Below, one piece after another: positions 1 to 64,000 of a DNA stretch of 64,000 nt. Numbering within the stretch: position 1 is the first letter of the stretch; each line of letters opens with the position of its first letter. Under the pieces are notes generated by a model. The model was not told the DNA's origin and did no database searches. It saw only the letters and a list, made by a program, of their open reading frames with translations. Source of the stretch: an uncultured Clostridia bacterium (lineage in GTDB: Bacteria > Bacillota > Clostridia > Lachnospirales > CAMZNU01). The DNA lies in the NCBI GenBank assembly GCA_947313885.1, contig CAMZNU010000012.1, positions 1 through 64,000 on the forward strand, in the 5' to 3' direction. The position numbers were made by a program, and so were the translations under genes.

Positions 1-63
1 GCAGGTGCTGAAAACATGGCGAGGTTATTATCACAAAAACATAGCCATGCGGAGTGTTTCTAA
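1..63 (+). CDS. 3' end of an unidentified gene (partial)
   Basis: Frame 1 is open from the window edge to a TAA at 61-63 and gives the last 20 residues of a protein, beginning AGAENMARLL and ending HAECF. The fragment is too short to name. It does not resemble the usual C-terminus of PolC, which often lies upstream of rimP in Firmicutes. A weak hairpin follows the stop codon, which fits the end of a transcription unit. That it is coding is inferred from the good codon use and the hairpin after it. Confidence 0.5.
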   Translation, partial: AGAENMARLLSQKHSHAECF

Positions 64-72
64 ATATTATGT

Positions 73-103
73 AGAGTATATGAGTATCAATATACTCTGT
101 TTT
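73..103 (+). terminator. weak terminator-like hairpin
   Basis: A perfect 9-bp stem (AGAGTATAT at 73-81, ATATACTCT at 90-98) with an 8-nt loop is followed by GTTTTG. The stem is AT-rich and the T run is short. It could end the upstream gene, but it is weaker than the other terminators in the window. Confidence 0.4.
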
Positions 104-187
104 GCGTACAATAAAAAACGTATGAGTTTTAAAAATAAAAATAAAAAGTTGAAATGAAAAATAAAAATAAAAAAATCGAATTAAAGC

Positions 188-242
188 TTGACACAAACAA
201 AAATAGAAAAAAGTTGTAAAATATTTTTCTTTATGATAAAAT
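188..242 (+). promoter_or_regulatory. candidate promoter region of the rimP operon
   Basis: The best sigma-A-like pair is TTGTAA (214-219), a 17-bp spacer and TAAAAT (237-242). A perfect TTGACA also lies at 188-193, but it has no well-spaced -10. Either would place the transcription start ahead of the leader hairpin at 261-292. Confidence 0.4.
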
Positions 243-260
243 AAAAAAGAATATAGTGAT

Positions 261-292
261 GAGGGTGAACAGGAAATGTTCGCTCTTTTTTT
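261..292 (+). promoter_or_regulatory. rimP leader hairpin with T run (possible attenuator)
   Basis: GAGGGTGAACA (261-271) pairs with TGTTCGCTC (277-285) through two G-T wobbles around a GGAAA loop, and seven T follow (286-292). The hairpin sits directly before the rimP ribosome binding site (AAAGAGG, 294-300). A terminator-shaped element between promoter and first gene suggests attenuation or a structured leader. It could also simply terminate upstream transcription. Structured leaders ahead of rimP are known in other bacteria, but I cannot assign this one to a named family. Confidence 0.5.
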
Positions 293-306
293 GAAAGAGG
301 TGCAAA

Positions 307-783
307 ATGGGTAATAAAAATATTTCAGAGAAGGTAAGAAACGTAGTATTAAACATATTAAACAACAGAGAAGAAAATGAAATAGAGTTATTTGATGTAA
401 AGTTTGTAAAGGAGGGTCCTAATTATTATTTACGAGTTTTTATAGACAGAGAAAAGGAAGGTGTGTTTATAAAAGATTGCGTTGAATTAAGTAGAGAGTT
501 AGAAATTTTACTAGACGAAAAAGATTATATAAGTCAACCATATATATTAGAAGTAAGTTCGCCAGGAGCAGATAGACCACTTAGAAACTCTAAAGACTTC
601 GAAAAATATAAAGGAAAGATAATAGATATAAAATTATACAAGAGTTTAAACGGAAAAAAAGAATTCCAAAGTGAGTTAGTAGAACTCGTAGATGGAGTTT
701 TAAAAGTAAAAACAGAAGATGAAGAGATGCAGATAGACATGGAACAAATTGCCACGTGTAGATTAGCGGTTATTTTTAATTAA
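307..783 (+). CDS. rimP: ribosome maturation factor RimP
   Basis: RimP (158 aa) binds the free 30S subunit and helps its maturation. The N-terminal alpha/beta domain covers about residues 1-85 and ends in the family signature SSPGADRPL (84-92). The C-terminal SH3-like barrel follows (about 93-158). The length is normal for the family. The start has a good AAAGAGG site. It is the first gene of the rimP-nusA-ylxR-ylxQ-infB-rbfA operon, an order conserved in Firmicutes, and nusA begins 10 nt after its stop. The leader hairpin upstream may regulate the whole operon. Confidence 0.95.
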   Translation: MGNKNISEKVRNVVLNILNNREENEIELFDVKFVKEGPNYYLRVFIDREKEGVFIKDCVELSRELEILLDEKDYISQPYILEVSSPGADRPLRNSKDFEKYKGKIIDIKLYKSLNGKKEFQSELVELVDGVLKVKTEDEEMQIDMEQIATCRLAVIFN

Positions 784-793
784 GGAGTTAATA

Positions 794-1888
794 ATGAGAA
801 AAAAGAAAGAAAAGTACAATCTAATAGACGCATTGGAGATATTAGAAAAAGAGAATGAAATACCTAGAGCTGAGATGTTAGAAGCGATAGAGTCGGCATT
901 AGTAACAGCGTGTAAAAAAAACCATGATATAGATCAAAACAATAAAGTAGTTTTTAACAATCAAACAGGTGAGTTGCAACTATTTGCGCAGAAGCAGGTA
1001 GTTGAAGAATCTATGAATGACAATATAGAGATATCATTAAAAGATGCTAAAAAAATAAACCCGCAGTACGAGATAGGTGATATTTGTAGTATAGAAATAA
1101 TAACTAAAGATTTTAATAGAATAACAGCACAAACAGCGAAACAGGTAATAATGCAAAAAATAAGAGATAGCAGAAAAAACTCATTATATGAGAAGTATAA
1201 AAATTATGAAAAAGAAATAGTTACAGCTGTAATACAAAGAATAGACTACGAACGTAAAAATGTTCTTCTGTCTATAAATGGGCTACAAGCTATATTGCCA
1301 CAAAATGAACAAATAGCAGGCGAAAGATATAATGTAAATGATAGAATAAAAGTTTATATTCTAGAAATAAATAAAAATTCAAAAGGATTACAAGGGTTAG
1401 CTTCTAGAATAAATATAGAATTTGTAATAAGATTATTCGAAGAAAGAATACCAGAAATACATGATGGAATAGTGGTTATTGAAGCTATATCAAGAGAAGC
1501 AGGACAAAGATCAAAAATAGCACTAACATCAAAAGATGAGAATGTGGAGGTAATAGGCTCATGTATAGGAGAAAACGGATTAAAAATAAATGATATTATA
1601 CGAGAGTTGAATGGAGAAAAAATTGATTTGATAAAATATAGTAGTGACTCTAGAGAATTTATAACATCATCATTAAATCCATGTAAACCAATAGGAATAG
1701 AAGTAGACGAACAACTAAAGACGGCTAAGGTTGTTGTAAATGATGAACATTTATCATTGGCAATAGGTAAGAAAGGGCAAAATGTAAGATTAGCAGTAAA
1801 GCTAACGGGCTACAAAATAGATATAAAAAGTAAAACACAAGCGTTAGAGGAAGATTATATAAGTGAAGAGTGTTATTTTACGTCATAG
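794..1888 (+). CDS. nusA: transcription termination/antitermination factor NusA
   Basis: NusA (364 aa) binds RNA polymerase and nascent RNA and modulates pausing, termination and antitermination. An N-terminal polymerase-binding domain (about 1-130) is followed by an S1 domain (about 137-200) and two KH domains. The second KH domain carries GKKG in AIGKKGQNVRLA (325-328) and the first carries GENG near residue 258. There is no C-terminal acidic repeat extension, as is usual in Firmicutes. An AAGGAG site lies 6 nt before the ATG. It is co-transcribed with rimP. Confidence 0.96.
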   Translation: MRKKKEKYNLIDALEILEKENEIPRAEMLEAIESALVTACKKNHDIDQNNKVVFNNQTGELQLFAQKQVVEESMNDNIEISLKDAKKINPQYEIGDICSIEIITKDFNRITAQTAKQVIMQKIRDSRKNSLYEKYKNYEKEIVTAVIQRIDYERKNVLLSINGLQAILPQNEQIAGERYNVNDRIKVYILEINKNSKGLQGLASRINIEFVIRLFEERIPEIHDGIVVIEAISREAGQRSKIALTSKDENVEVIGSCIGENGLKINDIIRELNGEKIDLIKYSSDSREFITSSLNPCKPIGIEVDEQLKTAKVVVNDEHLSLAIGKKGQNVRLAVKLTGYKIDIKSKTQALEEDYISEECYFTS

Positions 1889-1901
1889 AACGGTGGATTA
1901 T

Positions 1902-2168
1902 ATGAAGAAAGAAAAACTAAGAAAGTGTGTTGGATGTAACAAGATGATTGATAGAAAAAAAATGATAAGAATATCAAAAACAAAAGAAGGTAATTTTTCA
2001 ATAGACCACCAGTTTAAAAAAGATGGACGTGGTGCATATATGTGTAAAGAAATAAAGTGTTATATGAATGCGAAAAAGAACAGTGGTATTGAAAGGTCAT
2101 TTAAAATGAAAGTGCCAATAGATGTGTATAAAAATTTAGAAAGAGAGGTAGAATTTAAAAATGTTTAG
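1902..2168 (+). CDS. ylxR: YlxR family RNA-binding protein (RnpM)
   Basis: This small basic protein of the DUF448/YlxR family has 88 aa. The motifs RKCVGC (residues 7-12) and GRGAYMC are the family signature. In B. subtilis the orthologue is reported to act on RNase P (RnpM); the same role here is inference. An upstream in-frame ATG at 1863 lies inside nusA, but ATG 1902 follows a GGTGGA ribosome site and gives the usual family N-terminus, so it was chosen. The end overlaps the next gene by 8 nt, which suggests translational coupling. Confidence 0.9.
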   Translation: MKKEKLRKCVGCNKMIDRKKMIRISKTKEGNFSIDHQFKKDGRGAYMCKEIKCYMNAKKNSGIERSFKMKVPIDVYKNLEREVEFKNV

Positions 2169-2478
2169 TAGAAAAATAATGTCAATGATAAGTTTAGCAA
2201 AAAAAGCAGGAGTGGTTAAAACGGGAGATTTTGCAGTTTCGTATAGCATACAAAATGAAAAAGCAAAGTTAGTAATTGTTGCAAAAAATGCAGGTGAAAA
2301 CACGATAAAAAAATTCGCAAATAAAGGTGATTATTATGGTATCGAGATTAGGTCCTATGGTGAAAAGGAATTGTATAGCTGGGCATTAGGAAAAGACAAT
2401 ATAGCTTTATTAGCTATCGAAGATACAAATTTTGCAAGTAAATTAATAGATTTAATAGATGAAGCAAAAGATGCGTAA
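2161..2478 (+). CDS. ylxQ: L7Ae/L30e-like ribosome-associated protein (YlxQ)
   Basis: A 105-aa protein of the L7Ae/L30e/S12e/Gadd45 fold, which binds kink-turn RNA. Family features are KAGVVKTGDFAV near residue 15, LVIVAKNAGENT in the central strand and the late KDNIALLAIED segment. It starts inside the last codons of ylxR and lies before infB, exactly where ylxQ is found in Firmicutes. The precise ribosomal role of YlxQ is not settled, so the call rests on family and position. Confidence 0.88.
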   Translation: MFSRKIMSMISLAKKAGVVKTGDFAVSYSIQNEKAKLVIVAKNAGENTIKKFANKGDYYGIEIRSYGEKELYSWALGKDNIALLAIEDTNFASKLIDLIDEAKDA

Positions 2479-2527
2479 AATGCAGAATTTATATAGGAGA
2501 ACATATATGGAATAGCGGAGGTTCAAT

Positions 2528-4540
2528 ATGGAAAAAATTAGAGTGTACGAATTAGCGAAAAAAATGAATATGACAATAGGTGAAATTAAAGATAATTTAA
2601 AAAAAATAGGCGTAGAAGTGAAGTCGCATATGAGCAATGTAGATAGTGACTTAGAAGTAAAAATAAGAGAAAGAATTTCAAATAGTACAGATGTGAAAGA
2701 GGAAGAAGAAATTCAAGAGACAATAGAGAAAACACAAAAAACTAATAAAAAAAACAAAAATAAACTTGATATAAATGAAGAGATGGACATAGTTGAAATA
2801 CCAGCTAATTTAACTATAAAAGAACTGTCAGTAGCATTAGATAGAAAAGTGAACGAAATAATTAAAATGTTAATGATGGAAGGAACGTTAGCTACAATAA
2901 ATGACACTATAAACTTTGAAGATGCAACAAAAATAGCCGAAAGATTTAATTTCATAACAGAAATGTTACCCGAGGAGGACATATTAGGTAAAGAGTTCGC
3001 GAAAATTGATGATGAAAGAAAAGCGGTTACAAAACAGAAAAGACCACCTGTTGTAGTTGTAATGGGACACGTTGATCATGGAAAAACATCATTATTAGAT
3101 TATATAAGAAACAGTAAAGTTACAAAAGGTGAAGCAGGAGGTATAACGCAACATATAGGAGCATACACAATAGAAAGTAATGGTGAAAAAATAACATTTT
3201 TAGACACCCCAGGACATGCCGCATTTACGCAAATGCGTTCAAGAGGGGCATCTATAACGGATATAGTAGTAATAGTAGTTGCAGCGGATGATGGAGTAAT
3301 GCCACAAACATTAGAAGCTATAGACCACGCTAAAGCAGCGGGAGTTACTATAATAGTAGCTATAAATAAAATTGATAAACCAGGATGTAACTTAGATAAA
3401 GTAAAAAAAGAGTTAGCAGAGAGAGAATTATTAGTAGAGGATTGGGGCGGTGACGTAGTAGCCGTACCAGTATCAGCACATACAGGTGAGGGAGTAGATC
3501 ATTTATTAGAAATGATTCAATTAACAGCGAGTTTAGAAACATTAGAAGCAGAAAAGCAAGGAAAAGCAAAAGGTACAGTTATAGAGTCAGCACTAGATAA
3601 AAGAAGAGGAACAGTAGCAACGGTTTTAGTGCAAAATGGTATTTTGAAGTTAGGTGATCCTATTGTGGTAGGAGAGTCGCATGGTAAAGTAAGAGCTATG
3701 ATTGATGATAAAGGCATAAGAGTTAACAGTGCAGGACCATCAATGCCAGTGGAAATATTAGGATTATCAAAAGTTCCAAATGCAGGAGAAGTATTTTATG
3801 TAGCAAAAAATGAAAAGCATGCTAGACAACTTGCAGAATCTGTTGAGGCGAAAGGTCGTGTTGATATGTTAAATGCATCACAACATAAAGTGTCTCTAGA
3901 TGACCTATTTGACAAGATACAGCAAGGAGAAGTTAAAGAGTTAAAAATAGTAATAAAAGCTGATGTACAAGGGTCTATAGAAGCGATAAAAACTAGTTTA
4001 GAAAAATTATCAAACGAAGAAGTACGAGTAAATATAATCCATGGTGGAGTTGGTGCGATTAGTAAAACGGATGTGATGTTAGCATCAGCATCAAATGCTA
4101 TAATAATAGGGTTTAATGTGTCACCAGATGTAAATGCGCAATCAGAAGCCGAAATAGAAAAAGTAGATTTAAGAGTATATAACGTAATATACAATGCTAT
4201 AGATGATGTAAAGAGAGCTGTGACGGGAATGTTAGAGCCTATATATGAAGAAAAAATAATAGGTACAGCAGAAATAAGACAATTATTCAAAGCATCAGGA
4301 GTAGGTACGATAGGCGGATCTTTTGTGATGACAGGTAAATTAGTGCGTAATTGTGGGGTAAGAATAACAAGAGAAGGTAAATTAATTTACGAAGGAAAAT
4401 TAGGAGCATTAAAAAGGTTTAAAGATGATGTAAAAGAAGTTGCAAAAGGATATGATTGTGGATTGTTATTTGAAAACTTCAACGATATAAAAGAGTTAGA
4501 TGTTGTAGAAGGGTATATAATGGAAGAAATTAAAAGATAG
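2528..4540 (+). CDS. infB: translation initiation factor IF-2
   Basis: IF-2 (670 aa) is the GTPase that brings initiator fMet-tRNA to the 30S subunit and promotes subunit joining. The short N-terminal region contains an IF2_N module (VYELAKKMNM) and a second one near residue 95. The GTPase domain begins near residue 172 with GHVDHGKT (about 180-187), DTPGHAAF and NKID. Domains II to IV follow, with the C-terminal fMet-tRNA-binding part. It is somewhat shorter than in B. subtilis because the charged N-terminal linker is reduced. A GGAGG site precedes the ATG. Confidence 0.97.
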   Translation: MEKIRVYELAKKMNMTIGEIKDNLKKIGVEVKSHMSNVDSDLEVKIRERISNSTDVKEEEEIQETIEKTQKTNKKNKNKLDINEEMDIVEIPANLTIKELSVALDRKVNEIIKMLMMEGTLATINDTINFEDATKIAERFNFITEMLPEEDILGKEFAKIDDERKAVTKQKRPPVVVVMGHVDHGKTSLLDYIRNSKVTKGEAGGITQHIGAYTIESNGEKITFLDTPGHAAFTQMRSRGASITDIVVIVVAADDGVMPQTLEAIDHAKAAGVTIIVAINKIDKPGCNLDKVKKELAERELLVEDWGGDVVAVPVSAHTGEGVDHLLEMIQLTASLETLEAEKQGKAKGTVIESALDKRRGTVATVLVQNGILKLGDPIVVGESHGKVRAMIDDKGIRVNSAGPSMPVEILGLSKVPNAGEVFYVAKNEKHARQLAESVEAKGRVDMLNASQHKVSLDDLFDKIQQGEVKELKIVIKADVQGSIEAIKTSLEKLSNEEVRVNIIHGGVGAISKTDVMLASASNAIIIGFNVSPDVNAQSEAEIEKVDLRVYNVIYNAIDDVKRAVTGMLEPIYEEKIIGTAEIRQLFKASGVGTIGGSFVMTGKLVRNCGVRITREGKLIYEGKLGALKRFKDDVKEVAKGYDCGLLFENFNDIKELDVVEGYIMEEIKR

Positions 4541-4548
4541 AGGGGTAT

Positions 4549-4893
4549 ATGAAGAGAAAAAGTGGTAGAACATTTAAAATAAATCAAGAAATATTAAGAG
4601 AAGTTGCAAAAATAATAAGAGAAGAAATAAAAGATCCAAGATTAGGCATAATGACATCTGTTACAGATGTTGATACTAGCAATGATTTAAAATACTGTAA
4701 AGTATTTATAAGTACAATGGGTACAGAAAAAGAAAAGGAAATGACAGTAGAAATTTTAAATAAATCAAAAGGTTATGTAAGAAAACAAATAGCTACTAGA
4801 ATAAATTTAAGACAGACACCAGAATTTAAATTTTACTTAGATGATACGTTAGAGAGAAGTATGCGAATAAATGAATTACTAGGAAAATTATAA
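4549..4893 (+). CDS. rbfA: ribosome-binding factor A
   Basis: RbfA (114 aa) is a KH-fold 30S maturation factor that helps process the 16S rRNA 5' end and supports growth at low temperature. Recognisable segments are EEIKDPRLGIMTSVTDV and the late TPEFKFYLDDTLERS. It starts 9 nt after infB with a GAGGGG site and ends 9 nt before the DHH gene, so it belongs to the same operon. Confidence 0.95.
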   Translation: MKRKSGRTFKINQEILREVAKIIREEIKDPRLGIMTSVTDVDTSNDLKYCKVFISTMGTEKEKEMTVEILNKSKGYVRKQIATRINLRQTPEFKFYLDDTLERSMRINELLGKL

Positions 4894-4901
4894 GGGGTAT
4901 T

Positions 4902-5870
4902 ATGAAAAATGATAGCGTTATTGAAATTGTAAATGTGATGTTGGAAAGTCAGCATATATATATATCAGGTCATACAGGTCCAGATGGAGATGCAATAGGA
5001 TCTATGGCGGCACTATGTATTGCGTTAGAGAATGTTGGTAAAAAACCAAAATTGGTTTTGGAAAAAGCGTCATCTAGGTATGATGTAATACCATATAATA
5101 AATACGTTACAAAAAAAGTAGATAAAAGCAATATAGATTTATTTATTGTTGTAGATTGTGGTTCAACTAAAATATTTAATAATGGAATAAAAGAATATTT
5201 TGATAATGCTAAAAAAACGATAAATATAGATCACCATTTAGGAAATGATTATTATGGAGATTATAATTACGTACTAGAAAATGCATCATCAACATCAGAA
5301 ATAATATATGATTTTGTAAAAGAAATTTGTAAAATAGATAAAGATATAGCAACTTCACTTTATAGTGGCATTGTATATGATACTGGTGGTTTTAGACATA
5401 ATACAACAACAAAAAATACACATAAAATAGCAGGTGAATTTTTAGAACTAGGAATAGATTTTACTAATATATATTTTAATATTTTACGTAGAAAAACTTT
5501 AAAAGAGATGCAAATATTACAATTAGTGACATCAAGAATAAAAGTTGTAAATAGAAATATAAATTATAGCTATATTACAATAAAAGACTTAGAAGATATA
5601 GATGCTACAATAAGAGATTTATCAGGTATGATTGATTTTGTAGCGTCATTAGAAGGGATGGAAGTAAGCATATTTATATATGAGAAAAAACAAAATCACT
5701 TTAAATATAGCTTAAGATCAAGAAGTACAAATATAAATGAAGTTGCATCATATTTTGGCGGTGGCGGACATAGGTTGGCATCGGGATGCACGATAGAAGG
5801 TAAATTAGAGGATACGATGACCAAAGTTATGGAAAAAATAGTGGTGGCAATAAATGACAAAAACAATTAA
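4902..5870 (+). CDS. nrnA: DHH family phosphoesterase, NrnA-type oligoribonuclease/pAp phosphatase
   Basis: This 322-aa DHH/DHHA1 phosphoesterase probably degrades short RNA oligonucleotides and 3'-phosphoadenosine 5'-phosphate. The metal-binding motifs are in order: GPDGDAIGS, VDCGST, IDHHLGN and VYDTGGF. The C-terminal DHHA1 signature GGGGHRLASG lies near residue 290. Its place between rbfA and truB is typical of Firmicutes nrnA. Its last 17 nt overlap the start of truB. Confidence 0.9.
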   Translation: MKNDSVIEIVNVMLESQHIYISGHTGPDGDAIGSMAALCIALENVGKKPKLVLEKASSRYDVIPYNKYVTKKVDKSNIDLFIVVDCGSTKIFNNGIKEYFDNAKKTINIDHHLGNDYYGDYNYVLENASSTSEIIYDFVKEICKIDKDIATSLYSGIVYDTGGFRHNTTTKNTHKIAGEFLELGIDFTNIYFNILRRKTLKEMQILQLVTSRIKVVNRNINYSYITIKDLEDIDATIRDLSGMIDFVASLEGMEVSIFIYEKKQNHFKYSLRSRSTNINEVASYFGGGGHRLASGCTIEGKLEDTMTKVMEKIVVAINDKNN

Positions 5871-6753
5871 CGGTGTAATAAATATAAAAAAAGAAAAGGG
5901 ATATACGTCCCATGATGTTGTAGCTTGTGTAAGAAAAATTATAGGCAAAAAAATAAAAGTAGGGCATACAGGTACACTAGACCCAGAAGCCACAGGGGTG
6001 TTACCAGTGTGCGTAGGTAGATGCACAAAACTTTCAGATAGAATAATGAGTAACGATAAAGTTTATATTGGTAAGTTAAAATTAGGAATTAAAACAGATA
6101 CTCAAGATATATGGGGTAAAGTTTTAGAAACTGCAGATGTAGACGTATTAGAAAAAGATATTTATGAAGTAGTGAAAAGTTTCAAAGGTATTCAACAACA
6201 GTTACCACCGATGTATTCAGCGATAAAAATAAATGGTAAAAAATTATACGAGTTGGCAAGAGAAGGTAAAGAAATAGAACGAAAAAAGAGGAAAATAGAA
6301 ATAAAAGATATAGAAGTTTTAAATATAGAAAAAGATGAAATAGAAATAAAAGTTAAATGTAGTAAAGGTACTTATATTCGAAGTTTATTTACAGATATAA
6401 GTGAAAAACTAGGAACTATAGGAACGATGAGTGAGCTTAAAAGAATAAAAACAGGTGTGTATAAAATCGAGAATTCCATTACCCTTGATGAGTTAAAAAA
6501 GTTAAACGAAAACAATCATATAGAAGATGGAATATTATCATTAGAGAAAATATTAGAGAGTTATGAATTTTTAAAAGCACCAAGCAAATGTAATAAGTAT
6601 CTTTACAATGGAAATAAGGTGAGCATAAACTATTTTAGTGAGAAGTTAGAAAATAAACGAGAATATGTTATAGTAGATTGCAATGACATAATAATGGGAA
6701 TATATATAGTTATAGGAGAATTATTAGTTCCTGTTATAATGTTAAAAAACTAG
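5854..6753 (+). CDS. truB: tRNA pseudouridine(55) synthase
   Basis: TruB (299 aa) forms pseudouridine at position 55 of the tRNA T-loop. The catalytic aspartate is D43 in the motif GTLDPEATG. Other conserved parts are GYTSHDVV, the QLPPMYSAIKINGKKLYE stretch and the KCSKGTYIRSL loop. A C-terminal PUA-like part follows. The ATG at 5854 lies within the end of nrnA and is preceded by GTGGTGG. The gene is followed by ribF after 10 nt, the usual neighbour. Confidence 0.95.
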   Translation: MTKTINGVINIKKEKGYTSHDVVACVRKIIGKKIKVGHTGTLDPEATGVLPVCVGRCTKLSDRIMSNDKVYIGKLKLGIKTDTQDIWGKVLETADVDVLEKDIYEVVKSFKGIQQQLPPMYSAIKINGKKLYELAREGKEIERKKRKIEIKDIEVLNIEKDEIEIKVKCSKGTYIRSLFTDISEKLGTIGTMSELKRIKTGVYKIENSITLDELKKLNENNHIEDGILSLEKILESYEFLKAPSKCNKYLYNGNKVSINYFSEKLENKREYVIVDCNDIIMGIYIVIGELLVPVIMLKN

Positions 6754-6763
6754 AGGTATTTAA

Positions 6764-7678
6764 ATGAAGGTTATTAGTAGTAAAAAAATAAATATAAAAG
6801 AGAGTACAGTTGTGACTATTGGTAATTTTGACGGTATTCATATAGGGCATAAAAAATTAATTGATACATTAGAAAAAAGTATTATAGATGATATCGGAAG
6901 TAAGGTAGTGTTATCTTTTTACCCGCACCCTCTAGAATATATTAAGGGTTACAAAGTGAAAACTATATTGAGCCAACGTGAAAAAGAAAAAGAACTCTTA
7001 AGTCTTGGGATGGATTATTTTATAAAATACCCATTTGATGAAAATACGATGAATATGGAAGCGAAAGATTTTTTCATTGAAGTAATTGTAGATAAGTTAA
7101 ATTGTAAAACTTTAGTTGTTGGTGAATGTTTCAAATTTGGAAAAGAAAATAAAGGTGATATTTATTTTTTAGAAACTATGTGCAGTAAATATAATATAAA
7201 ATTATATGTAGTTGAAAATAGGTTAATAGATAAAGTTAAAGTTAGTTCATCAAATATAAGAAAACTAGTTATGGAGCATAACTTTAAAGAAATTGAAAAG
7301 AGATTAAATAAAAAGTTTTATATGTGTAATAAAGTTATAGAAGGTAAAAAAATTGGTAGAACGTTAGGGTATAGAACGGCTAATATAAAAATTAGAGATG
7401 ACAAAATAGTTCCACCGAACGGTGTGTATTATACATATACAACGGTATGCGGTAAAAAATACGATAGTGTAACAAATATAGGAATAACTCCAACATTTGA
7501 AAACTGTAATAGAAGTATAGAGACGCATATAATAAATTTTAATAAAGACATATATGGAGAGGAAATAAAATTAGAATTCAATGAATTTATAAGGGGGGAA
7601 AAAAAGTTTAAAAATGTAAGAGAGTTAATGGATCAAATAGAGCTAGATATACAATTTGTTAAAAATAAGCTTGTATAA
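6764..7678 (+). CDS. ribF: bifunctional riboflavin kinase/FAD synthetase
   Basis: RibF (304 aa) converts riboflavin to FMN and FMN to FAD. The N-terminal FAD synthetase (nucleotidyltransferase) domain shows GNFDGIHIGHKKL near residue 22 and SFYPHPLEY. The C-terminal riboflavin kinase domain shows GRTLGYRTANI near residue 200 and the late acidic GEEIKLEF. No FMN riboswitch was seen, which fits its place inside the operon. The stop codon lies within the left arm of the terminator stem that ends the operon. Confidence 0.95.
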   Translation: MKVISSKKINIKESTVVTIGNFDGIHIGHKKLIDTLEKSIIDDIGSKVVLSFYPHPLEYIKGYKVKTILSQREKEKELLSLGMDYFIKYPFDENTMNMEAKDFFIEVIVDKLNCKTLVVGECFKFGKENKGDIYFLETMCSKYNIKLYVVENRLIDKVKVSSSNIRKLVMEHNFKEIEKRLNKKFYMCNKVIEGKKIGRTLGYRTANIKIRDDKIVPPNGVYYTYTTVCGKKYDSVTNIGITPTFENCNRSIETHIINFNKDIYGEEIKLEFNEFIRGEKKFKNVRELMDQIELDIQFVKNKLV

Positions 7679-7723
7679 GAAAAAGAGGATGTTTTTTACA
7701 GTCTCTTTTTCTTATACAAGCTT
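7667..7723 (+). terminator. 21-bp perfect inverted repeat, terminator of the rimP-ribF operon
   Basis: AAGCTTGTATAAGAAAAAGAG (7667-7687) is the exact reverse complement of 7703-7723, with a 15-nt loop. The left arm includes the ribF stop codon and the right arm starts CTCTTTTTC. The stem is unusually long and perfect, and it ends directly before an in-frame ATG (7724) of the next reading frame. This is one reason to place the real nth start further downstream. Confidence 0.8.
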
Positions 7724-7759
7724 ATGAATAGAGAAATTATTAGTTATAAGAGGTGTACA

Positions 7760-8410
7760 GTGCTAAAAAAAGATAGAGTTAAGGAAACAATTAAAAGATT
7801 AGATGTTTATTATCCAGGATTGGATAAATGTTATTTAAACTATAGCACGCCTTATGAGTTGTTGTTTGCAACTATTTTAAGTGCACAGTGTACAGATGAT
7901 AGGGTTAATATGACAACAAAACAATTATTTAAGAGATATAAATGCCTTAATGATTATGCAAATGCACCTATTGAAGAGTTAGAAATAGCAGTAAAATCTA
8001 CAGGCTTTTATAGAAACAAAGCAAGGCATTTAAAAGGCAGTGCCACAATGTTAATAGATGAGTATGACAGTATATTGCCATCAGAAATAGAAAAATTAAT
8101 ATTGTTACCAGGGGTCGGAAGAAAAACAGCAAATGTAGTAAGAAGTCATATTTTCAAAATTCCATCTGTAGTTGTAGATACGCATGTAAAACGTATAAGT
8201 AATAGACTTGGCATAGCAAAATCTAAAGATCCTGTTAAAATAGAATTTGAATTAATGAAAGCATTGCCTAAAAAAAATTACATAAGATACAATCAGCAGG
8301 TAATAGCGTTTGGAAGAGAAATATGCAAATCACAAAATCCAAAATGCGAGATATGCTTTTTAAGAGATGTGTGTCAAGAGTTAAAGAAGAAGACAAAAAA
8401 GATAAAATAA
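7760..8410 (+). CDS. nth: endonuclease III
   Basis: This base-excision repair DNA glycosylase/AP lyase acts on oxidised pyrimidines (216 aa from this start). The catalytic Lys122 lies in the helix-hairpin-helix LPGVGRKTANV and Asp140 in VDTHVKR, with the same 18-residue spacing as in E. coli (K120/D138). Four cysteines near the C-terminus (C-x6-C-x2-C-x5-C, starting at CKSQNPKC) bind a [4Fe-4S] cluster. The frame is open from ATG 7724, but that codon abuts the terminator stem and lacks a ribosome site. GTG 7760 follows AAGAGGTG and gives the usual N-terminus. Confidence 0.93.
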   Translation: MLKKDRVKETIKRLDVYYPGLDKCYLNYSTPYELLFATILSAQCTDDRVNMTTKQLFKRYKCLNDYANAPIEELEIAVKSTGFYRNKARHLKGSATMLIDEYDSILPSEIEKLILLPGVGRKTANVVRSHIFKIPSVVVDTHVKRISNRLGIAKSKDPVKIEFELMKALPKKNYIRYNQQVIAFGREICKSQNPKCEICFLRDVCQELKKKTKKIK

Positions 8411-8432
8411 TTTAGAAAATAAAGAGGTATGT

Positions 8433-10412
8433 ATGAAAAAAAATAACTATGACAATGATAGTATAAAATCATTAAAAGGGGCGGATCGTGTAAGATTAAG
8501 ACCATCTGTAATTTTTGGTTCTGACGGCATAGAAGGGTGCAAACATACATTTTTTGAAATATTAGCAAATTCAATAGATGAATTCAAACATGGCTCTGGT
8601 AAAGAAATTCACGTAACGAAACATAAAGATAATGCTATAACAGTAGAGGATTTTGGTAGAGGAATACCAGTTGATTACAATAAAAGCGAAGATAAGTATA
8701 ATTGGGAGTTAGTTTTTTGTGAACTCTATGCAGGTGGCAAGTATGAAAATAATAGCGGTGATAATTATAACTTTAGTTTAGGTTTGAATGGTTTGGGGTT
8801 ATGTGCAACGCAATATGCATCAGAATTTATGGAGGCAACAATAAATAGAGATGGGTATGAATTTCATATAGAATTTAAAAAAGGAAATAATTCAAAACCC
8901 CTTGAAAAGAGTAAAACAAAAAGCGAAACTACAGGTAGCAAAATAAAGTGGAAGCCGGATTTAGATGTATTTACAGAGATAGAAATACCGACACAATATT
9001 TTAGAGAAGTTTTAAAAAGACAAGCTATAGTAAATGCAGGATTAACATTTGTATTTAAAGATGAAGCAGAAGGTACGGAAGAAATTTTTTTATATAAAGA
9101 AGGTATTAAAGGATATATTGAAGAAATTAATGACTTAAAAGGATTATCGGAAGTTCAACATTTCAAAAACAAAGATGAAGGTAAGGATAGAGAAGATAAA
9201 GAGCAGTATAGGATAGAGTATGAGTTAGCATTTTGTTTTAATAATGAGCATAGTTTAACGGAATACTATCATAATTCTAGTTATTTGGAGTATGGAGGTT
9301 CACCCGATAAGGCGGTAAAAAATAGTTTTTTATATAGTATAGATCTATATTTAAAAGAAAATAATTTATATAAAAAAGGCGAAAAGAAAATAACTTTTGT
9401 AGATATAGAAGATAGTTTATTATTAATATCAAATTCATATTCTACAGTGACTAGTTATGAGAACCAGACTAAAAAGTCAATAAACAATAAGTTTATTCAA
9501 GAAAGTATGACGGAGTATATAAAAAAAGAGTTATATATATATTTTATTGAGAATAAAGGTGATGCAGTTAAAATAGCAAATCAAGTTTTAATAAATAAAA
9601 GAAGTAGGGAAACGGCAGAAAAAACAAGAATAAATATTAAGAAAAAATTAACTGGTACATTAGATATTAATAATAGAGTTAATAAATTTGTTAATTGTAG
9701 ATCTAAAGATATTAGTGTAAGAGAATTGTACATAGTTGAAGGCGATTCAGCATTGGGGGCATGTAAGTTAGGAAGAGATGCTGAGTTTCAAGGTATAATA
9801 CCAGTTAGAGGTAAAATACTAAATTGCTTAAAGGCAGATTATGATAAAATTTTTAAAAGTGATATTATTATAGATTTATTACGTGTATTAGGTTGTGGAG
9901 TAGAGATAACATCGACAAGCAATAAAGATATAAATACGTTTGATTTAGAAAAGTTGCAATGGGATAAAATTATAATATGTACAGATGCGGATGTTGATGG
10001 TTTTCAAATACGTACATTAATTTTGACTATGTTTTATAGGTTAATACCGACGTTAATAGATGCAAACAAAATATTTATAGCAGAATCTCCGCTTTACGAA
10101 ATAACTGTAAAAAAGAAAACGTACTTTGCATATTCGGAAGTTGAGAAAAATAAAATTATAGAAAAAATAAATAGTAAAGAAGGTAATAAATACACAATAC
10201 AACGTTCTAAAGGGTTAGGGGAAAACGAACCAGAGATGATGTGGAAAACTACAATGAACCCAAAGACAAGAAAGTTAGTAAGTGTACGTTCTTGTGGTGT
10301 AAAAGAGACCAAAAGGGCATTTGACACATTATTAGGGGAAGATATAGTAAGTAGAAAAGCATTCATAGAAGAAAAGGGTAGTGAATATATAGATTTAACA
10401 GATGTTACATAG
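8433..10412 (+). CDS. parE: type II topoisomerase subunit B (ParE/GyrB-like)
   Basis: The 659-aa ATPase subunit of a type II DNA topoisomerase. GHKL ATPase features are ILANSIDEF, VEDFGRGIPV and GLNGLG. The toprim domain has EGDSALGACK and the metal-binding TDADVDGFQI. The C-terminal part contains the RSKGLGENEPEMMW stretch. It forms a pair with the gene that starts 9 nt downstream. Its length and lack of insertions fit ParE or a second GyrB-like protein. Without the genomic gyrAB pair in view, topoisomerase IV is the likelier name but not proven. An AGAGGT site precedes the ATG. Confidence 0.85.
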   Translation: MKKNNYDNDSIKSLKGADRVRLRPSVIFGSDGIEGCKHTFFEILANSIDEFKHGSGKEIHVTKHKDNAITVEDFGRGIPVDYNKSEDKYNWELVFCELYAGGKYENNSGDNYNFSLGLNGLGLCATQYASEFMEATINRDGYEFHIEFKKGNNSKPLEKSKTKSETTGSKIKWKPDLDVFTEIEIPTQYFREVLKRQAIVNAGLTFVFKDEAEGTEEIFLYKEGIKGYIEEINDLKGLSEVQHFKNKDEGKDREDKEQYRIEYELAFCFNNEHSLTEYYHNSSYLEYGGSPDKAVKNSFLYSIDLYLKENNLYKKGEKKITFVDIEDSLLLISNSYSTVTSYENQTKKSINNKFIQESMTEYIKKELYIYFIENKGDAVKIANQVLINKRSRETAEKTRINIKKKLTGTLDINNRVNKFVNCRSKDISVRELYIVEGDSALGACKLGRDAEFQGIIPVRGKILNCLKADYDKIFKSDIIIDLLRVLGCGVEITSTSNKDINTFDLEKLQWDKIIICTDADVDGFQIRTLILTMFYRLIPTLIDANKIFIAESPLYEITVKKKTYFAYSEVEKNKIIEKINSKEGNKYTIQRSKGLGENEPEMMWKTTMNPKTRKLVSVRSCGVKETKRAFDTLLGEDIVSRKAFIEEKGSEYIDLTDVT

Positions 10413-10421
10413 GAGACATAT

Positions 10422-12500
10422 ATGAATAAAAATATTATTAATCAACCAATAATAGAAACATTGGAAACAAACTATATGCCATATGCAATGAGTGTCATAG
10501 TATCTAGAGCTATACCAGAAATAGACGGATTCAAACCATCACATAGAAAATTACTGTATACCATGTTTAAAATGGGGTTATTAAAAGGAAATAAAGTAAA
10601 ATCAGCTGATGTAGTAGGTCAAACTATGCGTCTAAACCCACACGGAGATATGTCAATATATGAGACGCTGGTGAGGTTAACAAGGGGAAATAATGCCCTG
10701 ATTCATCCGTTTATAGACTCTAAAGGTAATTTTGGTAAACAAAATTCAAGAGATATGGCATTTGCGGCATCAAGATATACGGAAGTTAAGTTAGATAGTA
10801 TTTGCGAAGAGATATTTAAGAACATAGATAAAGATACGGTAAAGTTTATAGATAACTATAATGGTACGACTAAAGAGCCTATGTTATTGCCGACAACATA
10901 CCCAAATATATTAATAACACCAAATCAAGGAATAGCTGTTGGAATGGCAAGTTCGATATGTAGCTTTAATTTAAAAGAGGTATGTAAGACAACGATAAAT
11001 TATATAAAAAACCCAGAAGTAAATATTATAAAAACATTAAAAGCACCTGACTTCTCTACAGGAGGTACGTTAATATATAATGAAGAGCAAATAAAAAAAA
11101 TATATGAAACAGGTAGAGGGTCTATAAAAGTTAGAGCTAAATATAGATACGATAAAAAAAATAACTGTATAGAAATAACGGAAATTCCATATACAACTAC
11201 TATAGAAGCTATAATAGATAAAATAATAGTTTTAATAAAAAGTAATAAGATAAGAGAAATTAATGATGTTAGAGACGAGACAGATATTAATGGGATGAAA
11301 TTAACGTTAGATTTAAAAAAGGGCGTAGATGAAGATAAGTTAATGAGTAAGTTATATAAATACACTACTTTATCGGATAATTATAATTGTAACTTTAATA
11401 TTTTAGTGGAAGGTAAACCGTGTACCATAGGTATAAGAGAAATAATAAAAGCGTGGTTAAATTTTAGAATTACATGCATAAAAGGGCAAACGAATTATAG
11501 TATTAATATTAAGTCAGAAAAATTGGAATTATTAGATGGATTAAATAAAATATTGCTAGATATAGATGAGGCGATAAAAATTATAAGGAAAACAAAAAAC
11601 GAGAAAGATGTAATCGCTAATTTAGTTAGTAATTTTAACATAACGACAACCCAAGCGGAGTACATAGCGGAAATCAAGTTAAGAAACCTAAATAATGAAT
11701 ATTTAATAAATAGAATAAACGAGAGAGACAATTTAGGAAAAGAAATAAGTGAATTAAAAGAGTTATTAAAAAGTGAAGAGAAAATAAAAATATTAATAAT
11801 TGATGAGCTTACTAAAATTTCAAAAAAATATGGTAAGACAAGAAGAACGAATATTATAAAAGAATCTGAGATAGCTATATTTAATGAAGAAACATTAATT
11901 CAAGATTATAAAACAAAAGTATTTTTAACAAAAGAAGGATATTTAAAGAAGATATCAAAAGTATCATTAAGGTCAGCATCTAAACAAAACTTAAAAGAAA
12001 ATGATAAAATAATTTGTGAGAAAGAATCGACAAATAGAGAAGAGATTTTGTTATTTAGCAACAAACAAAATTTATATAAAATAAAAGGATTTGAAATGGC
12101 TAGTAGTAAAGCTAGCGATCTAGGTGAATATGTTTACAATATATTACCTGTAAATAGTGATGAAAAAATAATATATATGGCATCTACGTTGAATTTTAAA
12201 GGTGATATGATATATATATTTGAAGATGGGTCAGTTACTAGAGTCCCAATTAATTTATATCAAACAAAAGTAAACAGGAAGAAACTAGTTAACGTGTATA
12301 ATAAAAAAGAAAAAATAGCATTTATACTACATATTGAATCAGAATGTAAAATAAGTTGCGTAGATAGTTTAGGTAAAGTTAGCAAATTAATGACAAAGCT
12401 TGTACCGATTAAAAATAATAAAACGGCTATAGGAACAAAACTACTTAAAATAAAAAAAGGATCAGTTATAGAAAAATTGTTAGATGTGGAAACTAAATAA
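10422..12500 (+). CDS. parC: type II topoisomerase subunit A (ParC/GyrA-like)
   Basis: The 692-aa DNA cleavage subunit partnering the previous gene. The active-site tyrosine is Tyr119 in AASRYTEVKL, after the QNSRDMAF stretch. The winged-helix region contains MPYAMSVIVSRAIPEIDG and the usual 'KPSHRKLLYT' part. A coiled coil (about 360-450) and a short C-terminal beta-propeller region follow. No clear GyrA box (QRRGGKG) is seen, which favours a ParC-like decatenase over a supercoiling gyrase. A strong terminator lies about 80 nt downstream. Confidence 0.85.
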   Translation: MNKNIINQPIIETLETNYMPYAMSVIVSRAIPEIDGFKPSHRKLLYTMFKMGLLKGNKVKSADVVGQTMRLNPHGDMSIYETLVRLTRGNNALIHPFIDSKGNFGKQNSRDMAFAASRYTEVKLDSICEEIFKNIDKDTVKFIDNYNGTTKEPMLLPTTYPNILITPNQGIAVGMASSICSFNLKEVCKTTINYIKNPEVNIIKTLKAPDFSTGGTLIYNEEQIKKIYETGRGSIKVRAKYRYDKKNNCIEITEIPYTTTIEAIIDKIIVLIKSNKIREINDVRDETDINGMKLTLDLKKGVDEDKLMSKLYKYTTLSDNYNCNFNILVEGKPCTIGIREIIKAWLNFRITCIKGQTNYSINIKSEKLELLDGLNKILLDIDEAIKIIRKTKNEKDVIANLVSNFNITTTQAEYIAEIKLRNLNNEYLINRINERDNLGKEISELKELLKSEEKIKILIIDELTKISKKYGKTRRTNIIKESEIAIFNEETLIQDYKTKVFLTKEGYLKKISKVSLRSASKQNLKENDKIICEKESTNREEILLFSNKQNLYKIKGFEMASSKASDLGEYVYNILPVNSDEKIIYMASTLNFKGDMIYIFEDGSVTRVPINLYQTKVNRKKLVNVYNKKEKIAFILHIESECKISCVDSLGKVSKLMTKLVPIKNNKTAIGTKLLKIKKGSVIEKLLDVETK

Positions 12501-12581
12501 ATTATAGAGTAAAACCTGTGACTGTATGCACTGTAAATATGTCAAGGACACTAGAAAAAAGCATTTGAATATTACAACCGT

Positions 12582-12620
12582 AAAAGATGATTTCTGTATT
12601 GTACAGAAGTCATCTTTTTT
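12582..12620 (+). terminator. terminator after the parE-parC pair
   Basis: AAAAGATGATTTCTGTA (12582-12598) pairs with TACAGAAGTCATCTTTT, with one mismatch and a loop of about 3 nt, and the right arm runs into a T6 tract ending at 12620. It is a strong intrinsic terminator shape, about 80 nt after the parC stop. Confidence 0.8.
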
Positions 12621-12905
12621 GATTTTCTTAAAAATTCATTATCATTTCTAAGAACTTTATTTTAAGTTGTAGTTTAGTAATTCAAGTTTTTTACATCACG
12701 TAACCCTAGCAGTTCATTATTTTCTTAACATTTGCTATCTATGATGATTATTGAACTCTTTTAATTTCTACAATATCTATATTGAATTTCGATCTCAAAA
12801 ACAACTCTATCTAAGTACTGTTAGCACTTTATTTTATCGTCTATAAACTTCTCCTTAGTATGTAATAATTTAAAGAATCTTTCTTAAGCATTTTCATTCC
12901 TTTTT
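12621..12905 (-). pseudogene. probable remnant of an IS3-type transposase OrfA
   Basis: This is part of the only gene-free stretch over 300 nt in the window (12501-13092). On the minus strand a broken reading frame can be followed with several stops and frame breaks. Pieces read KKDSLNYYILRRSL, ELFLRSKFNIDIVEIKRVQ, IANVKKIMNC, GLRDVKNLNY and NKVLRNDNEFLRKSKK. The last pieces resemble the end of the helix-turn-helix (VKKY..xGL.D) and the leucine-zipper stretch (ENK.LR.ENEFLKK) of IS3-family OrfA proteins. No OrfB part is present. The GTCAAGGACACT at 12541-12552 looks like the kind of end found on IS3 relatives. Base use differs from neighbouring genes. This is inference from short matches. Confidence 0.4.
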
Positions 12906-12985
12906 CATTAAGTGTAATTTTAGATATATACTAGGTCATGGTTATATTCTATGATTTTACAAAATAAAATATATATATCATTTTG

Positions 12986-13014
12986 TTGACAAATAAGTAG
13001 GAAAAGTTTATAGT
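12986..13014 (+). promoter_or_regulatory. sigma-A-type promoter of the redox/ynj-like unit
   Basis: Consensus TTGACA (12986-12991), a 17-bp spacer and TATAGT (13009-13014, 5 of 6) make the best promoter in the window. An overlapping TATAAT lies at 13014-13019 but at 22-bp spacing. The leader to the first ATG (13093) is about 70 nt. No riboswitch-like structure was recognised in it. Confidence 0.75.
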
Positions 13015-13092
13015 ATAATTATAATTAAATGTAAATAAAATATAGTAAAGTTTTAAAAACTATTGTTAAACATATAACAAATGGAGGTTAAT

Positions 13093-14874
13093 ATGAAGCA
13101 TAACGATGTTGTAAATAGTATAGCAAAGGATATTGCGGAAAATTGTCAAGGTGCATATGATGCGTATTGTCAATCTACCTGCCCTATGCATACAGATGCC
13201 ATAGGCTATGTCAATTTGATTGGCGAAGGCAAAGGTGAAGAAGCATTACTTAAAATTAGAGAAAAATTATTTTTACCAGGTACACTAGGTAGAATTTGTG
13301 CACACCCTTGTGAAAGCGAGTGTAAAAGAAATACAGAGTATAAACAACCTATATCGATAGCTATGTTAAAAAGATACGCAACGGATAAATTTGACGATCC
13401 TAAATTATGGGATTTAACAAAGAAAACAAGCACGGGTAAAAAAGTGGCAATAATAGGTGCAGGACCAGCGGGAGCACAAGCTAGTATTGAGTTAGCGAGA
13501 GAAGGACATAAAGTAACAATATTTGAAAAGCTAAATGTTGTTGGTGGTATGATGCACGTTGGAATACCAGAATATAGACTACCAAGAAACATAATAAATC
13601 ATGAATATACATATCTAGAAAAATTAGGTGTCGAAATAAAACTAGGTGTTGAAATAGGAAAAGATATAAAATTTAATGAATTGACAGATGGGTATGATGC
13701 TGTAATTGTTGCAAATGGGGCTCACAAAGGAAATAAAATACCTACAAAAGGTGATGATGCAACGGGAATAACTACAGCGGCAGAATACTTAAGAGAAATT
13801 GCACTAACACATAATAGTGAGATAGCAGGTAAAAGTGTATTAGTAATAGGTGGTGGAGATGTTGCTATGGATTGTGCAAGATCATCATTTAGAGTAGGTG
13901 CATCGACAGTAAATTTAGTATCACTAGAAAAAGAAAAAGATTTACCAGCTAGTCACCATGAGCAAGTTGGAGCAAAAGAAGAAGATGTAATATTTAATTG
14001 TGGATACGGCACTACAGAAATTATAAGTGAAGATGGAAAAGTAACAGGTGTTAAATTAGTTGAATGTGAAAGAATATTTGATGATTCAGGGAATTTCAAC
14101 CCAAGTTACACTGAAAAAACATTAGAAATTTCTTGTGACACTATAGTATTTGCAACAGGTCAAATAGTAGAAGATGCAACAGAAGGAATAGTTAAGCAAG
14201 GAAGAGGTGGAAGATACGAAAAAAATAACGATACTATGGAAACAAGTGTTAAAAATGTTTTTGTAGCAGGAGATGTAGCAGGAAGCAATACAGTAATAGA
14301 AGCTATGGCGTTAGGAAGAAAAGCAGGATTATCAGTTGATAGATATTTAAAAGGTGAAAGTTTAATAGAGGGACGTGATTTTGTTAAAGAAGGTTCATTC
14401 AAAACTAAACTAGACTTACCATTACCAGAAGGTCATAAAGATGAGTTAAGACTAGAAGGTGAAATGTTAGATGGTAAAATAAGAAAAGTTACATTCAAAG
14501 AATGTGATGCAGGATTAACAGATGATAATGCATTAAAAGAAGCACAGAGATGTTTTAAATGTGAATGTAAAAAATGTTTACCAGAATGTATAATGTTAAC
14601 AGAATATTCAGAATATCCAGGAGATTTATTTGCAAAATTCTTAGAAACAGGTAATTTTGATCCATTAGTAGCATATTCATGTAATATGTGTAACCAATGT
14701 ACGTTAGTTTGTCCAGAAGAATTTGATTTTGCAAAATTCTTTGGTGCTATAAGAAAAGATATGGTTAAGGCCAACTCAGGAAATTCACCACTAAAAGGTC
14801 ATAATGCAATAAATATACACCAAAAATTAGGATTTTCTAAATTATTTACTACAAAAAATAAAGGAGGAAAATAA
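13093..14874 (+). CDS. FAD-dependent GltD-type oxidoreductase with C-terminal HdrC-like Fe-S domain
   Basis: The product is a 593-aa cytoplasmic flavoprotein. The N-terminal Fer4_20-type domain (about 1-110) has Cys motifs CQGAYDAYCQSTCP and CAHPCESECKR, as in glutamate synthase small subunit and dihydropyrimidine dehydrogenase. The FAD site is IGAGPAGAQA (about residue 120) and the NAD(P) site is VIGGGDVAMDC (about 256). The last 110 residues hold two cysteine groups, CFKCECKKC and CNMCNQCTLVCPEEF, the latter a canonical [4Fe-4S] motif. This resembles HdrC-type electron carriers. The next gene is HdrB-like, so electrons probably pass from NAD(P)H through FAD and Fe-S to it. No glutamate synthase large subunit is nearby. 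ATG 13081 lies on the ribosome site GGAGG, so ATG 13093 is the start. The substrate is unknown. Confidence 0.85.
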   Translation: MKHNDVVNSIAKDIAENCQGAYDAYCQSTCPMHTDAIGYVNLIGEGKGEEALLKIREKLFLPGTLGRICAHPCESECKRNTEYKQPISIAMLKRYATDKFDDPKLWDLTKKTSTGKKVAIIGAGPAGAQASIELAREGHKVTIFEKLNVVGGMMHVGIPEYRLPRNIINHEYTYLEKLGVEIKLGVEIGKDIKFNELTDGYDAVIVANGAHKGNKIPTKGDDATGITTAAEYLREIALTHNSEIAGKSVLVIGGGDVAMDCARSSFRVGASTVNLVSLEKEKDLPASHHEQVGAKEEDVIFNCGYGTTEIISEDGKVTGVKLVECERIFDDSGNFNPSYTEKTLEISCDTIVFATGQIVEDATEGIVKQGRGGRYEKNNDTMETSVKNVFVAGDVAGSNTVIEAMALGRKAGLSVDRYLKGESLIEGRDFVKEGSFKTKLDLPLPEGHKDELRLEGEMLDGKIRKVTFKECDAGLTDDNALKEAQRCFKCECKKCLPECIMLTEYSEYPGDLFAKFLETGNFDPLVAYSCNMCNQCTLVCPEEFDFAKFFGAIRKDMVKANSGNSPLKGHNAINIHQKLGFSKLFTTKNKGGK

Positions 14875-14876
14875 AT

Positions 14877-15644
14877 ATGAGTAGAAAAGGGTTTATGCCA
14901 GGATGTTCATTACCATCATACAGTCCTATCGGCATTGAAAAAACAGTTAAGTACTTAAAAAGTCATTATCCCGAATTATCAGGTATTCAAAAATGTTGCG
15001 GTAAACCTACTAAAGCGTTAGGTCAAGTTGATAAATTTGAAGAGAGATTTGGAAGTTTATTAGCGGACATAAAAGCTTGTGAAGTAGATGAGATGATAGT
15101 AGCATGTCAAAGTTGCATGAATGTATTAAAAGATTCGGAAGAATTTAAAACAACATCATTGTGGGCATTGATGCCAAAATTAGGATTACCAAAAGAAGTA
15201 ATAGGAAAAGCAAAAAACAGTGATGTAGTATTTTCTATTCATGATTCTTGTTCAGTTAGAGGAATGTCAGATATCCACGATGGCATTAGATGGATATTAA
15301 ATGAATTAGGCTATAAAACTATGGAGCCAGAAAAAACAAGAGAAACTACAAGATGTTGTGGATTTGGCGGGATGATAGTACCTGTAAATCAGGAGTTAGC
15401 AGAAAAAGTAATGAAAAGAAGAGTATCAGATTTCCCAACAGAACATGTAGTAACATATTGTGCAGCATGTAGACAGTCTATAACATTAGGCGATGGTAAA
15501 GCATGGCACATACTTGATTTGATTTGGGGCGATGTAGTAATGAAGGGTTCAGAACCACCAGAGGATACACTATCATCACCAGTAAAAGCATGGGTAAATA
15601 GATATAAATCAAAAGGTGCTATTAAAAAAGCTATCAACGGATAA
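14877..15644 (+). CDS. HdrB-like (Fe-S)-binding protein with two CCG domains
   Basis: The product is a 255-aa protein with two complete cysteine-rich CCG domains. The first is C10-x29-CC(40-41)-x35-C77xxC80. The second starts at HDSC and runs C-x34-CC-x33-CAAC. This spacing matches the noncubane [4Fe-4S] cluster motif of heterodisulfide reductase HdrB. By family the protein would reduce a disulfide, or a similar acceptor, with electrons from the FAD/Fe-S partner encoded 2 nt upstream. No membrane segment is present. The acceptor here is unknown. Other relatives are the CCG subunits of glycolate and lactate oxidases, but the adjacent partner lacks their FAD_binding_4 domain. Confidence 0.85.
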   Translation: MSRKGFMPGCSLPSYSPIGIEKTVKYLKSHYPELSGIQKCCGKPTKALGQVDKFEERFGSLLADIKACEVDEMIVACQSCMNVLKDSEEFKTTSLWALMPKLGLPKEVIGKAKNSDVVFSIHDSCSVRGMSDIHDGIRWILNELGYKTMEPEKTRETTRCCGFGGMIVPVNQELAEKVMKRRVSDFPTEHVVTYCAACRQSITLGDGKAWHILDLIWGDVVMKGSEPPEDTLSSPVKAWVNRYKSKGAIKKAING

Positions 15645-15656
15645 TTGGAGGAAACA

Positions 15657-16349
15657 ATGAGTAAAAAAGAAAATAAAAAAATGAGCATTCAAAAAATGGG
15701 ACTTATAGTAATTTTAATGATCGTGCTAGGGTTTACAGCTTACAAAACAGGATTTATTGATTTTGTAACAGATATTAATGCTATGCAAGAATTTTTCAAA
15801 GGATTAGGAATTGTTGGATACGGAGTGTACATATTATTATTTACAGTAGTAGCTGTTTTCATGTTGCCAGCATCTGTTATTACAATGGTTGCAGGAATAA
15901 CATTTGGGCCAGTGTTAGGCGGGATTTTAGCATTAGTAGGTTCTACAATAGGTGGAACAATAGCATTCATAATTGCAAAGTATGTAGCTAGAGATAAAAT
16001 AATACAAAAATTTGAAGGTAATAAAATATTTTCTAAAATAGAAAAAGGTGTTGAAGAAAATGGTTCAAGTTTTTTAATACTAACAAGATTAGTTCCAATA
16101 TTCCCGTATAACGTACAAAATTATGCATATGGAGTAACTAGTATGAAAACAGGCACATTTTTCATGTGGTCATTACTTTGCATGGCACCAGGTGCATTTA
16201 TATATGCATACATGGCAGGAGACATAGTTACTAACGGTTTATCAGTAGGTATATTAATAAAATTTGCTGGTGCAGGTTTGATATTATTTTTAATATCACT
16301 AATACCGAAATATATAGCTAAGAAAAAAGGAATAAACTTAAACGATTAA
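15657..16349 (+). CDS. TVP38/TMEM64 (VTT/DedA superfamily) membrane protein
   Basis: A 230-aa integral membrane protein with about five to six hydrophobic segments. Family features are the VAGITFGPVLGGILALVGS stretch with Gly-rich re-entrant helix, and the later LTRLVPIFPYNVQNYAYG, the usual F/GxRxxPxxP-like motif of VTT proteins. E. coli YdjX and YdjZ belong to this family and lie beside ynjABCDEF. VTT/DedA proteins are linked to lipid scrambling or transport; the substrate here is unknown. The in-frame TTG 15645 overlaps the GGAGG ribosome site, so ATG 15657 is the start. Confidence 0.85.
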   Translation: MSKKENKKMSIQKMGLIVILMIVLGFTAYKTGFIDFVTDINAMQEFFKGLGIVGYGVYILLFTVVAVFMLPASVITMVAGITFGPVLGGILALVGSTIGGTIAFIIAKYVARDKIIQKFEGNKIFSKIEKGVEENGSSFLILTRLVPIFPYNVQNYAYGVTSMKTGTFFMWSLLCMAPGAFIYAYMAGDIVTNGLSVGILIKFAGAGLILFLISLIPKYIAKKKGINLND

Positions 16350-16391
16350 GAAATAAATGCAGTTATTATTATTATTATAAGGAGATTTAAA

Positions 16392-17438
16392 ATGAAGAAA
16401 AAAATTATGAGTGTTGTATTTTTAGCAATAGCAACGATGTCATTAGCATCATGTGGTAAAAAAGTAGAAGTTGATAATGATGCACAAACAGTAAAAATAG
16501 ATGAGTATGTAAATTCAGACGCATTTATATCAGTATCAGAATTAAATGAAAAACTAAATGGAGACAATGCTCCAATAGTAATAGGAACAATAGATAAATC
16601 AAAAGCGTTACCAGGAACAGTAGCCGCAAATAAAATAGATGGTGCATATTTAGTTTGGAGACCGAATTACTCAGGTAATGGTTCAGCAGAATCTATAACA
16701 GATGAAATAAATGGATTTAGAACATCACAAGAAAACATGGAAACTCTTATGTCTAAAATAGGAGCAGAGGCAGATTCAGAAATAGTTGTGTATTCAGCTA
16801 ATTCCCATCATGATTCTACTAGATTATATTGGCAAATAAAATTATTAGGACATGAAAATGTCAAAGTATTAGATGGTGGTATTAATGCATGGGTAGGTTC
16901 TGGAATGGAAACAGGAAAAGGAACAAGAATAGAAGATGTAGAAATGCAAACATCATATAAAGCTAAAGATTATGACCCAGAAAAATATTCAGCATCAACG
17001 GAAATGGTTGTAGAAGCTTTAGAAAATCCAGATGAGTGGGTAGTAATAGATACTCGTGGATTAGGAGAATTTGAAGGAAAAGATTTATTAGGTGGTGCAT
17101 CTGGAAAAGGTGGATTACTAGGAGCTGTACATATAGGATGGACAGATGCATTAACAGAAGATGGATTATTAAAAACTAAATCAGAATTAGAAGAAGTATA
17201 TGGAGATTTAAAAGATAAAAAAGTTATAGCTTTTTGTCAATCAGGAGTTAGATCAGCACATACGTACACAGTATTAAAAGAAGCATTAGGATTAGATGAA
17301 GTTTATAATTATGATGGTTCTTGGATAGAATGGTCATATATAGCATCAACAGTAAGCGATGGTAAAGTAGATGAAAACCTTAAAGAATCAGTGTTAGGAT
17401 TAACTACAAATTGGACAGATAATGGTAAAATAAAGTAA
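16392..17438 (+). CDS. ynjE: rhodanese-domain lipoprotein, YnjE-like thiosulfate sulfurtransferase
   Basis: A 348-aa exported lipoprotein with a signal peptide ending in the lipobox LASC (Cys about residue 21). Two rhodanese folds are seen. In the first (about 45-175) the active-site loop reads VVYSANSHHDS, with no cysteine, so it should be inactive. The second (about 195-320) has an intact loop FCQSGVRSAH with catalytic Cys282. E. coli YnjE is a periplasmic sulfurtransferase of tandem rhodanese domains encoded beside ynjBCD and ynjF, the same company as here. The likely role is sulfane-sulfur transfer on the outer face of the membrane. The donor and acceptor are unknown. Confidence 0.82.
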   Translation: MKKKIMSVVFLAIATMSLASCGKKVEVDNDAQTVKIDEYVNSDAFISVSELNEKLNGDNAPIVIGTIDKSKALPGTVAANKIDGAYLVWRPNYSGNGSAESITDEINGFRTSQENMETLMSKIGAEADSEIVVYSANSHHDSTRLYWQIKLLGHENVKVLDGGINAWVGSGMETGKGTRIEDVEMQTSYKAKDYDPEKYSASTEMVVEALENPDEWVVIDTRGLGEFEGKDLLGGASGKGGLLGAVHIGWTDALTEDGLLKTKSELEEVYGDLKDKKVIAFCQSGVRSAHTYTVLKEALGLDEVYNYDGSWIEWSYIASTVSDGKVDENLKESVLGLTTNWTDNGKIK

Positions 17439-17465
17439 CATAAAAAATAAATATTTGGAGGAAAT

Positions 17466-18062
17466 ATGTTAGATTCAAAGGCTAGAAAATATGTACAACC
17501 AATAATAGAAAAAACAGCTAATATGTTTATTAAGTTAAATATATCGGCAATACAGGTTACATTAATTGCCCTATTTATAGGGATTATCTCTAGCATTATT
17601 TTAATGTTAGGTTATGAAATATTAGCGATAATTTTTTTGTGGTTATCAGGATATTTAGATGCAATCGATGGCACTGTAGCTAGAAAAACAAACACACAGT
17701 CGGAGTTAGGTGGTTTTTTAGATATAGTTTCAGATAGAGTAGTGGAAGTTTGCATGCTTATGGCTCTAGTTTATATAACACCTAGTATAGCGATAGAGGT
17801 TATATTTGTTTTAGGTGGAATAATTATATCTATGACAATTTTTTTATTGTCTTCATCTATCATAGACAAAAGAAGTGATAAAATGTTTTATTATCAAACG
17901 GGGTTAGCAGAAAGAACAGAAGGCTTTTTAATGATAACCCTTGGAATAATATTTAAAGGGTATTGCTCTATGATAATGATTATATTTGCAATGATTATAT
18001 TATTTACAGCAGTGCAAAGATTTAGAGAAGTTGTTAAATATTTAAATTTAGAGGAGAGATAA
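17466..18062 (+). CDS. ynjF: CDP-alcohol phosphatidyltransferase family protein, YnjF-like
   Basis: The product is a 198-aa membrane protein with the full CDP-alcohol phosphotransferase motif DG(x2)AR(x8)G(x3)D(x3)D: D68 G69, A72 R73, G82, D86 and D90. These enzymes move a phosphatidyl or other phospho-alcohol group from a CDP-linked donor to an alcohol. About five to six transmembrane helices are predicted. The acceptor cannot be read from the sequence. E. coli ynjF is next to ynjE, as here. A GGAGG site precedes the ATG, and the ABC binding-protein gene starts 2 nt after its stop. Confidence 0.85.
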   Translation: MLDSKARKYVQPIIEKTANMFIKLNISAIQVTLIALFIGIISSIILMLGYEILAIIFLWLSGYLDAIDGTVARKTNTQSELGGFLDIVSDRVVEVCMLMALVYITPSIAIEVIFVLGGIIISMTIFLLSSSIIDKRSDKMFYYQTGLAERTEGFLMITLGIIFKGYCSMIMIIFAMIILFTAVQRFREVVKYLNLEER

Positions 18063-18064
18063 AA

Positions 18065-19231
18065 ATGAAAAAAATAATTACTGTACTATTAAGTGTTTTA
18101 CTTCTATCATCTTGTGGTAAAGAAGGAGTAGCAAAAGAAGAAGTAGCAAAAGAAGTTGTAAGATTTTATGGTTGGGGCGGAGATAGTAATGTTAATAACT
18201 ATCTTGATGACTATATAGCACCATTAGTAAAAGAAAAGCATAATATTGATTTTATTAGAGTTCCTATGAACATAGATGAAATACTACTTAAGCTTACAAA
18301 TGAAAAAGAAGCTGGAGTAGATAGTGGAGATATCGATATTATGTGGATAAATGGTGAAAATTTTTATAATGCTAAAAAAATAGGATTATTATCAGAGCCT
18401 TTTACAACTAGCATTGAAAATTACAGCAAAAATATAGATTTAAATGCCGAGTTTGCAAATATGGATTTTAATACGCCAATTGAGGGGTTAGAAGTGCCAT
18501 GGGGATTAGCGAGACTTGTTTTAATTGGCAATACTAATAAAATAGATGAGTTACCAAAAAATAGTATGGAATTATTAGACTTAGTAAAAGAAAATAAAGG
18601 TATGATGACGTACCCAGCATTACCAGACTTTACAGGTAGTGCATTTGTAAGAATGATAATGAACGATGTGTTAGGTGAGGAAGTCATGGCAAATTTAGGA
18701 TACGACAAAGAAGAAATAAGAATTAAATTAATGCCAGCCTTTGATTACCTAAATGAACTAGAAAAATATTTATGGATGAATGGAGAAACTTATCCAAAAG
18801 ATACAGGAGTAATAAATAAAATGTATAGTGATGGTCAACTACTATTCACATTGTCATATACGGCATTATTGGCAGATAGAAAAGTTTTAGAAGGTGAGTT
18901 TGAAGAAGGTACAAAAGCATTTATTTTTGAAAATGGTACATTAGGAAATGCGCACTATTTAGCAAAACCTTTTAATGTATCTAACAGTGAAGGTGCTAAT
19001 AAAGTAATAAATGAATTAATTAGCTTTGAAGCGCAAATTAAAAAAATGGATGTAAATGGTTGGGGCGATTTGGCTGTGCTAGATATGGACAAGCTAAATG
19101 ATGAAGAAAAAGAAATATTTAAAAATACAAGTGGTTCAGATATTTTAGAATTAGAAACATATTCAGAAGTGGATGCAAAGCAAATAGCGATTATTGAAGA
19201 GTTATGGGAGGAAGAAGTATTAAGAAAATAG
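18065..19231 (+). CDS. ynjB: ABC transporter substrate-binding lipoprotein, YnjB-like
   Basis: The 388-aa binding protein of the ABC importer encoded just downstream. A signal peptide ends in the lipobox LSSC (Cys about residue 17), so it is membrane-anchored. The mature part matches what I know of E. coli YnjB in many blocks: FYGWGGDSNVNNYLD, DIMWINGENF, VPWGLARL, TYPALPDFTGSAFV, YLWMNGETYP and VNGWGDLAVLD. This is much closer than to polyamine or iron binders, although the fold is of the same general class. The substrate of YnjB-type importers is not established. Its 3' end overlaps the next gene. Confidence 0.88.
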   Translation: MKKIITVLLSVLLLSSCGKEGVAKEEVAKEVVRFYGWGGDSNVNNYLDDYIAPLVKEKHNIDFIRVPMNIDEILLKLTNEKEAGVDSGDIDIMWINGENFYNAKKIGLLSEPFTTSIENYSKNIDLNAEFANMDFNTPIEGLEVPWGLARLVLIGNTNKIDELPKNSMELLDLVKENKGMMTYPALPDFTGSAFVRMIMNDVLGEEVMANLGYDKEEIRIKLMPAFDYLNELEKYLWMNGETYPKDTGVINKMYSDGQLLFTLSYTALLADRKVLEGEFEEGTKAFIFENGTLGNAHYLAKPFNVSNSEGANKVINELISFEAQIKKMDVNGWGDLAVLDMDKLNDEEKEIFKNTSGSDILELETYSEVDAKQIAIIEELWEEEVLRK

Positions 19232-20094
19232 AAAGTAAGTATAGGCCATATATATTATTGATACCATTCATAATATTTATAATTTTAATGTTAGGATCAA
19301 CTAGCATGATAGAGCAAAGTTTAGGATATAACAACCAAGAAGGGATTAGTAGTATAACGTTTAAGTACTATGAAGAAATAATATTTACTAAAGTATTTTT
19401 GGAATCTATAGTTTATACGATATATATATCTGTAGTCCCGACATTAATTTCTTTAATTGTCGGGATATATATGGGTATAGCTGTGCATTTTAACATAAAG
19501 AGAAAAAATAGGCTAAATAATATAATACAAATTCCTATTATAATACCATATACTGTTTATATTTTTTGCATCATATTAATACTTATGCAAACAGGTATTG
19601 TTTCAAGAAGTGTAATGAATCTAAATATAATTGATACAGCAAATGATTTTCCTTTGCTAATATATGATAAATTTGGGGTAGGCATTATTATGGTGTATGT
19701 TTTAAAACAAGTACCATTTGTATATTTTATAATAATATCGTCTTTAAGTAATATGGATAGAAAGTATATAGATGTAGCATTAAATTTAGGTAGTAGTAAA
19801 ATACAAGTTTTGCGAGAAATAGTATTACCGTATTTAAGAAATAGTATAATGACAGCTTTCTTTATAGTTTTTGCTTTTAATTTTGGTTCTTTCGAAGCCC
19901 CTTTTTTATTGGGAAATCCAAAATATAATACATTACCTGTTTTAAGTTATAAATATTTTATAAGTTCGGATATTGATAAACGATCGTATTCAATGGTTAT
20001 AAATACTATAATGATAATAGCAGTAGTAATTTTGTTACATATATATATAAAATATAATGAAAGGAAAAATAGGAGGAACTATGAAAAAAGATAA
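19204..20094 (+). CDS. ABC transporter permease, YnjC-like N-terminal half
   Basis: A 296-aa inner-membrane permease with about six helices. The coupling-helix EAA-type motif is DVALNLGSSKIQVLREIVLP near residue 195. E. coli YnjC is a single long protein equivalent to two permeases; here the two halves are separate genes, this being the first. The frame opens at ATG 19204, which has only a weak GAAGAG upstream. GGGAGGAAG at 19206-19214 would better serve a start near 19219, an ATT codon. The start is therefore uncertain by about five codons. It overlaps the binding-protein gene by 28 nt. Confidence 0.8.
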   Translation: MGGRSIKKIESKYRPYILLIPFIIFIILMLGSTSMIEQSLGYNNQEGISSITFKYYEEIIFTKVFLESIVYTIYISVVPTLISLIVGIYMGIAVHFNIKRKNRLNNIIQIPIIIPYTVYIFCIILILMQTGIVSRSVMNLNIIDTANDFPLLIYDKFGVGIIMVYVLKQVPFVYFIIISSLSNMDRKYIDVALNLGSSKIQVLREIVLPYLRNSIMTAFFIVFAFNFGSFEAPFLLGNPKYNTLPVLSYKYFISSDIDKRSYSMVINTIMIIAVVILLHIYIKYNERKNRRNYEKR

Positions 20095-20866
20095 AATAAT
20101 CACCAAATTTATTATTAGTCTATTTTTCATGATTTGTATTTTACCATTAATAATAATTTCATTATTTATGTTTGTAGATAAATGGGTTTATCCAAACATA
20201 TTTCCAAGTACATATACGTTAAAATATTTATTATCAGTTATACAGAGCAAAGAGTTGCCAAAAGCTATGATAACATCTATTATAGTTGCTGTTATGTCAG
20301 CTGTAATAAGTGTAATAATATCTTATCCAACAGGTAAGGCATTAGCACATTACAACTTTAAAGGGAAACACGTTATTAGTATTTTAATACTTATACCGTT
20401 AATAGTGTCACCTTTGGTTTTGGTGTCATCTAGTCATATAAATTTAATAAAATATAATTTACATAGCACGTTATTAGGCGTGAGTTTAATACATACGATA
20501 TTTATATTGCCGTATACTATAAGAATTTTTAATGATAGGTTTGAAGAAATAGGTGTTGAGTATGAACTGCAAGGATATACATTAGGTGGTAATGTAATTA
20601 GCACATTTTTTTTAGTGACATTACCGCTATTAAGAGTAAGTGTAATGTTATCATTTAGTTTAGGCGTTATAATATCATTGGGACAATATCTAACTACTTT
20701 AATAATAGGTGGTGGTAGGGTAATGACTATATCGATTATATTAGTACCATACATACAGTATAGTGAATATCAATTAGCATCGATATATAGTTTTATTTTA
20801 ATAGCATTAACAATAATAAGCTATACGTTAATAGCTAAACTGTATAAAAACCACTTGGAATTTTAG
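20081..20866 (+). CDS. ABC transporter permease, YnjC-like C-terminal half
   Basis: A 261-aa permease with about six transmembrane helices and an EAA-type loop (YTLGGNVISTFFLVTLPLL near residue 170). It pairs with the preceding permease to form the channel of the importer. An in-frame ATG at 20057 exists, but ATG 20081 follows AGGAGG and was chosen. It overlaps the previous gene by 14 nt, so the two are probably translated together. The ATPase gene starts 9 nt downstream. Confidence 0.83.
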   Translation: MKKDKIITKFIISLFFMICILPLIIISLFMFVDKWVYPNIFPSTYTLKYLLSVIQSKELPKAMITSIIVAVMSAVISVIISYPTGKALAHYNFKGKHVISILILIPLIVSPLVLVSSSHINLIKYNLHSTLLGVSLIHTIFILPYTIRIFNDRFEEIGVEYELQGYTLGGNVISTFFLVTLPLLRVSVMLSFSLGVIISLGQYLTTLIIGGGRVMTISIILVPYIQYSEYQLASIYSFILIALTIISYTLIAKLYKNHLEF

Positions 20867-20875
20867 GAGGCTAAA

Positions 20876-21880
20876 GTGTCAGAAGTAAAAATAATTAATT
20901 TAACAAAATCAATAGAAGGAAAATATATATTAAGTAATGTATCTATAGAATTAGAAGAGGGCGAATTTTTATCATTGCTAGGTCCATCAGGATGTGGCAA
21001 AACAACGTTATTGAATGCGATAGCTGGTATAGTTGCTATTGATAGTGGTGAGATATTTTTCGGAAATATTGATGTAACAAACACGCCAACAAACAAAAGA
21101 AAAGCAACAATAGTATTCCAAGACTATGCATTATTTCCACATATGACAGTGTATGATAATATAGCATTTGGTTTAAAAATGAAAAAGCTAAGTAAAGAAA
21201 TCATAAAAAAAGAAGTTATGGAGTTATTAGAAGTAATAGAATTAAGTGATAAGATCAATAATTATCCAAAAGAATTGTCAGGCGGGCAAAAGCAAAGAGT
21301 GGCAATAGCAAGAGCAATAGCTATAAAACCTATGGTTCTTTTATTAGACGAACCATTTTCAGGATTAGATAATAGTTTAAAAAACACTATGCATAAATTT
21401 ATAATGAATATAACTAAAAAGTATTCAATAACTACAATAATGGTAACTCATGACAAGAATGAAGCTTTTAAGATGTCTAATAAAATAGCTATAATGTTAA
21501 ATGGCGAAATAAAACAAATAGATTATAGTAAAGATATTTATAAAAATATTAGCGATATAAAGGTTGTTGAATTTTTAGAGGAATTCAATATAATAAAGGG
21601 TAAAATAATAAATAATAATCTTGTTACGCAAATAGGGAGTTTTGAAATTAAAGAAAAACAAAATAAATATTTAGTTTTTAAATATGATCAAGTGCATATA
21701 AAATATAGTAAAGATAAAAATGAAATGGTCGCAGAAATAATAGAAAAATACTATATGGGTAACTACACAACATACATTTTGATGTATAACATGGAACGAA
21801 TACAAATAAATATTGCAGATGATAAATTTGATGTAGGAGATAAAGTAAACATAGAAATTAAAGACTATAAAATAATTTAA
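20876..21880 (+). CDS. ynjD: ABC transporter ATP-binding protein, YnjD-like
   Basis: The 334-aa ATPase of the importer. The motifs in order are Walker A GPSGCGKTT, Q-loop VFQDYALFPHMT, signature LSGGQKQR, Walker B VLLLDEPFSGLD and H-loop MVTHDKNEA. Residues from about 235 form a C-terminal extension of the TOBE/MOI kind found in the polyamine, iron and sulfate importer ATPases. The E. coli YnjD is shorter, so this extension is a difference. It starts with GTG after an AGGAGG site, and a strong terminator follows directly. Confidence 0.88.
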   Translation: MSEVKIINLTKSIEGKYILSNVSIELEEGEFLSLLGPSGCGKTTLLNAIAGIVAIDSGEIFFGNIDVTNTPTNKRKATIVFQDYALFPHMTVYDNIAFGLKMKKLSKEIIKKEVMELLEVIELSDKINNYPKELSGGQKQRVAIARAIAIKPMVLLLDEPFSGLDNSLKNTMHKFIMNITKKYSITTIMVTHDKNEAFKMSNKIAIMLNGEIKQIDYSKDIYKNISDIKVVEFLEEFNIIKGKIINNNLVTQIGSFEIKEKQNKYLVFKYDQVHIKYSKDKNEMVAEIIEKYYMGNYTTYILMYNMERIQINIADDKFDVGDKVNIEIKDYKII

Positions 21881-21913
21881 AAATAAGAGTTGATTACAAC
21901 TCTTATTTTTTTT
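21881..21913 (+). terminator. terminator of the redox/ynj-like unit
   Basis: AATAAGAGTTG (21882-21892), loop ATTA, CAACTCTTATT (21897-21907), then a T run to 21913. It is a perfect 11-bp stem that begins immediately after the ATPase stop codon. Confidence 0.9.
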
Positions 21914-21981
21914 GTGAAAAAATGACATTAAACAAGCAAAGAAATAATAAAATAATAATATATAAGCATGGAGGTAACATT

Positions 21982-22923
21982 ATGGAAAAGAAAAAATTGA
22001 AATGTAAAGTTATAAACTTATCATCACCGTTAAAAGGGAATAAGGAGGAGAATGAAGAAGATGTGTTAAAACATATAAAATGTATGAATAAGCACGGATT
22101 TGAAGTAGAGGGAAATGATAATTTATATTTAGAAGGTGAATACGAAGGGCGAGACTCTAAGGAAAAAGCTATGGAATTAAAAAAAGCACTAACAGATAAA
22201 GACGTAGATTTAATAATGAGTTTAAGGGGAGGGTATTCAACGATAAAGGTATTAGAACATTTAAATATAGCTACAATAAAAGAACATTATAAACCGATAG
22301 TTGGTTTTAGTGATTTAACGCCATTGTTAAATTATATTTCAAAAAAAACAGGGCTAGTAACATTTCATGGTCCGATGCTAACAACAGCAAAAGAGGATGA
22401 TGATGTGAACTTTAAACATCTATATAAATTATTGACATTAAGAACAACGAAAGGATACGAGTATGACTCAGAAGACTGTATAACGTTAAAACGTGGAATA
22501 GCTTCTGGGAAGTTGTACGGAGGGAATTTAAGCATGTTATGTTCTATGATAGGAACGGGTTATGAAATACCATTAAGAAATACCATATTATTTATAGAAG
22601 ATGTAAATGAGCCAAATTACAAGATAGATAAAATGTTAACGCAGTTAAAAATGGCAGGATATTTCGATAAAGCGAAAGGTGTAATATTTGGAAATTTTAA
22701 AAATTGCGGTGAGAATACAAAAGATAACCCAAAAGGTGTTTTAAGTATAATAGAAAAGATAATTGAAAATACAAGAATACCTGTTTTATATAATTTTAAT
22801 TGTGGTCATGAAAAAGAAATGCTAACACTACCAATAGGTGCAGAAGTGGAGATTATAAATGGAACAGTAATAATTTTAGAAAATTTAAATAGAAAAAAGA
22901 GAAGGGTAAAAAGTAAGGAGTAA
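21982..22923 (+). CDS. LD-carboxypeptidase (peptidase S66, LdcA/MccF type)
   Basis: A 313-aa cytoplasmic serine peptidase. The nucleophile is Ser110 in VGFSDLTPLL, after the LRGGYST loop. The charge-relay Glu lies in LFIEDVNE and the His near the end in NCGHEKEMLTLPIG. By family it either trims D-Ala from muropeptide tetrapeptides during wall recycling or cleaves related peptides. The reading frame extends 20 codons further up, but ATG 21982 follows TGGAGGT and gives the standard N-terminus. It opens a five-gene peptide-breakdown operon. Confidence 0.87.
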   Translation: MEKKKLKCKVINLSSPLKGNKEENEEDVLKHIKCMNKHGFEVEGNDNLYLEGEYEGRDSKEKAMELKKALTDKDVDLIMSLRGGYSTIKVLEHLNIATIKEHYKPIVGFSDLTPLLNYISKKTGLVTFHGPMLTTAKEDDDVNFKHLYKLLTLRTTKGYEYDSEDCITLKRGIASGKLYGGNLSMLCSMIGTGYEIPLRNTILFIEDVNEPNYKIDKMLTQLKMAGYFDKAKGVIFGNFKNCGENTKDNPKGVLSIIEKIIENTRIPVLYNFNCGHEKEMLTLPIGAEVEIINGTVIILENLNRKKRRVKSKE

Positions 22924-22929
22924 TGAAAA

Positions 22930-24048
22930 ATGTACATGGTGAAAATAAGAAGACATTTGCACAAACATCCTGAATTATCTAGAAATGAATTCGAAACACA
23001 AAAATATATAATGGAACAATTAGATAAACTAGGGATAAGAAATTATAAAATTGCCACTACAGGTGTTATAGGTGAAATTGGAAGCGGTAGTAAATGTATA
23101 GGGTTTAGAGCGGACATGGATGGATTGCCGATAGAAGAAGTAAGCGATAAAAAGTATAAATCAAAAAATATAGGTGTATCTCATAGTTGTGGGCATGATG
23201 TTCATATGGCGGCATTGTTAGGATTAGCAAAAAGAATAAAAGAAAAAGAAACAAAATTAAAGTGCTGTGTAAGATTCATATTCCAACCCGATGAAGAAGA
23301 TGAGGGCGGTGCAAAAAGAATAATAAAAGAAGGTGGAATTAAATATGTAACGTATTTATTTGGAGGGCATGTAAATCCAACATTGGAAGTAGGTACTATA
23401 TGTTATAAACATATGGAAATGAATGGTAGCTCGGATATGATAAAAATAGAAGTCAATGGGTTATCATCACATGGGGCATATCCAGAAGATGGTAAGGATA
23501 GCATAGTAATAATGAGTTCATTGATAATGATTATACAAACGATAGTATCTAGGAATATTTCACCACTAGATAGTGGGGTTATAACATTTGGAACTATATG
23601 TGGAGGAGAAGTATACAATCAGGTAAGTAACAGTGTGGTAGTAACAGGAACTATTAGAAGTTTGAGTGAAAAAATTAGAAAAAAAATAGTTAAAAGAATA
23701 ATTGAAATATGCGATGGAATAGAGAAGACATATAATGTAGAAGTTAATTGTGAAATAAAAAAAGGATATGACAGTTTAGTAAATAGTAATATATCATACG
23801 ATATTGAAAATATGTTAAGAAGAAAATATGATAGTAAAAAAATATTATATAAGGAATATCCAAGTTTAGGAGTGGAAGATTTTTCATATTATTGCAAAAA
23901 AACAGATTGCTTTTTTGTACAATTTGGGTGTAAAATAGAGAGAGAACCTAAATTTCTACATAACAATAGTTTTGATGTTAATGAAAATGTTTTAGAAGAA
24001 ATGGTAAATTACTATATGAATTGTTTAGAAACTTTTGGAGGTATATAA
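22930..24048 (+). CDS. M20 family amidohydrolase (N-acyl amino acid/hippurate hydrolase type)
   Basis: A 372-aa zinc or manganese amidohydrolase. Metal-site motifs are RADMDGLP, SHSCGHDVHM, PDEEDEGGAK and, late, GVEDFSYY. A dimerisation domain (about 180-290) sits inside the catalytic domain. Members hydrolyse N-acyl amino acids, aminobenzoyl-glutamate or similar amides. The exact substrate is not readable. AAGGAG lies about 9 nt before ATG 22930; ATG 22936 is a possible alternative. Its stop lies 2 nt before the next start. Confidence 0.85.
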   Translation: MYMVKIRRHLHKHPELSRNEFETQKYIMEQLDKLGIRNYKIATTGVIGEIGSGSKCIGFRADMDGLPIEEVSDKKYKSKNIGVSHSCGHDVHMAALLGLAKRIKEKETKLKCCVRFIFQPDEEDEGGAKRIIKEGGIKYVTYLFGGHVNPTLEVGTICYKHMEMNGSSDMIKIEVNGLSSHGAYPEDGKDSIVIMSSLIMIIQTIVSRNISPLDSGVITFGTICGGEVYNQVSNSVVVTGTIRSLSEKIRKKIVKRIIEICDGIEKTYNVEVNCEIKKGYDSLVNSNISYDIENMLRRKYDSKKILYKEYPSLGVEDFSYYCKKTDCFFVQFGCKIEREPKFLHNNSFDVNENVLEEMVNYYMNCLETFGGI

Positions 24049-24049
24049 A

Positions 24050-25000
24050 TTGATTATAGATTTGCATAGTGATATGTTTAGTCACATAACTGAAAACCAA
24101 CAAAAAAAAATTAATAATACCTTTGAAAAATATCACTTAGAAAATTTTAAAAAGGGGGACGTCATATTTTCTTTTTTTAATATGTGGATCAATGGTAAAG
24201 AAAATGCAGAAGAAAAATTTAAAGAAATGCTAAGATGTTCATCAGAAGAAATGAATAATAATAAAAATGTGTTAAATAAAATAACTTCCAAAAATCAAAT
24301 TAATCAAATTAACGATCAAAAAATAAATTATTTAATAAGTTTAGAGGGAATCGACTATGTAAAAAATTATAAGGATATATACTGGTTATATGATTATGGA
24401 GTACGTTCTATAATATTGACATGGAACTATACCAATAGTTTATGTGGTGCACAAAAAGAAAACCCTAAAAAAGGATTAACAAAAGAAGGTGTCAAAGTAA
24501 TACAATTGATGGAGCAATTAGGAATTATAATTGACATATCTCACGTTAGTGATGCAGGTGTAGATGATATATTTAAAGCAACAGAAGGTGTAATAATAGC
24601 GAGTCATTCAAATGTACGTAATATATGTAAAAACCCAAGAAACTTAACAGATGAGCAAATAAAAAAGATAGCAATGCGAGGAGGGGTAATAGGAGTAACA
24701 GCGTACCCAGATTTTATATCAAATAATAAAAAAGAGCATACAGTGGAAAAATTAGTAGAGCATATAGAATACATTGTAAATTTAATAGGAGAAGAATATG
24801 TAGCTGTAGGTTTTGATTTTATTGATTACTTAACGACAGGAAGTAGTATAGATGAAATAGTATATTTAAATAATTTAAGAAATCATAGCCAAATTAATAA
24901 TTTAACGAAAGCCTTAGAAAGTAGAGGGTTTAGTAAAAAGACTATTGAAAAGATATATTATGCAAATATAATTAGAGTATTAAATGAAGTTTTAAAATAG
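24050..25000 (+). CDS. membrane dipeptidase family protein (peptidase M19)
   Basis: A 316-aa renal-dipeptidase-type metalloenzyme that cleaves dipeptides, including D-amino acid ones. Zinc ligands can be seen as DLHSD (H6, D8), the Glu of SLEGID, His in DISHVSD and ASHSNVR, and the Asp of VGFDFID. A TTG at 24050 serves as start because it follows GGAGG at the right distance, and the first residues IIDLHSD match the family. The upstream in-frame TTG 24035 overlaps the ribosome site. Confidence 0.85.
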   Translation: MIIDLHSDMFSHITENQQKKINNTFEKYHLENFKKGDVIFSFFNMWINGKENAEEKFKEMLRCSSEEMNNNKNVLNKITSKNQINQINDQKINYLISLEGIDYVKNYKDIYWLYDYGVRSIILTWNYTNSLCGAQKENPKKGLTKEGVKVIQLMEQLGIIIDISHVSDAGVDDIFKATEGVIIASHSNVRNICKNPRNLTDEQIKKIAMRGGVIGVTAYPDFISNNKKEHTVEKLVEHIEYIVNLIGEEYVAVGFDFIDYLTTGSSIDEIVYLNNLRNHSQINNLTKALESRGFSKKTIEKIYYANIIRVLNEVLK

Positions 25001-25009
25001 AGGAGTATT

Positions 25010-26848
25010 ATGAGAAAATACAAAGGAAAAGAAATAGATTTAATGGCACCTAGTGGTAATTTAGAATCATTTAAAAAAATAGTAGAATCTAAATGTGACT
25101 CTATTTTTATAGGTGGGAAAACACTTAATATGCGACTAATAAGAAAGGGGTATAATTTTTCTAATGATGATTTAATTGAAGCGATAAATTTAGCCCATAG
25201 TAGAAATAAAAAAGTGTATATAACATTAAATATATTAATAAACGAGATGGAACTAAAAGAAGCAGAAGAGTATTTAATTTTTTTAGAATCTATAAATGTA
25301 GATGCAATAATAGTACAAGATTTAGGCATATTAGAAATTATAAAAAATCTTGGATTAAATTTAAAAGTACATAGTTCTGTACAGATGAATTCCCATGATG
25401 TAGAAACTATTAAGTTTCTAAAAAATGCTGGAATCAAAAAGATCGTCTTAAGTCGAGAATCTACTATAGAAGAGATAGAATATTTTTACAAAGAAACAAA
25501 AATGAGTTTTGAATATTTTTGCTATGGCGACATGTGTGTTGCTAAAGATGCACAATGTAGTGTAAGTTCTTTTATTTTAGGAAATAATTCTGGTAGAGGT
25601 CGATGTTTTAAAATGTGTAGATGGAATTTTAATATTTCATATAATGGAAAAGAGTATAACAATAACCGCCCCTTATCTGTAAAAGATTTATCATTGTATG
25701 AGTACATAGATGAATTACATAATGCAGGAATTGAAACTTTTAAAATAGAAGGAAGAATGCGAGATGCGGACTTTATAGTACCTATTATAAATAGTTTTGG
25801 AAATGCTATAGATGAGTTAATCGAAACGGGAAAATATAATAAAGATGATGAGCATATTTATAATACTAGAATTAGAGATTTAGCGACAGGTTTTATAAAA
25901 GGTAATCCTAAATTAGAATACATTAATAAAAAAAATGAAGATGAAATAAAAGTTTTTAGTAAATCGACAGATGTAGTAGAAATAAATAATGATATAATAA
26001 ACGAAATAAATAAAAAAATAAACAAAGGTATAAAAAGTAATAAGAAAAAAATATCTGTGTATGTAAAAGATGTAGAAAGTGCAATTTATTGTATAGATAA
26101 AGGTGTAGATAGGGTTTATTTATCTGTGGAGTTTGAAGATATTGAAAATACAAATTTTATGTATATAGACAAAAAAAGTTGCGACCTATATATTGCAACA
26201 CCAAGAACAATGAACGATGAAAGATATAAGTATATTGCTAGACTATTAGAAACAGGGAAATTTGATGGAGTATTATATAGTACATTTGGGTGTATTGAAT
26301 ATTTTAAAGGATATAATTTAATAACAGATACAAACTTGCTTATGTACAATAGTAAAGCTATAAAATATTGTAATGATCTAGGTGTGCAAGAATCGGCTGT
26401 ATCTTTTGAATTACAACAAAATGAATTTATAGAACTTTTAAAAAATTGCAAAAATGATATGGAAATAGTGGTACATGGTATAATGCCACTACTATATACG
26501 TATCAAGATCTGTATGAGAATGTAGAAGATAAAAATATGGAAAATAAAATACTTCAATTAAAGAGTGATAATATTAATTTTGACGTTATTAAAGATAGGT
26601 TTAATATGAATCATATACTATCACCTAAAGAATTGTATTTAGCGCCACTAGTAAAAAATATTACAAAATATGATAATGTAAAAACTTTAAGAATAGACGG
26701 TAGGTTTTATAAAAAGGAAGAGTTAGGTGAAATAATAGAACTGTATAAAAATATCAATGAAAATAAAAAGGATGGAAGTACTTACAAAAGTAAAAGAAGC
26801 GGTTTAACTATAGGTGCTTTAAATTTTGGTGATGATGATGAAAAATAA
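25010..26848 (+). CDS. peptidase U32 family protein
   Basis: The product (612 aa) begins DLMAPSGNLESFK and holds the U32 core in its first half. The cysteines of the family Fe-S site are visible as CYGDMCVAKDAQC followed by GRCFKMCRW. The C-terminal half is a second, more divergent domain. U32 proteins include collagenase-like peptidases and the RNA-modifying TrhP/RlhA and UbiU groups, so activity on peptides is likely from context but not certain. The end overlaps the aminotransferase gene by 23 nt. Confidence 0.8.
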   Translation: MRKYKGKEIDLMAPSGNLESFKKIVESKCDSIFIGGKTLNMRLIRKGYNFSNDDLIEAINLAHSRNKKVYITLNILINEMELKEAEEYLIFLESINVDAIIVQDLGILEIIKNLGLNLKVHSSVQMNSHDVETIKFLKNAGIKKIVLSRESTIEEIEYFYKETKMSFEYFCYGDMCVAKDAQCSVSSFILGNNSGRGRCFKMCRWNFNISYNGKEYNNNRPLSVKDLSLYEYIDELHNAGIETFKIEGRMRDADFIVPIINSFGNAIDELIETGKYNKDDEHIYNTRIRDLATGFIKGNPKLEYINKKNEDEIKVFSKSTDVVEINNDIINEINKKINKGIKSNKKKISVYVKDVESAIYCIDKGVDRVYLSVEFEDIENTNFMYIDKKSCDLYIATPRTMNDERYKYIARLLETGKFDGVLYSTFGCIEYFKGYNLITDTNLLMYNSKAIKYCNDLGVQESAVSFELQQNEFIELLKNCKNDMEIVVHGIMPLLYTYQDLYENVEDKNMENKILQLKSDNINFDVIKDRFNMNHILSPKELYLAPLVKNITKYDNVKTLRIDGRFYKKEELGEIIELYKNINENKKDGSTYKSKRSGLTIGALNFGDDDEK

Positions 26849-28109
26849 AACTATAATTGATAAAAAAAAGAAATATATGTTTCCGAATTTAAAAATGCAT
26901 TTTTATGATGATCCACCTGTTTTTGTAAGAGGAGATATGCAATATTTATTTGATGGTGATGGTAAGAAATATACGGATTTTTTTGCAGGAGTTTCTGTAA
27001 TGATATGTGGTCATAGTAATAAAGAAATTTTAACTAAGACTATAGAACAGTTAAAAAGACTACAGCATACGACTATAATATATTTAGATGAAAACATTGT
27101 TAGACTAGCGGAAAAGCTTGCTAATATTATGCCAGGGGACATAGATAAAACTTTTTTCTGTGCATCAGGATCGGAAGCTAATGAAGGTGCTTTTTTGCTT
27201 TCTAAGATTTATACAAAAAAAAGTAAGTTTATAACATTAGAAAATGCATTACATGGCAAAACTTATTTAACATTAGGAGCTACAACAATTAAAATGTGGG
27301 ACATTGACCCACATCCTACAGATTTATTTTATGTAGCAAAAGGTTTTTACAATCCAAACGAGACTTTAGAGGAAAGTGCTAAGCAATCAATAGAATCTGT
27401 TAGAGAAATACTTAAAAATAATGATGATATTGCAAGTATGATAGTAGAGCCTATACAAGGAAACGGTGGAATATTAACACCACCTATTTGGTATTTTAAA
27501 AAATTAAAGAAAGTTTTAGAAGAATATGACGTGTTATTAATTGCCGACGAGGTACAAACAGGGTACGGAAGAACGGGTAAGATGTTTGGAATGGATAATT
27601 TTGATATTGTACCAGATATATTAGTTACGGCAAAAGCATTAAGTGGGGGAATACCTATAGCAACATTTTCCACTACCGCTAAAATTGCTAAACATTTCAA
27701 TAAGCCATCGGCATCAACTTTTGGGGGTACACCAGTTAGTTGTGCAAACTCTTTAGCTGTATTAGAATATGTAGAAAATAATAGACTAGTTGAAAAATCA
27801 AAAGAGTTAGGTAATTACTTAATAGATAAGCTAAAACAAATTAATAGTGACATAATTAAAGAAGTGAGAGGAATAGGGCTAATGATAGGAGTTGAGTTGG
27901 AGTGTAAGAATAGCCCAGAAGTACTAAATGTTATATTAGAAGATATGAAAAACAAAGGATTTATTTTAGGGAAATGTGGAGTTAATAGAAATGTAATAGC
28001 ATTACAACCACCACTAGTCATAACAACTTACGATATTGATAATATGATATTAGAACTCGAAAACACAATTTGCAAGATACAAGGAGGGTTAATTGAAAAA
28101 AATAGATAA
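26826..28109 (+). CDS. class III aminotransferase (AGXT2-like)
   Basis: A 427-aa PLP-dependent aminotransferase. The PLP lysine is Lys270 in TAKALSGG. Other family marks are FFAGVSVMICGHSN, FCASGSEANE and ADEVQTGYGRTG. The closest type by eye is alanine-glyoxylate or beta-amino acid:pyruvate aminotransferase. Its amino donor is probably an amino acid released by the peptidases encoded upstream. Several in-frame ATG/GTG codons cluster at 26826-26838 inside the end of the U32 gene, so the start may be off by a few codons. Confidence 0.85.
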   Translation: MVMMMKNKTIIDKKKKYMFPNLKMHFYDDPPVFVRGDMQYLFDGDGKKYTDFFAGVSVMICGHSNKEILTKTIEQLKRLQHTTIIYLDENIVRLAEKLANIMPGDIDKTFFCASGSEANEGAFLLSKIYTKKSKFITLENALHGKTYLTLGATTIKMWDIDPHPTDLFYVAKGFYNPNETLEESAKQSIESVREILKNNDDIASMIVEPIQGNGGILTPPIWYFKKLKKVLEEYDVLLIADEVQTGYGRTGKMFGMDNFDIVPDILVTAKALSGGIPIATFSTTAKIAKHFNKPSASTFGGTPVSCANSLAVLEYVENNRLVEKSKELGNYLIDKLKQINSDIIKEVRGIGLMIGVELECKNSPEVLNVILEDMKNKGFILGKCGVNRNVIALQPPLVITTYDIDNMILELENTICKIQGGLIEKNR

Positions 28110-28944
28110 AAGTACTCATATAGAAGACAATTTTAATTTTAAAGTGAAAACAAATCCAGAGAAAAAGAATAAAATATCTACGCTAATTTTAATAGTAAAT
28201 ATAATGATTACCCTCATTTCGTTGACAGTAATAGGAATATACGCCTATCGATCTTTTGGGGAAAATAGCAACAAAGGCGATGTAGAATACATTGATGGTA
28301 AAGGCGATGATGATAATGATAATGTTGAGAAAAATTCTAAAAAAGATGTAAGCATTATTATAGACGAGTCAAAAAGAAGAGAAGAGATACTGGATACACA
28401 AAAGTTATACAACAACGATGATATAGTTGGATTTATTCAAGTAGGTAAAAGTATGGAATCTTTATTTTACACGCAAACTTCAAATAATTATTTCTATTTA
28501 GATCATGGGCTTGATAAAAGTAGCAATGAAAATGGAACTTTAATATTAGATACTAGAAATGATATAACTAAGGATAATTATAATACTATTATTTATGGAA
28601 AAGGTAAAGGTTCTAGCAGTTTAAAAGATATAGAAAAATATGCAGATGAAGATATTTTTAATAGTAATAGAACGATATATACTAAAGATCTATATAATGA
28701 TTACGAGTGGGAGGTATTTTCTTTTTACGAGACATCAGAAGATTTCGGATATATACAAGTTGAATTTAAAACAGAAGAAGACTTTTACATCACATTACAA
28801 AGCTTTAAAAATAAATCAAGGCATATTACAGAAAGAGAATTAAAAGAAGGCGACAGAATTTTAACTATAACAGCACCGAGCAATGAATCAGAAACAGTAT
28901 ACGTGTTGCATAGTGTTTTAATTAAAAAAAACACTTTAGACTAA
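28093..28944 (+). CDS. sortase B-like membrane protein lacking the catalytic residues
   Basis: The 283-aa product has an N-terminal cytoplasmic stretch, one transmembrane helix (about 29-52), a low-complexity Asp-rich linker (about 65-80) and a sortase-like domain (about 100-283). Sortase B landmarks are present: DDIVGFIQVGKS, NNYFYLDHGLD, GTLILDTRND and NYNTIIYG. The catalytic His expected after IIYG is replaced by Lys170, the Cys of the TLxTC strand by Ala261 (ILTITAPS), and no Arg is seen in the last strand. It should therefore be a non-enzymatic sortase fold. TTG 28093 follows GGAGGG and overlaps the aminotransferase gene by 17 nt. Confidence 0.7.
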   Translation: MKKIDKSTHIEDNFNFKVKTNPEKKNKISTLILIVNIMITLISLTVIGIYAYRSFGENSNKGDVEYIDGKGDDDNDNVEKNSKKDVSIIIDESKRREEILDTQKLYNNDDIVGFIQVGKSMESLFYTQTSNNYFYLDHGLDKSSNENGTLILDTRNDITKDNYNTIIYGKGKGSSSLKDIEKYADEDIFNSNRTIYTKDLYNDYEWEVFSFYETSEDFGYIQVEFKTEEDFYITLQSFKNKSRHITERELKEGDRILTITAPSNESETVYVLHSVLIKKNTLD

Positions 28945-29004
28945 AATAGCAAGATAAAAGCATGAACTATTAGTAGTTTGTGTTTTTATTTTGCTATTTT
29001 TAAA
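28943..29004 (+). terminator. terminator after the peptidase operon
   Basis: A long imperfect hairpin runs from AAAATAGCAAGATAAAAGCA (starting about 28943, within the stop codon) to the complementary AGTTTGTGTTTTTATTTTGCTATTTTT ending near 29001. It finishes in a T run and separates the peptidase operon from comEA. Confidence 0.75.
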
Positions 29005-29069
29005 ATAGTATTTTATATAGATTAATGATGAAAAAAGCAGTATAATCATGTTAAGAGTACAAAAGAGAG

Positions 29070-29660
29070 GTGAGTCAAATCAAAACTAAAAAGATTTTTA
29101 TTGCATGTTCAGTAGTCTTAGTAAGCGGTATATTATTTGTAGTTAATAGAGAATCGGTAGGATTAAAATTATTATATGAAGAAGTAGATTTAGAAAGGGA
29201 AGAGATCGTAGAGAAAGTAATAGTTAATATTTCAGGAGAAATAAATAAAGCGGGTGTTTATAGCGTGGACACGAAGCACAGAATAATAGACGTTATAAAT
29301 ATAGCTGGAGGAATTACTGATAATGGGACGACAGAGAATATAAATTTAGCAGATTTTGTTTACGATACGCAACATATAATAATAAGAAATTTTAAGTCAT
29401 TAAATGTCGAAGATGAAATTTTCGATATAAACAAAGATAAAAAAGAGGAGAATAATAAAAAAGTTAATATAAATACAAATAACATAGATGAGTTAAAAAC
29501 TTTAAATGGTATAGGAGACACTATCGCTAGAAATATTATAGAGTATCGTAAAAAGAATGGTAATTTTAAAGAAATAGAAGAATTACAAAGAGTTCCTAGA
29601 GTAGGAGTTAAGACATTTAAAAAAATAAGAGATAGCATAGTTGTTAATAATGGAGGTTAA
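29070..29660 (+). CDS. comEA: competence protein ComEA (SLBB + helix-hairpin-helix)
   Basis: The 196-aa membrane-anchored DNA receptor of the competence system. The layout is a transmembrane helix (about 9-27), an SLBB-like domain (VNISGEINKAGVYSV, about 47-105), a charged linker rich in Asp/Lys and a C-terminal double helix-hairpin-helix (KVNINTNNIDEL, LNGIGDTIARNII, VPRVGVKTFKKI; about 128-194). The frame has only a GTG (29070), which sits within the ribosome site AGAGAGGTGA. Initiation at a non-ATG codon nearby is possible. comEC lies four genes downstream. Confidence 0.85.
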   Translation: MSQIKTKKIFIACSVVLVSGILFVVNRESVGLKLLYEEVDLEREEIVEKVIVNISGEINKAGVYSVDTKHRIIDVINIAGGITDNGTTENINLADFVYDTQHIIIRNFKSLNVEDEIFDINKDKKEENNKKVNINTNNIDELKTLNGIGDTIARNIIEYRKKNGNFKEIEELQRVPRVGVKTFKKIRDSIVVNNGG

Positions 29661-29661
29661 G

Positions 29662-30354
29662 GTGAAATACAAAATACTAGCAGTAGATGATGAAAAACTG
29701 ATCTTAAAAGGAATAAAATTTAGCTTAGAACAGGATGGAATGGATGTTGATGTCGCTTATGATGGAGAAGAAGCGTGTAACTTAGCAGATGAAAATAAAT
29801 ATGATTTAATAGTATTAGATATCATGTTACCATTTAAAAATGGATTTGAAGTTTGTCAACATATAAGGGCAAAAAGCAACACACCAATAATTATGCTTAC
29901 AGCCAAAAACGATGATATGGATAAAATATTGGGATTAGAATTTGGTGCAGATGATTACTTAACAAAACCATTCAATATCCTTGAACTAAAGGCTAGAGTG
30001 AAAGCTATATTAAGGCGTAGCACAATGATTCACAATGAAGAAAAAGCAGTTACAGATGAAATTGTAGTGAAGGATATAAGGTTAAATCTAAAGTCAAATA
30101 GAGTATATTTAAAAAATATAGAAATTAAGCTGACTATAATAGAATATAATATTTTAAAACTATTTTTGACTAACAAGGAAAAAATTTTTACGAGAAATGA
30201 TGTATATGAATCTATATGGAAACACAGTGAAAGAAAATGTGACACAAGAACAATAGATGTACATATAAGAAGATTGCGAGAAAAAATTGAAGAAAGTCCA
30301 AGTTTGCCGAAATATATAAAAACAAAATGGGGGGTAGGTTATTACCTTGGATAG
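29662..30354 (+). CDS. OmpR/PhoB family response regulator
   Basis: A 230-aa two-component regulator. The receiver domain (about 1-118) has the acidic pair in LAVDDEK, the phospho-acceptor Asp53 in LDIMLPF, and the switch residues in MLTAKND and LTKPF. A winged-helix DNA-binding domain follows (about 135-230) with RTIDVHIRRLREKI and KTKWGVGYYL. The start is GTG 29662, which follows TGGAGG; the upstream in-frame codons lie within comEA. It is encoded with its kinase, which starts 8 nt before its stop. The signal and targets are unknown. Confidence 0.92.
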   Translation: MKYKILAVDDEKLILKGIKFSLEQDGMDVDVAYDGEEACNLADENKYDLIVLDIMLPFKNGFEVCQHIRAKSNTPIIMLTAKNDDMDKILGLEFGADDYLTKPFNILELKARVKAILRRSTMIHNEEKAVTDEIVVKDIRLNLKSNRVYLKNIEIKLTIIEYNILKLFLTNKEKIFTRNDVYESIWKHSERKCDTRTIDVHIRRLREKIEESPSLPKYIKTKWGVGYYLG

Positions 30355-31768
30355 AATAAAGTTATCATTAAAATCAAAGTTAGTCATATCATATTTATTG
30401 ATAGCACTTATTCCCATGATGCTAATTATTCGAACTTTTCGAAACAAAACGGAATATTTTTTTGAAAATGAGCGAAAAAACTTATTATTAAATGAAGCAA
30501 TCATACTTGCAAACAATATAAGCAAAGTTGAATATTTAAACTTTAGTGATTTTGATGGACTAACTAAGTACGTAAATAGTAGATCATCATTAAATCAACA
30601 AAGAATAATAATTCTAAATGCGGATGCAGTAGTAATAGCTGATTCTAATGACACAACAGTGGGTAAAACTCTAATTTCAAAAGAAATAATAAATGCTTTA
30701 GAGAATATTAATGATGCCACGTATAAAAGTAAGGAAAATGCAATATATGCAACATCAACGATAATAGATAATAGTACAGATAAGGGAGTTGGAGTAGTTT
30801 TAGTTGTATCTAGCACTGAGGATTTAGGGTATTTATTGAAAGAAATCACTAAAAGTGTGTATTATAATGCTGTTTTAATAGGGGCATGTGTAGTTGTAAT
30901 AATTATGCTCATATCTAAGTGGATTAATTCACCTTTAAAATTTATAACACCTGTTATAGAAAGAATATCAAAAGGTGATTTTACGGCAAGAATTGAATCT
31001 CATGAAAATCAAGAATTTCAAGTATTAATAGAAACATTTAATGATATGGTAGATAAAATTGAAAAAATTGAAAAGGCACGTGATGAATTCGTATCAAATG
31101 TATCTCATGAAATAAAAACACCGTTAAGTTCTATAAAGGTACTAAGCGAATCATTATTAATAGAAGAGGTAGTTGATACGGATGTATATCGTGAATTTTT
31201 AGGTGATATAGTGTCAGAAACAGATAGACTAACAGTAATAGTGAATGATCTTATGAACTTAGTTAAGCTAGATCAAGGAGAGATAGCACTAAATATTAAG
31301 AAAACAGATATAAATATGTTAATTTTAAATATAATAAAAAGATTAAAACCAATTTCAGCAAATAAAGATATTGAAATAGAGTATACGGAAGTAAATGATA
31401 TAGAAGCAGAAATTGATGAAATAAAAATTGATTTAGCGATAGGAAATGTAGTAAACAATGCAATAAAATACACAGTTAATCATGGTATTGTAAAAATAAG
31501 CCTAGAAAAAAAAGGCAGTATGATAGTGATAGATATTCGTGATACAGGTGTTGGGATGGAAAACGAGGAGCTTGACCATATATTTAAAAGATTTTATAGA
31601 GTGGATAAGATGCGTGGTAGAGAAACAGGAGGAACAGGGTTAGGGTTAGCTATAATGTACTCGTCTATTATGCTACATGGTGGAGAAGTCCATGTGCAAA
31701 GTGAAGTTGGTGTAGGCAGTACGTTTACAGTAAGCATACCAATGCTGTATAAAGGCGGTGAATTGTAG
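30347..31768 (+). CDS. sensor histidine kinase
   Basis: A 473-aa membrane kinase, partner of the preceding regulator. Two transmembrane helices (about 12-30 and 168-190) enclose an extracytoplasmic sensor domain of about 140 residues. A HAMP domain (about 190-240), a HisKA domain with phospho-His254 in NVSHEIKTPLS and an ATPase domain with NAIKYT, DTGVGM and GGTGLGLA follow. The start is TTG 30347 after a GGGGGTAGG site, overlapping the regulator by 8 nt. It ends directly before the GTG start of the next gene. Confidence 0.92.
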   Translation: MDRIKLSLKSKLVISYLLIALIPMMLIIRTFRNKTEYFFENERKNLLLNEAIILANNISKVEYLNFSDFDGLTKYVNSRSSLNQQRIIILNADAVVIADSNDTTVGKTLISKEIINALENINDATYKSKENAIYATSTIIDNSTDKGVGVVLVVSSTEDLGYLLKEITKSVYYNAVLIGACVVVIIMLISKWINSPLKFITPVIERISKGDFTARIESHENQEFQVLIETFNDMVDKIEKIEKARDEFVSNVSHEIKTPLSSIKVLSESLLIEEVVDTDVYREFLGDIVSETDRLTVIVNDLMNLVKLDQGEIALNIKKTDINMLILNIIKRLKPISANKDIEIEYTEVNDIEAEIDEIKIDLAIGNVVNNAIKYTVNHGIVKISLEKKGSMIVIDIRDTGVGMENEELDHIFKRFYRVDKMRGRETGGTGLGLAIMYSSIMLHGGEVHVQSEVGVGSTFTVSIPMLYKGGEL

Positions 31769-32683
31769 GTGAAAAAAAACAGAACGAATAAAAGGATAAT
31801 AATAGGGGTAATAGTAATTCTAAGTATATTGATTTATAAAAATAGAATGAATAATATTGACTTTGAAAAAAAAGACATATATATGATAGATGTAAGTAAA
31901 AAAACTTTAATAAACAAAAAAATAAAAATTAACGACAAGATGAATAGGGAGGAAAAAATAGAATATATTTTTAATAACTTGGAGAAAGACACTAGTATCG
32001 CAATAAAAAGTATTATACCGAAAAGTATTATATATACGTATGAGATAGATGAAGATGGCTTGCAATTTAATATAAATGGCGATATAACAAATGTTGAAAA
32101 TATGTATTTAAAAGGTGGGCTAGTCAATACCTTTGTTGGATATGAAAGTATTAAAAAAGTAGAAGTGTATTATAGCAATGAAATAGATAATAATTTGAAC
32201 TACAAATTAGAGGAAATAGATAAAAGTAATCTTATTTTAAATCCTATTATATCTCCTAATAAAATAGTTACTAGAAATATACATTTATACTTTCCTATTG
32301 TTAATGAGAATGGAATAAAAAAAATAGTACGTTCAATTAATTATAACGAAAATAAAATAATAGAGAGATCTATAATAGAGCAGATTGTAGATGGGACAAA
32401 AAAAGAAAAATTGGAATCATATATACCTATTGATACAAAAGTATTAAGCGTTAAAACAGAAAATGGAATTTGCTTTGTAGATTTTGACAAAAGATTTATA
32501 GATGGACATATTAAAGATGTTTTCAAGGAAAAAAAAACAATATATTCTGTAGTGAATTCATTAACAGAATCAAGAAATGTTAAAAAGGTGCAAATATTAA
32601 TAGAGTCAAAAAAATATACAGAAACATTTGGCGGAGTAGATTTATCAAAGCCGATAAGGCGATATGAATATATAGTAAAGTAG
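31769..32683 (+). CDS. GerMN-domain membrane-anchored protein
   Basis: A 304-aa protein with an N-terminal transmembrane anchor (about 9-24, no lipobox Cys) and two GerMN-type domains. The second ends in the recognisable QILIESKKYTETFGG with DLSKPI. GerMN domains occur in the spore germination protein GerM and in lipoproteins encoded near two-component systems (for example LpqB with MtrAB in actinobacteria). The adjacency to the kinase gene suggests that it modulates the sensor, which is inference. GTG 31769 immediately follows the kinase stop. Confidence 0.8.
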   Translation: MKKNRTNKRIIIGVIVILSILIYKNRMNNIDFEKKDIYMIDVSKKTLINKKIKINDKMNREEKIEYIFNNLEKDTSIAIKSIIPKSIIYTYEIDEDGLQFNINGDITNVENMYLKGGLVNTFVGYESIKKVEVYYSNEIDNNLNYKLEEIDKSNLILNPIISPNKIVTRNIHLYFPIVNENGIKKIVRSINYNENKIIERSIIEQIVDGTKKEKLESYIPIDTKVLSVKTENGICFVDFDKRFIDGHIKDVFKEKKTIYSVVNSLTESRNVKKVQILIESKKYTETFGGVDLSKPIRRYEYIVK

Positions 32684-32689
32684 GTTTAT

Positions 32690-34954
32690 ATGGAAAGAGA
32701 ATTTATGAAAAGACCGATAATAATAGTAGCTATATGCTATATAATTGGGATAATTAGCGTATATGAAGAAAAAATATTTATAGGACTTACTTTAATGATA
32801 ACGATGTTTATCTATTTATACAAAAAGTACAACCCTAAAAAAATGTTTTTTATTTTTTTCATATTATGTTATTTTTTCGGTGCAGTTAGAATGGCGGAAT
32901 CTATAAAAATAAATAATAAAAAAAATATGAATACAGTAACAGAAGAGGTCGAAGTAGAAGGGTTACTATATTATAAAAGTGAAACAACAAAAGGAAGTTC
33001 TAAATTACAACTAAAAAATATAACTATAGATGGACTTAAAAAAAAGGGTAAGTTAGTAGCATATAGCAAAAAAGCTAATATACAAATTGGCGACGAGATA
33101 AAATTATACGGCACTATAGAAAACCCTAAAGAGCCAACAAACTTTGGTGGATACGATGAATATATTTATTATAAAAGTCGTAAAATTGACTACAAAATGT
33201 TTGTAAATGATATAGACGTTATAAAAGAAAGTAAGTCTATACTACCTACTATACGAAGTAAATTTAGAAATAACATAGACGATACTTTTTATTTAGGAAA
33301 GGGCGACATTGTTAAAGCTATGGTTTTAGGAGACGATAGTTTTTTATCAGATAACACTAAAGAGTTATATCGCAATTCTGGAATATACCACATTTTAATA
33401 ATATCTGGATTACACATAGGTATAATATTTCAATCTCTTAATTTTGTATTCTCAAAGTTTAAAATATTAAAAAATAAAACGTTCATAATTATTATAGTTA
33501 TTATATTTTATAGTTACTTAACGGGAAATAGTTTATCAACGGTACGTGCTGTATTAATGATGTCTATTTTCTCCTTAGCCCCATATTTTAAAAAATATGG
33601 GGATTCATTAAGTGGATTATTCCTAACTATTATAATTTTATTAATTTATGAACCTATTATGATATTTGATGTAGGTTTTTTATATTCATTTTCGGCAGTG
33701 GGAGGTATATTGACGTTAAATAAACCTATATATACGTTAATGTTTTATATAAACTTAAAGTTGAATAATATTTTTAAATTATTAGAGCATAAAATTATAT
33801 ATGAGAAGTTAGCTTTTTTAATATCAATACAGGTAAGTACATTACCTGTATCATTGTACTTTTTTTATAATTACTATACATATGGAATAATAGCTAATTT
33901 AATGATAATGCCGTTTACATATATAGTAGTAGTGCTATCTTTTGTTTCAATGGTACTCGGCGGTATTTTACCAATTATAAAATTTACATTAATGCCTACG
34001 GTATTTTTAATATTAGAATTTTTTGAATTAGTTAGCGAAATGGTTTCTACTTTACCATACTTTAAAATATTAATAGGAAGACCAAATATTATATTTATAA
34101 TATTGTATTTTTATATGATATTTGTAGTTATCAATTTTAAAAAATCCAATATTGTTAAAAATCTAATAGGTGCGTTTGCAATAATTATAGCTGTTAGTTT
34201 TAATAACAAAATGGAAGTTGTTTTTTTAGATGTAGGTCAAGGTGACAGCATTGTAATTAATTATAAGGGTAAGGTTATAGTAATAGATGGCGGTATTAAT
34301 GATAGAGTGTTAAAAAATTATTTAGATTATAAGGGAATTAGTAAAATAGATGCTGTAATTGGAACACATACAGATAAAGATCATGTCGGTGGCTTAATAG
34401 ATCTAATAGATAAAAAAAATATAATTAGATTTATGTTGCCAAATATTGACTACGACGAAGATGATAAAAACTATATACGATTAAGAGAAAAGTTAACATA
34501 TAAGGATATTGATATTGATTACTTGCAAAGTGGTATGCAAATAACTGTAGACGATTGCATAATATCCGTTTTAAATCCTACAAGAAAAATATATGGGAAT
34601 AAAAATAACGGTTCAGTAGTGTTGCAAGTAAATTATAAAGATGTATCATTTTTACTAACAGGTGATATAGGGAGTGAGGAAAAGGAGCTAATAGATTTAT
34701 ATAATCTTAGAAGCAACATTTTAAAATTAGGACATCATGGTTCTAAAACATCTAGCTCAGATATATTTTTAAAAGCAGTAAACCCAAGCGTAGGAATAGT
34801 AAGCAGTAAAAAAAATAATATGTATGGTCATCCAAGTAAAGAGGTTGTAGAAAATTTAAATATAAATAATATTGAAATGCTACAAACAAGCGAGTCAGGT
34901 GATATAAAGTTTATAACAGATGGTAAAAGAATGTTCTTAAAAACAGTTAGGTGA
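32690..34954 (+). CDS. comEC: DNA internalization protein ComEC/Rec2
   Basis: The 754-aa channel protein for uptake of single-stranded DNA. An N-terminal DUF4131/OB region (about 25-180) is followed by the multi-helix Competence domain, which begins near GIYHILIISGLHIG (about 225), and a C-terminal metallo-beta-lactamase-like domain. That domain carries HTDKDHVGG (about 565), LLTGDIG and LGHHGSKTSSS and is probably the nuclease for the non-transported strand. All three regions are complete. ATG 32705 is an alternative start to 32690. Confidence 0.93.
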   Translation: MEREFMKRPIIIVAICYIIGIISVYEEKIFIGLTLMITMFIYLYKKYNPKKMFFIFFILCYFFGAVRMAESIKINNKKNMNTVTEEVEVEGLLYYKSETTKGSSKLQLKNITIDGLKKKGKLVAYSKKANIQIGDEIKLYGTIENPKEPTNFGGYDEYIYYKSRKIDYKMFVNDIDVIKESKSILPTIRSKFRNNIDDTFYLGKGDIVKAMVLGDDSFLSDNTKELYRNSGIYHILIISGLHIGIIFQSLNFVFSKFKILKNKTFIIIIVIIFYSYLTGNSLSTVRAVLMMSIFSLAPYFKKYGDSLSGLFLTIIILLIYEPIMIFDVGFLYSFSAVGGILTLNKPIYTLMFYINLKLNNIFKLLEHKIIYEKLAFLISIQVSTLPVSLYFFYNYYTYGIIANLMIMPFTYIVVVLSFVSMVLGGILPIIKFTLMPTVFLILEFFELVSEMVSTLPYFKILIGRPNIIFIILYFYMIFVVINFKKSNIVKNLIGAFAIIIAVSFNNKMEVVFLDVGQGDSIVINYKGKVIVIDGGINDRVLKNYLDYKGISKIDAVIGTHTDKDHVGGLIDLIDKKNIIRFMLPNIDYDEDDKNYIRLREKLTYKDIDIDYLQSGMQITVDDCIISVLNPTRKIYGNKNNGSVVLQVNYKDVSFLLTGDIGSEEKELIDLYNLRSNILKLGHHGSKTSSSDIFLKAVNPSVGIVSSKKNNMYGHPSKEVVENLNINNIEMLQTSESGDIKFITDGKRMFLKTVR

Positions 34955-34959
34955 TAATT

Positions 34960-35955
34960 ATGAATATTAAAGAGTTAAAAAGTAAAATTCAAAAAAAAGA
35001 ATATGAAAATGTATATTTGTTTTATGGTGAAGAAAATTATTTGAAAAATAAATATTTAGAGAATATAAAAAATAATATATATCCAGAAAAAGATATTATG
35101 AACGTAGATGAGTTTATAGGGGATAAAGTTAGAGTTGAAGATATATTAGATGCAATAAGTACATTACCTATATTTAGCGATTATAGATTAGTAGTAGTTA
35201 AAAATAGTAAGTTGTTTAGAAAGGAACGAAAACTAGACAATGATAAACTATTTGAAAATTTTAACGAGTTAAGCGATATGACTATTTTAATATTTATTGA
35301 AGAGGAGATAGATAAAAGAAATAGATTATATAAATTAATATCAAAAAAAGGTGAATCTGTAGAGTTTAAAAAACCAAAAGAGCATGATATGGTTAATTGG
35401 ATCGATAATATGTTAAAAAAAGAAAATATCATATGTAGAAAAGATAATATTATAGAAATTTTAAGTTTAATAGATGGTGGGATGTATGTGATAGAACAAG
35501 AGATAAATAAATTGATTGAATATGTTGGAAAAGGAAATGAAATAAAAAAAGATGATATAGATAGTATCGTAACGAAATCTTTAGATGTGAATATATTTGA
35601 GTTAGTAGATAATATAGGAAGAAAAAACGTATCATCAGCGATAACAATATATAACAATATGATTTTAATAAAAGAACCACCTATTAAAATTTTAATAATG
35701 ATTTCAAGACAGATGAAAATATTACTACAATGTAAATATTTAATAGAAAAACGTGAAAATAATAAAGATATTGCAAATATAATAGGGGTAAGTAGTTATT
35801 TTATAAATAGATATATAAAACAAAGTAGTAACTTTAGTAAATTAGAATTGTATAACATATTAAAGAAGTGTTTAGAAGTAGATGAAAATATAAAGACGGG
35901 TATAATTAACGATGTATTAGGTGTGGAAATATTAATTTTAGAGTGCATGAGGTAG
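34960..35955 (+). CDS. holA: DNA polymerase III subunit delta
   Basis: The 331-aa clamp-loader subunit that opens the sliding clamp. The N-terminal part has the family stretch YLFYGEENYLKNKYL (about 16-30), followed by the AAA+-like fold without a Walker A motif and a C-terminal collar domain. comEC-holA adjacency is common in Firmicutes. An in-frame GTG 34951 overlaps the comEC stop, but ATG 34960 follows TAGGTGA and was chosen. Confidence 0.9.
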   Translation: MNIKELKSKIQKKEYENVYLFYGEENYLKNKYLENIKNNIYPEKDIMNVDEFIGDKVRVEDILDAISTLPIFSDYRLVVVKNSKLFRKERKLDNDKLFENFNELSDMTILIFIEEEIDKRNRLYKLISKKGESVEFKKPKEHDMVNWIDNMLKKENIICRKDNIIEILSLIDGGMYVIEQEINKLIEYVGKGNEIKKDDIDSIVTKSLDVNIFELVDNIGRKNVSSAITIYNNMILIKEPPIKILIMISRQMKILLQCKYLIEKRENNKDIANIIGVSSYFINRYIKQSSNFSKLELYNILKKCLEVDENIKTGIINDVLGVEILILECMR

Positions 35956-35961
35956 ATTTAT

Positions 35962-36822
35962 ATGAATTATAAAGTAGATGGTGAAAACATAATTTTAACG
36001 GCTATGAATAGTTTTAAAATAAGTGAAATTCTAGAGTGTGGTCAATGCTTTAGGTTTACAAAGGTTAAAGAAGATGAATATAAAATAATAGCAAAAGGTA
36101 AAGTTTTAACTATTAAACAGAAAGGTAAAGAAATTACTTTCACGCCGTGCACAAAAGATGAGTTTGAAAAAATATGGATTGATTATTTCGACCTTTCATT
36201 AGATTATGATGTAATAAAAGATCAGTTTAGAAATGATCTTATTTTGAAAGAGGCGATAAAATTTGGTGAAGGTATAAGAATTTTAAACCAAGATGAATTT
36301 GAATGCTTAATTTCATTTATTATAAGTCAAAACAATAGAATACCTATGATAAAAAAAGTTATAAATAATATTAGCGAAAAATATGGAACAAAAGTAGGGA
36401 ATGACTATTTGTTTCCAACAGTGGAGCAATTATCAAAAGCAACTTTAATAGAGTTAAGACAATGTAAAACGGGATTTAGAGATAAATACATTGTAGATGC
36501 TATAGAAAAAATTACTACTAATAAGCTGGACATCTATGCTATCAACAACTTAAGTACAGATAAATTAAAAAAAGAATTAATGACTATAAAAGGTGTAGGG
36601 GAAAAAGTATCGGACTGTGTGTTATTATTTGCATTTAATAGGAAGGAAAGATTTCCAGTAGACGTATGGGTTAAAAGAGTGATGGAAAATTTATATTTTA
36701 ATAACGAAGATACAGATAAAGCAGTAATAGAACGTTATGCAAAAAATAATTTTGGCAATTATGCAGGAATAGCACAACAATATTTATTTAACTATGCGTT
36801 TCATAAGAAGGTAGGTAAATAA
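35962..36822 (+). CDS. 8-oxoguanine DNA glycosylase (OGG1 type)
   Basis: The 286-aa HhH-GPD glycosylase/lyase for oxidised guanine. The N-terminal domain starts with CGQCFRFTKV; the catalytic domain has ECLISFIISQNN, the hairpin IKGVGEKVSDC with catalytic Lys215, and Asp234 in PVDVWVKR. The 19-residue Lys-Asp spacing equals human OGG1 (K249/D268). No C-terminal Fe-S cysteines are present, unlike Nth. It starts 6 nt after holA and closes that operon. Confidence 0.9.
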   Translation: MNYKVDGENIILTAMNSFKISEILECGQCFRFTKVKEDEYKIIAKGKVLTIKQKGKEITFTPCTKDEFEKIWIDYFDLSLDYDVIKDQFRNDLILKEAIKFGEGIRILNQDEFECLISFIISQNNRIPMIKKVINNISEKYGTKVGNDYLFPTVEQLSKATLIELRQCKTGFRDKYIVDAIEKITTNKLDIYAINNLSTDKLKKELMTIKGVGEKVSDCVLLFAFNRKERFPVDVWVKRVMENLYFNNEDTDKAVIERYAKNNFGNYAGIAQQYLFNYAFHKKVGK

Positions 36823-36832
36823 TAATGTAATA

Positions 36833-36861
36833 TTGCATATAAAAAATAAATATAATATAAT
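36833..36861 (+). promoter_or_regulatory. groESL promoter
   Basis: TTGCAT (36833-36838), a 17-bp spacer and consensus TATAAT (36856-36861) lie 30 nt before the groES ATG. I looked for the HrcA operator CIRCE (TTAGCACTC-N9-GAGTGCTAA) and for a CtsR box in the whole spacer and saw neither. Confidence 0.65.
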
Positions 36862-36891
36862 TTTAATGAAAACATTTTTGAAGGAGGCATT

Positions 36892-38805
<1,914 letters not shown>

Positions 38806-38820
38806 ACATATTTAATTCAA

Positions 38821-38852
38821 AAAAAGATAGTATTTTAATACTATCTTTTTTT
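38821..38852 (+). terminator. groESL terminator
   Basis: AAAAAGATAGTATT (38821-38834) and AATACTATCTTTTTTT (38837-38852) form a stem with a very short loop and a T-rich end, 15 nt after groEL. Confidence 0.88.
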
Positions 38853-38958
38853 GTGAGAAATTAATTATTAATTTAACAAATATTAAATTTTCTGTTTATT
38901 TTTACATAAAAAGATGTATAATATTTATTGTATAAAATATTACTTAGAGGAGGACGGT

Positions 38959-40305
38959 ATGGAAAAAGTTTTCGAAGAGTTTTTAAGTGATTTAAAAGAT
39001 TTAATTAGTATAAGGAGTGTACTAGGTGATGAAAAAAATAATGCACCTTTTGGCGTTGAAATAAATAAGGCGTTAGATAAGACTTTGGAGATTAGTAAAA
39101 AGTTAGGATTTAAAACTTACAAAGATCCAGCTGGTTATTATGGTTATGCGGATATTGGAAGCGGTAATGAAATGATTGGAATTCTTGGGCATATAGACGT
39201 AGTGCCAGAAGGAGATCTTGAAAAATGGAATACAAAGCCATATGATTTGATGCAAATAGAAGATAAGTTGTATGGACGTGGTACGCAAGATGATAAAGGA
39301 CCTGTATTGATTGCGATGTATGCAGTAAAAAAATTAATAGACGACGGATATAAGTTTAATAAAAAAATAAGATTTATATTTGGAACAGATGAAGAAAATT
39401 TGTGGAGAGGTATAACTAAATATACAGATAAAGAACAAATACCTAACTATGGATTTACACCAGATTCAAAATTTCCATTAATTTATGCTGAAAAAGGTCT
39501 TCTTCAATGTAAATTGAAAAGTAAAAAAAGTTCGCAAGTTGTTTTAGAAGGTGGAGATGCCTATAATTCAGTGCCATCAAAAATAACATATACAGCTAAA
39601 AATAATGAAGAAGCTAACAATATATGCATGAAATTGGATGCACATAAGTTTGAATATGAAATAAAAGATTTAGAAATAACAGTTATGGGCAAAGCTATGC
39701 ATGCAGCATCGGCGGATAAGGGAGTAAATGCCATTTCAAGATTATGTGTAGTTCTAGATGAGATGAACTTTAAAAGTAATGTAATAAAGTTTATGGCAAG
39801 TGAAGTAAAAGAAAATGCTAATGGTAAATATATATTTGGCGACGTGCAAGATACAGATACTGGAAAACTTATGTTTAACGTAGGTAAAATAAAATTAGAT
39901 GAAGATGAAGAATTAAATGTAGATATGAGAATGCCTATTTGCATAGAAAAAGATGAAGTAATATCAAAATTAACAGAAGTTGCAAGTAAATATAATTTAG
40001 AAGTTATAGAGTATGATTATTTAAGACCTGTTAGAGTAGAGAAAAAGTCGAAATTGGTAAAAGTATTAATGGAAGCATATAGAGAAGTAACAAATGATTT
40101 AATTAGCGAGCCAGAAGCAAGTGGTGGTGCAACATATGCAAGAGCACTTGATAACTGTGTAGCTTATGGAATAGTATTTCCAGACAGTGCAAAAACAGAA
40201 CATCAACCAAATGAATATGTAACAGTAAAAGATGTAACAAGAAGTTATGATGTATATTTAAAAGCAATCAAAAAGTTAAATGAGGGGGATATGACTAATG
40301 AGTAA
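38959..40305 (+). CDS. Sapep/PepV-type M20 dipeptidase
   Basis: A 449-aa metallopeptidase of the Sapep (PepV) branch of M20. The metal-binding blocks are GHIDVVPEG, YGRGTQDDKGP, GTDEENLWRG and, near the end, EASGGATYARALDN. It probably cleaves small dipeptides in the cytoplasm. The frame begins at ATG 38914, but ATG 38959 follows AGAGGAGG and fits the family N-terminus. Its stop overlaps the start of the transporter gene by 8 nt, suggesting that peptide or amino acid uptake and cleavage are linked. Confidence 0.87.
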   Translation: MEKVFEEFLSDLKDLISIRSVLGDEKNNAPFGVEINKALDKTLEISKKLGFKTYKDPAGYYGYADIGSGNEMIGILGHIDVVPEGDLEKWNTKPYDLMQIEDKLYGRGTQDDKGPVLIAMYAVKKLIDDGYKFNKKIRFIFGTDEENLWRGITKYTDKEQIPNYGFTPDSKFPLIYAEKGLLQCKLKSKKSSQVVLEGGDAYNSVPSKITYTAKNNEEANNICMKLDAHKFEYEIKDLEITVMGKAMHAASADKGVNAISRLCVVLDEMNFKSNVIKFMASEVKENANGKYIFGDVQDTDTGKLMFNVGKIKLDEDEELNVDMRMPICIEKDEVISKLTEVASKYNLEVIEYDYLRPVRVEKKSKLVKVLMEAYREVTNDLISEPEASGGATYARALDNCVAYGIVFPDSAKTEHQPNEYVTVKDVTRSYDVYLKAIKKLNEGDMTNE

Positions 40306-41824
40306 TAGAAAATTTAAAATGCCAACGTCGTACACAACGTTGTTCATTCTTATAAGTTTAGTAGCAGTAGTAACATGGTTTGTACCAGGTGGAGAGTGGG
40401 TTGATGGTGTATACTCAGAAATAGAAACACAGCCACAAGGAATATATAACATTTTATCAGCACCTATAGAAGGATTTTTTAGTGCAGTTGATATTGCATT
40501 ATTTGTAATGGTAATAGGTGGGTTTTTAGCAATAGTAATGAAAACAGGTGCTATTGATGCAGGTGTTGGTACTATAATTAAAAAAAATGAAGGTAAGGAA
40601 TATATTTTAATACCTGTACTTATGACTATATTTGCACTAGGTGGAACTAGTTTTGGATTAGCAGAAGAGACAGTAGCATTTTATCCGTTATTACTACCTG
40701 TTTTAATTTTATCAGGATATGACACATTAGTAGCTATGATGATAATATTAGTAGGTTCTGGAGTTGGAGTATTAGGATCTACAGTAAATCCATTTGCTGT
40801 AGGTGCAGCATCCGAAGCGGCTGGTATTAGTATGGGTGATGGTTTAGGTTTTAGAGCTTTATATTTAGTTATAATAACTATTGTAGCTATATTATATACT
40901 CTTAGATATGCGAACAAAGTTAAAAAAGATAAAACAAAGTCTAATGTTTATGATCTATACGATGAACATCAAAAAGCATTTAATACAGCAAGCACAGATA
41001 TTGAATTAATTACAAAAAAACAAAAAATAGTATTATTTTTATTTGGGTTAACATTTTTCATAATGATAATGGGTGTAATACCATGGGGCAAAATTGAGTA
41101 TGGAGATGGTAATACAGTTACAATATTTAACGATATACATAACTGGTTAGCAAAATTTAGTATATTAGGTCTTGAGAATAACAGTACGGATATGTACTGG
41201 GATAATTACAGCGGTGCAGAAGCGTATGGTGCGGCCTTAGGTGATTGGTGGTTTGGTCAAATGATAGTGCTATTTTTTGCAATGAGTATAATTATCGGTA
41301 AAGTATACGGGTATAAAGAAGATGTAATAGTATCAACATTTATAGATGGTGCAAGAGATTTATTAGGGGTATCATTAGTAGTTGGTATGTCAGCGGGTAT
41401 TAAAATTATATTACAATCAAGTGGAATGGATGCTACGTTATTATACTATGCATCAGAAGCATTAAAAGGATTTGGCGAGATAGTATTTATAAACTTAGCT
41501 TTCTTATTTTACTTACCTATGTCATTTTTAATACCCTCAACATCAGGATTGGCAGGTTCGACTATACCTGTGCTAGCACCGTTATCAGAAATAATATTTG
41601 AAACAGCAAAGCCAGGCACAGGATCGGCATTAACGATAATGGCATTTTCTCATGCAAGTGGTATAATAAATATAATAACTCCTACATCTGGCGTAGTTCT
41701 AGGAGGTCTTGCTTTATGTAAAGTTCCGTACACTACGTGGATAAAACATTTAGCTGGTTTTATAGGTTTAATGATAATTTTGAGTATGAGTTATTTAACT
41801 ATATTAACTTTAATTTTAAGATAA
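40298..41824 (+). CDS. YfcC family transporter (basic amino acid antiporter-like)
   Basis: A 508-aa integral membrane protein with about 12 helices. The start, MPTSYTTLFILISLVAVVTW followed by FVPGG, is the typical YfcC N-terminus. Further marks are EETVAFYPLLLP, GSTVNPFAVGAASEAAG and, late, PSTSGLAGSTIPVLAPLSE and TPTSGVVLGGLA. YfcC proteins are predicted to exchange amino acids or short acids; the substrate here is open, but the neighbouring dipeptidase suggests amino acids. The birA gene begins on the base after its stop codon. Confidence 0.85.
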   Translation: MSNRKFKMPTSYTTLFILISLVAVVTWFVPGGEWVDGVYSEIETQPQGIYNILSAPIEGFFSAVDIALFVMVIGGFLAIVMKTGAIDAGVGTIIKKNEGKEYILIPVLMTIFALGGTSFGLAEETVAFYPLLLPVLILSGYDTLVAMMIILVGSGVGVLGSTVNPFAVGAASEAAGISMGDGLGFRALYLVIITIVAILYTLRYANKVKKDKTKSNVYDLYDEHQKAFNTASTDIELITKKQKIVLFLFGLTFFIMIMGVIPWGKIEYGDGNTVTIFNDIHNWLAKFSILGLENNSTDMYWDNYSGAEAYGAALGDWWFGQMIVLFFAMSIIIGKVYGYKEDVIVSTFIDGARDLLGVSLVVGMSAGIKIILQSSGMDATLLYYASEALKGFGEIVFINLAFLFYLPMSFLIPSTSGLAGSTIPVLAPLSEIIFETAKPGTGSALTIMAFSHASGIINIITPTSGVVLGGLALCKVPYTTWIKHLAGFIGLMIILSMSYLTILTLILR

Positions 41825-42511
41825 ATGGAACATATAGAATTGCAATATTATGATGAGTTGCCATCAACTATGAAATATATGAAAGAAATTGGATATCAGA
41901 AAGATTTTTTTACAGTTGTAGTAAAAAAACAACATTGTGGGTATGGTAGGCAAGGACGTGTATACGAAAGTCAAGAAGGTGGATTGTATTTAACGATGCA
42001 AGTTAAGCCCGATGTAGAGTTATCAAAATTTACAACATTTGGTTTAGTAGTAGGGTTAACGATATTACAAAGTATAAAATCTATAGATAATAGCATTGAT
42101 ATAAAATTAAAGTACCCTAACGATATAATTTTAAATGATAAAAAATTAGGAGGTATATTAATTGAATACGATTCTAAAAAATATTATAACATTGGTATAG
42201 GTTTAAATATAAATAACAAGTTAGATAACAATATTAAGGATATAGCAACATCTCTTTTAAAAGAGGGATATAAAATAAATAGTGATGAGTTGCTTAAGAT
42301 GTTGTTAAAACAATTAGTTGAAAACTATAATAAATTTTTGAAAGTAGGGTTTAAAGGATTTATAAATGAATATAAACAAAATACGAATATAGGCAACAAT
42401 ATTATTACAACATATAAAGGTAAAAAAATAGAAGGTAAAATTATTGATATAAAAGTATCAGGCGAACTTTTAATGTTATATAGAAATGAAAAAATAACAA
42501 TAACTTTATAA
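41825..42511 (+). CDS. birA: biotin-[acetyl-CoA-carboxylase] ligase without DNA-binding domain
   Basis: A 228-aa biotin protein ligase that attaches biotin to carboxylase carrier domains. Catalytic blocks are YDELPSTM, the biotinoyl-AMP loop GYGRQGRVYES and KYPNDIILNDKKLGGILIE. A small C-terminal SH3-like domain closes the protein. The N-terminal helix-turn-helix of the repressor form is absent, so it should not regulate biotin genes. It has no gap from yfcC (ATG directly after TAA). Confidence 0.9.
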   Translation: MEHIELQYYDELPSTMKYMKEIGYQKDFFTVVVKKQHCGYGRQGRVYESQEGGLYLTMQVKPDVELSKFTTFGLVVGLTILQSIKSIDNSIDIKLKYPNDIILNDKKLGGILIEYDSKKYYNIGIGLNINNKLDNNIKDIATSLLKEGYKINSDELLKMLLKQLVENYNKFLKVGFKGFINEYKQNTNIGNNIITTYKGKKIEGKIIDIKVSGELLMLYRNEKITITL

Positions 42512-42576
42512 AAATAAGAATAATTAAACTAAATTATAAATAAGTATAGTACATAACAATTGAAAGGATTGGGAAT

Positions 42577-43767
42577 GTGAAAAAAACTATACTTATTTTT
42601 TTTATGGCTTTTTTACTAATGACGACTAATGTTTTAGGAAGTGAGTTAAAAATAGTATCAAAAGGGGCGATATTATATGATTATAAAACAGGACGTGTGT
42701 TGTATGGTAAAAACGAGAATGAACGATTGCCTATGGCAAGTACTACTAAAATAATGACGCTAATAGTTGCATTAGAAAATGCAGACATTAGCGACACAGT
42801 AACAGTATCAAAAAAAGCATCTAAAGCACCAAAGGTAAAAATGAATTTAAAGGAAGGTGAAAAAATAAAGTTAGAATATTTGTTATATGCGTTAATGTTA
42901 GAGTCATCTAATGATTCGGCAATAGCAATAGCGGAACATGTCTTTGGTAGTGTAGAAGCATTTTGTGAAGAAATGAACAAAAAAGCAATTGAACTAGGTG
43001 CATTGAATACAAATTTTGAGTCACCAAATGGTTTGGACAATGGACTTGAGCATTATTCAACGGCGTACGATATGGCATTAATATCAGCATATGCGTTAGA
43101 AAACGATGAAGCTATGAAAATAATGAGAACCGACAAAATAAAATTTTCAAGCGATCTACGAGAGTATTCTTTTAAAAATAGAAATAGACTTTTAAAAGAA
43201 TATAATGGCGCTAATGGTGGTAAAACGGGTTTCACAAATAAAGCAGGGCAATGTTTTATTGGCATGGCTAAACGTGACGATATGCAATTAATAACAGTGG
43301 TGCTTGCAAGTGGATGGGGAGAAGTTGGAAAAGAAAGAAAATGGATAGACACAAAAATATTATTAGATTATGGGTTTAATAATTATAACTACCACATTAT
43401 AAAAACAGCGGGTAAATATGAGTCATCAGTTTTAAACATAAATAATTCGAGGGTAGAAGAGATACCATTATTTTATGAAGTAGAAGAAGATATAGAATTA
43501 CCATTAAGAGATGATGAAGTAGAAAATTTAGTAATTAAAAAAGAGTATATAAATGAAAAAGATGCTCCAGTAGAGATGTTAGAAAAGGTAGGAAGTGCTA
43601 CGATATTATTAGGTGAAGAGGTTATAGAGGAAATGGATATAGTAACAAATGGTACGGCACATATTCATGATTTTATAGCTAAAGTAGAAAATGTATTAGA
43701 TGAATGGCTTAGTTTAGGAACAAAAGAAGAACCGCATATAAATATTAGAGTTCTTATAGAAAAGTAA
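42577..43767 (+). CDS. D-alanyl-D-alanine carboxypeptidase (DacF/PBP5 type)
   Basis: A 396-aa low-molecular-weight penicillin-binding protein that trims pentapeptides of peptidoglycan. A signal peptide (about 1-21) precedes the catalytic domain with the SxxK motif Ser55-T-T-Lys58, SSN in LESSNDSAIA and KTG in GGKTGFTNK. A PBP5-type beta domain follows (about 280-370). The C-terminus has a weak amphipathic helix that could attach it to the membrane. The start is GTG 42577, with AAAGGA some 12 nt upstream. In spore formers related enzymes act in the vegetative wall or the spore cortex. Confidence 0.9.
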   Translation: MKKTILIFFMAFLLMTTNVLGSELKIVSKGAILYDYKTGRVLYGKNENERLPMASTTKIMTLIVALENADISDTVTVSKKASKAPKVKMNLKEGEKIKLEYLLYALMLESSNDSAIAIAEHVFGSVEAFCEEMNKKAIELGALNTNFESPNGLDNGLEHYSTAYDMALISAYALENDEAMKIMRTDKIKFSSDLREYSFKNRNRLLKEYNGANGGKTGFTNKAGQCFIGMAKRDDMQLITVVLASGWGEVGKERKWIDTKILLDYGFNNYNYHIIKTAGKYESSVLNINNSRVEEIPLFYEVEEDIELPLRDDEVENLVIKKEYINEKDAPVEMLEKVGSATILLGEEVIEEMDIVTNGTAHIHDFIAKVENVLDEWLSLGTKEEPHINIRVLIEK

Positions 43768-43840
43768 GTATAAATAGTACAAATTATGAATATATATATA
43801 AAGAAAAGATAAATAAAATATTTTAAAAGGGGAGTTTTAT

Positions 43841-45322
43841 ATGGAAAAGTTCAATATATACAAAGATATATCAGAAAGAACAAATGGAGATATTTACATA
43901 GGGGTAGTAGGACCTGTAAGAACAGGTAAGTCAACATTCATAAAAAAATTTATGGATCTATTAGTAATACCAAATATAGAGGATGACAATGTACGTGCAA
44001 GAGCAATTGATGAATTACCACAAAGTGGTTCTGGGAGATCGATAATGACAACAGAGCCTAAATTTGTACCAAATGAATCAGTAGAAATTACGGTTAATGG
44101 AGAGGTAAATCTAAATGTTAGAATGATAGATTGCGTAGGGTACGTTGTAGAGGGTGCAGAAGGTCATATAGATGGGATAGAGCCTAGAATGATAAATACA
44201 CCATGGTCAGAAGCACAAATGCCATTTGTAGAAGCGGCGGAATTTGGAACGAGAAAAGTTATAGCAGACCATTCAACAATAGGAATTGTAATAACAACAG
44301 ATGGAAGTGTAACGGAAATTGATAGAGAAAACTACATAGATGGCGAAAACAGAGTAATAGATGAATTGAAAGAGTTAGGCAAGCCATACGTAATAGTATT
44401 AAATACTAATATACCTTACAATGAGGAAACGTTGCTATTAAAAGAAGAGTTAGAAAGTAAACATAAAGTACCTGTAATAGCTTTAAATTGTGCACAAATA
44501 CAAGAAGACGATATACATAAAGTTTTAGAATCTGTGTTATATGAGTTTCCAGTAAGTGAAATGAAGTTTAAAATGCCTAAATGGTTGGAGACATTAGAAA
44601 ATGATCATTGGTTAAAAAAAGATTTAATTATTAAAATAAAAAACACAACAAAGGACCTAGATAACATAAAAAGTATAGATAATTGTTTAGGTGAAATAGA
44701 AGATAGTGAACATATAAAGAAAATGAATTTAGAAACAATAAAACTAGGTGAAGGTAAAATAAGTGTCGAAATAGCCATAGAGGAAATGTTATTTTATAAA
44801 GTTTTAAGTGAAACGACAGGTGTGGAAATAAAAAGTGAATACGAATTAATTTCAAATATAAAACTATTAGCAGAAGCGAATAAAGAATATGAAAAAATAA
44901 AAAGTGCAATTGATGAAGTTGAAAGAAGTGGATACGGAATAGTCTCACCATCTTTAGAAGATATGAATTTAGGTAAACCTGAATTAGTAAAACACGGATC
45001 AAGATACGGAGTAAAAATAAAGGCTACAGCACCATCATTACATTTAATTAAAGTAGATGTAGAAACAGAAATATCACCAATTATAGGGTCAGAGGAACAA
45101 AGTTTAGATCTAATTAATTATGTAACTAATGAAATGGAGCAAGAAGAGATGAGTAAAGTATGGGAATTAAATATGTTTGGTAGAACAATGCAAGAATTAG
45201 TTAAAGACGGACTTAAAGCAAAAACAAATCAAATGCCAGAAGATGCACAAGTTAAATACCAAGAAAGTTTACAACGAATAATAAACGATGGTTCTGGAGG
45301 ACTAATATGTATATTGCTATAA
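43841..45322 (+). CDS. spoIVA: stage IV sporulation protein A
   Basis: SpoIVA (493 aa) is the ATPase that polymerises on the forespore surface to form the base of the spore coat. The N-terminal P-loop domain has GPVRTGKST (about 24-32) and SGRSIMTTEPKFVP. A middle domain and the C-terminal region ending GSGGLICILL, with the Cys and hydrophobic tail that localise it, are intact. The AGGGGAG site is strong. This gene is the clearest sign that the organism is, or recently was, an endospore former. No convincing sigma-E promoter could be fixed in the AT-rich spacer. Confidence 0.96.
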   Translation: MEKFNIYKDISERTNGDIYIGVVGPVRTGKSTFIKKFMDLLVIPNIEDDNVRARAIDELPQSGSGRSIMTTEPKFVPNESVEITVNGEVNLNVRMIDCVGYVVEGAEGHIDGIEPRMINTPWSEAQMPFVEAAEFGTRKVIADHSTIGIVITTDGSVTEIDRENYIDGENRVIDELKELGKPYVIVLNTNIPYNEETLLLKEELESKHKVPVIALNCAQIQEDDIHKVLESVLYEFPVSEMKFKMPKWLETLENDHWLKKDLIIKIKNTTKDLDNIKSIDNCLGEIEDSEHIKKMNLETIKLGEGKISVEIAIEEMLFYKVLSETTGVEIKSEYELISNIKLLAEANKEYEKIKSAIDEVERSGYGIVSPSLEDMNLGKPELVKHGSRYGVKIKATAPSLHLIKVDVETEISPIIGSEEQSLDLINYVTNEMEQEEMSKVWELNMFGRTMQELVKDGLKAKTNQMPEDAQVKYQESLQRIINDGSGGLICILL

Positions 45323-45361
45323 TAAATTAGTAAATATTAATATTATATTAAATGTAATATT

Positions 45362-45395
45362 AAAAAAGTGTATAATTATTTATACACTTTTTTTT
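45362..45395 (+). terminator. terminator after spoIVA
   Basis: GTGTATAA (45368-45375), loop TTAT, TTATACAC (45380-45387) and a nine-T tract, with the A run at 45362-45367 extending the stem. Confidence 0.88.
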
Positions 45396-45417
45396 GAGAA
45401 ATTTTAAGGAGGATACT

Positions 45418-45669
45418 ATGGAAAATAGTTATAAATTTTACAGCAACAAAGATTGTTTTTATTTCCCTTGTCATAAAGTTGTCGATGAGAGTAAATTTAA
45501 TTGTATGTTTTGTTTTTGTCCTTTGTATTTAATGGGTGATAAATGTGGTGGCAATTATAAATATATTAAGGATAATGAAAATGATATAAAAGATTGTAGT
45601 AAGTGCATGCTACCACACAATGAAAATTCACATAGTATTATTGTAGAAAAATTATTTGGGAATAATTAA
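45418..45669 (+). CDS. cysteine-rich small domain protein
   Basis: An 83-aa protein with nine or more conserved cysteines: CFYFPCHK, CMFCFCP, DKCGG and DCSKCMLPH. This matches the 'cysteine-rich small domain' family (PF04071 by memory), small zinc- or Fe-S-binding proteins of unknown function that are sometimes attached to cobalamin-related enzymes. The frame extends up to 45394, but ATG 45418 follows AAGGAGG. It lies alone between the spoIVA terminator and the fhs promoter. Confidence 0.75.
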   Translation: MENSYKFYSNKDCFYFPCHKVVDESKFNCMFCFCPLYLMGDKCGGNYKYIKDNENDIKDCSKCMLPHNENSHSIIVEKLFGNN

Positions 45670-45679
45670 TAAAAAACAA

Positions 45680-45708
45680 TTGCATTTAAATATAAACAAA
45701 TGTATCAT
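45680..45708 (+). promoter_or_regulatory. candidate fhs promoter
   Basis: TTGCAT (45680-45685), a 17-bp spacer and TATCAT (45703-45708). The -35 is identical to that proposed for groESL. Confidence 0.5.
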
Positions 45709-45755
45709 GTAAATGTAAAGTAAATTATATATTTTTTCGTCATAAGGAGAATGAA

Positions 45756-47426
45756 ATGAAATCAGATATCCAAATTGCACAAGAAGTTAAAATGGTACAC
45801 ATAGAAGAAATATCAAAAAAATTAGGAATCAATGATAAAGACATTGATATGTACGGTAAGTATAAAGCTAAAATTAACAGTAATTTATTACAACAATTAG
45901 ATAATAATGATAATTCTAAATTAGTACTAGTGACAGCAATAAACCCTACATCAGCAGGAGAAGGTAAAACTACAACGACAGTAGGGCTAGGAGATGCACT
46001 TAATAGAATAGGTAAAAAAACAGTAATAGCATTAAGAGAACCGTCATTAGGTCCTGTATTTGGAGTTAAGGGTGGTGCGGCAGGTGGTGGATATTCACAA
46101 GTTGTGCCTATGGAGGATATAAATTTACACTTTACAGGTGACTTACATGCAATAGGAACAGCAAATAACTTATTAGCGGCATTACTAGATAATCATATAT
46201 ATCAAGGGAATAAATTAAATATAGATACTAGAAGAATAACATGGAAACGTGCCGTTGATATGAATGATAGACAATTAAGATACATAACAAATGGTTTAGG
46301 TGGCAGATTAAATGGTGTACCTCGTGAAGATGGGTTTGATATCACGGTAGCATCAGAAGTAATGGCTGTATTTTGTTTATCAAATTCATTGAAAGAGTTA
46401 AAAGAAAATTTATCAAATATGGTAGTAGCATATACATTTGATAACGACCCAATATATACAAAAGATTTAAATGCACAAGGTGCATTAACGGCGTTATTAA
46501 AAGATGCTTTTTCACCAAACTTAGTACAAACACTAGAAAAAACGCCAGCATTTATACACGGGGGACCTTTTGCCAATATAGCGCATGGTTGTAACTCTAT
46601 AGTTGCTACAAAAATGGCTATGAAATTAGCAGATATAACTGTTACAGAAGCAGGGTTTGGTGCGGACTTAGGAGCCGAGAAATTTATAGATATAAAATGC
46701 AGAAAAGCGGGAATAAAACCAGATTGCGTAGTTTTAGTGGCTACTGTAAGAGCTTTAAAACTAAATGGTGGATGTGATAAAAAAGAGTTAGGAGTAGAAG
46801 GTTTAAGTTATTTAGAAAAAGGTATAGTAAACCTTGAAAGACATATAGACAACATTAAAAATGTATATGGTCTTCCTGTAGTAGTTGCAGTAAATAGATT
46901 CCCAACAGATACAGATGATGAATTAAATTATGTGTTTAATAAAGCTAAAGAAAAAGGTGCAAGAGCATCATTATCAGAAGTGTTTACAAAAGGTAGTGAA
47001 GGGGGAGTTGATTTAGCTAACCAAGTCATTGAAGCTATGGAAGAAAAAAACAACTTTAACTTTGTATATGATTCAAATAAAGGTTTACTTGAAAAAATAG
47101 AAGCAGTAGCAAAAAAAGTGTATAGAGCCGATAATGTAAATGCATCGCCGTTAGTAATGAAAAAATTAAATAAGTTTGAAGATTTAGGTTATGGTAACTT
47201 ACCAATTTGTATTGCTAAAACACAAACATCATTTTCGGACAATGCAAAATTATTAGGTGCACCAGAAAATTTTGATATAACTATTAAAGAAGTAAAATTA
47301 TCAGCGGGGGCTGGGTTTATAGTTGTAATAACAGGAAATATAATGACAATGCCAGGATTACCAAAAAAACCATCATCAGAAAATATAGATGTTGATGAAA
47401 ATGGTATGATAACAGGATTATTTTAA
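45756..47426 (+). CDS. fhs: formate-tetrahydrofolate ligase
   Basis: A 556-aa ATP-dependent enzyme making 10-formyl-tetrahydrofolate from formate, used for purine and one-carbon supply and in acetogens for the methyl branch. The P-loop [11 protein letters not shown] (about residue 67) and the blocks [19 protein letters not shown] and [15 protein letters not shown] are diagnostic, as is the late [11 protein letters not shown]-like end (here [13 protein letters not shown]). It is flanked by its own promoter and terminator. No other folate or acetyl-CoA pathway gene is adjacent, so acetogenesis cannot be inferred. Confidence 0.97.
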
Positions 47427-47460
47427 TAAAAAAAACAGCCTTTCGGCTGTTTTTTTTATT
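47425..47460 (+). terminator. fhs terminator
   Basis: AATAAAAAAAACAGCC, loop TTTC, GGCTGTTTTTTTTATT: a 16-bp stem with GC core and T8 tract starting at the stop codon. The symmetric A/T flanks could also work in the other direction. Confidence 0.93.
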
Positions 47461-47538
47461 AAAATAAATTAAATATATAAAACATTTGTTTTTTAATGTA
47501 ACATATAATGACATAGAAGAAATGAAGGAGATTATGCA

Positions 47539-48219
47539 ATGCAATATGAGAATATTATAGAAGGCAATTTTATAAGTAGACCAAATAGATTTATTGCTGA
47601 GGTTGAAGTTAATAGCAAAATGGAGACATGCCACGTTAAAAATACAGGTAGATGTAAAGAGTTATTAATAAAAGGGTGCAAAGTTTTTATAAATGAAGTA
47701 AAAAATAAAAATAGAAAAACAAAATATGACTTAGTAAATGTATATAAAGGGAACATGCTTATTAATTTAGACAGTCAAATGCCAAATAAAGTTTTTGAAC
47801 AATATTTAAAGGAAGGTAAATTTTTAAAAGATATAACGTATATTAAGAGAGAAAGTACTTATAAAAATTCTAGATTTGATTTTTACGTAGAAACTTTAGA
47901 ACGTAAAATATACATAGAAATTAAAGGTGTTACACTAGAAGATAATGGAGTTGCACTTTTTCCAGATGCGCCAACGACACGAGGAGTTAAACATATTCGA
48001 GAATTAATTGATGCTAAAGAAAATGGGTTTGAAGCTTATATAGTTTTTATTATACAGTTTAAGGGAGCTAAATATTTCACGCCGAATAAAAAGAGAGATG
48101 AAGACTTATATTCGGCATTACTAGATGCTAAAGAAATTGGTGTAAATATAGTTGCACTAGATTGTATAGTAACAAAAAATGAAATAATGTGTGATGAATA
48201 TGTAGAGGTGAGGATATAA
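47539..48219 (+). CDS. sfsA: SfsA family DNA-binding/nuclease-like protein
   Basis: A 226-aa SfsA homologue. Family marks are RFIAEVEVNSK, HVKNTGRCKELL, EIKGVTLEDNG with FPDAPTTRGVKH, and FIIQFKGAKYFTPN. E. coli SfsA was named for stimulating sugar fermentation genes and contains a PD-(D/E)xK-like nuclease region; its cellular role is unclear. The stop TAA shares its last A with the start of the RimK-like gene (48219). Confidence 0.9.
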   Translation: MQYENIIEGNFISRPNRFIAEVEVNSKMETCHVKNTGRCKELLIKGCKVFINEVKNKNRKTKYDLVNVYKGNMLINLDSQMPNKVFEQYLKEGKFLKDITYIKRESTYKNSRFDFYVETLERKIYIEIKGVTLEDNGVALFPDAPTTRGVKHIRELIDAKENGFEAYIVFIIQFKGAKYFTPNKKRDEDLYSALLDAKEIGVNIVALDCIVTKNEIMCDEYVEVRI

Positions 48220-49058
48220 TGAAAAAAAATGGGGTTATTATATATGAAAAGTATGATGATGACAATGCATATGACTGGATGAAAAAATCTGCTTTTAAAT
48301 TTAATATAAAGTTAGAAGTTGTATTTTTAGATGAATTAACCATAAGATATGAAAATACTATTACGTTTTATAATAAAGATAAAAAATTAAGTAATATAGA
48401 CTTTGTAATAATGCGTTGCTATGAAAAAAATGTTAGCAAAGCATTTGAAAGTATAGATATAAAAGTAATAAATAGTACAAAAGCCATGTTTGCTAGTAAA
48501 AATAAAATAGAAACAGGAAGAATATTAAAGAGTAACAACATACCGATGCCAAACTTTATATATGGAGCGTATACATATGAGGAAGTAAATAATTTTTTTA
48601 AAGATGAGCCTTTTGTTTTAAAAGGAGTAGAAAGTTCAGCAGGAGAAGAAGTATTTTTAATTAATAGTAAGACTAAGTTTGAAGAAAGTGTAAAAAAAAC
48701 AAAACATTATTATATATGTCAAAAATACATAAAAAGTAGTTACGGGCGTGACATCCGCATATATGTTATAGGTGATAAAGCTATATGTGCTATTGAGAGA
48801 TATAATGAAAAAGATTTCCGTTCTAATTTATCATTAGGTGGCAATGTAAAACTTAAGGAATTAAACGAAGAAATAAAATCTTTAGCATTAAGAAGCTCTA
48901 AAGCGTTAGGACTTGAATTTTCGGGTGTTGATTTATTATATACAACAGATGGTTATACAGTATGTGAAGTAAATGGAAATGCAGGGTTTAGGTCTTTAAA
49001 AAATTCTAAAATAGACATAGTTGAAGAATTTTTTAAGTATATAAATAAAGTGGTGTAG
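48219..49058 (+). CDS. RimK-like ATP-grasp ligase
   Basis: A 279-aa ATP-grasp enzyme. The N-terminal pre-ATP-grasp part is followed by the ATP-binding core (NKIETGRILKSNNIPMPNF, PFVLKGVESSAGEEV, YICQKYIKSSYGRDIRIYVIG) and the metal-binding end VCEVNGNAGF. The family adds amino acids, often Glu, to protein or peptide carboxylates (RimK, LysX, CofF, MptN). The substrate cannot be told from the sequence; Gly-rich GNAGF replaces the more usual NxNPG-like pattern. Its ATG overlaps the sfsA stop, and cinA starts 9 nt later. Confidence 0.8.
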   Translation: MKKNGVIIYEKYDDDNAYDWMKKSAFKFNIKLEVVFLDELTIRYENTITFYNKDKKLSNIDFVIMRCYEKNVSKAFESIDIKVINSTKAMFASKNKIETGRILKSNNIPMPNFIYGAYTYEEVNNFFKDEPFVLKGVESSAGEEVFLINSKTKFEESVKKTKHYYICQKYIKSSYGRDIRIYVIGDKAICAIERYNEKDFRSNLSLGGNVKLKELNEEIKSLALRSSKALGLEFSGVDLLYTTDGYTVCEVNGNAGFRSLKNSKIDIVEEFFKYINKVV

Positions 49059-49067
49059 GAGGAATAT

Positions 49068-50276
49068 ATGATATGTGAAGTATTGTCCGTAGGGACAGAA
49101 ATATTATTAGGTTCTATAGTAAATACGAATAGCCAAGTAATAAGCGAAAGTTTAAGCAGTATAGGAGTTACAGTCTATAAGCATAGTACGATAGGTGATA
49201 ATCCGACTAGATTAAAAGAGGCAATTATTGACAGCTTAGAAAAAAGTAATATAATCATAATGACAGGAGGATTAGGACCTACCGATGATGACTTAACTAA
49301 AGAAATAGTATGTCAAGTATTAGGAGTTGAATTAGAGCTTGATGAAATGTCACTAGACCAGATTAAAAAAATATTTGACAAAAATGGATACACTATGTCA
49401 GCTAATAATTTAAAACAAGCATATTTCCCGAAAAATAGTATAATAATAAAAAATAATAATGGAACAGCTAATGGTATGATTTTAAATATTAATGATAACA
49501 TTATAATATTACTGCCAGGACCACCAAATGAATGCGTACCGATGCTTAAGCATACAGTTATTCCGTATCTTAAGAAATTAAGTAAGTACAAATTTAATTC
49601 AACGTATTTAAATTTTATAGGTATAGGGGAAAGTGAACTAGAAGCTAAGTTAAGTCATTTAATTAAAAATCAAAGCAATCCTACAATAGCACCATATGCA
49701 AATGTAGGTACTGTAACACTCCGAATAACGGAAAAAACAAAACTAGGAGATGATGATTATAGTAAAGCTGAAGAAGTAATAAAAGAGGTTGAAAATATAG
49801 TAGGTGAATTTTTATATAGTAAGCAAAATGAATCAATTGAAGAATATATAGTAAAGAAAATGATAGAAAAAGGTGAAACAATAAGTATAGCAGAGTCGTG
49901 TACGGGTGGAATGTTGAGTTCTAGTTTAGTAGATGTAAAGGGTGCATCAAAAGTTTTTGCAGAAGGAATTATTGCTTATGATAATGAATCTAAAATAAAC
50001 AGATTAGGAGTAAAAAGAGCTACTATTGAAAAGTATGGCGCTGTAAGTGAACAAACAGCTAGAGAAATGGCTATTGGAATACGAGGAGACAGTAGTATTG
50101 GCATAGCTATAACAGGTGTGTCAGAAGGCGGCGAAAAAGAAGGAGTTACTTTTATAGGGGTTAGTTATAAAAATAAAGTTAATATATTTAGGTATGCATT
50201 TACAAGTGAAAGAAATATAAATAGAATGAAAAGTGTAAAGAAAGCTTTGGAAATATTAAAAATGATATTAAATTAA
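49068..50276 (+). CDS. cinA: CinA family competence/damage-inducible protein
   Basis: A 402-aa two-domain protein. The N-terminal MoCF/MoaB-like domain (about 1-170) has VGTEILLGSIVNTNSQ and TGGLGPTDDDLT. The C-terminal CinA domain (about 250-402) has IAESCTGGMLSSSL and AITGVSEGG, the nicotinamide mononucleotide deamidase site. It probably works in pyridine nucleotide salvage. Its link with competence (with recA in streptococci) is known from other species; here comEA and comEC are about 15 to 20 kb upstream and recA is not in the window. Confidence 0.9.
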   Translation: MICEVLSVGTEILLGSIVNTNSQVISESLSSIGVTVYKHSTIGDNPTRLKEAIIDSLEKSNIIIMTGGLGPTDDDLTKEIVCQVLGVELELDEMSLDQIKKIFDKNGYTMSANNLKQAYFPKNSIIIKNNNGTANGMILNINDNIIILLPGPPNECVPMLKHTVIPYLKKLSKYKFNSTYLNFIGIGESELEAKLSHLIKNQSNPTIAPYANVGTVTLRITEKTKLGDDDYSKAEEVIKEVENIVGEFLYSKQNESIEEYIVKKMIEKGETISIAESCTGGMLSSSLVDVKGASKVFAEGIIAYDNESKINRLGVKRATIEKYGAVSEQTAREMAIGIRGDSSIGIAITGVSEGGEKEGVTFIGVSYKNKVNIFRYAFTSERNINRMKSVKKALEILKMILN

Positions 50277-50288
50277 ACGGAGGATAAT

Positions 50289-51314
50289 ATGAAATTCGAG
50301 GATTTTACAAGCCCAGAAGACGTTACGATCGGGAAAATGAGTGTAGAAGATGTAAAGAGAATAATAAAAAAAGTATTCAAATCATCAAAATTTTTACTAG
50401 CTATATTATTAATATTAGGTATTATGGGGCAATCTATATATACAATAAACGAACAAGAAGAAGGTGTAGTTTTTAGATTTGGTAAATATATAAATACTAC
50501 AAATGCCGGAATGCATTTTAAAATCCCTTTAATTGATGACGTAGTGAAAGTTAAAACAACGATACAGTCATTTACATTCGGGTATGATGAATTAACAGAC
50601 GTTGACAACATAGTATCAGAACTTGAAAATGAGGAAGCAGAAATGATAACAAAAGATTTTAATTTTGTTAAAACAGATTTTTTTATTGAATATAAGGTGC
50701 AAAATGGGTTTGATTTTTTAATGAAAACAGATGGTGCATTAGAAATAGTGAAAAATATGGTATCGTCAAGTATACGTTCTGTTGTAAATACATATACGGT
50801 CGACGAGGTGTTAACTTCTGCCAAGGAAGAAATACAAAGTAAGGTTAAAGAAAATGTAAATGATAAATTAATGGATAAGCAAATAGGGTTAATACTAACC
50901 CAAGTGACATTACAGGATTCCGAACCATCAACAAATGAAATTAAATTAGCTTTTGATTCTGTTGAAAATGCTAGACAAGAAAAAAATACAATGTTAAATG
51001 AGGCACAAAGATATAGAAATGAAGTAATCCCAAAAGCACAAAGTGATGCTGATAAAATTGTACAGGATGCCGAGGGGGAGAAGCAAGGCTTAATAAGTGA
51101 AGCCGAAGGTCAAAGAATCAGATTTTTAAATTTATACAATGAATTTGTGAAAAATAAAGAAGTTACAAAAAGCCGACTATATTTAGAAACTATGGAAGCG
51201 GTATTAAAAGATGTTAAAAAAGTTATAGATTTTGACGGTAGTACAAAAGTTTTAAATATAGGCGAGACTAACAAATCTATAGTGCCAATAGGAGGTTCTG
51301 AAAATGAAAAATAA
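50289..51314 (+). CDS. hflK: SPFH/Band 7 protein HflK
   Basis: A 341-aa membrane-anchored SPFH protein. One transmembrane helix (about 36-55) is followed by the SPFH domain with EEGVVFRFGKYI, and a helical region rich in Ala/Glu/Gln (DADKIVQDAEGEKQGLISEA). HflK and HflC form a large cage that surrounds the FtsH protease in E. coli and affects its proteolysis. hflC starts before its stop (11-nt overlap). No FtsH gene is in the window. Confidence 0.88.
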   Translation: MKFEDFTSPEDVTIGKMSVEDVKRIIKKVFKSSKFLLAILLILGIMGQSIYTINEQEEGVVFRFGKYINTTNAGMHFKIPLIDDVVKVKTTIQSFTFGYDELTDVDNIVSELENEEAEMITKDFNFVKTDFFIEYKVQNGFDFLMKTDGALEIVKNMVSSSIRSVVNTYTVDEVLTSAKEEIQSKVKENVNDKLMDKQIGLILTQVTLQDSEPSTNEIKLAFDSVENARQEKNTMLNEAQRYRNEVIPKAQSDADKIVQDAEGEKQGLISEAEGQRIRFLNLYNEFVKNKEVTKSRLYLETMEAVLKDVKKVIDFDGSTKVLNIGETNKSIVPIGGSENEK

Positions 51315-52161
51315 TATATTGATATTGTTAGTAATAATGGCGTTCGGTATTGCTAATGGGTTATTAATAGTAGAAGAAAATGAATATGCTATTATTAAGC
51401 GTTTTGGTGAGGTTATAAGAGTTGAAGAAGGAGCTGGAATTAAAATAAAGGCGCCAATTATGGACAATGTAGACAAAATACCAAAAAAAGAAATGCTATA
51501 TGATATAGTTCCATCAACAGTATATACATTAGATAAGAAGTCTATGGTAGTAGATAGCTATATAACATGGGAAATAGTGAATCCACTACTTTATTACCAG
51601 ACACTTTTCACTATAGGTAATGCAGAACAAAAATTGTCAAATAATACTTTTAATGCTATAAAAAGTACAATAAGTTCTAAAAATCAAAATGAAGTAATAG
51701 CATTAAGAGGTGGAGAACTATCTTCACTTATAAAAGATAAAATACAAAAACAAGCTAATACATATGGTATAAACATAGTCGAAGTTGATATAAAGAGACT
51801 TGATTTGCCAGATACAAATAAAGTAGCAGTATACAATAGGATGATATCAGAAAGAGAAGCTATGAAAATGCAACTATTAGGCGAGGGTAGGCTAGAAGCT
51901 AGTAAAATAAAAAATGAAACAAATAGAGAAGCAATAGAAATAAAAGCAAAAGCAAAAGCCGACGGAGAAAGAATAACATCAGAAGGAGAGGCACAATACA
52001 TGAAAATATTAGCATCTGCTTTTGAAACAGAAGATAAGAAAAAGTTTTATGAGTTTATAAGAACGTTAGATGCATTAAAAGAAACAATAGGTAGTGATGA
52101 TATATTGGTAGTTGACGAGAGTAGTAAAATATTTAAATTACTAAATGGATATGATAATTAA
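51304..52161 (+). CDS. hflC: SPFH/Band 7 protein HflC
   Basis: The 285-aa partner of HflK. A transmembrane helix (about 4-20) precedes the SPFH domain (EENEYAIIKRFGEV), and the KMQLLGEGRLEASKI and AKADGERITSEGEAQYM helices are typical of HflC. It starts at ATG 51304 after AGGAGG, inside the end of hflK. Its stop codon lies in the left arm of the 25-bp terminator. Confidence 0.88.
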   Translation: MKNNILILLVIMAFGIANGLLIVEENEYAIIKRFGEVIRVEEGAGIKIKAPIMDNVDKIPKKEMLYDIVPSTVYTLDKKSMVVDSYITWEIVNPLLYYQTLFTIGNAEQKLSNNTFNAIKSTISSKNQNEVIALRGGELSSLIKDKIQKQANTYGINIVEVDIKRLDLPDTNKVAVYNRMISEREAMKMQLLGEGRLEASKIKNETNREAIEIKAKAKADGERITSEGEAQYMKILASAFETEDKKKFYEFIRTLDALKETIGSDDILVVDESSKIFKLLNGYDN

Positions 52162-52214
52162 GAAATAAAAAATAGATACTAACCTGATGGGTTAGTATCT
52201 ATTTTTTATTTCTT
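52160..52214 (+). terminator. 25-bp perfect inverted repeat terminator after hflC
   Basis: The left arm 52160-52184 (ends in GATACTAACC) is the exact reverse complement of 52190-52214 (starts GGTTAGTATC), with a 5-nt loop. The arms hold A6 and T6 tracts, so termination could work on both strands. The hflC stop codon overlaps the left arm by two bases. Confidence 0.88.
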
Positions 52215-52367
52215 AAGCTTAATTAATTACACAAAAGGCTATAAAATTTAAGATATTAAATATTTTATTTCTCTTTATTAAATATTTATTGTTTATAGGT
52301 TATAAATATTTAATAACATATGTCCATTTTACGAATATAATAAAATATATATACAATGGAGGTTGCT

Positions 52368-52796
52368 ATGGAAGAAGAAATATATAAATTAATAATGACT
52401 TTAATTTTAACCTTATTTTCAATCGTATTATCTTATACAATAAAGCATTTAGATGATGCATTAAAAAAATCTAAAGTTAAAACTATGAAATTTAAAAATG
52501 ATGAACAAAGAGAATTGTACATTCACGCAATGGAAGATATAGATACTATAGCCAAAACAACAGTTTATGCTATAGAACAAGTTATCGGTAAAAAATTAAA
52601 AGATGATATTAATAGTGGTTATGCTAACTATGATGAATTAAAAGATTTATCTACATTTGCCGTTGATAAAATTTCCAAAACAGTTAGTAAAAGAAATATG
52701 TTAGTACTAGAGAGTCATTTAGGGGATGTAGACGAATATATTAAAGATTTAGTTGAACACAATGTAGTAAAATTAAAAAGAGATTTGTATAAATAA
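52368..52796 (+). CDS. LLH-family holin-like small membrane protein
   Basis: A 142-aa protein with one N-terminal transmembrane helix (about 7-25), then a charged, helical cytoplasmic or external domain. The layout, with a central IDTIAKTTVYAIEQVIGKKL stretch and late LVLESHLGDVDEYIKDLVE, resembles phage holins of the LL-H type. No endolysin, portal, tail or integrase gene is near, and it is bounded by terminators on both sides, so it is a single-gene unit. The frame begins at 52356, but ATG 52368 follows TGGAGG. Function as a holin is inference. Confidence 0.6.
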   Translation: MEEEIYKLIMTLILTLFSIVLSYTIKHLDDALKKSKVKTMKFKNDEQRELYIHAMEDIDTIAKTTVYAIEQVIGKKLKDDINSGYANYDELKDLSTFAVDKISKTVSKRNMLVLESHLGDVDEYIKDLVEHNVVKLKRDLYK

Positions 52797-52825
52797 AATA
52801 TGACTTGAAATTTTATTTATATTTA

Positions 52826-52871
52826 AAAAGCCGTGTAAGTATCATTTTTCAAATGATAGTTACACGGCTTT
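52826..52871. terminator. bidirectional terminator between convergent genes
   Basis: AAAAGCCGTGTAA..TATCATTT and AAATGATA..TTACACGGCTTT form a stem of about 20 bp with GC-rich base. It lies between the holin-like gene and the minus-strand exchanger gene. The T run is stronger on the minus strand (five T). Confidence 0.8.
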
Positions 52872-52887
52872 AATATTGATATCTATT

Positions 52888-53838
52888 TTATATTAAGTAT
52901 AAAACGTACAATAATATAATTGATATAGGTGCTATAAATTGCATTTTTTTATTACTAGCTTTAGTTGTCCTCAAAACGACGTATAAAACTATAGATGCAA
53001 TAAACCCTAGTAAAATTAATTTTGATGTATCATAACTAGATGAAATTAATATATTATCTCTCTTAGAAATATCGACTATTGCAAGGACTAAAAAATTAAA
53101 TAAGTTAGAACCTATAATAGATGCAACTGCAATGTTAAATAATTGTTTTTTCATAAGTGATATTGTTGCAACTACTTCTGGTAGAGATGTACTAGCACCT
53201 ATAAGTAATGCCCCAGCAAATGATGCATTAATATTTGTTTTTAACATAATAGTCTCTGCTGTACTTGATAAAAATGCACTAGAAATTATTACGAAAATTG
53301 CTAGAAAAATAGCGACCACAATTTTTTTTATAATTTCGGATCTAGAGGCTATTGTAATAGAATTTGATAGGGTGTCACCAGAATTAACAGAAACTATAGA
53401 GTATATATATAGTCCTGATATAAATAAAAATAAATAACTAACTCCAAATATACTATTAGAATAATCAAGATAAACTGTTAAATATAATAACAAACCTATA
53501 ATCGTGTAATTTACAATTAAAAAAAAGGTTAATTTATTTGTATTATTTTCTATTTTAGAGAGAGGTGCTAATCTGTAAACTATTAAAAACCCAACACTAA
53601 GCGTTACAAAATTGAACATATTACTACCTAATATACCAGCAAGAGCTAATTCTGGTTGCCCGATATATAGAGATGTTAGACTAGTAACAAGCTCTGGTAG
53701 TGATGTTGCAAAAGCTAATAATATACCTATCATTACACCTTTTAATTTTGTATTTAATTCAAACCATTCGGTTAAATCAGAAAGTTTAATAGATGTGTAA
53801 ATAACAATGAGTGAAATAATTAAAAATTTAATATACAT
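52888..53838 (-). CDS. calcium/sodium antiporter (CaCA family, YrbG type)
   Basis: A 316-aa exchanger with about ten helices. The two alpha repeats are clear: ATSLPELVTSL with GSNMFNF in the first half, and GASTSLPEVVATI with GSNLFNF in the second. This is the signature of K+-independent Na+/Ca2+ exchangers; the ion pair is not certain from sequence. The minus-strand start follows TAGGAGAC. It lies 44 nt downstream of the flippase gene on the same strand, so the two are probably co-transcribed. Confidence 0.88.
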   Translation of the reverse strand: MYIKFLIISLIVIYTSIKLSDLTEWFELNTKLKGVMIGILLAFATSLPELVTSLTSLYIGQPELALAGILGSNMFNFVTLSVGFLIVYRLAPLSKIENNTNKLTFFLIVNYTIIGLLLYLTVYLDYSNSIFGVSYLFLFISGLYIYSIVSVNSGDTLSNSITIASRSEIIKKIVVAIFLAIFVIISSAFLSSTAETIMLKTNINASFAGALLIGASTSLPEVVATISLMKKQLFNIAVASIIGSNLFNFLVLAIVDISKRDNILISSSYDTSKLILLGFIASIVLYVVLRTTKASNKKMQFIAPISIILLYVLYLI

Positions 53839-53882
53839 AAAAGTCTCCTAAGGTTTTTAATAATTATATCACACTTGTACGC

Positions 53883-55439
53883 TTAAGAAAATATATTTTT
53901 ACTTAGCCCTATAATAGGTCGCTTTATGTATGAAAAAACTTTTTTTATGTCCTCGATAGTAATAAAACCAGTTCCAATAGAAAAAAATATATAAATAAAA
54001 GAAAGCGTAGAAACTCCAATGAGGAGAGAAGGTATAGAGATCGATCCAAATAATGAAGTAGTTTTAATAAAATATGAAACAGTTAAAAAACTGCACATAG
54101 CGGACAAGAAAGGTTTAAATATTAAATTAAATATTGTTATGTTGTTTATCATATATTTTTTAATTTTATGATAGTTAGAATAACTTGTAAATATTAAGCT
54201 ACAACCAAATCCAACTAAAAAACCTGTTAGACCTATTTTAGGAACTAAAATGTAAATAGAAATTATAGTAACAATAGATCCTAAAACATTATGTATGAAT
54301 AGAGGAAAATGCTCTCCTAGACCGCTAAGGATTCCATTTAAAACCATTTGGAAATATAAAAAAGGTGCTAAAAATCCTAAATATAATAAATACATACTAA
54401 TATCATCTGTATATATTAAAAACGACAGATGCTTAGGGAACGTTATAAAAAATGCTAGAACCCAAAAACTGCTAAATGACGTAAATAATAATGTTTTATT
54501 AATATTATCATCAATGGTACGAGTTAAATTTTTGGCTTTAGCACTTGCTAGTGCAGGTACCAAAGAAATAGAAATAGCAACTAATAATGAAGAAGGAAAA
54601 TAAATAAGTGGCAATGCCATACCTGTTAATTGTCCTAATGTTGCTAATGCACGTTCCTTAGACAATCCATATTCTATTAACTTTAATGGAATCAACATAT
54701 TTTCATAAGTAACAAGAGCTGATGTTAGTACTTTATTTAGAGTTAGGGGTAGAGCCATAGCTACTATTATATTAAAGCTGTTTTTAAAACTTATAGATGA
54801 TACAGAGTTAAATGAATCTATTTTATTTTTATTAAATTCATATAGAACATAAAAAAAAGCAAAAATTTCTGAAAAGACGAGACCGAGTACGGCATATGTA
54901 ATAGTAAAAGAACCAAATCGCGTAACAAGAGTAATTATAATAAAAATTTTTATAAGCTGTTCAACAACTTGGCTAGTTGCTGGAATTGTTGACTTTTGTA
55001 ATCCATAAAAATATCCACGAACACAAGAACCCAATGCCATAAAAGGAAATGAAAATGTCAAAATTTTAATAGGAGTAATGACACGGATGTCGTTATAAAA
55101 CGAATTACCTAAAAAATCTGCGAACAAGAATAATAAAACAGAAATAGTTGTAGATAATATAAAGGACATTCCAAGACATATGTATAAAAATCGCTTCATT
55201 TCTCCATAGTTGCGTTTACTTAGAGATTCCGATGTTAGTTTTGAAATGGTAGTAGTAATGCCGGAACAACTAATACTCCAAGCTAATATGTATAAAGGAA
55301 TTATAAGTTGATATAACCCCATAGCTTCTGCACCTAATTCGTTTGCCATATACACCCTATAGATAAACCCGATAACTTTCGTTATTAGTCCTGCTGTTGT
55401 TAAAATAATAGTACTTTTTATTATTGAATCTGTTTTCAT
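53883..55439 (-). CDS. SpoVB/MurJ-like lipid flippase (MOP superfamily)
   Basis: A 518-aa membrane protein with 13 to 14 helices. The N-terminus (IIKSTIILTTAGLITKVIGF followed by IYRVYMANELGAEAMGLYQL) matches stage V sporulation protein B and its paralogues, which move lipid-linked wall or polysaccharide precursors. In spore formers SpoVB is needed for cortex peptidoglycan; related copies serve vegetative cells. With no other polysaccharide gene nearby, spoVB or a close paralogue is likely. It is divergent from uvrC across an AT-rich 98-nt spacer. Confidence 0.83.
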   Translation of the reverse strand: MKTDSIIKSTIILTTAGLITKVIGFIYRVYMANELGAEAMGLYQLIIPLYILAWSISCSGITTTISKLTSESLSKRNYGEMKRFLYICLGMSFILSTTISVLLFLFADFLGNSFYNDIRVITPIKILTFSFPFMALGSCVRGYFYGLQKSTIPATSQVVEQLIKIFIIITLVTRFGSFTITYAVLGLVFSEIFAFFYVLYEFNKNKIDSFNSVSSISFKNSFNIIVAMALPLTLNKVLTSALVTYENMLIPLKLIEYGLSKERALATLGQLTGMALPLIYFPSSLLVAISISLVPALASAKAKNLTRTIDDNINKTLLFTSFSSFWVLAFFITFPKHLSFLIYTDDISMYLLYLGFLAPFLYFQMVLNGILSGLGEHFPLFIHNVLGSIVTIISIYILVPKIGLTGFLVGFGCSLIFTSYSNYHKIKKYMINNITIFNLIFKPFLSAMCSFLTVSYFIKTTSLFGSISIPSLLIGVSTLSFIYIFFSIGTGFITIEDIKKVFSYIKRPIIGLSKNIFS

Positions 55440-55484
55440 AAATATCCCCTTAAAATATATTTTATTAATTAATAATATGAATAC

Positions 55485-55513
55485 TTGTATTAAAATATTC
55501 TGTAAAGTATTAT
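55485..55513 (+). promoter_or_regulatory. candidate uvrC promoter
   Basis: TTGTAT (55485-55490), a 17-bp spacer and TATTAT (55508-55513); an overlapping TATAAT lies at 55511-55516. It is in the divergent spacer with the SpoVB-like gene. Confidence 0.55.
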
Positions 55514-55537
55514 AATTTTATAAAGAAGGTGATAAAT

Positions 55538-57385
55538 ATGAATATAAAAATGGAAATCAAAAAACTTCCAGAGAAAAATGGTGTGTATATTATGAAAAAT
55601 GAAAGCGATCAAATTATATATATCGGAAAAGCTAAAAATATAAAAAAAAGAGTTTCGTCGTATTTTAGAAATAATAGTGGACATAATAAAAAAACAATAG
55701 AATTGGTTCATAATGTAAAAAGTTTTGAGTATATAATAACGGATACAGAAGTTGAAGCACTAGTGCTAGAATGCAATCTAATAAAGAAACATTTTCCCAA
55801 ATACAACATAGCGTTAAAAGATAATAAAGGTTATCCGTACATAAAAATAACAAAAGAGGAATATCCTAAAGTTTTTGTAACAAAAAATTATATAAAAAAT
55901 GATGATTTATATTTCGGACCATACGTAGACACCTATGCCGTACAAAATATAATTGACATAATAGAGTCACTGTGGATGCCGAGAAGATGTAATAAGGTTT
56001 TACCTAGGGACATAGGTAAAACTCGCGAGTGCTTAAATTTTCATATAAATAAATGTACAGCACCTTGTAATAATAAAATCAATAAAGAAAATTATATTGC
56101 TAATATAAAAAGCATAACCGCTTTTCTAAAAGGAGATAATAAAGCAACAATAAACACATTAGAAAAATCTATGAAAAAATTGTCATCAGAATTGAAGTTC
56201 GAGGAGGCAATAGAAATTAGAAATAAAATTCATAGTATAAAGAAGATTAGCGTGAGTCAAAAACTAGAAAAAGATAATAATAATAACATGGACGTAATAG
56301 GATTAGCTAAAATTAATAATAAGGCTATGGTGCAAATATTTCATATACGAAAAGGACGTATGTTAGGACGCGATAAAATAACATTTGACAATACACTAAA
56401 TTTAGAAAAAAAATATATATTAGAGAACTTTATTAAACAGTACTATAGTGATTTAACATATGTTCCGAGGGAAATAATTGTAGGTGAAAATATAGATGAC
56501 ATATTAATTTTGGAATGGCTACATCTTGTAAGAGGCGAAAAAGTTAATATAACTATTCCTAAAATAGGGGAAAAGCTTAAGTTACTAAATATGGCGAATA
56601 AAAATGCACAAATGTATTTAGAGCAATTTGGCGATAGGTTTTTAAAAGAGGAAAGAAGAACGATAGGTGCGATAAGGGAAATACAAAAAACTTTAGAATT
56701 AGCCACAGAACTAAAACGTATAGAGGCTTATGATATTTCAAATATTCAAGGTATAGAATCTGTAGGCTCTATGATTGTTTTTGAAAATGGTACACCAAAA
56801 AGATCTGATTACCGTAAATTCAAGATTAAAACAGTAATCGGACCTGATGATTATAAAAGCATACATGAAGTGATTTCTAGACGATTCATGAGATATCAAA
56901 ATGAAAAAGAGTTGTGTAAAAATAAGAGTAGTTTTAACAAACTACCAGATTTATTGTTAGTAGATGGTGGGAAGGGGCAAGTTAGTAGTGCTAAAAAAGC
57001 TTTAAAAGAATTGAATTTAAATATAGAAGTTGGAGGAATGATAAAAGACGATAAACATAGAACAAAAGGTATAATTTATAATAATAAAAATTATATTTTA
57101 AAAAAATCAAGCGAGGGGTTTAAAATACTTACAAGAATACAAGATGAAGTTCATAGGTTTGCAATTGAATATCATCGTAAACTTAGAACCAAAACAATAA
57201 CACAATCAAAATTAGATGAGATAAAGGGAGTAGGCGAAAAAAGAAGAAATAATTTATTAAAACATTTTAAAGACATAGAAAGTATAAAAATGGCATCAAT
57301 AGATGAATTAATAAAAGTCGATTCTATAAATAAATCTATTGCTACAGAAATATATTTTTATTTTAACAATGATTTATCAAAATAG
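55538..57385 (+). CDS. uvrC: excinuclease ABC subunit C
   Basis: The 615-aa nuclease that cuts damaged DNA on both sides of the lesion with UvrAB. Domains in order: GIY-YIG nuclease (GVYIMKNE, IIYIGKAKNIKKR; about 10-95), a Cys-rich part, the UVR motif (SELKFEEAIEIRNKI, near 215), the RNase H-like endonuclease (DISNIQG, LLLVDGGKGQVSSA) and C-terminal helix-hairpin-helix (IKGVGEKRRNNLLKHF). GTG 55529 is part of the ribosome site AAGGTGA, so ATG 55538 is the start. Confidence 0.96.
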   Translation: MNIKMEIKKLPEKNGVYIMKNESDQIIYIGKAKNIKKRVSSYFRNNSGHNKKTIELVHNVKSFEYIITDTEVEALVLECNLIKKHFPKYNIALKDNKGYPYIKITKEEYPKVFVTKNYIKNDDLYFGPYVDTYAVQNIIDIIESLWMPRRCNKVLPRDIGKTRECLNFHINKCTAPCNNKINKENYIANIKSITAFLKGDNKATINTLEKSMKKLSSELKFEEAIEIRNKIHSIKKISVSQKLEKDNNNNMDVIGLAKINNKAMVQIFHIRKGRMLGRDKITFDNTLNLEKKYILENFIKQYYSDLTYVPREIIVGENIDDILILEWLHLVRGEKVNITIPKIGEKLKLLNMANKNAQMYLEQFGDRFLKEERRTIGAIREIQKTLELATELKRIEAYDISNIQGIESVGSMIVFENGTPKRSDYRKFKIKTVIGPDDYKSIHEVISRRFMRYQNEKELCKNKSSFNKLPDLLLVDGGKGQVSSAKKALKELNLNIEVGGMIKDDKHRTKGIIYNNKNYILKKSSEGFKILTRIQDEVHRFAIEYHRKLRTKTITQSKLDEIKGVGEKRRNNLLKHFKDIESIKMASIDELIKVDSINKSIATEIYFYFNNDLSK

Positions 57386-57445
57386 AAATATATTGAAAAA
57401 CTAAAAAAAAAATAGTATATTTATGTAAAGGATAAAGGTGAAAAA

Positions 57446-58360
57446 ATGTTGACATTAGATAAATTAATAAATAAGTTCGACTTAATGCTAGTAAATGATG
57501 TAGATGCTAAAAAAATAGAAATAAAGAAATCTAATTTAAATAGGTTAGCTATTCAACTAACGGGATATATTGAGTACTTTGATTTTGATAGAATTCAGTT
57601 CATAGGTAAAATAGAATATGAATTTATAAATAAAATGGATAGTAAAGAAAAAGAGGAAATTTTCACGAAACTATTTTCAAAAGGTATACCAGCTATAATT
57701 TTTTGTAGGAAGATACAACCACAAAAAGAAGTTATAGAAATCGCTAATAAATTTAATGTAGCATTACTTACTACAGAACTTGGCACTAGTAAAGTATATA
57801 CAGAATTAATGAGATATTTAAAATATGAGTTAGCTGTAATGACTACACGTCATGGTGTTTTAGTAGATATATACGGTGAAGGTGTATTTATAATAGGAGA
57901 TAGTGGAATAGGTAAAAGTGAGACGGCATTAGAACTTATTAAACGGGGACATAGGATGGTAGCTGATGATGCTGTTGAAATTAAAAAAACTTCTAACGTA
58001 ACTTTAGAAGGAACGTCACCTGAAATCATTAGGTATTTTATGGAGTTAATAGGTATTGGAATAATCGATGTAAGAAAAATGTTTGGTGTTGAATCTGTTA
58101 AAGAAACACAACAAATAGACTTAGTAATCAATTTAGTACATTGGGACAAAACAGTAGAGTACGACAGATTAGGATTAGATGAAAAAACATATGATATTTT
58201 AGGGGTGAAAGTTCCCTGCAACACTATACCGGTAAAGCCTGGTAGAAATTTAGCGATGATATGCGAAGTTGCTGCTATAAGTAGAAGAAACCGAAAAATG
58301 GGGTATAATTCTGCTGAGGTTTTAAATAAAAGAATAACAGACCGTATTAATAATAATTAA
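57446..58360 (+). CDS. hprK: HPr kinase/phosphorylase
   Basis: HprK (304 aa) phosphorylates HPr or Crh on Ser46 and removes the phosphate, and so controls carbon catabolite repression through CcpA. The N-terminal domain covers about 1-130. The C-terminal kinase domain has TRHGVLVDIYG, the P-loop GDSGIGKS (151-158), and the late KPGRNLAMICEVAA signature. All expected motifs are intact. Its probable substrate, a Crh-like protein, is encoded five genes downstream. A GGTG ribosome site precedes the ATG. Confidence 0.95.
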   Translation: MLTLDKLINKFDLMLVNDVDAKKIEIKKSNLNRLAIQLTGYIEYFDFDRIQFIGKIEYEFINKMDSKEKEEIFTKLFSKGIPAIIFCRKIQPQKEVIEIANKFNVALLTTELGTSKVYTELMRYLKYELAVMTTRHGVLVDIYGEGVFIIGDSGIGKSETALELIKRGHRMVADDAVEIKKTSNVTLEGTSPEIIRYFMELIGIGIIDVRKMFGVESVKETQQIDLVINLVHWDKTVEYDRLGLDEKTYDILGVKVPCNTIPVKPGRNLAMICEVAAISRRNRKMGYNSAEVLNKRITDRINNN

Positions 58361-58371
58361 GGAGGAATTAT

Positions 58372-59322
58372 ATGTTCAATATTGGAGTTGATTTAGGAGG
58401 AACAAATATAGTAGTTGGATTAATTAATAATAACTATGAAATAGTTGATAAACTTTCAACAGATACTAGAAGAGAAAGAACCTCTTCGGAAATAATAAAA
58501 GATATAGCGACACTTTGCTTAAAGTTAATTGAAGATAATAATATCGATATGTCGAATATTTCATCAATTGGAATTGGTAGCCCGGGAACTTGTGACCCAA
58601 TAAAAAAAATAATTATGAAATCGGCAAACATAAATTTTGAAAATGTACATATTGAAAAAGAAATGCATAAGTATATTGATCTACCTATATATTTAGAAAA
58701 TGATGCTAACTGTGCTGCGTATGGTGAGTTTAAAGCGGGAGCGGGGCGTGGTAGTAATAGTACTATTATAATAACTCTTGGTACGGGTGTTGGTGGTGGA
58801 GTAATTACAAATGGTAATTTACTTACAGGTAGTCACTTTATGGGTGGTGAATTAGGTCATATGGTAATTAAAGCTAATGGGCGACAATGTGCCTGTGGTA
58901 GAAAAGGTTGTCTTGAGGCGTATTGTTCTGCTAAATCTTTAGTCGAAATAGCAGAAAAGGTTGCCATAGAAAATAAAGATTGTATTTTAAATGATTTAAC
59001 TAAAAATGATTTAGCAACTAGTAGTGCAAAAAAAGTATTTGAAGCATACGACTTAGGAGATAAGTACATTAAAAAAGTAATTGATGAATATCATCTTAAT
59101 CTAAGTGAAGGACTTATAAACTTTATAAATATATTCGATCCTGAGATAATCGTATTAGGTGGAGGAGTGTCGGGTCGCGGAGACAAACTTATTAATAGTA
59201 TACGAAAAGAAGTTGAAAATGGAATGTATACAGGTGCCAAATTAAAATGTGAATTAAAAATATCGGAATTAGGAAATGATGCAGGATTAATAGGTGCCGG
59301 TATATTATATTCGAGAATATAA
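58372..59322 (+). CDS. ROK family sugar kinase (glucokinase type)
   Basis: A 316-aa ROK kinase. The ATP site is GVDLGGTNIVVGL at the N-terminus and LGTGVGGGVI in the middle; the ROK zinc motif is CACGRKGCLEAYCS (about 178-191), preceded by GGELGHM. The likely reaction is phosphorylation of glucose or a related sugar. Its location between hprK and murB is common in Clostridia, where it is annotated as glucokinase. No HTH domain is present, so it is not a NagC-type repressor. Confidence 0.88.
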   Translation: MFNIGVDLGGTNIVVGLINNNYEIVDKLSTDTRRERTSSEIIKDIATLCLKLIEDNNIDMSNISSIGIGSPGTCDPIKKIIMKSANINFENVHIEKEMHKYIDLPIYLENDANCAAYGEFKAGAGRGSNSTIIITLGTGVGGGVITNGNLLTGSHFMGGELGHMVIKANGRQCACGRKGCLEAYCSAKSLVEIAEKVAIENKDCILNDLTKNDLATSSAKKVFEAYDLGDKYIKKVIDEYHLNLSEGLINFINIFDPEIIVLGGGVSGRGDKLINSIRKEVENGMYTGAKLKCELKISELGNDAGLIGAGILYSRI

Positions 59323-59370
59323 TATTAAATGCCTTCATATAATAAAAGCAAAAGGTTTTAAGGGGTAAAT

Positions 59371-60258
59371 ATGGGAATAGAATTATTAATAGAATTATTT
59401 AAAGACGAAATTAAAATTAATGAAAGTATGGCATTACACACAACTTTTAAAACTGGAGGAACAACTAGTATTTTATTTGAACCTTCAACGACGGATAACC
59501 TTTTAAAAGGTTTAGAAATTATCAATGCAAATAAAGTTAAATATGTAATTATTGGAAAAGGATCTAATGTGTTATTTAGAGATGGTAACTTTAATGGCGT
59601 TGTAATTAAAATAGCGAAAAAGTTTACAGATTTTAAAATAGAAAATGATATTTTAGAAGTTGGAAGTGGAATGACTTTGATGGAGCTATCAAATAAAGCA
59701 TTACAAAATGAGTACGAAGGACTTGAGTTTGCTTTTGGAATTCCAGGAACAATAGGCGGAGCCATTGCGATGAATGCTGGTGCTTATGACAGTGAAATAA
59801 AAAATATTTTACTAGATGCTACGGTTATCGATGGCGACAAAATAGTTGTATTAAGTAATAAAGATTTAGAACTTACATATAGGAACAGTATAATTTTTAA
59901 AAAAAATTTAATTGTTATAAAATCTCGATTTAAATTAAAGAAATGTAATAAAAAGACAATACAAAATAGAATGGACAGTTTAAAATTAATGCGTAACGAA
60001 AAACAACCTTTAGATAAACCAAGTGCAGGTAGCACTTTTAAAAGACCATTAAATAATTATGCTGGAAAATTAATAATGGAAGCAGGATTATCTGGATTTA
60101 CTATAGGTGGTGCTTCTGTATCGAATAAACATTGTGGATTTATAGTAAACAATGGAGATGCTACATCTACTGATATAATAAATTTAATAAACTACGTGAT
60201 AGAAGAAGTTGAAAAAAAATCAAAAATAACGTTAGAAAAGGAAATTAAAATTTTTTAA
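59371..60258 (+). CDS. murB: UDP-N-acetylmuramate dehydrogenase
   Basis: MurB (295 aa) reduces enolpyruvyl-UDP-GlcNAc to UDP-MurNAc in peptidoglycan synthesis. The FAD-binding domain shows HTTFKTGG, GKGSNVLF and GIPGTIGGAIAMNAGAYD. The catalytic Ser lies in SAGSTFKRP and the final Glu near the C-terminus in VEKKSKITLEKEI. It is a type II MurB by its short loop. AAGGGG lies before the ATG. Confidence 0.95.
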   Translation: MGIELLIELFKDEIKINESMALHTTFKTGGTTSILFEPSTTDNLLKGLEIINANKVKYVIIGKGSNVLFRDGNFNGVVIKIAKKFTDFKIENDILEVGSGMTLMELSNKALQNEYEGLEFAFGIPGTIGGAIAMNAGAYDSEIKNILLDATVIDGDKIVVLSNKDLELTYRNSIIFKKNLIVIKSRFKLKKCNKKTIQNRMDSLKLMRNEKQPLDKPSAGSTFKRPLNNYAGKLIMEAGLSGFTIGGASVSNKHCGFIVNNGDATSTDIINLINYVIEEVEKKSKITLEKEIKIF

Positions 60259-60273
60259 ATATAGGAGGTGCTT

Positions 60274-61140
60274 ATGGAACTAGTAATAATAACAGGTATG
60301 TCTGGTGCTGGAAAAAGTGCAGCGTTAAAATTTTTAGAAGATTATGAATATTACTGTATCGATAATTTACCACCAATCTTAATGTCAAGTTTTGTATATA
60401 CATGTTTAAGAGATGGTAGTTCGATAGACAAAATCGCAATAGGCTTAGATATTAGAAGTGAAGAATTTTTTTATCAACTAGATGAAATGTATAAAGAGTT
60501 AGATAATATGAAAATTAAATTTAAAATTATTTTTCTAGATGCCAACGATGATATTTTAATTAGGCGCTTTAAAGAAACTAGACGTAACCATCCCCTAGGA
60601 AGTGTGCAAATAAGTAAAAGTATAGCAAAAGAAAGATTGTTATTACAAGTAGTTAAAGGTAAAGCTACAGAAGTTATAGACACTACACATCTTCTTACCC
60701 GTGAATTAAAAGAATTGTTACTAGAAATATTACACAGTGATAAAAAATTTGACAATTTAATGATTTCCGTAAATTCATTTGGCTTTAAATATGGAATACC
60801 AATAGACTCAGATTTAGTATTTGATGTAAGATTTATGGGTAATCCCCATTATATCCCCGAGCTACAACCGTTAACAGGAAATGATAAAGAAGTTCAAGAC
60901 TTTGTAATGGAACAGCCTCAAGCTATTGAGTTTTTACATAAGCTAGAGGACATGATAGATTTTTTAATACCAAACTATAAAAAAGAAGGTAAAAATTTAT
61001 TAGTTGTTAATATAGGATGTACAGGAGGAAAACATAGGTCTGTTACAATAGCTAATAAATTGTTTGACCACCTTATTAGTAAAGGTCATAGTGTAATTGT
61101 AAAACATACAGATGTTGAGAAAAATTTGAAAAACTATTAG
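60274..61140 (+). CDS. rapZ: RNase adapter/nucleotide-binding protein RapZ
   Basis: RapZ (288 aa; YvcJ in Bacillus) is a P-loop protein. It has GMSGAGKSAALKFLED near the start, CIDNLPP, and the C-terminal GCTGGKHRSV with the phosphate-binding basic loop. In E. coli it senses GlcN6P and guides RNase E on small RNAs; in Firmicutes its role is less clear. GTG 60268 lies in the ribosome site GGAGGTG, so ATG 60274 is the start. In B. subtilis yvcK (glmR) lies between rapZ and whiA; here whiA follows directly. Confidence 0.93.
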   Translation: MELVIITGMSGAGKSAALKFLEDYEYYCIDNLPPILMSSFVYTCLRDGSSIDKIAIGLDIRSEEFFYQLDEMYKELDNMKIKFKIIFLDANDDILIRRFKETRRNHPLGSVQISKSIAKERLLLQVVKGKATEVIDTTHLLTRELKELLLEILHSDKKFDNLMISVNSFGFKYGIPIDSDLVFDVRFMGNPHYIPELQPLTGNDKEVQDFVMEQPQAIEFLHKLEDMIDFLIPNYKKEGKNLLVVNIGCTGGKHRSVTIANKLFDHLISKGHSVIVKHTDVEKNLKNY

Positions 61141-61149
61141 GTGATACAA

Positions 61150-62034
61150 GTGACATTTACAAAAAGAATAAAATCAGAACTACTATCAAGTTGTGATTTT
61201 AAAAAAAATAAAATCGTTTATTTAAAAAGTATTATATTTTGTAGTACGTTAGTGGAATCATGTGATAAGCAACTATACATACAAATTAAATTAACTTCTT
61301 TTGTTAGAAATGTTTTAAACGAAATTGAAAATGACTACACTATTCACACTATGCTATCAAAAGATCTTATTGTTTTAGATTTTTCACATTCGAAAGAAAG
61401 CGGAAAAACATTGTGGTTATTGTGTAACAACTTTATAGAAAATAAGGTGTTAACAGATATTTATAATAAAAATGAACGTCGTGAATTTATGAAAGCGTCT
61501 TTTATTTTAAACGGCACTATGATAAATCCCGCTAATTCATATCATTTAGAAATAAAAATTCATCAAAGAGAGTACTGCCATACGTTTTGCATGATGCTAA
61601 ATGTATTTGACATAGAATTTAAAAAAATAAAGAGAGGTAATTTCTATATTGCCTATATTAAAGAAAGTGATAAAATTGCAGATTATTTGCGTGTAGTTAA
61701 AGCAAGCAAGAGTCTTATGGAATTTGAAGATTATCGAATTATAAAAGAAGTAAGAAATAAAATTAACCGACGACAAAATTATGAACTGGCAAATTTGAGT
61801 AGGACGATAACTACTGCTGTTAGGCAAAAAAGAGAAATAGAGTACATTTTAAAAACATTAAAGAAAGAAGATTGTCCAAAAGATTTGTTACAGTTAATGA
61901 ACTTAAGACTTTCTACAGACAATATTTCATTAAAAGAACTAGGGGATTTACATGACCCAAAACTAAGTAAATCTTCTGTTAATTATAAATTTAAAAAAAT
62001 AAAAACAATTAGTGAAAATTTGAGGAGAAGATAA
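61150..62034 (+). CDS. whiA: DNA-binding protein WhiA
   Basis: WhiA (294 aa) has an N-terminal LAGLIDADG-like fold without nuclease activity (about 1-200) and a C-terminal helix-turn-helix (about 215-290). The latter contains LSLKELGDLHDP-like residues (here NISLKELGDLHDPKLSKSSV). It influences cell division and chromosome segregation in B. subtilis and sporulation septation in Streptomyces. GTG 61141 joins the rapZ stop, but GTG 61150 is better spaced from AGGTGAT and gives the usual start MTFTKRIKSELL. Confidence 0.92.
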   Translation: MTFTKRIKSELLSSCDFKKNKIVYLKSIIFCSTLVESCDKQLYIQIKLTSFVRNVLNEIENDYTIHTMLSKDLIVLDFSHSKESGKTLWLLCNNFIENKVLTDIYNKNERREFMKASFILNGTMINPANSYHLEIKIHQREYCHTFCMMLNVFDIEFKKIKRGNFYIAYIKESDKIADYLRVVKASKSLMEFEDYRIIKEVRNKINRRQNYELANLSRTITTAVRQKREIEYILKTLKKEDCPKDLLQLMNLRLSTDNISLKELGDLHDPKLSKSSVNYKFKKIKTISENLRRR

Positions 62035-62035
62035 A

Positions 62036-62278
62036 ATGAAATCAACTAGTTTAAAAGTAAAAAAAAGTTTGGAAACGGATGCAGTTGCAAAATTAATAAA
62101 TATAGCTAATAAATATGAGTGTAAAATTTTACTTAAAAAAGATGATAAAATAGCTAATCTAAAAAGTATCATGGGTGTAATTTCTATTGCATTGAAAAAA
62201 GATGACGAAATTATAATAGAATCCGATGGTAAAATGGAAGAAGATGCATTAGAAGCGATAAAAATTTTTTTTGCATAA
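62036..62278 (+). CDS. HPr-like protein lacking the His15 site (Crh-like)
   Basis: An 80-aa protein of the HPr fold. The regulatory serine site is intact: Ser44 in NLKSIMGV corresponds to HPr Ser46. The active-site segment GLHARPA is replaced by SLETDAVA, so the position of His15 is Glu13 and Arg17 is Asp15. It cannot take phosphate from enzyme I at that site. B. subtilis Crh also lacks His15 (Gln there), keeps Ser46 and sits just after whiA, the same place as here. A role as HprK-phosphorylated co-effector of CcpA is a good inference. It starts 1 nt after the whiA stop. Confidence 0.85.
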   Translation: MKSTSLKVKKSLETDAVAKLINIANKYECKILLKKDDKIANLKSIMGVISIALKKDDEIIIESDGKMEEDALEAIKIFFA

Positions 62279-62293
62279 ACTAAAGGAGAATTT

Positions 62294-63196
62294 ATGAAGT
62301 ATATTACAATAATTTTATTTTTATTCGTAGGAACATTATTTTTCATTTCAAACATATTAATTAATAAGGTTTTACTTCCGCCTATAAAGGACTTAGAAAC
62401 TACCGTATTATCAAAAGAGTTACAGAATATATACCCTACAGATTTGTATGAGAGCGTTAAAAAAGAAAAAATGCAACTAGAGATGAATGGATACATTATT
62501 GACGGTGAGATAATTAAAAATGAACAAAGTTCTAAAACTGTAATATTGCTCCATGGGCATGGTACAAATAGCATATATTCTATAGCTTATTTAGGAATGT
62601 TTTATGATTTAGGATATAATGTAGTTGTTTATGATCATAGGGCTAGCGGTAAAACAGGTGGCAAGTATTGTACAATGGGTGCTTTAGAATCAGACGACTT
62701 AGATCATGTAATACGTTATGTGAAAAAAGAATTACCTCAAACTACCGTACTCGGGTTACACGGAGTTTCTATGGGTGGGAGTACCGCTTTAATTTATGGC
62801 GCTACTTATGGAAATTTAGATTTTATTATTTCTGATTGCGCTTACAGTTCATTAGAAGAAGAATTAAAGTATCAATTAAATAACCGATTTAAAATGCCAC
62901 CATTCCCATTAATACCTATGTCAAATTTTTTAATGAAATTAAAAACAGGCTTGTCATATACAGATCTTGAAATAAAAGAATTAGTAAAAAGTGATAAGTT
63001 AAATGATACAGATGTTTTAATTATTCACGGTGGTGCTGATGACTATACTCCTCCGTATATGGCTAGTGATATTTATGAGAATCTTAATTCTAAAAAACAA
63101 ATTAAAATTTTTCCAGAGGCTGGGCATGCTCACTCTTTTGAACTCTATGAAAAAGAGTATATAGAAGAAGTTGCTAAGTTTTTAAGTCGTTTTTAA
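62294..63196 (+). CDS. membrane-anchored alpha/beta hydrolase
   Basis: A 300-aa hydrolase with an N-terminal transmembrane helix (about 3-22). The oxyanion motif is LLHGHGTNS, the nucleophile is Ser159 in HGVSMGGST, the acid probably lies in HGGADDYTPP and the His is in EAGHAHSFE near the end. It resembles the YqkD/BAAT-type esterases of Firmicutes. The substrate is unknown. It shares the direction of the hprK group and starts 16 nt after the Crh-like gene, so it may be read with it. Confidence 0.83.
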   Translation: MKYITIILFLFVGTLFFISNILINKVLLPPIKDLETTVLSKELQNIYPTDLYESVKKEKMQLEMNGYIIDGEIIKNEQSSKTVILLHGHGTNSIYSIAYLGMFYDLGYNVVVYDHRASGKTGGKYCTMGALESDDLDHVIRYVKKELPQTTVLGLHGVSMGGSTALIYGATYGNLDFIISDCAYSSLEEELKYQLNNRFKMPPFPLIPMSNFLMKLKTGLSYTDLEIKELVKSDKLNDTDVLIIHGGADDYTPPYMASDIYENLNSKKQIKIFPEAGHAHSFELYEKEYIEEVAKFLSRF

Positions 63197-63245
63197 TAAA
63201 CAAAAAAACTGAACTTTAGTTAAAGTTCAGTTTTTTTGTTTATTA
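63193..63245. terminator. bidirectional terminator between hydrolase and htpG
   Basis: AATAAACAAAAAAACTGAACTTTA and its near-perfect complement TAAAGTTCAGTTTTTTTGTTTATT form a stem of over 20 bp, with A7 and T7 tracts on either side. Each gene's stop codon lies inside an arm. Confidence 0.9.
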
Positions 63246-64000
63246 AATTAAGTCTTCTAGTATTTTATTATTTCTTTCTATAAATGTAATCATTTCTTTA
63301 TCATCTAGTCCTTTGTAACTAATTAATGCTAAATCGTATATGTGTTCGCAAATTAGTTTAGCCCTATCCTCATCCTCTAACTTAATTAACTTTTCTACTA
63401 ATTTATTATTTTTATTTAAAATGACCGTTTCTCCTGTTGGCATATCTCCCATAGGCATGTCACCAAACATTTGACTCATTTCTTTCATACGTCTAGCTTC
63501 TTCGGATTGAACTATAATTGAACTTATAGAGCTACTTTTCAAGTTAGAAACTTTAACCTCTAGATTATTTTTATTTACATTTGACTTAAATAAATCAACT
63601 AATTCTTTATTTGAATCATTTTCTTCATCTTCTTCAAAAATATCACTTATATCACTATCTATTCTTTTGAAAGTAACTTTGTCATTATATTGTTCAATAT
63701 ATGAAATAAAAGGTGGGTCTAGTTTAGTTGGCAATATAAATGCATCTAAATTATTTTCTTTAAACATTTTTACATACTGTGATTGTAAAGCTAAATCTGT
63801 AGCATAGTATATAGTAGCTTTATCGTCATCAGAGTTACTTTTTTCTATATACTCATCAAGTGTTATATAGTCATCATTTATATTTTTAAATAAAAGAGAT
63901 GAATTAACTTTTTCATAAAAAGATTTGTCTTTAATACATCCGTATTTAATAAATTGGTTTATATCGTCCCAATATTTTGTAAAAGTTTCTCTATCATTTT
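63243..64000 (-). CDS. htpG: chaperone HtpG (Hsp90), C-terminal part
   Basis: The minus-strand frame is open from the window edge to a stop at 63243 and gives about the last 252 residues. NDRETFTKYWDDI and FIKYGCIKD belong to the Hsp90 middle domain, KNINDDYITLDEYI follows, and the C-terminal dimerisation domain contains ARRMKEMSQMFGDMP and the conserved EDRAKLICEHIYDLALIS. The N-terminal ATPase lies outside the window. The MGDMPTGE stretch replaces the eukaryotic-type acidic tail, as normal in bacteria. Its promoter cannot be seen. Confidence 0.93.
   Translation of the reverse strand, partial: NDRETFTKYWDDINQFIKYGCIKDKSFYEKVNSSLLFKNINDDYITLDEYIEKSNSDDDKATIYYATDLALQSQYVKMFKENNLDAFILPTKLDPPFISYIEQYNDKVTFKRIDSDISDIFEEDEENDSNKELVDLFKSNVNKNNLEVKVSNLKSSSISSIIVQSEEARRMKEMSQMFGDMPMGDMPTGETVILNKNNKLVEKLIKLEDEDRAKLICEHIYDLALISYKGLDDKEMITFIERNNKILEDLI

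Follow-up and report, generated by a model that had tools for sequence, protein, structure and literature searches.

The E. coli genes near ynjB have been annotated for decades and their function was never established, so what does a related but larger set of genes do in an uncultured Clostridia bacterium? The window analyzed here, a 64,000-nucleotide stretch of its DNA, harbors a cassette of nine co-directional genes on the + strand (positions 13093–21880), with a good promoter before it and an equally good terminator after it. The promoter (12986–13014, + strand) is of the sigma-70 type, TTGACA-17-TATAGT, with 11 of 12 consensus bases, and ranks first of 93 sigma-70-like matches in the region; as the number of matches equals chance expectation, it is this rank that counts as evidence. 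The terminator (21881–21913, + strand) is intrinsic, a T run coming after a stem of -14.2 kcal/mol (z -4.5). All nine genes and both boundaries were thus found where the original prediction had placed them. An Rfam search identified no RNA families within the window.

The first two genes encode a redox pair. An FAD/NAD(P)H flavoprotein (13093–14874) carries an N-terminal Fer4_20 domain and a C-terminal, HdrC-like [4Fe-4S] dicluster, profile searches identifying Fer4_20, Pyr_redox_2, and Fer4_17; a GGAGG motif immediately 5′ of the ATG at 13093 makes this start preferable to the longest-ORF start at 13081. Its nine C-terminal cysteines (491–544) are kept in 100% and its six N-terminal cysteines in 97% of 71 sequences. 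The adjacent HdrB-like protein (14877–15644) contains two CCG domains, both with complete motifs, and all ten non-cubane-cluster cysteines are invariant in 67 of 67 sequences. Judged by these cysteine motifs, it is a non-cubane cluster protein of the heterodisulfide reductase type, with disulfide reduction as its predicted activity. An NAD(P)H/FAD domain, a dicluster, and a ten-cysteine CCG pair are likewise found in HdrA/HdrB/HdrC and in the fused NF045663 flavoprotein, and a fused FAD-HdrB form of ~850 aa also occurs in some cassettes. The flavoprotein and HdrB score 238 and 190 bits against NF045663 (diclust_near_Sec), under its cut-off of 530. The name of this model was considered as a selenium hint for the flavoprotein and discarded as uninformative for the cassette, since the NF045663-like genes found (L166–L174) have their own conserved neighborhood, different from that of the cassette.

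The redox pair is followed by a VTT (TVP38/DedA superfamily) membrane protein (15657–16349), identified by profile and by its alignment with E. coli YdjX (38% identity, 2e-55). VTT proteins are members of a lipid-transporter superfamily. An extracytoplasmic rhodanese lipoprotein (16392–17438) comprises a lipobox, LASC, and two rhodanese domains, the second with the active loop CQSGVRS, whose active Cys282 is 96% conserved; it aligns with YnjE (5e-12). Next comes a CDP-alcohol phosphatidyltransferase (17466–18062), homologous to YnjF (1e-18), with a CDP-OH_P_transf domain that contains the motif D-x2-D-G-x2-A-R-x8-G-x3-D-x3-D (PF01066) and in which the catalytic residues D65, D68, G69, A72, R73, G82, D86, and D90 are invariant. 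Its closest solved structures are phosphatidylinositol-phosphate synthases. The mycobacterial phosphatidylinositol-phosphate synthase and the archaeal IPCT-DIPPS share its fold (TM 0.73–0.79) and catalytic motif, but only ~18–22% identity, and scores against inositol-type models stay under their cut-offs (NF040950, 100 of 180 bits; NF045883, 61 of 170 bits).

The remaining genes form an ABC importer. The solute-binding lipoprotein (18065–19231; SBP_bac_8) belongs to the YnjB family, as predicted, scoring 355.6 bits against NF008633 (cut-off 203) and aligning with E. coli YnjB at 30% identity over 361 aa (1e-57). Its similarity is to proteins that bind aminoethylphosphonate, iron, polyamines, or sugar phosphates, and to no known thiosulfate binder; a structure search returned the correct fold class and indicated no ligand. 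Two permeases (19204–20094 and 20081–20866) match the N and C halves, respectively, of the fused E. coli YnjC, ATG 20081 being the likelier start of the second compared with the longest-ORF start at 20057. The ATPase (20876–21880), starting with GTG, is a YnjD homolog (6e-37).

Direct comparison therefore bears out the proposed kinship with the E. coli ydjXYZ-ynjABCD, ynjE, and ynjF region: homologs of YdjX, YnjB, YnjC, YnjD, YnjE, and YnjF are adjacent there and in the window. YdjY, YdjZ, and YnjA, the last already noted as missing, have no counterpart in the window cassette, and the flavoprotein and HdrB find no match anywhere in the E. coli region. Whereas ynjF lies on the opposite strand in E. 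coli, the CDP-alcohol transferase gene is co-directional in the window. In E. coli, FNR is a direct activator of ydjXYZ-ynjABCD and ynjE (PMC3688515), a genetic-interaction screen placed ynjABCDEFI together with Suf genes (PMC3930520), and YnjE displays poor activity on thiosulfate and mercaptopyruvate (PMC10215317). Literature searches, from which most subscription journals were absent, found nothing on ynjBCD function, on rhodanese alongside TIGR04282/TIGR04283 sets, or on CDP-alcohol transferase, VTT, rhodanese, and Hdr in combination.

Whether the flavoprotein and HdrB recur with ynjBCDEF received a clear answer. The complete co-directional set is present in 40 of 60 named loci, from Clostridia, Bacilli, Vibrionaceae, and Spirochaetota, and was found also in Fusobacteria. 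The cassette spans at least four phyla of bacteria, and many of the remaining loci run into a contig end or miss one block. Of the 18 HdrB-positive genomes in a sample of 300 from the phylum, 17 also have YnjB (Fisher 2e-20), and in 14 the two genes sit no more than 10 kb apart on the same contig. These counts leave out the E. coli-type relatives in other Gammaproteobacteria. The cassette occurs unevenly: 20 of 151 Vibrionaceae genomes have it, and in two Aliivibrio loci its other genes are present with no recognizable ynjB. The nine genes constitute one unit and a widely conserved set. As the flavoprotein and HdrB are common to Vibrionaceae, Fusobacteria, and a spirochaete, they are not a Gram-positive extra, and the original view, in which an Hdr-like pair was added to a Gram-positive counterpart, has the direction wrong: the pair is part of the core, and E. 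coli is a variant without it.

One position in the cassette is variable. In some loci the CDP-alcohol transferase is swapped for a NucH/APH/TIGR04282/TIGR04283 set with nucleoside hydrolase, kinase, nucleotidyltransferase, and glycosyltransferase functions, in which both TIGR models score above cut-off and which is missing from the window. The transferase was counted 46 times and the glycosyl module 15 times, never together in one cassette, and at least four changes are required on the YnjB tree. The lipid-head-group gene is thus interchangeable with the glycosyl module, and such a repeated swap would indicate a lipid or acceptor in which the head group matters, not the linkage. The putative lipid head-group step of the original prediction gains support from the family assignment and from this exchange.

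Regulators and partners of the cassette are of sulfur type. In Vibrionaceae, and only there, two-component genes resembling TtrS/TtrR are divergent to the cassette, other loci having other regulators. Both scores are under cut-off (NF040750, 361 of 750 bits; NF040749, 201 of 290 bits). The pair nevertheless shares with TtrS/TtrR of Salmonella and Vibrio the Phosphonate-bd sensor, the LuxR-type regulator, and an identical DNA box: the exact ttrR box GTGG-N4-CCAC, defined experimentally (PMC11293645), is present in 23 of 23 Vibrionaceae intergenic regions compared with 2.9% of background windows. Unlike in the tetrathionate system, no ttrBCA adjoins the pair, and V. fischeri and V. harveyi are reported to be among the species not sharing ttr genes (PMC11293645). 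Salipaludibacillus loci have a LytS/LytR-like pair next to them, judged to be a local feature and not a conserved one. Furthermore, nine loci contain, inside or beside the cassette, a Sulf_transp pair (PF04143, YedE/TsuA-type), the domain of TsuA/YeeE thiosulfate and YedE/FdhT selenium transporters, here split into two genes. The window cassette is without PF04143, and two PF04143 genes are located elsewhere in the same genome.

The exact boxes of the TtrS/TtrR-like regulators and the YedE/TsuA-type partners support a sulfur role, and the sulfur part of the import idea in the original prediction is strengthened by them. Our preferred reading, to which we would give slightly less than an even chance, is that the nine genes serve to handle a sulfur compound anaerobically, using an NAD(P)H-driven S–S reductase, and couple this to the synthesis and flipping of a special lipid head group. 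The FNR and Suf links of the E. coli genes also favor this reading, while the limitation of TtrS/TtrR-like regulators to Vibrionaceae, the similarities of YnjB, the poor thiosulfate activity of YnjE, the uneven distribution, and the tracking of SelD in Gram-positives speak against it. The catalytic residues are intact; the direction of sulfur flow, the S–S substrate, the YnjB ligand, and lipid flipping by VTT we infer as follows. The compound may be sulfane sulfur, a thiosulfate/tetrathionate-type oxyanion, or a related organic compound. On the outer side of the membrane, the rhodanese lipoprotein would accept or hand on a sulfane sulfur atom, while in the cytoplasm the FAD protein would draw electrons from NAD(P)H and its iron-sulfur dicluster would relay them to HdrB, where two non-cubane clusters would cleave an S–S bond (disulfide, persulfide, or polythionate). 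The solute imported by YnjBCD would be small and either charged or phosphorylated, the CDP-alcohol transferase would attach an alcohol-phosphate head group to a phospholipid, and VTT would move the resulting lipid across the membrane.

A selenium function, also part of the original prediction, would assign the same proteins to selenium acquisition or selenite handling, with a YedE-type transporter, the rhodanese as selenium carrier, and FAD-HdrB reducing thiol-bound selenium to feed SelD. SelD is above cut-off in 24 of 26 YnjB-positive genomes versus 199 of 300 overall (phylum sample, p 0.002), in all 18 HdrB-positive genomes of that sample (p 6e-4), and in all 13 genomes with Gram-positive loci, Bacilli included; a SelD with an in-frame TGA is encoded in the window genome as well. 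A LysR regulator comes near the "selenium metabolism-associated" model (235 bits, under the cut-off of 250), and the YedE halves score close to YedE/FdhT. However, many genomes of the phylum have SelD in any case, and 23 Vibrionaceae and one Pseudovibrio genome harbor the cassette or its core and no SelD, so selenium is not required in these Vibrionaceae, whose regulators moreover are of the tetrathionate type. The SelD association (29 of 32), initially a candidate for decisive evidence, is weakened by this background and these 24 genomes, and we regard a selenium role as rather unlikely.

Equally doubtful to us is a unit for solute import and membrane lipids, in which YnjBCD would import an unusual phospho- or glycolipid head group and the redox and rhodanese proteins would serve envelope thiol homeostasis, not sulfur metabolism. 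The similarity of the transferase to inositol-phosphate lipid synthases, its repeated replacement by the glycosyl module, and the superfamily of VTT are consistent with it, as are distant YnjB relatives beside genes that, judged by eye from sequence, look like glycerophosphodiesterases; yet it leaves the TtrS/TtrR-like regulators with their exact boxes and the YedE/TsuA-type partners unexplained. Support of molybdopterin synthesis, suggested by the YnjE annotation "molybdopterin synthase sulfurtransferase", is very improbable: genes of DMSO-reductase-family molybdoenzymes adjoin loci L093 and L184, and Moco genes surround L180, but neither the window genome (95.8% complete) nor five other YnjB-positive genomes have a MoaA above cut-off, which largely refutes this role for the window. 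Arsenosugar or organoarsenical metabolism, suggested by the names of TIGR04282 and TIGR04283, could draw on both scores in the alternative module and on an ArrA-like operon (1065 bits, cut-off 1600) that immediately precedes the cassette in L093. It was dropped as highly unlikely, because ArsS (TIGR04167) is above cut-off in none of 18 genomes searched and the glycosyl module is missing from the window.

In a bolder reading, in our estimation a long shot, an imported or nucleoside-derived head group on a membrane lipid would carry sulfane sulfur. The CDP-alcohol transferase, or the kinase/nucleotidyltransferase/glycosyltransferase set, would attach the head group, the surface rhodanese would load it with sulfane sulfur, VTT would flip the lipid inward, and FAD-HdrB would reduce the sulfur in the cytoplasm. 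Such a lipid-borne sulfur shuttle would give each cassette gene a task. With the E. coli genes placed in a cross-phylum unit, their missing redox core added, and a sulfur-type control site found in 23 of 23 Vibrionaceae loci, their function becomes open to experiment with named inducers in an easy host, Aliivibrio fischeri, a species that carries the cassette.

Nine co-directional genes occupy 13093-21880 on the forward strand, between a promoter (TTGACA-17-TATAGT, 12986-13014) and a hairpin with a T-run (21881-21913; folding -14.2 kcal/mol, z -4.5). Pfam and NCBIfam searches identified a flavoprotein (FAD, 13093-14874; Fer4_20, Pyr_redox_2 and a C-terminal dicluster), an HdrB-like protein with two CCG domains (14877-15644), a VTT protein, a two-domain, lipobox-bearing rhodanese, a CDP-alcohol phosphatidyltransferase, a binding protein of the YnjB family scoring above its curated cut-off, two permeases and one ATPase. 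When compared by BLAST with the annotated region of E. coli K-12, the cassette showed counterparts of YdjX, YnjB, YnjC (as two halves), YnjD, YnjE and YnjF; the flavoprotein and HdrB matched nothing there. Genes, promoter, hairpin, domain families and BLAST matches thus confirm the nine-gene cassette of the original prediction. The literature searched, mostly from outside subscription journals, contained no earlier account of this unit.

FAD and HdrB had been regarded as an extension of the E. coli-type set; instead, both recur with it in Gram-positive and Gram-negative bacteria. Searching a species-level genome collection with an alignment of six HdrB proteins yielded 60 named loci, 40 of which carry the entire set on a single strand within 8.6-12.8 kb, contig ends truncating many of the other 20. 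Complete loci belong to Clostridia, Bacilli (Salipaludibacillus, Alkalihalobacillus, Salisediminibacterium), Vibrio, Aliivibrio, Grimontia, Enterovibrio and one spirochaete, and the window's exact gene order is found again in three loci (L045, L047, L048). Fusobacteria (Ilyobacter, Cetobacterium) harbor the cassette on large plasmids, with FAD and HdrB fused. Among 300 genomes sampled from the phylum, 26 contain YnjB (over cut-off), 18 contain HdrB (E below 1e-55) and 17 combine the two (Fisher 2e-20), 14 of them on one contig and at most 10 kb apart. This co-occurrence and linkage place FAD/HdrB in the cassette core and make E. coli, which has YdjY, YdjZ and YnjA in their stead, a variant. 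In E. coli, ydjXYZ-ynjABCD and ynjE are under direct activation by FNR (PMC3688515), and a genetic-interaction screen grouped ynjABCDEFI with Suf genes (PMC3930520).

Several loci depart from this layout. One from the phylum (L175) resembles E. coli in having YdjY and YdjZ, and ynjB is seemingly missing from two Aliivibrio loci and one of Vibrio metoecus (L069, L077, L088) that keep the other cassette genes. FAD-HdrB lacks VTT and rhodanese in L058, L060 and L064, adjoining a CGGC protein and a sulfonate-type ABC transporter in L060. A small family of ~110-130 aa, of which one member was scanned and had no Pfam match, lies beside FAD/HdrB in L058, L060, L063, L064, L070 and L096. Outside the cassette, NF045663-type fused FAD-HdrB occupies another conserved neighbourhood (L166-L174), between an upstream ~910 aa protein and several conserved genes that follow.

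In HdrB proteins, a pair of complete CCG motifs is characteristic of disulfide-cleaving non-cubane clusters. All ten cysteines of both motifs are invariant in 67 HdrB sequences, and judging from sequence the cassette HdrB would cleave disulfides. In 71 flavoproteins, nine C-terminal cysteines are invariant and six N-terminal ones conserved at 97%. The active cysteine of the rhodanese shows 96% conservation; thiosulfate and mercaptopyruvate are poor substrates of E. coli YnjE (PMC10215317), a point against a simple thiosulfate rhodanese.

Every motif residue of the CDP-alcohol transferase is invariant, and its nearest solved relatives, by sequence and predicted fold, are phosphatidylinositol-phosphate synthases and IPCT-DIPPS. 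The gene is present in 46 of 70 YnjB loci; 15 others have in its place, complete or in part, a module of nucleoside hydrolase, APH-type kinase, TIGR04282 and TIGR04283, and eight, several owing to contig ends, contain neither module. No locus truly combines both: the apparent double L182 stems from a weak hit by a differently built glycosyltransferase of 404 aa. On a quick YnjB tree the module label has to change six times, with at least four of the changes forced by well supported branches. Most simply, the two modules would do the same job, that of attaching a polar head group to an acceptor, lipid or otherwise. In L180, YnjBCD, APH kinase and nucleoside hydrolase lie within a molybdate-transport/molybdopterin-synthesis cluster.

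In Vibrionaceae, a divergently oriented two-component system adjoins the cassette. Its sensor, containing a Phosphonate-bd domain, matches TtrS at 361 bits and its regulator TtrR at 201 bits; neither reaches the curated cut-off, which makes the pair relatives rather than proven TtrS/TtrR. The experimentally defined TtrR site of V. parahaemolyticus, GTGG-N4-CCAC (PMC11293645), is present exactly in all 23 sensor-cassette intergenic regions, embedded in a longer palindrome (ATTGTGG-N4-CCACAAT), compared with 2.9% of equal-length windows elsewhere in these loci; the 23 genomes are related and hence not independent, but the remainder of the region varies. Nine loci carry a split Sulf_transp (PF04143) pair, relatives of TsuA/YedE, in or beside the cassette, several with a LysR gene nearby. 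In L162 (4828-5579), two proteins whose sequences suggest CGGC domains separate such a pair from a fused FAD-HdrB.

A selenium-handling cassette feeding SelD would agree with the presence of SelD (over cut-off) in 24 of 26 YnjB-positive genomes of the phylum sample compared with 199 of all 300 (p 0.002), and with its presence in all 13 Gram-positive genomes of the named loci, but 23 Vibrionaceae genomes and one of Pseudovibrio carry the cassette or its core and have no SelD. Roles in molybdopterin synthesis or arsenosugar metabolism are disfavored by the lack of over-cut-off matches to MoaA in the window genome and to ArsS in 18 genomes searched, respectively. The window genome, only 1.55 Mb, encodes SelD (contig C9, 114535-115443) with one in-frame TGA, probably selenocysteine. 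Directly upstream of the Salisediminibacterium halotolerans cassette lies an ArrA/ArrB-like molybdoenzyme operon (L093, 2757-7886), whose ArrA-like protein scores 1065 bits to ArrA (cut-off 1600).

The YnjB model (pLDDT 90) is similar to proteins that bind aminoethylphosphonate, ferric iron, polyamines, thiamine and sugar phosphates, similarities that indicate a class and not a particular ligand. Distant YnjB-like transporters (L039, L040, L041) have neighbours that look, from sequence, like glycerophosphodiester phosphodiesterases. The link of the cassette to sulfur derives mainly from the Vibrionaceae regulation and the YedE/TsuA-type partners, and the best-supported reading is an anaerobic sulfur-compound unit that would combine an NAD(P)H-driven S-S reductase with a lipid-head-group step.
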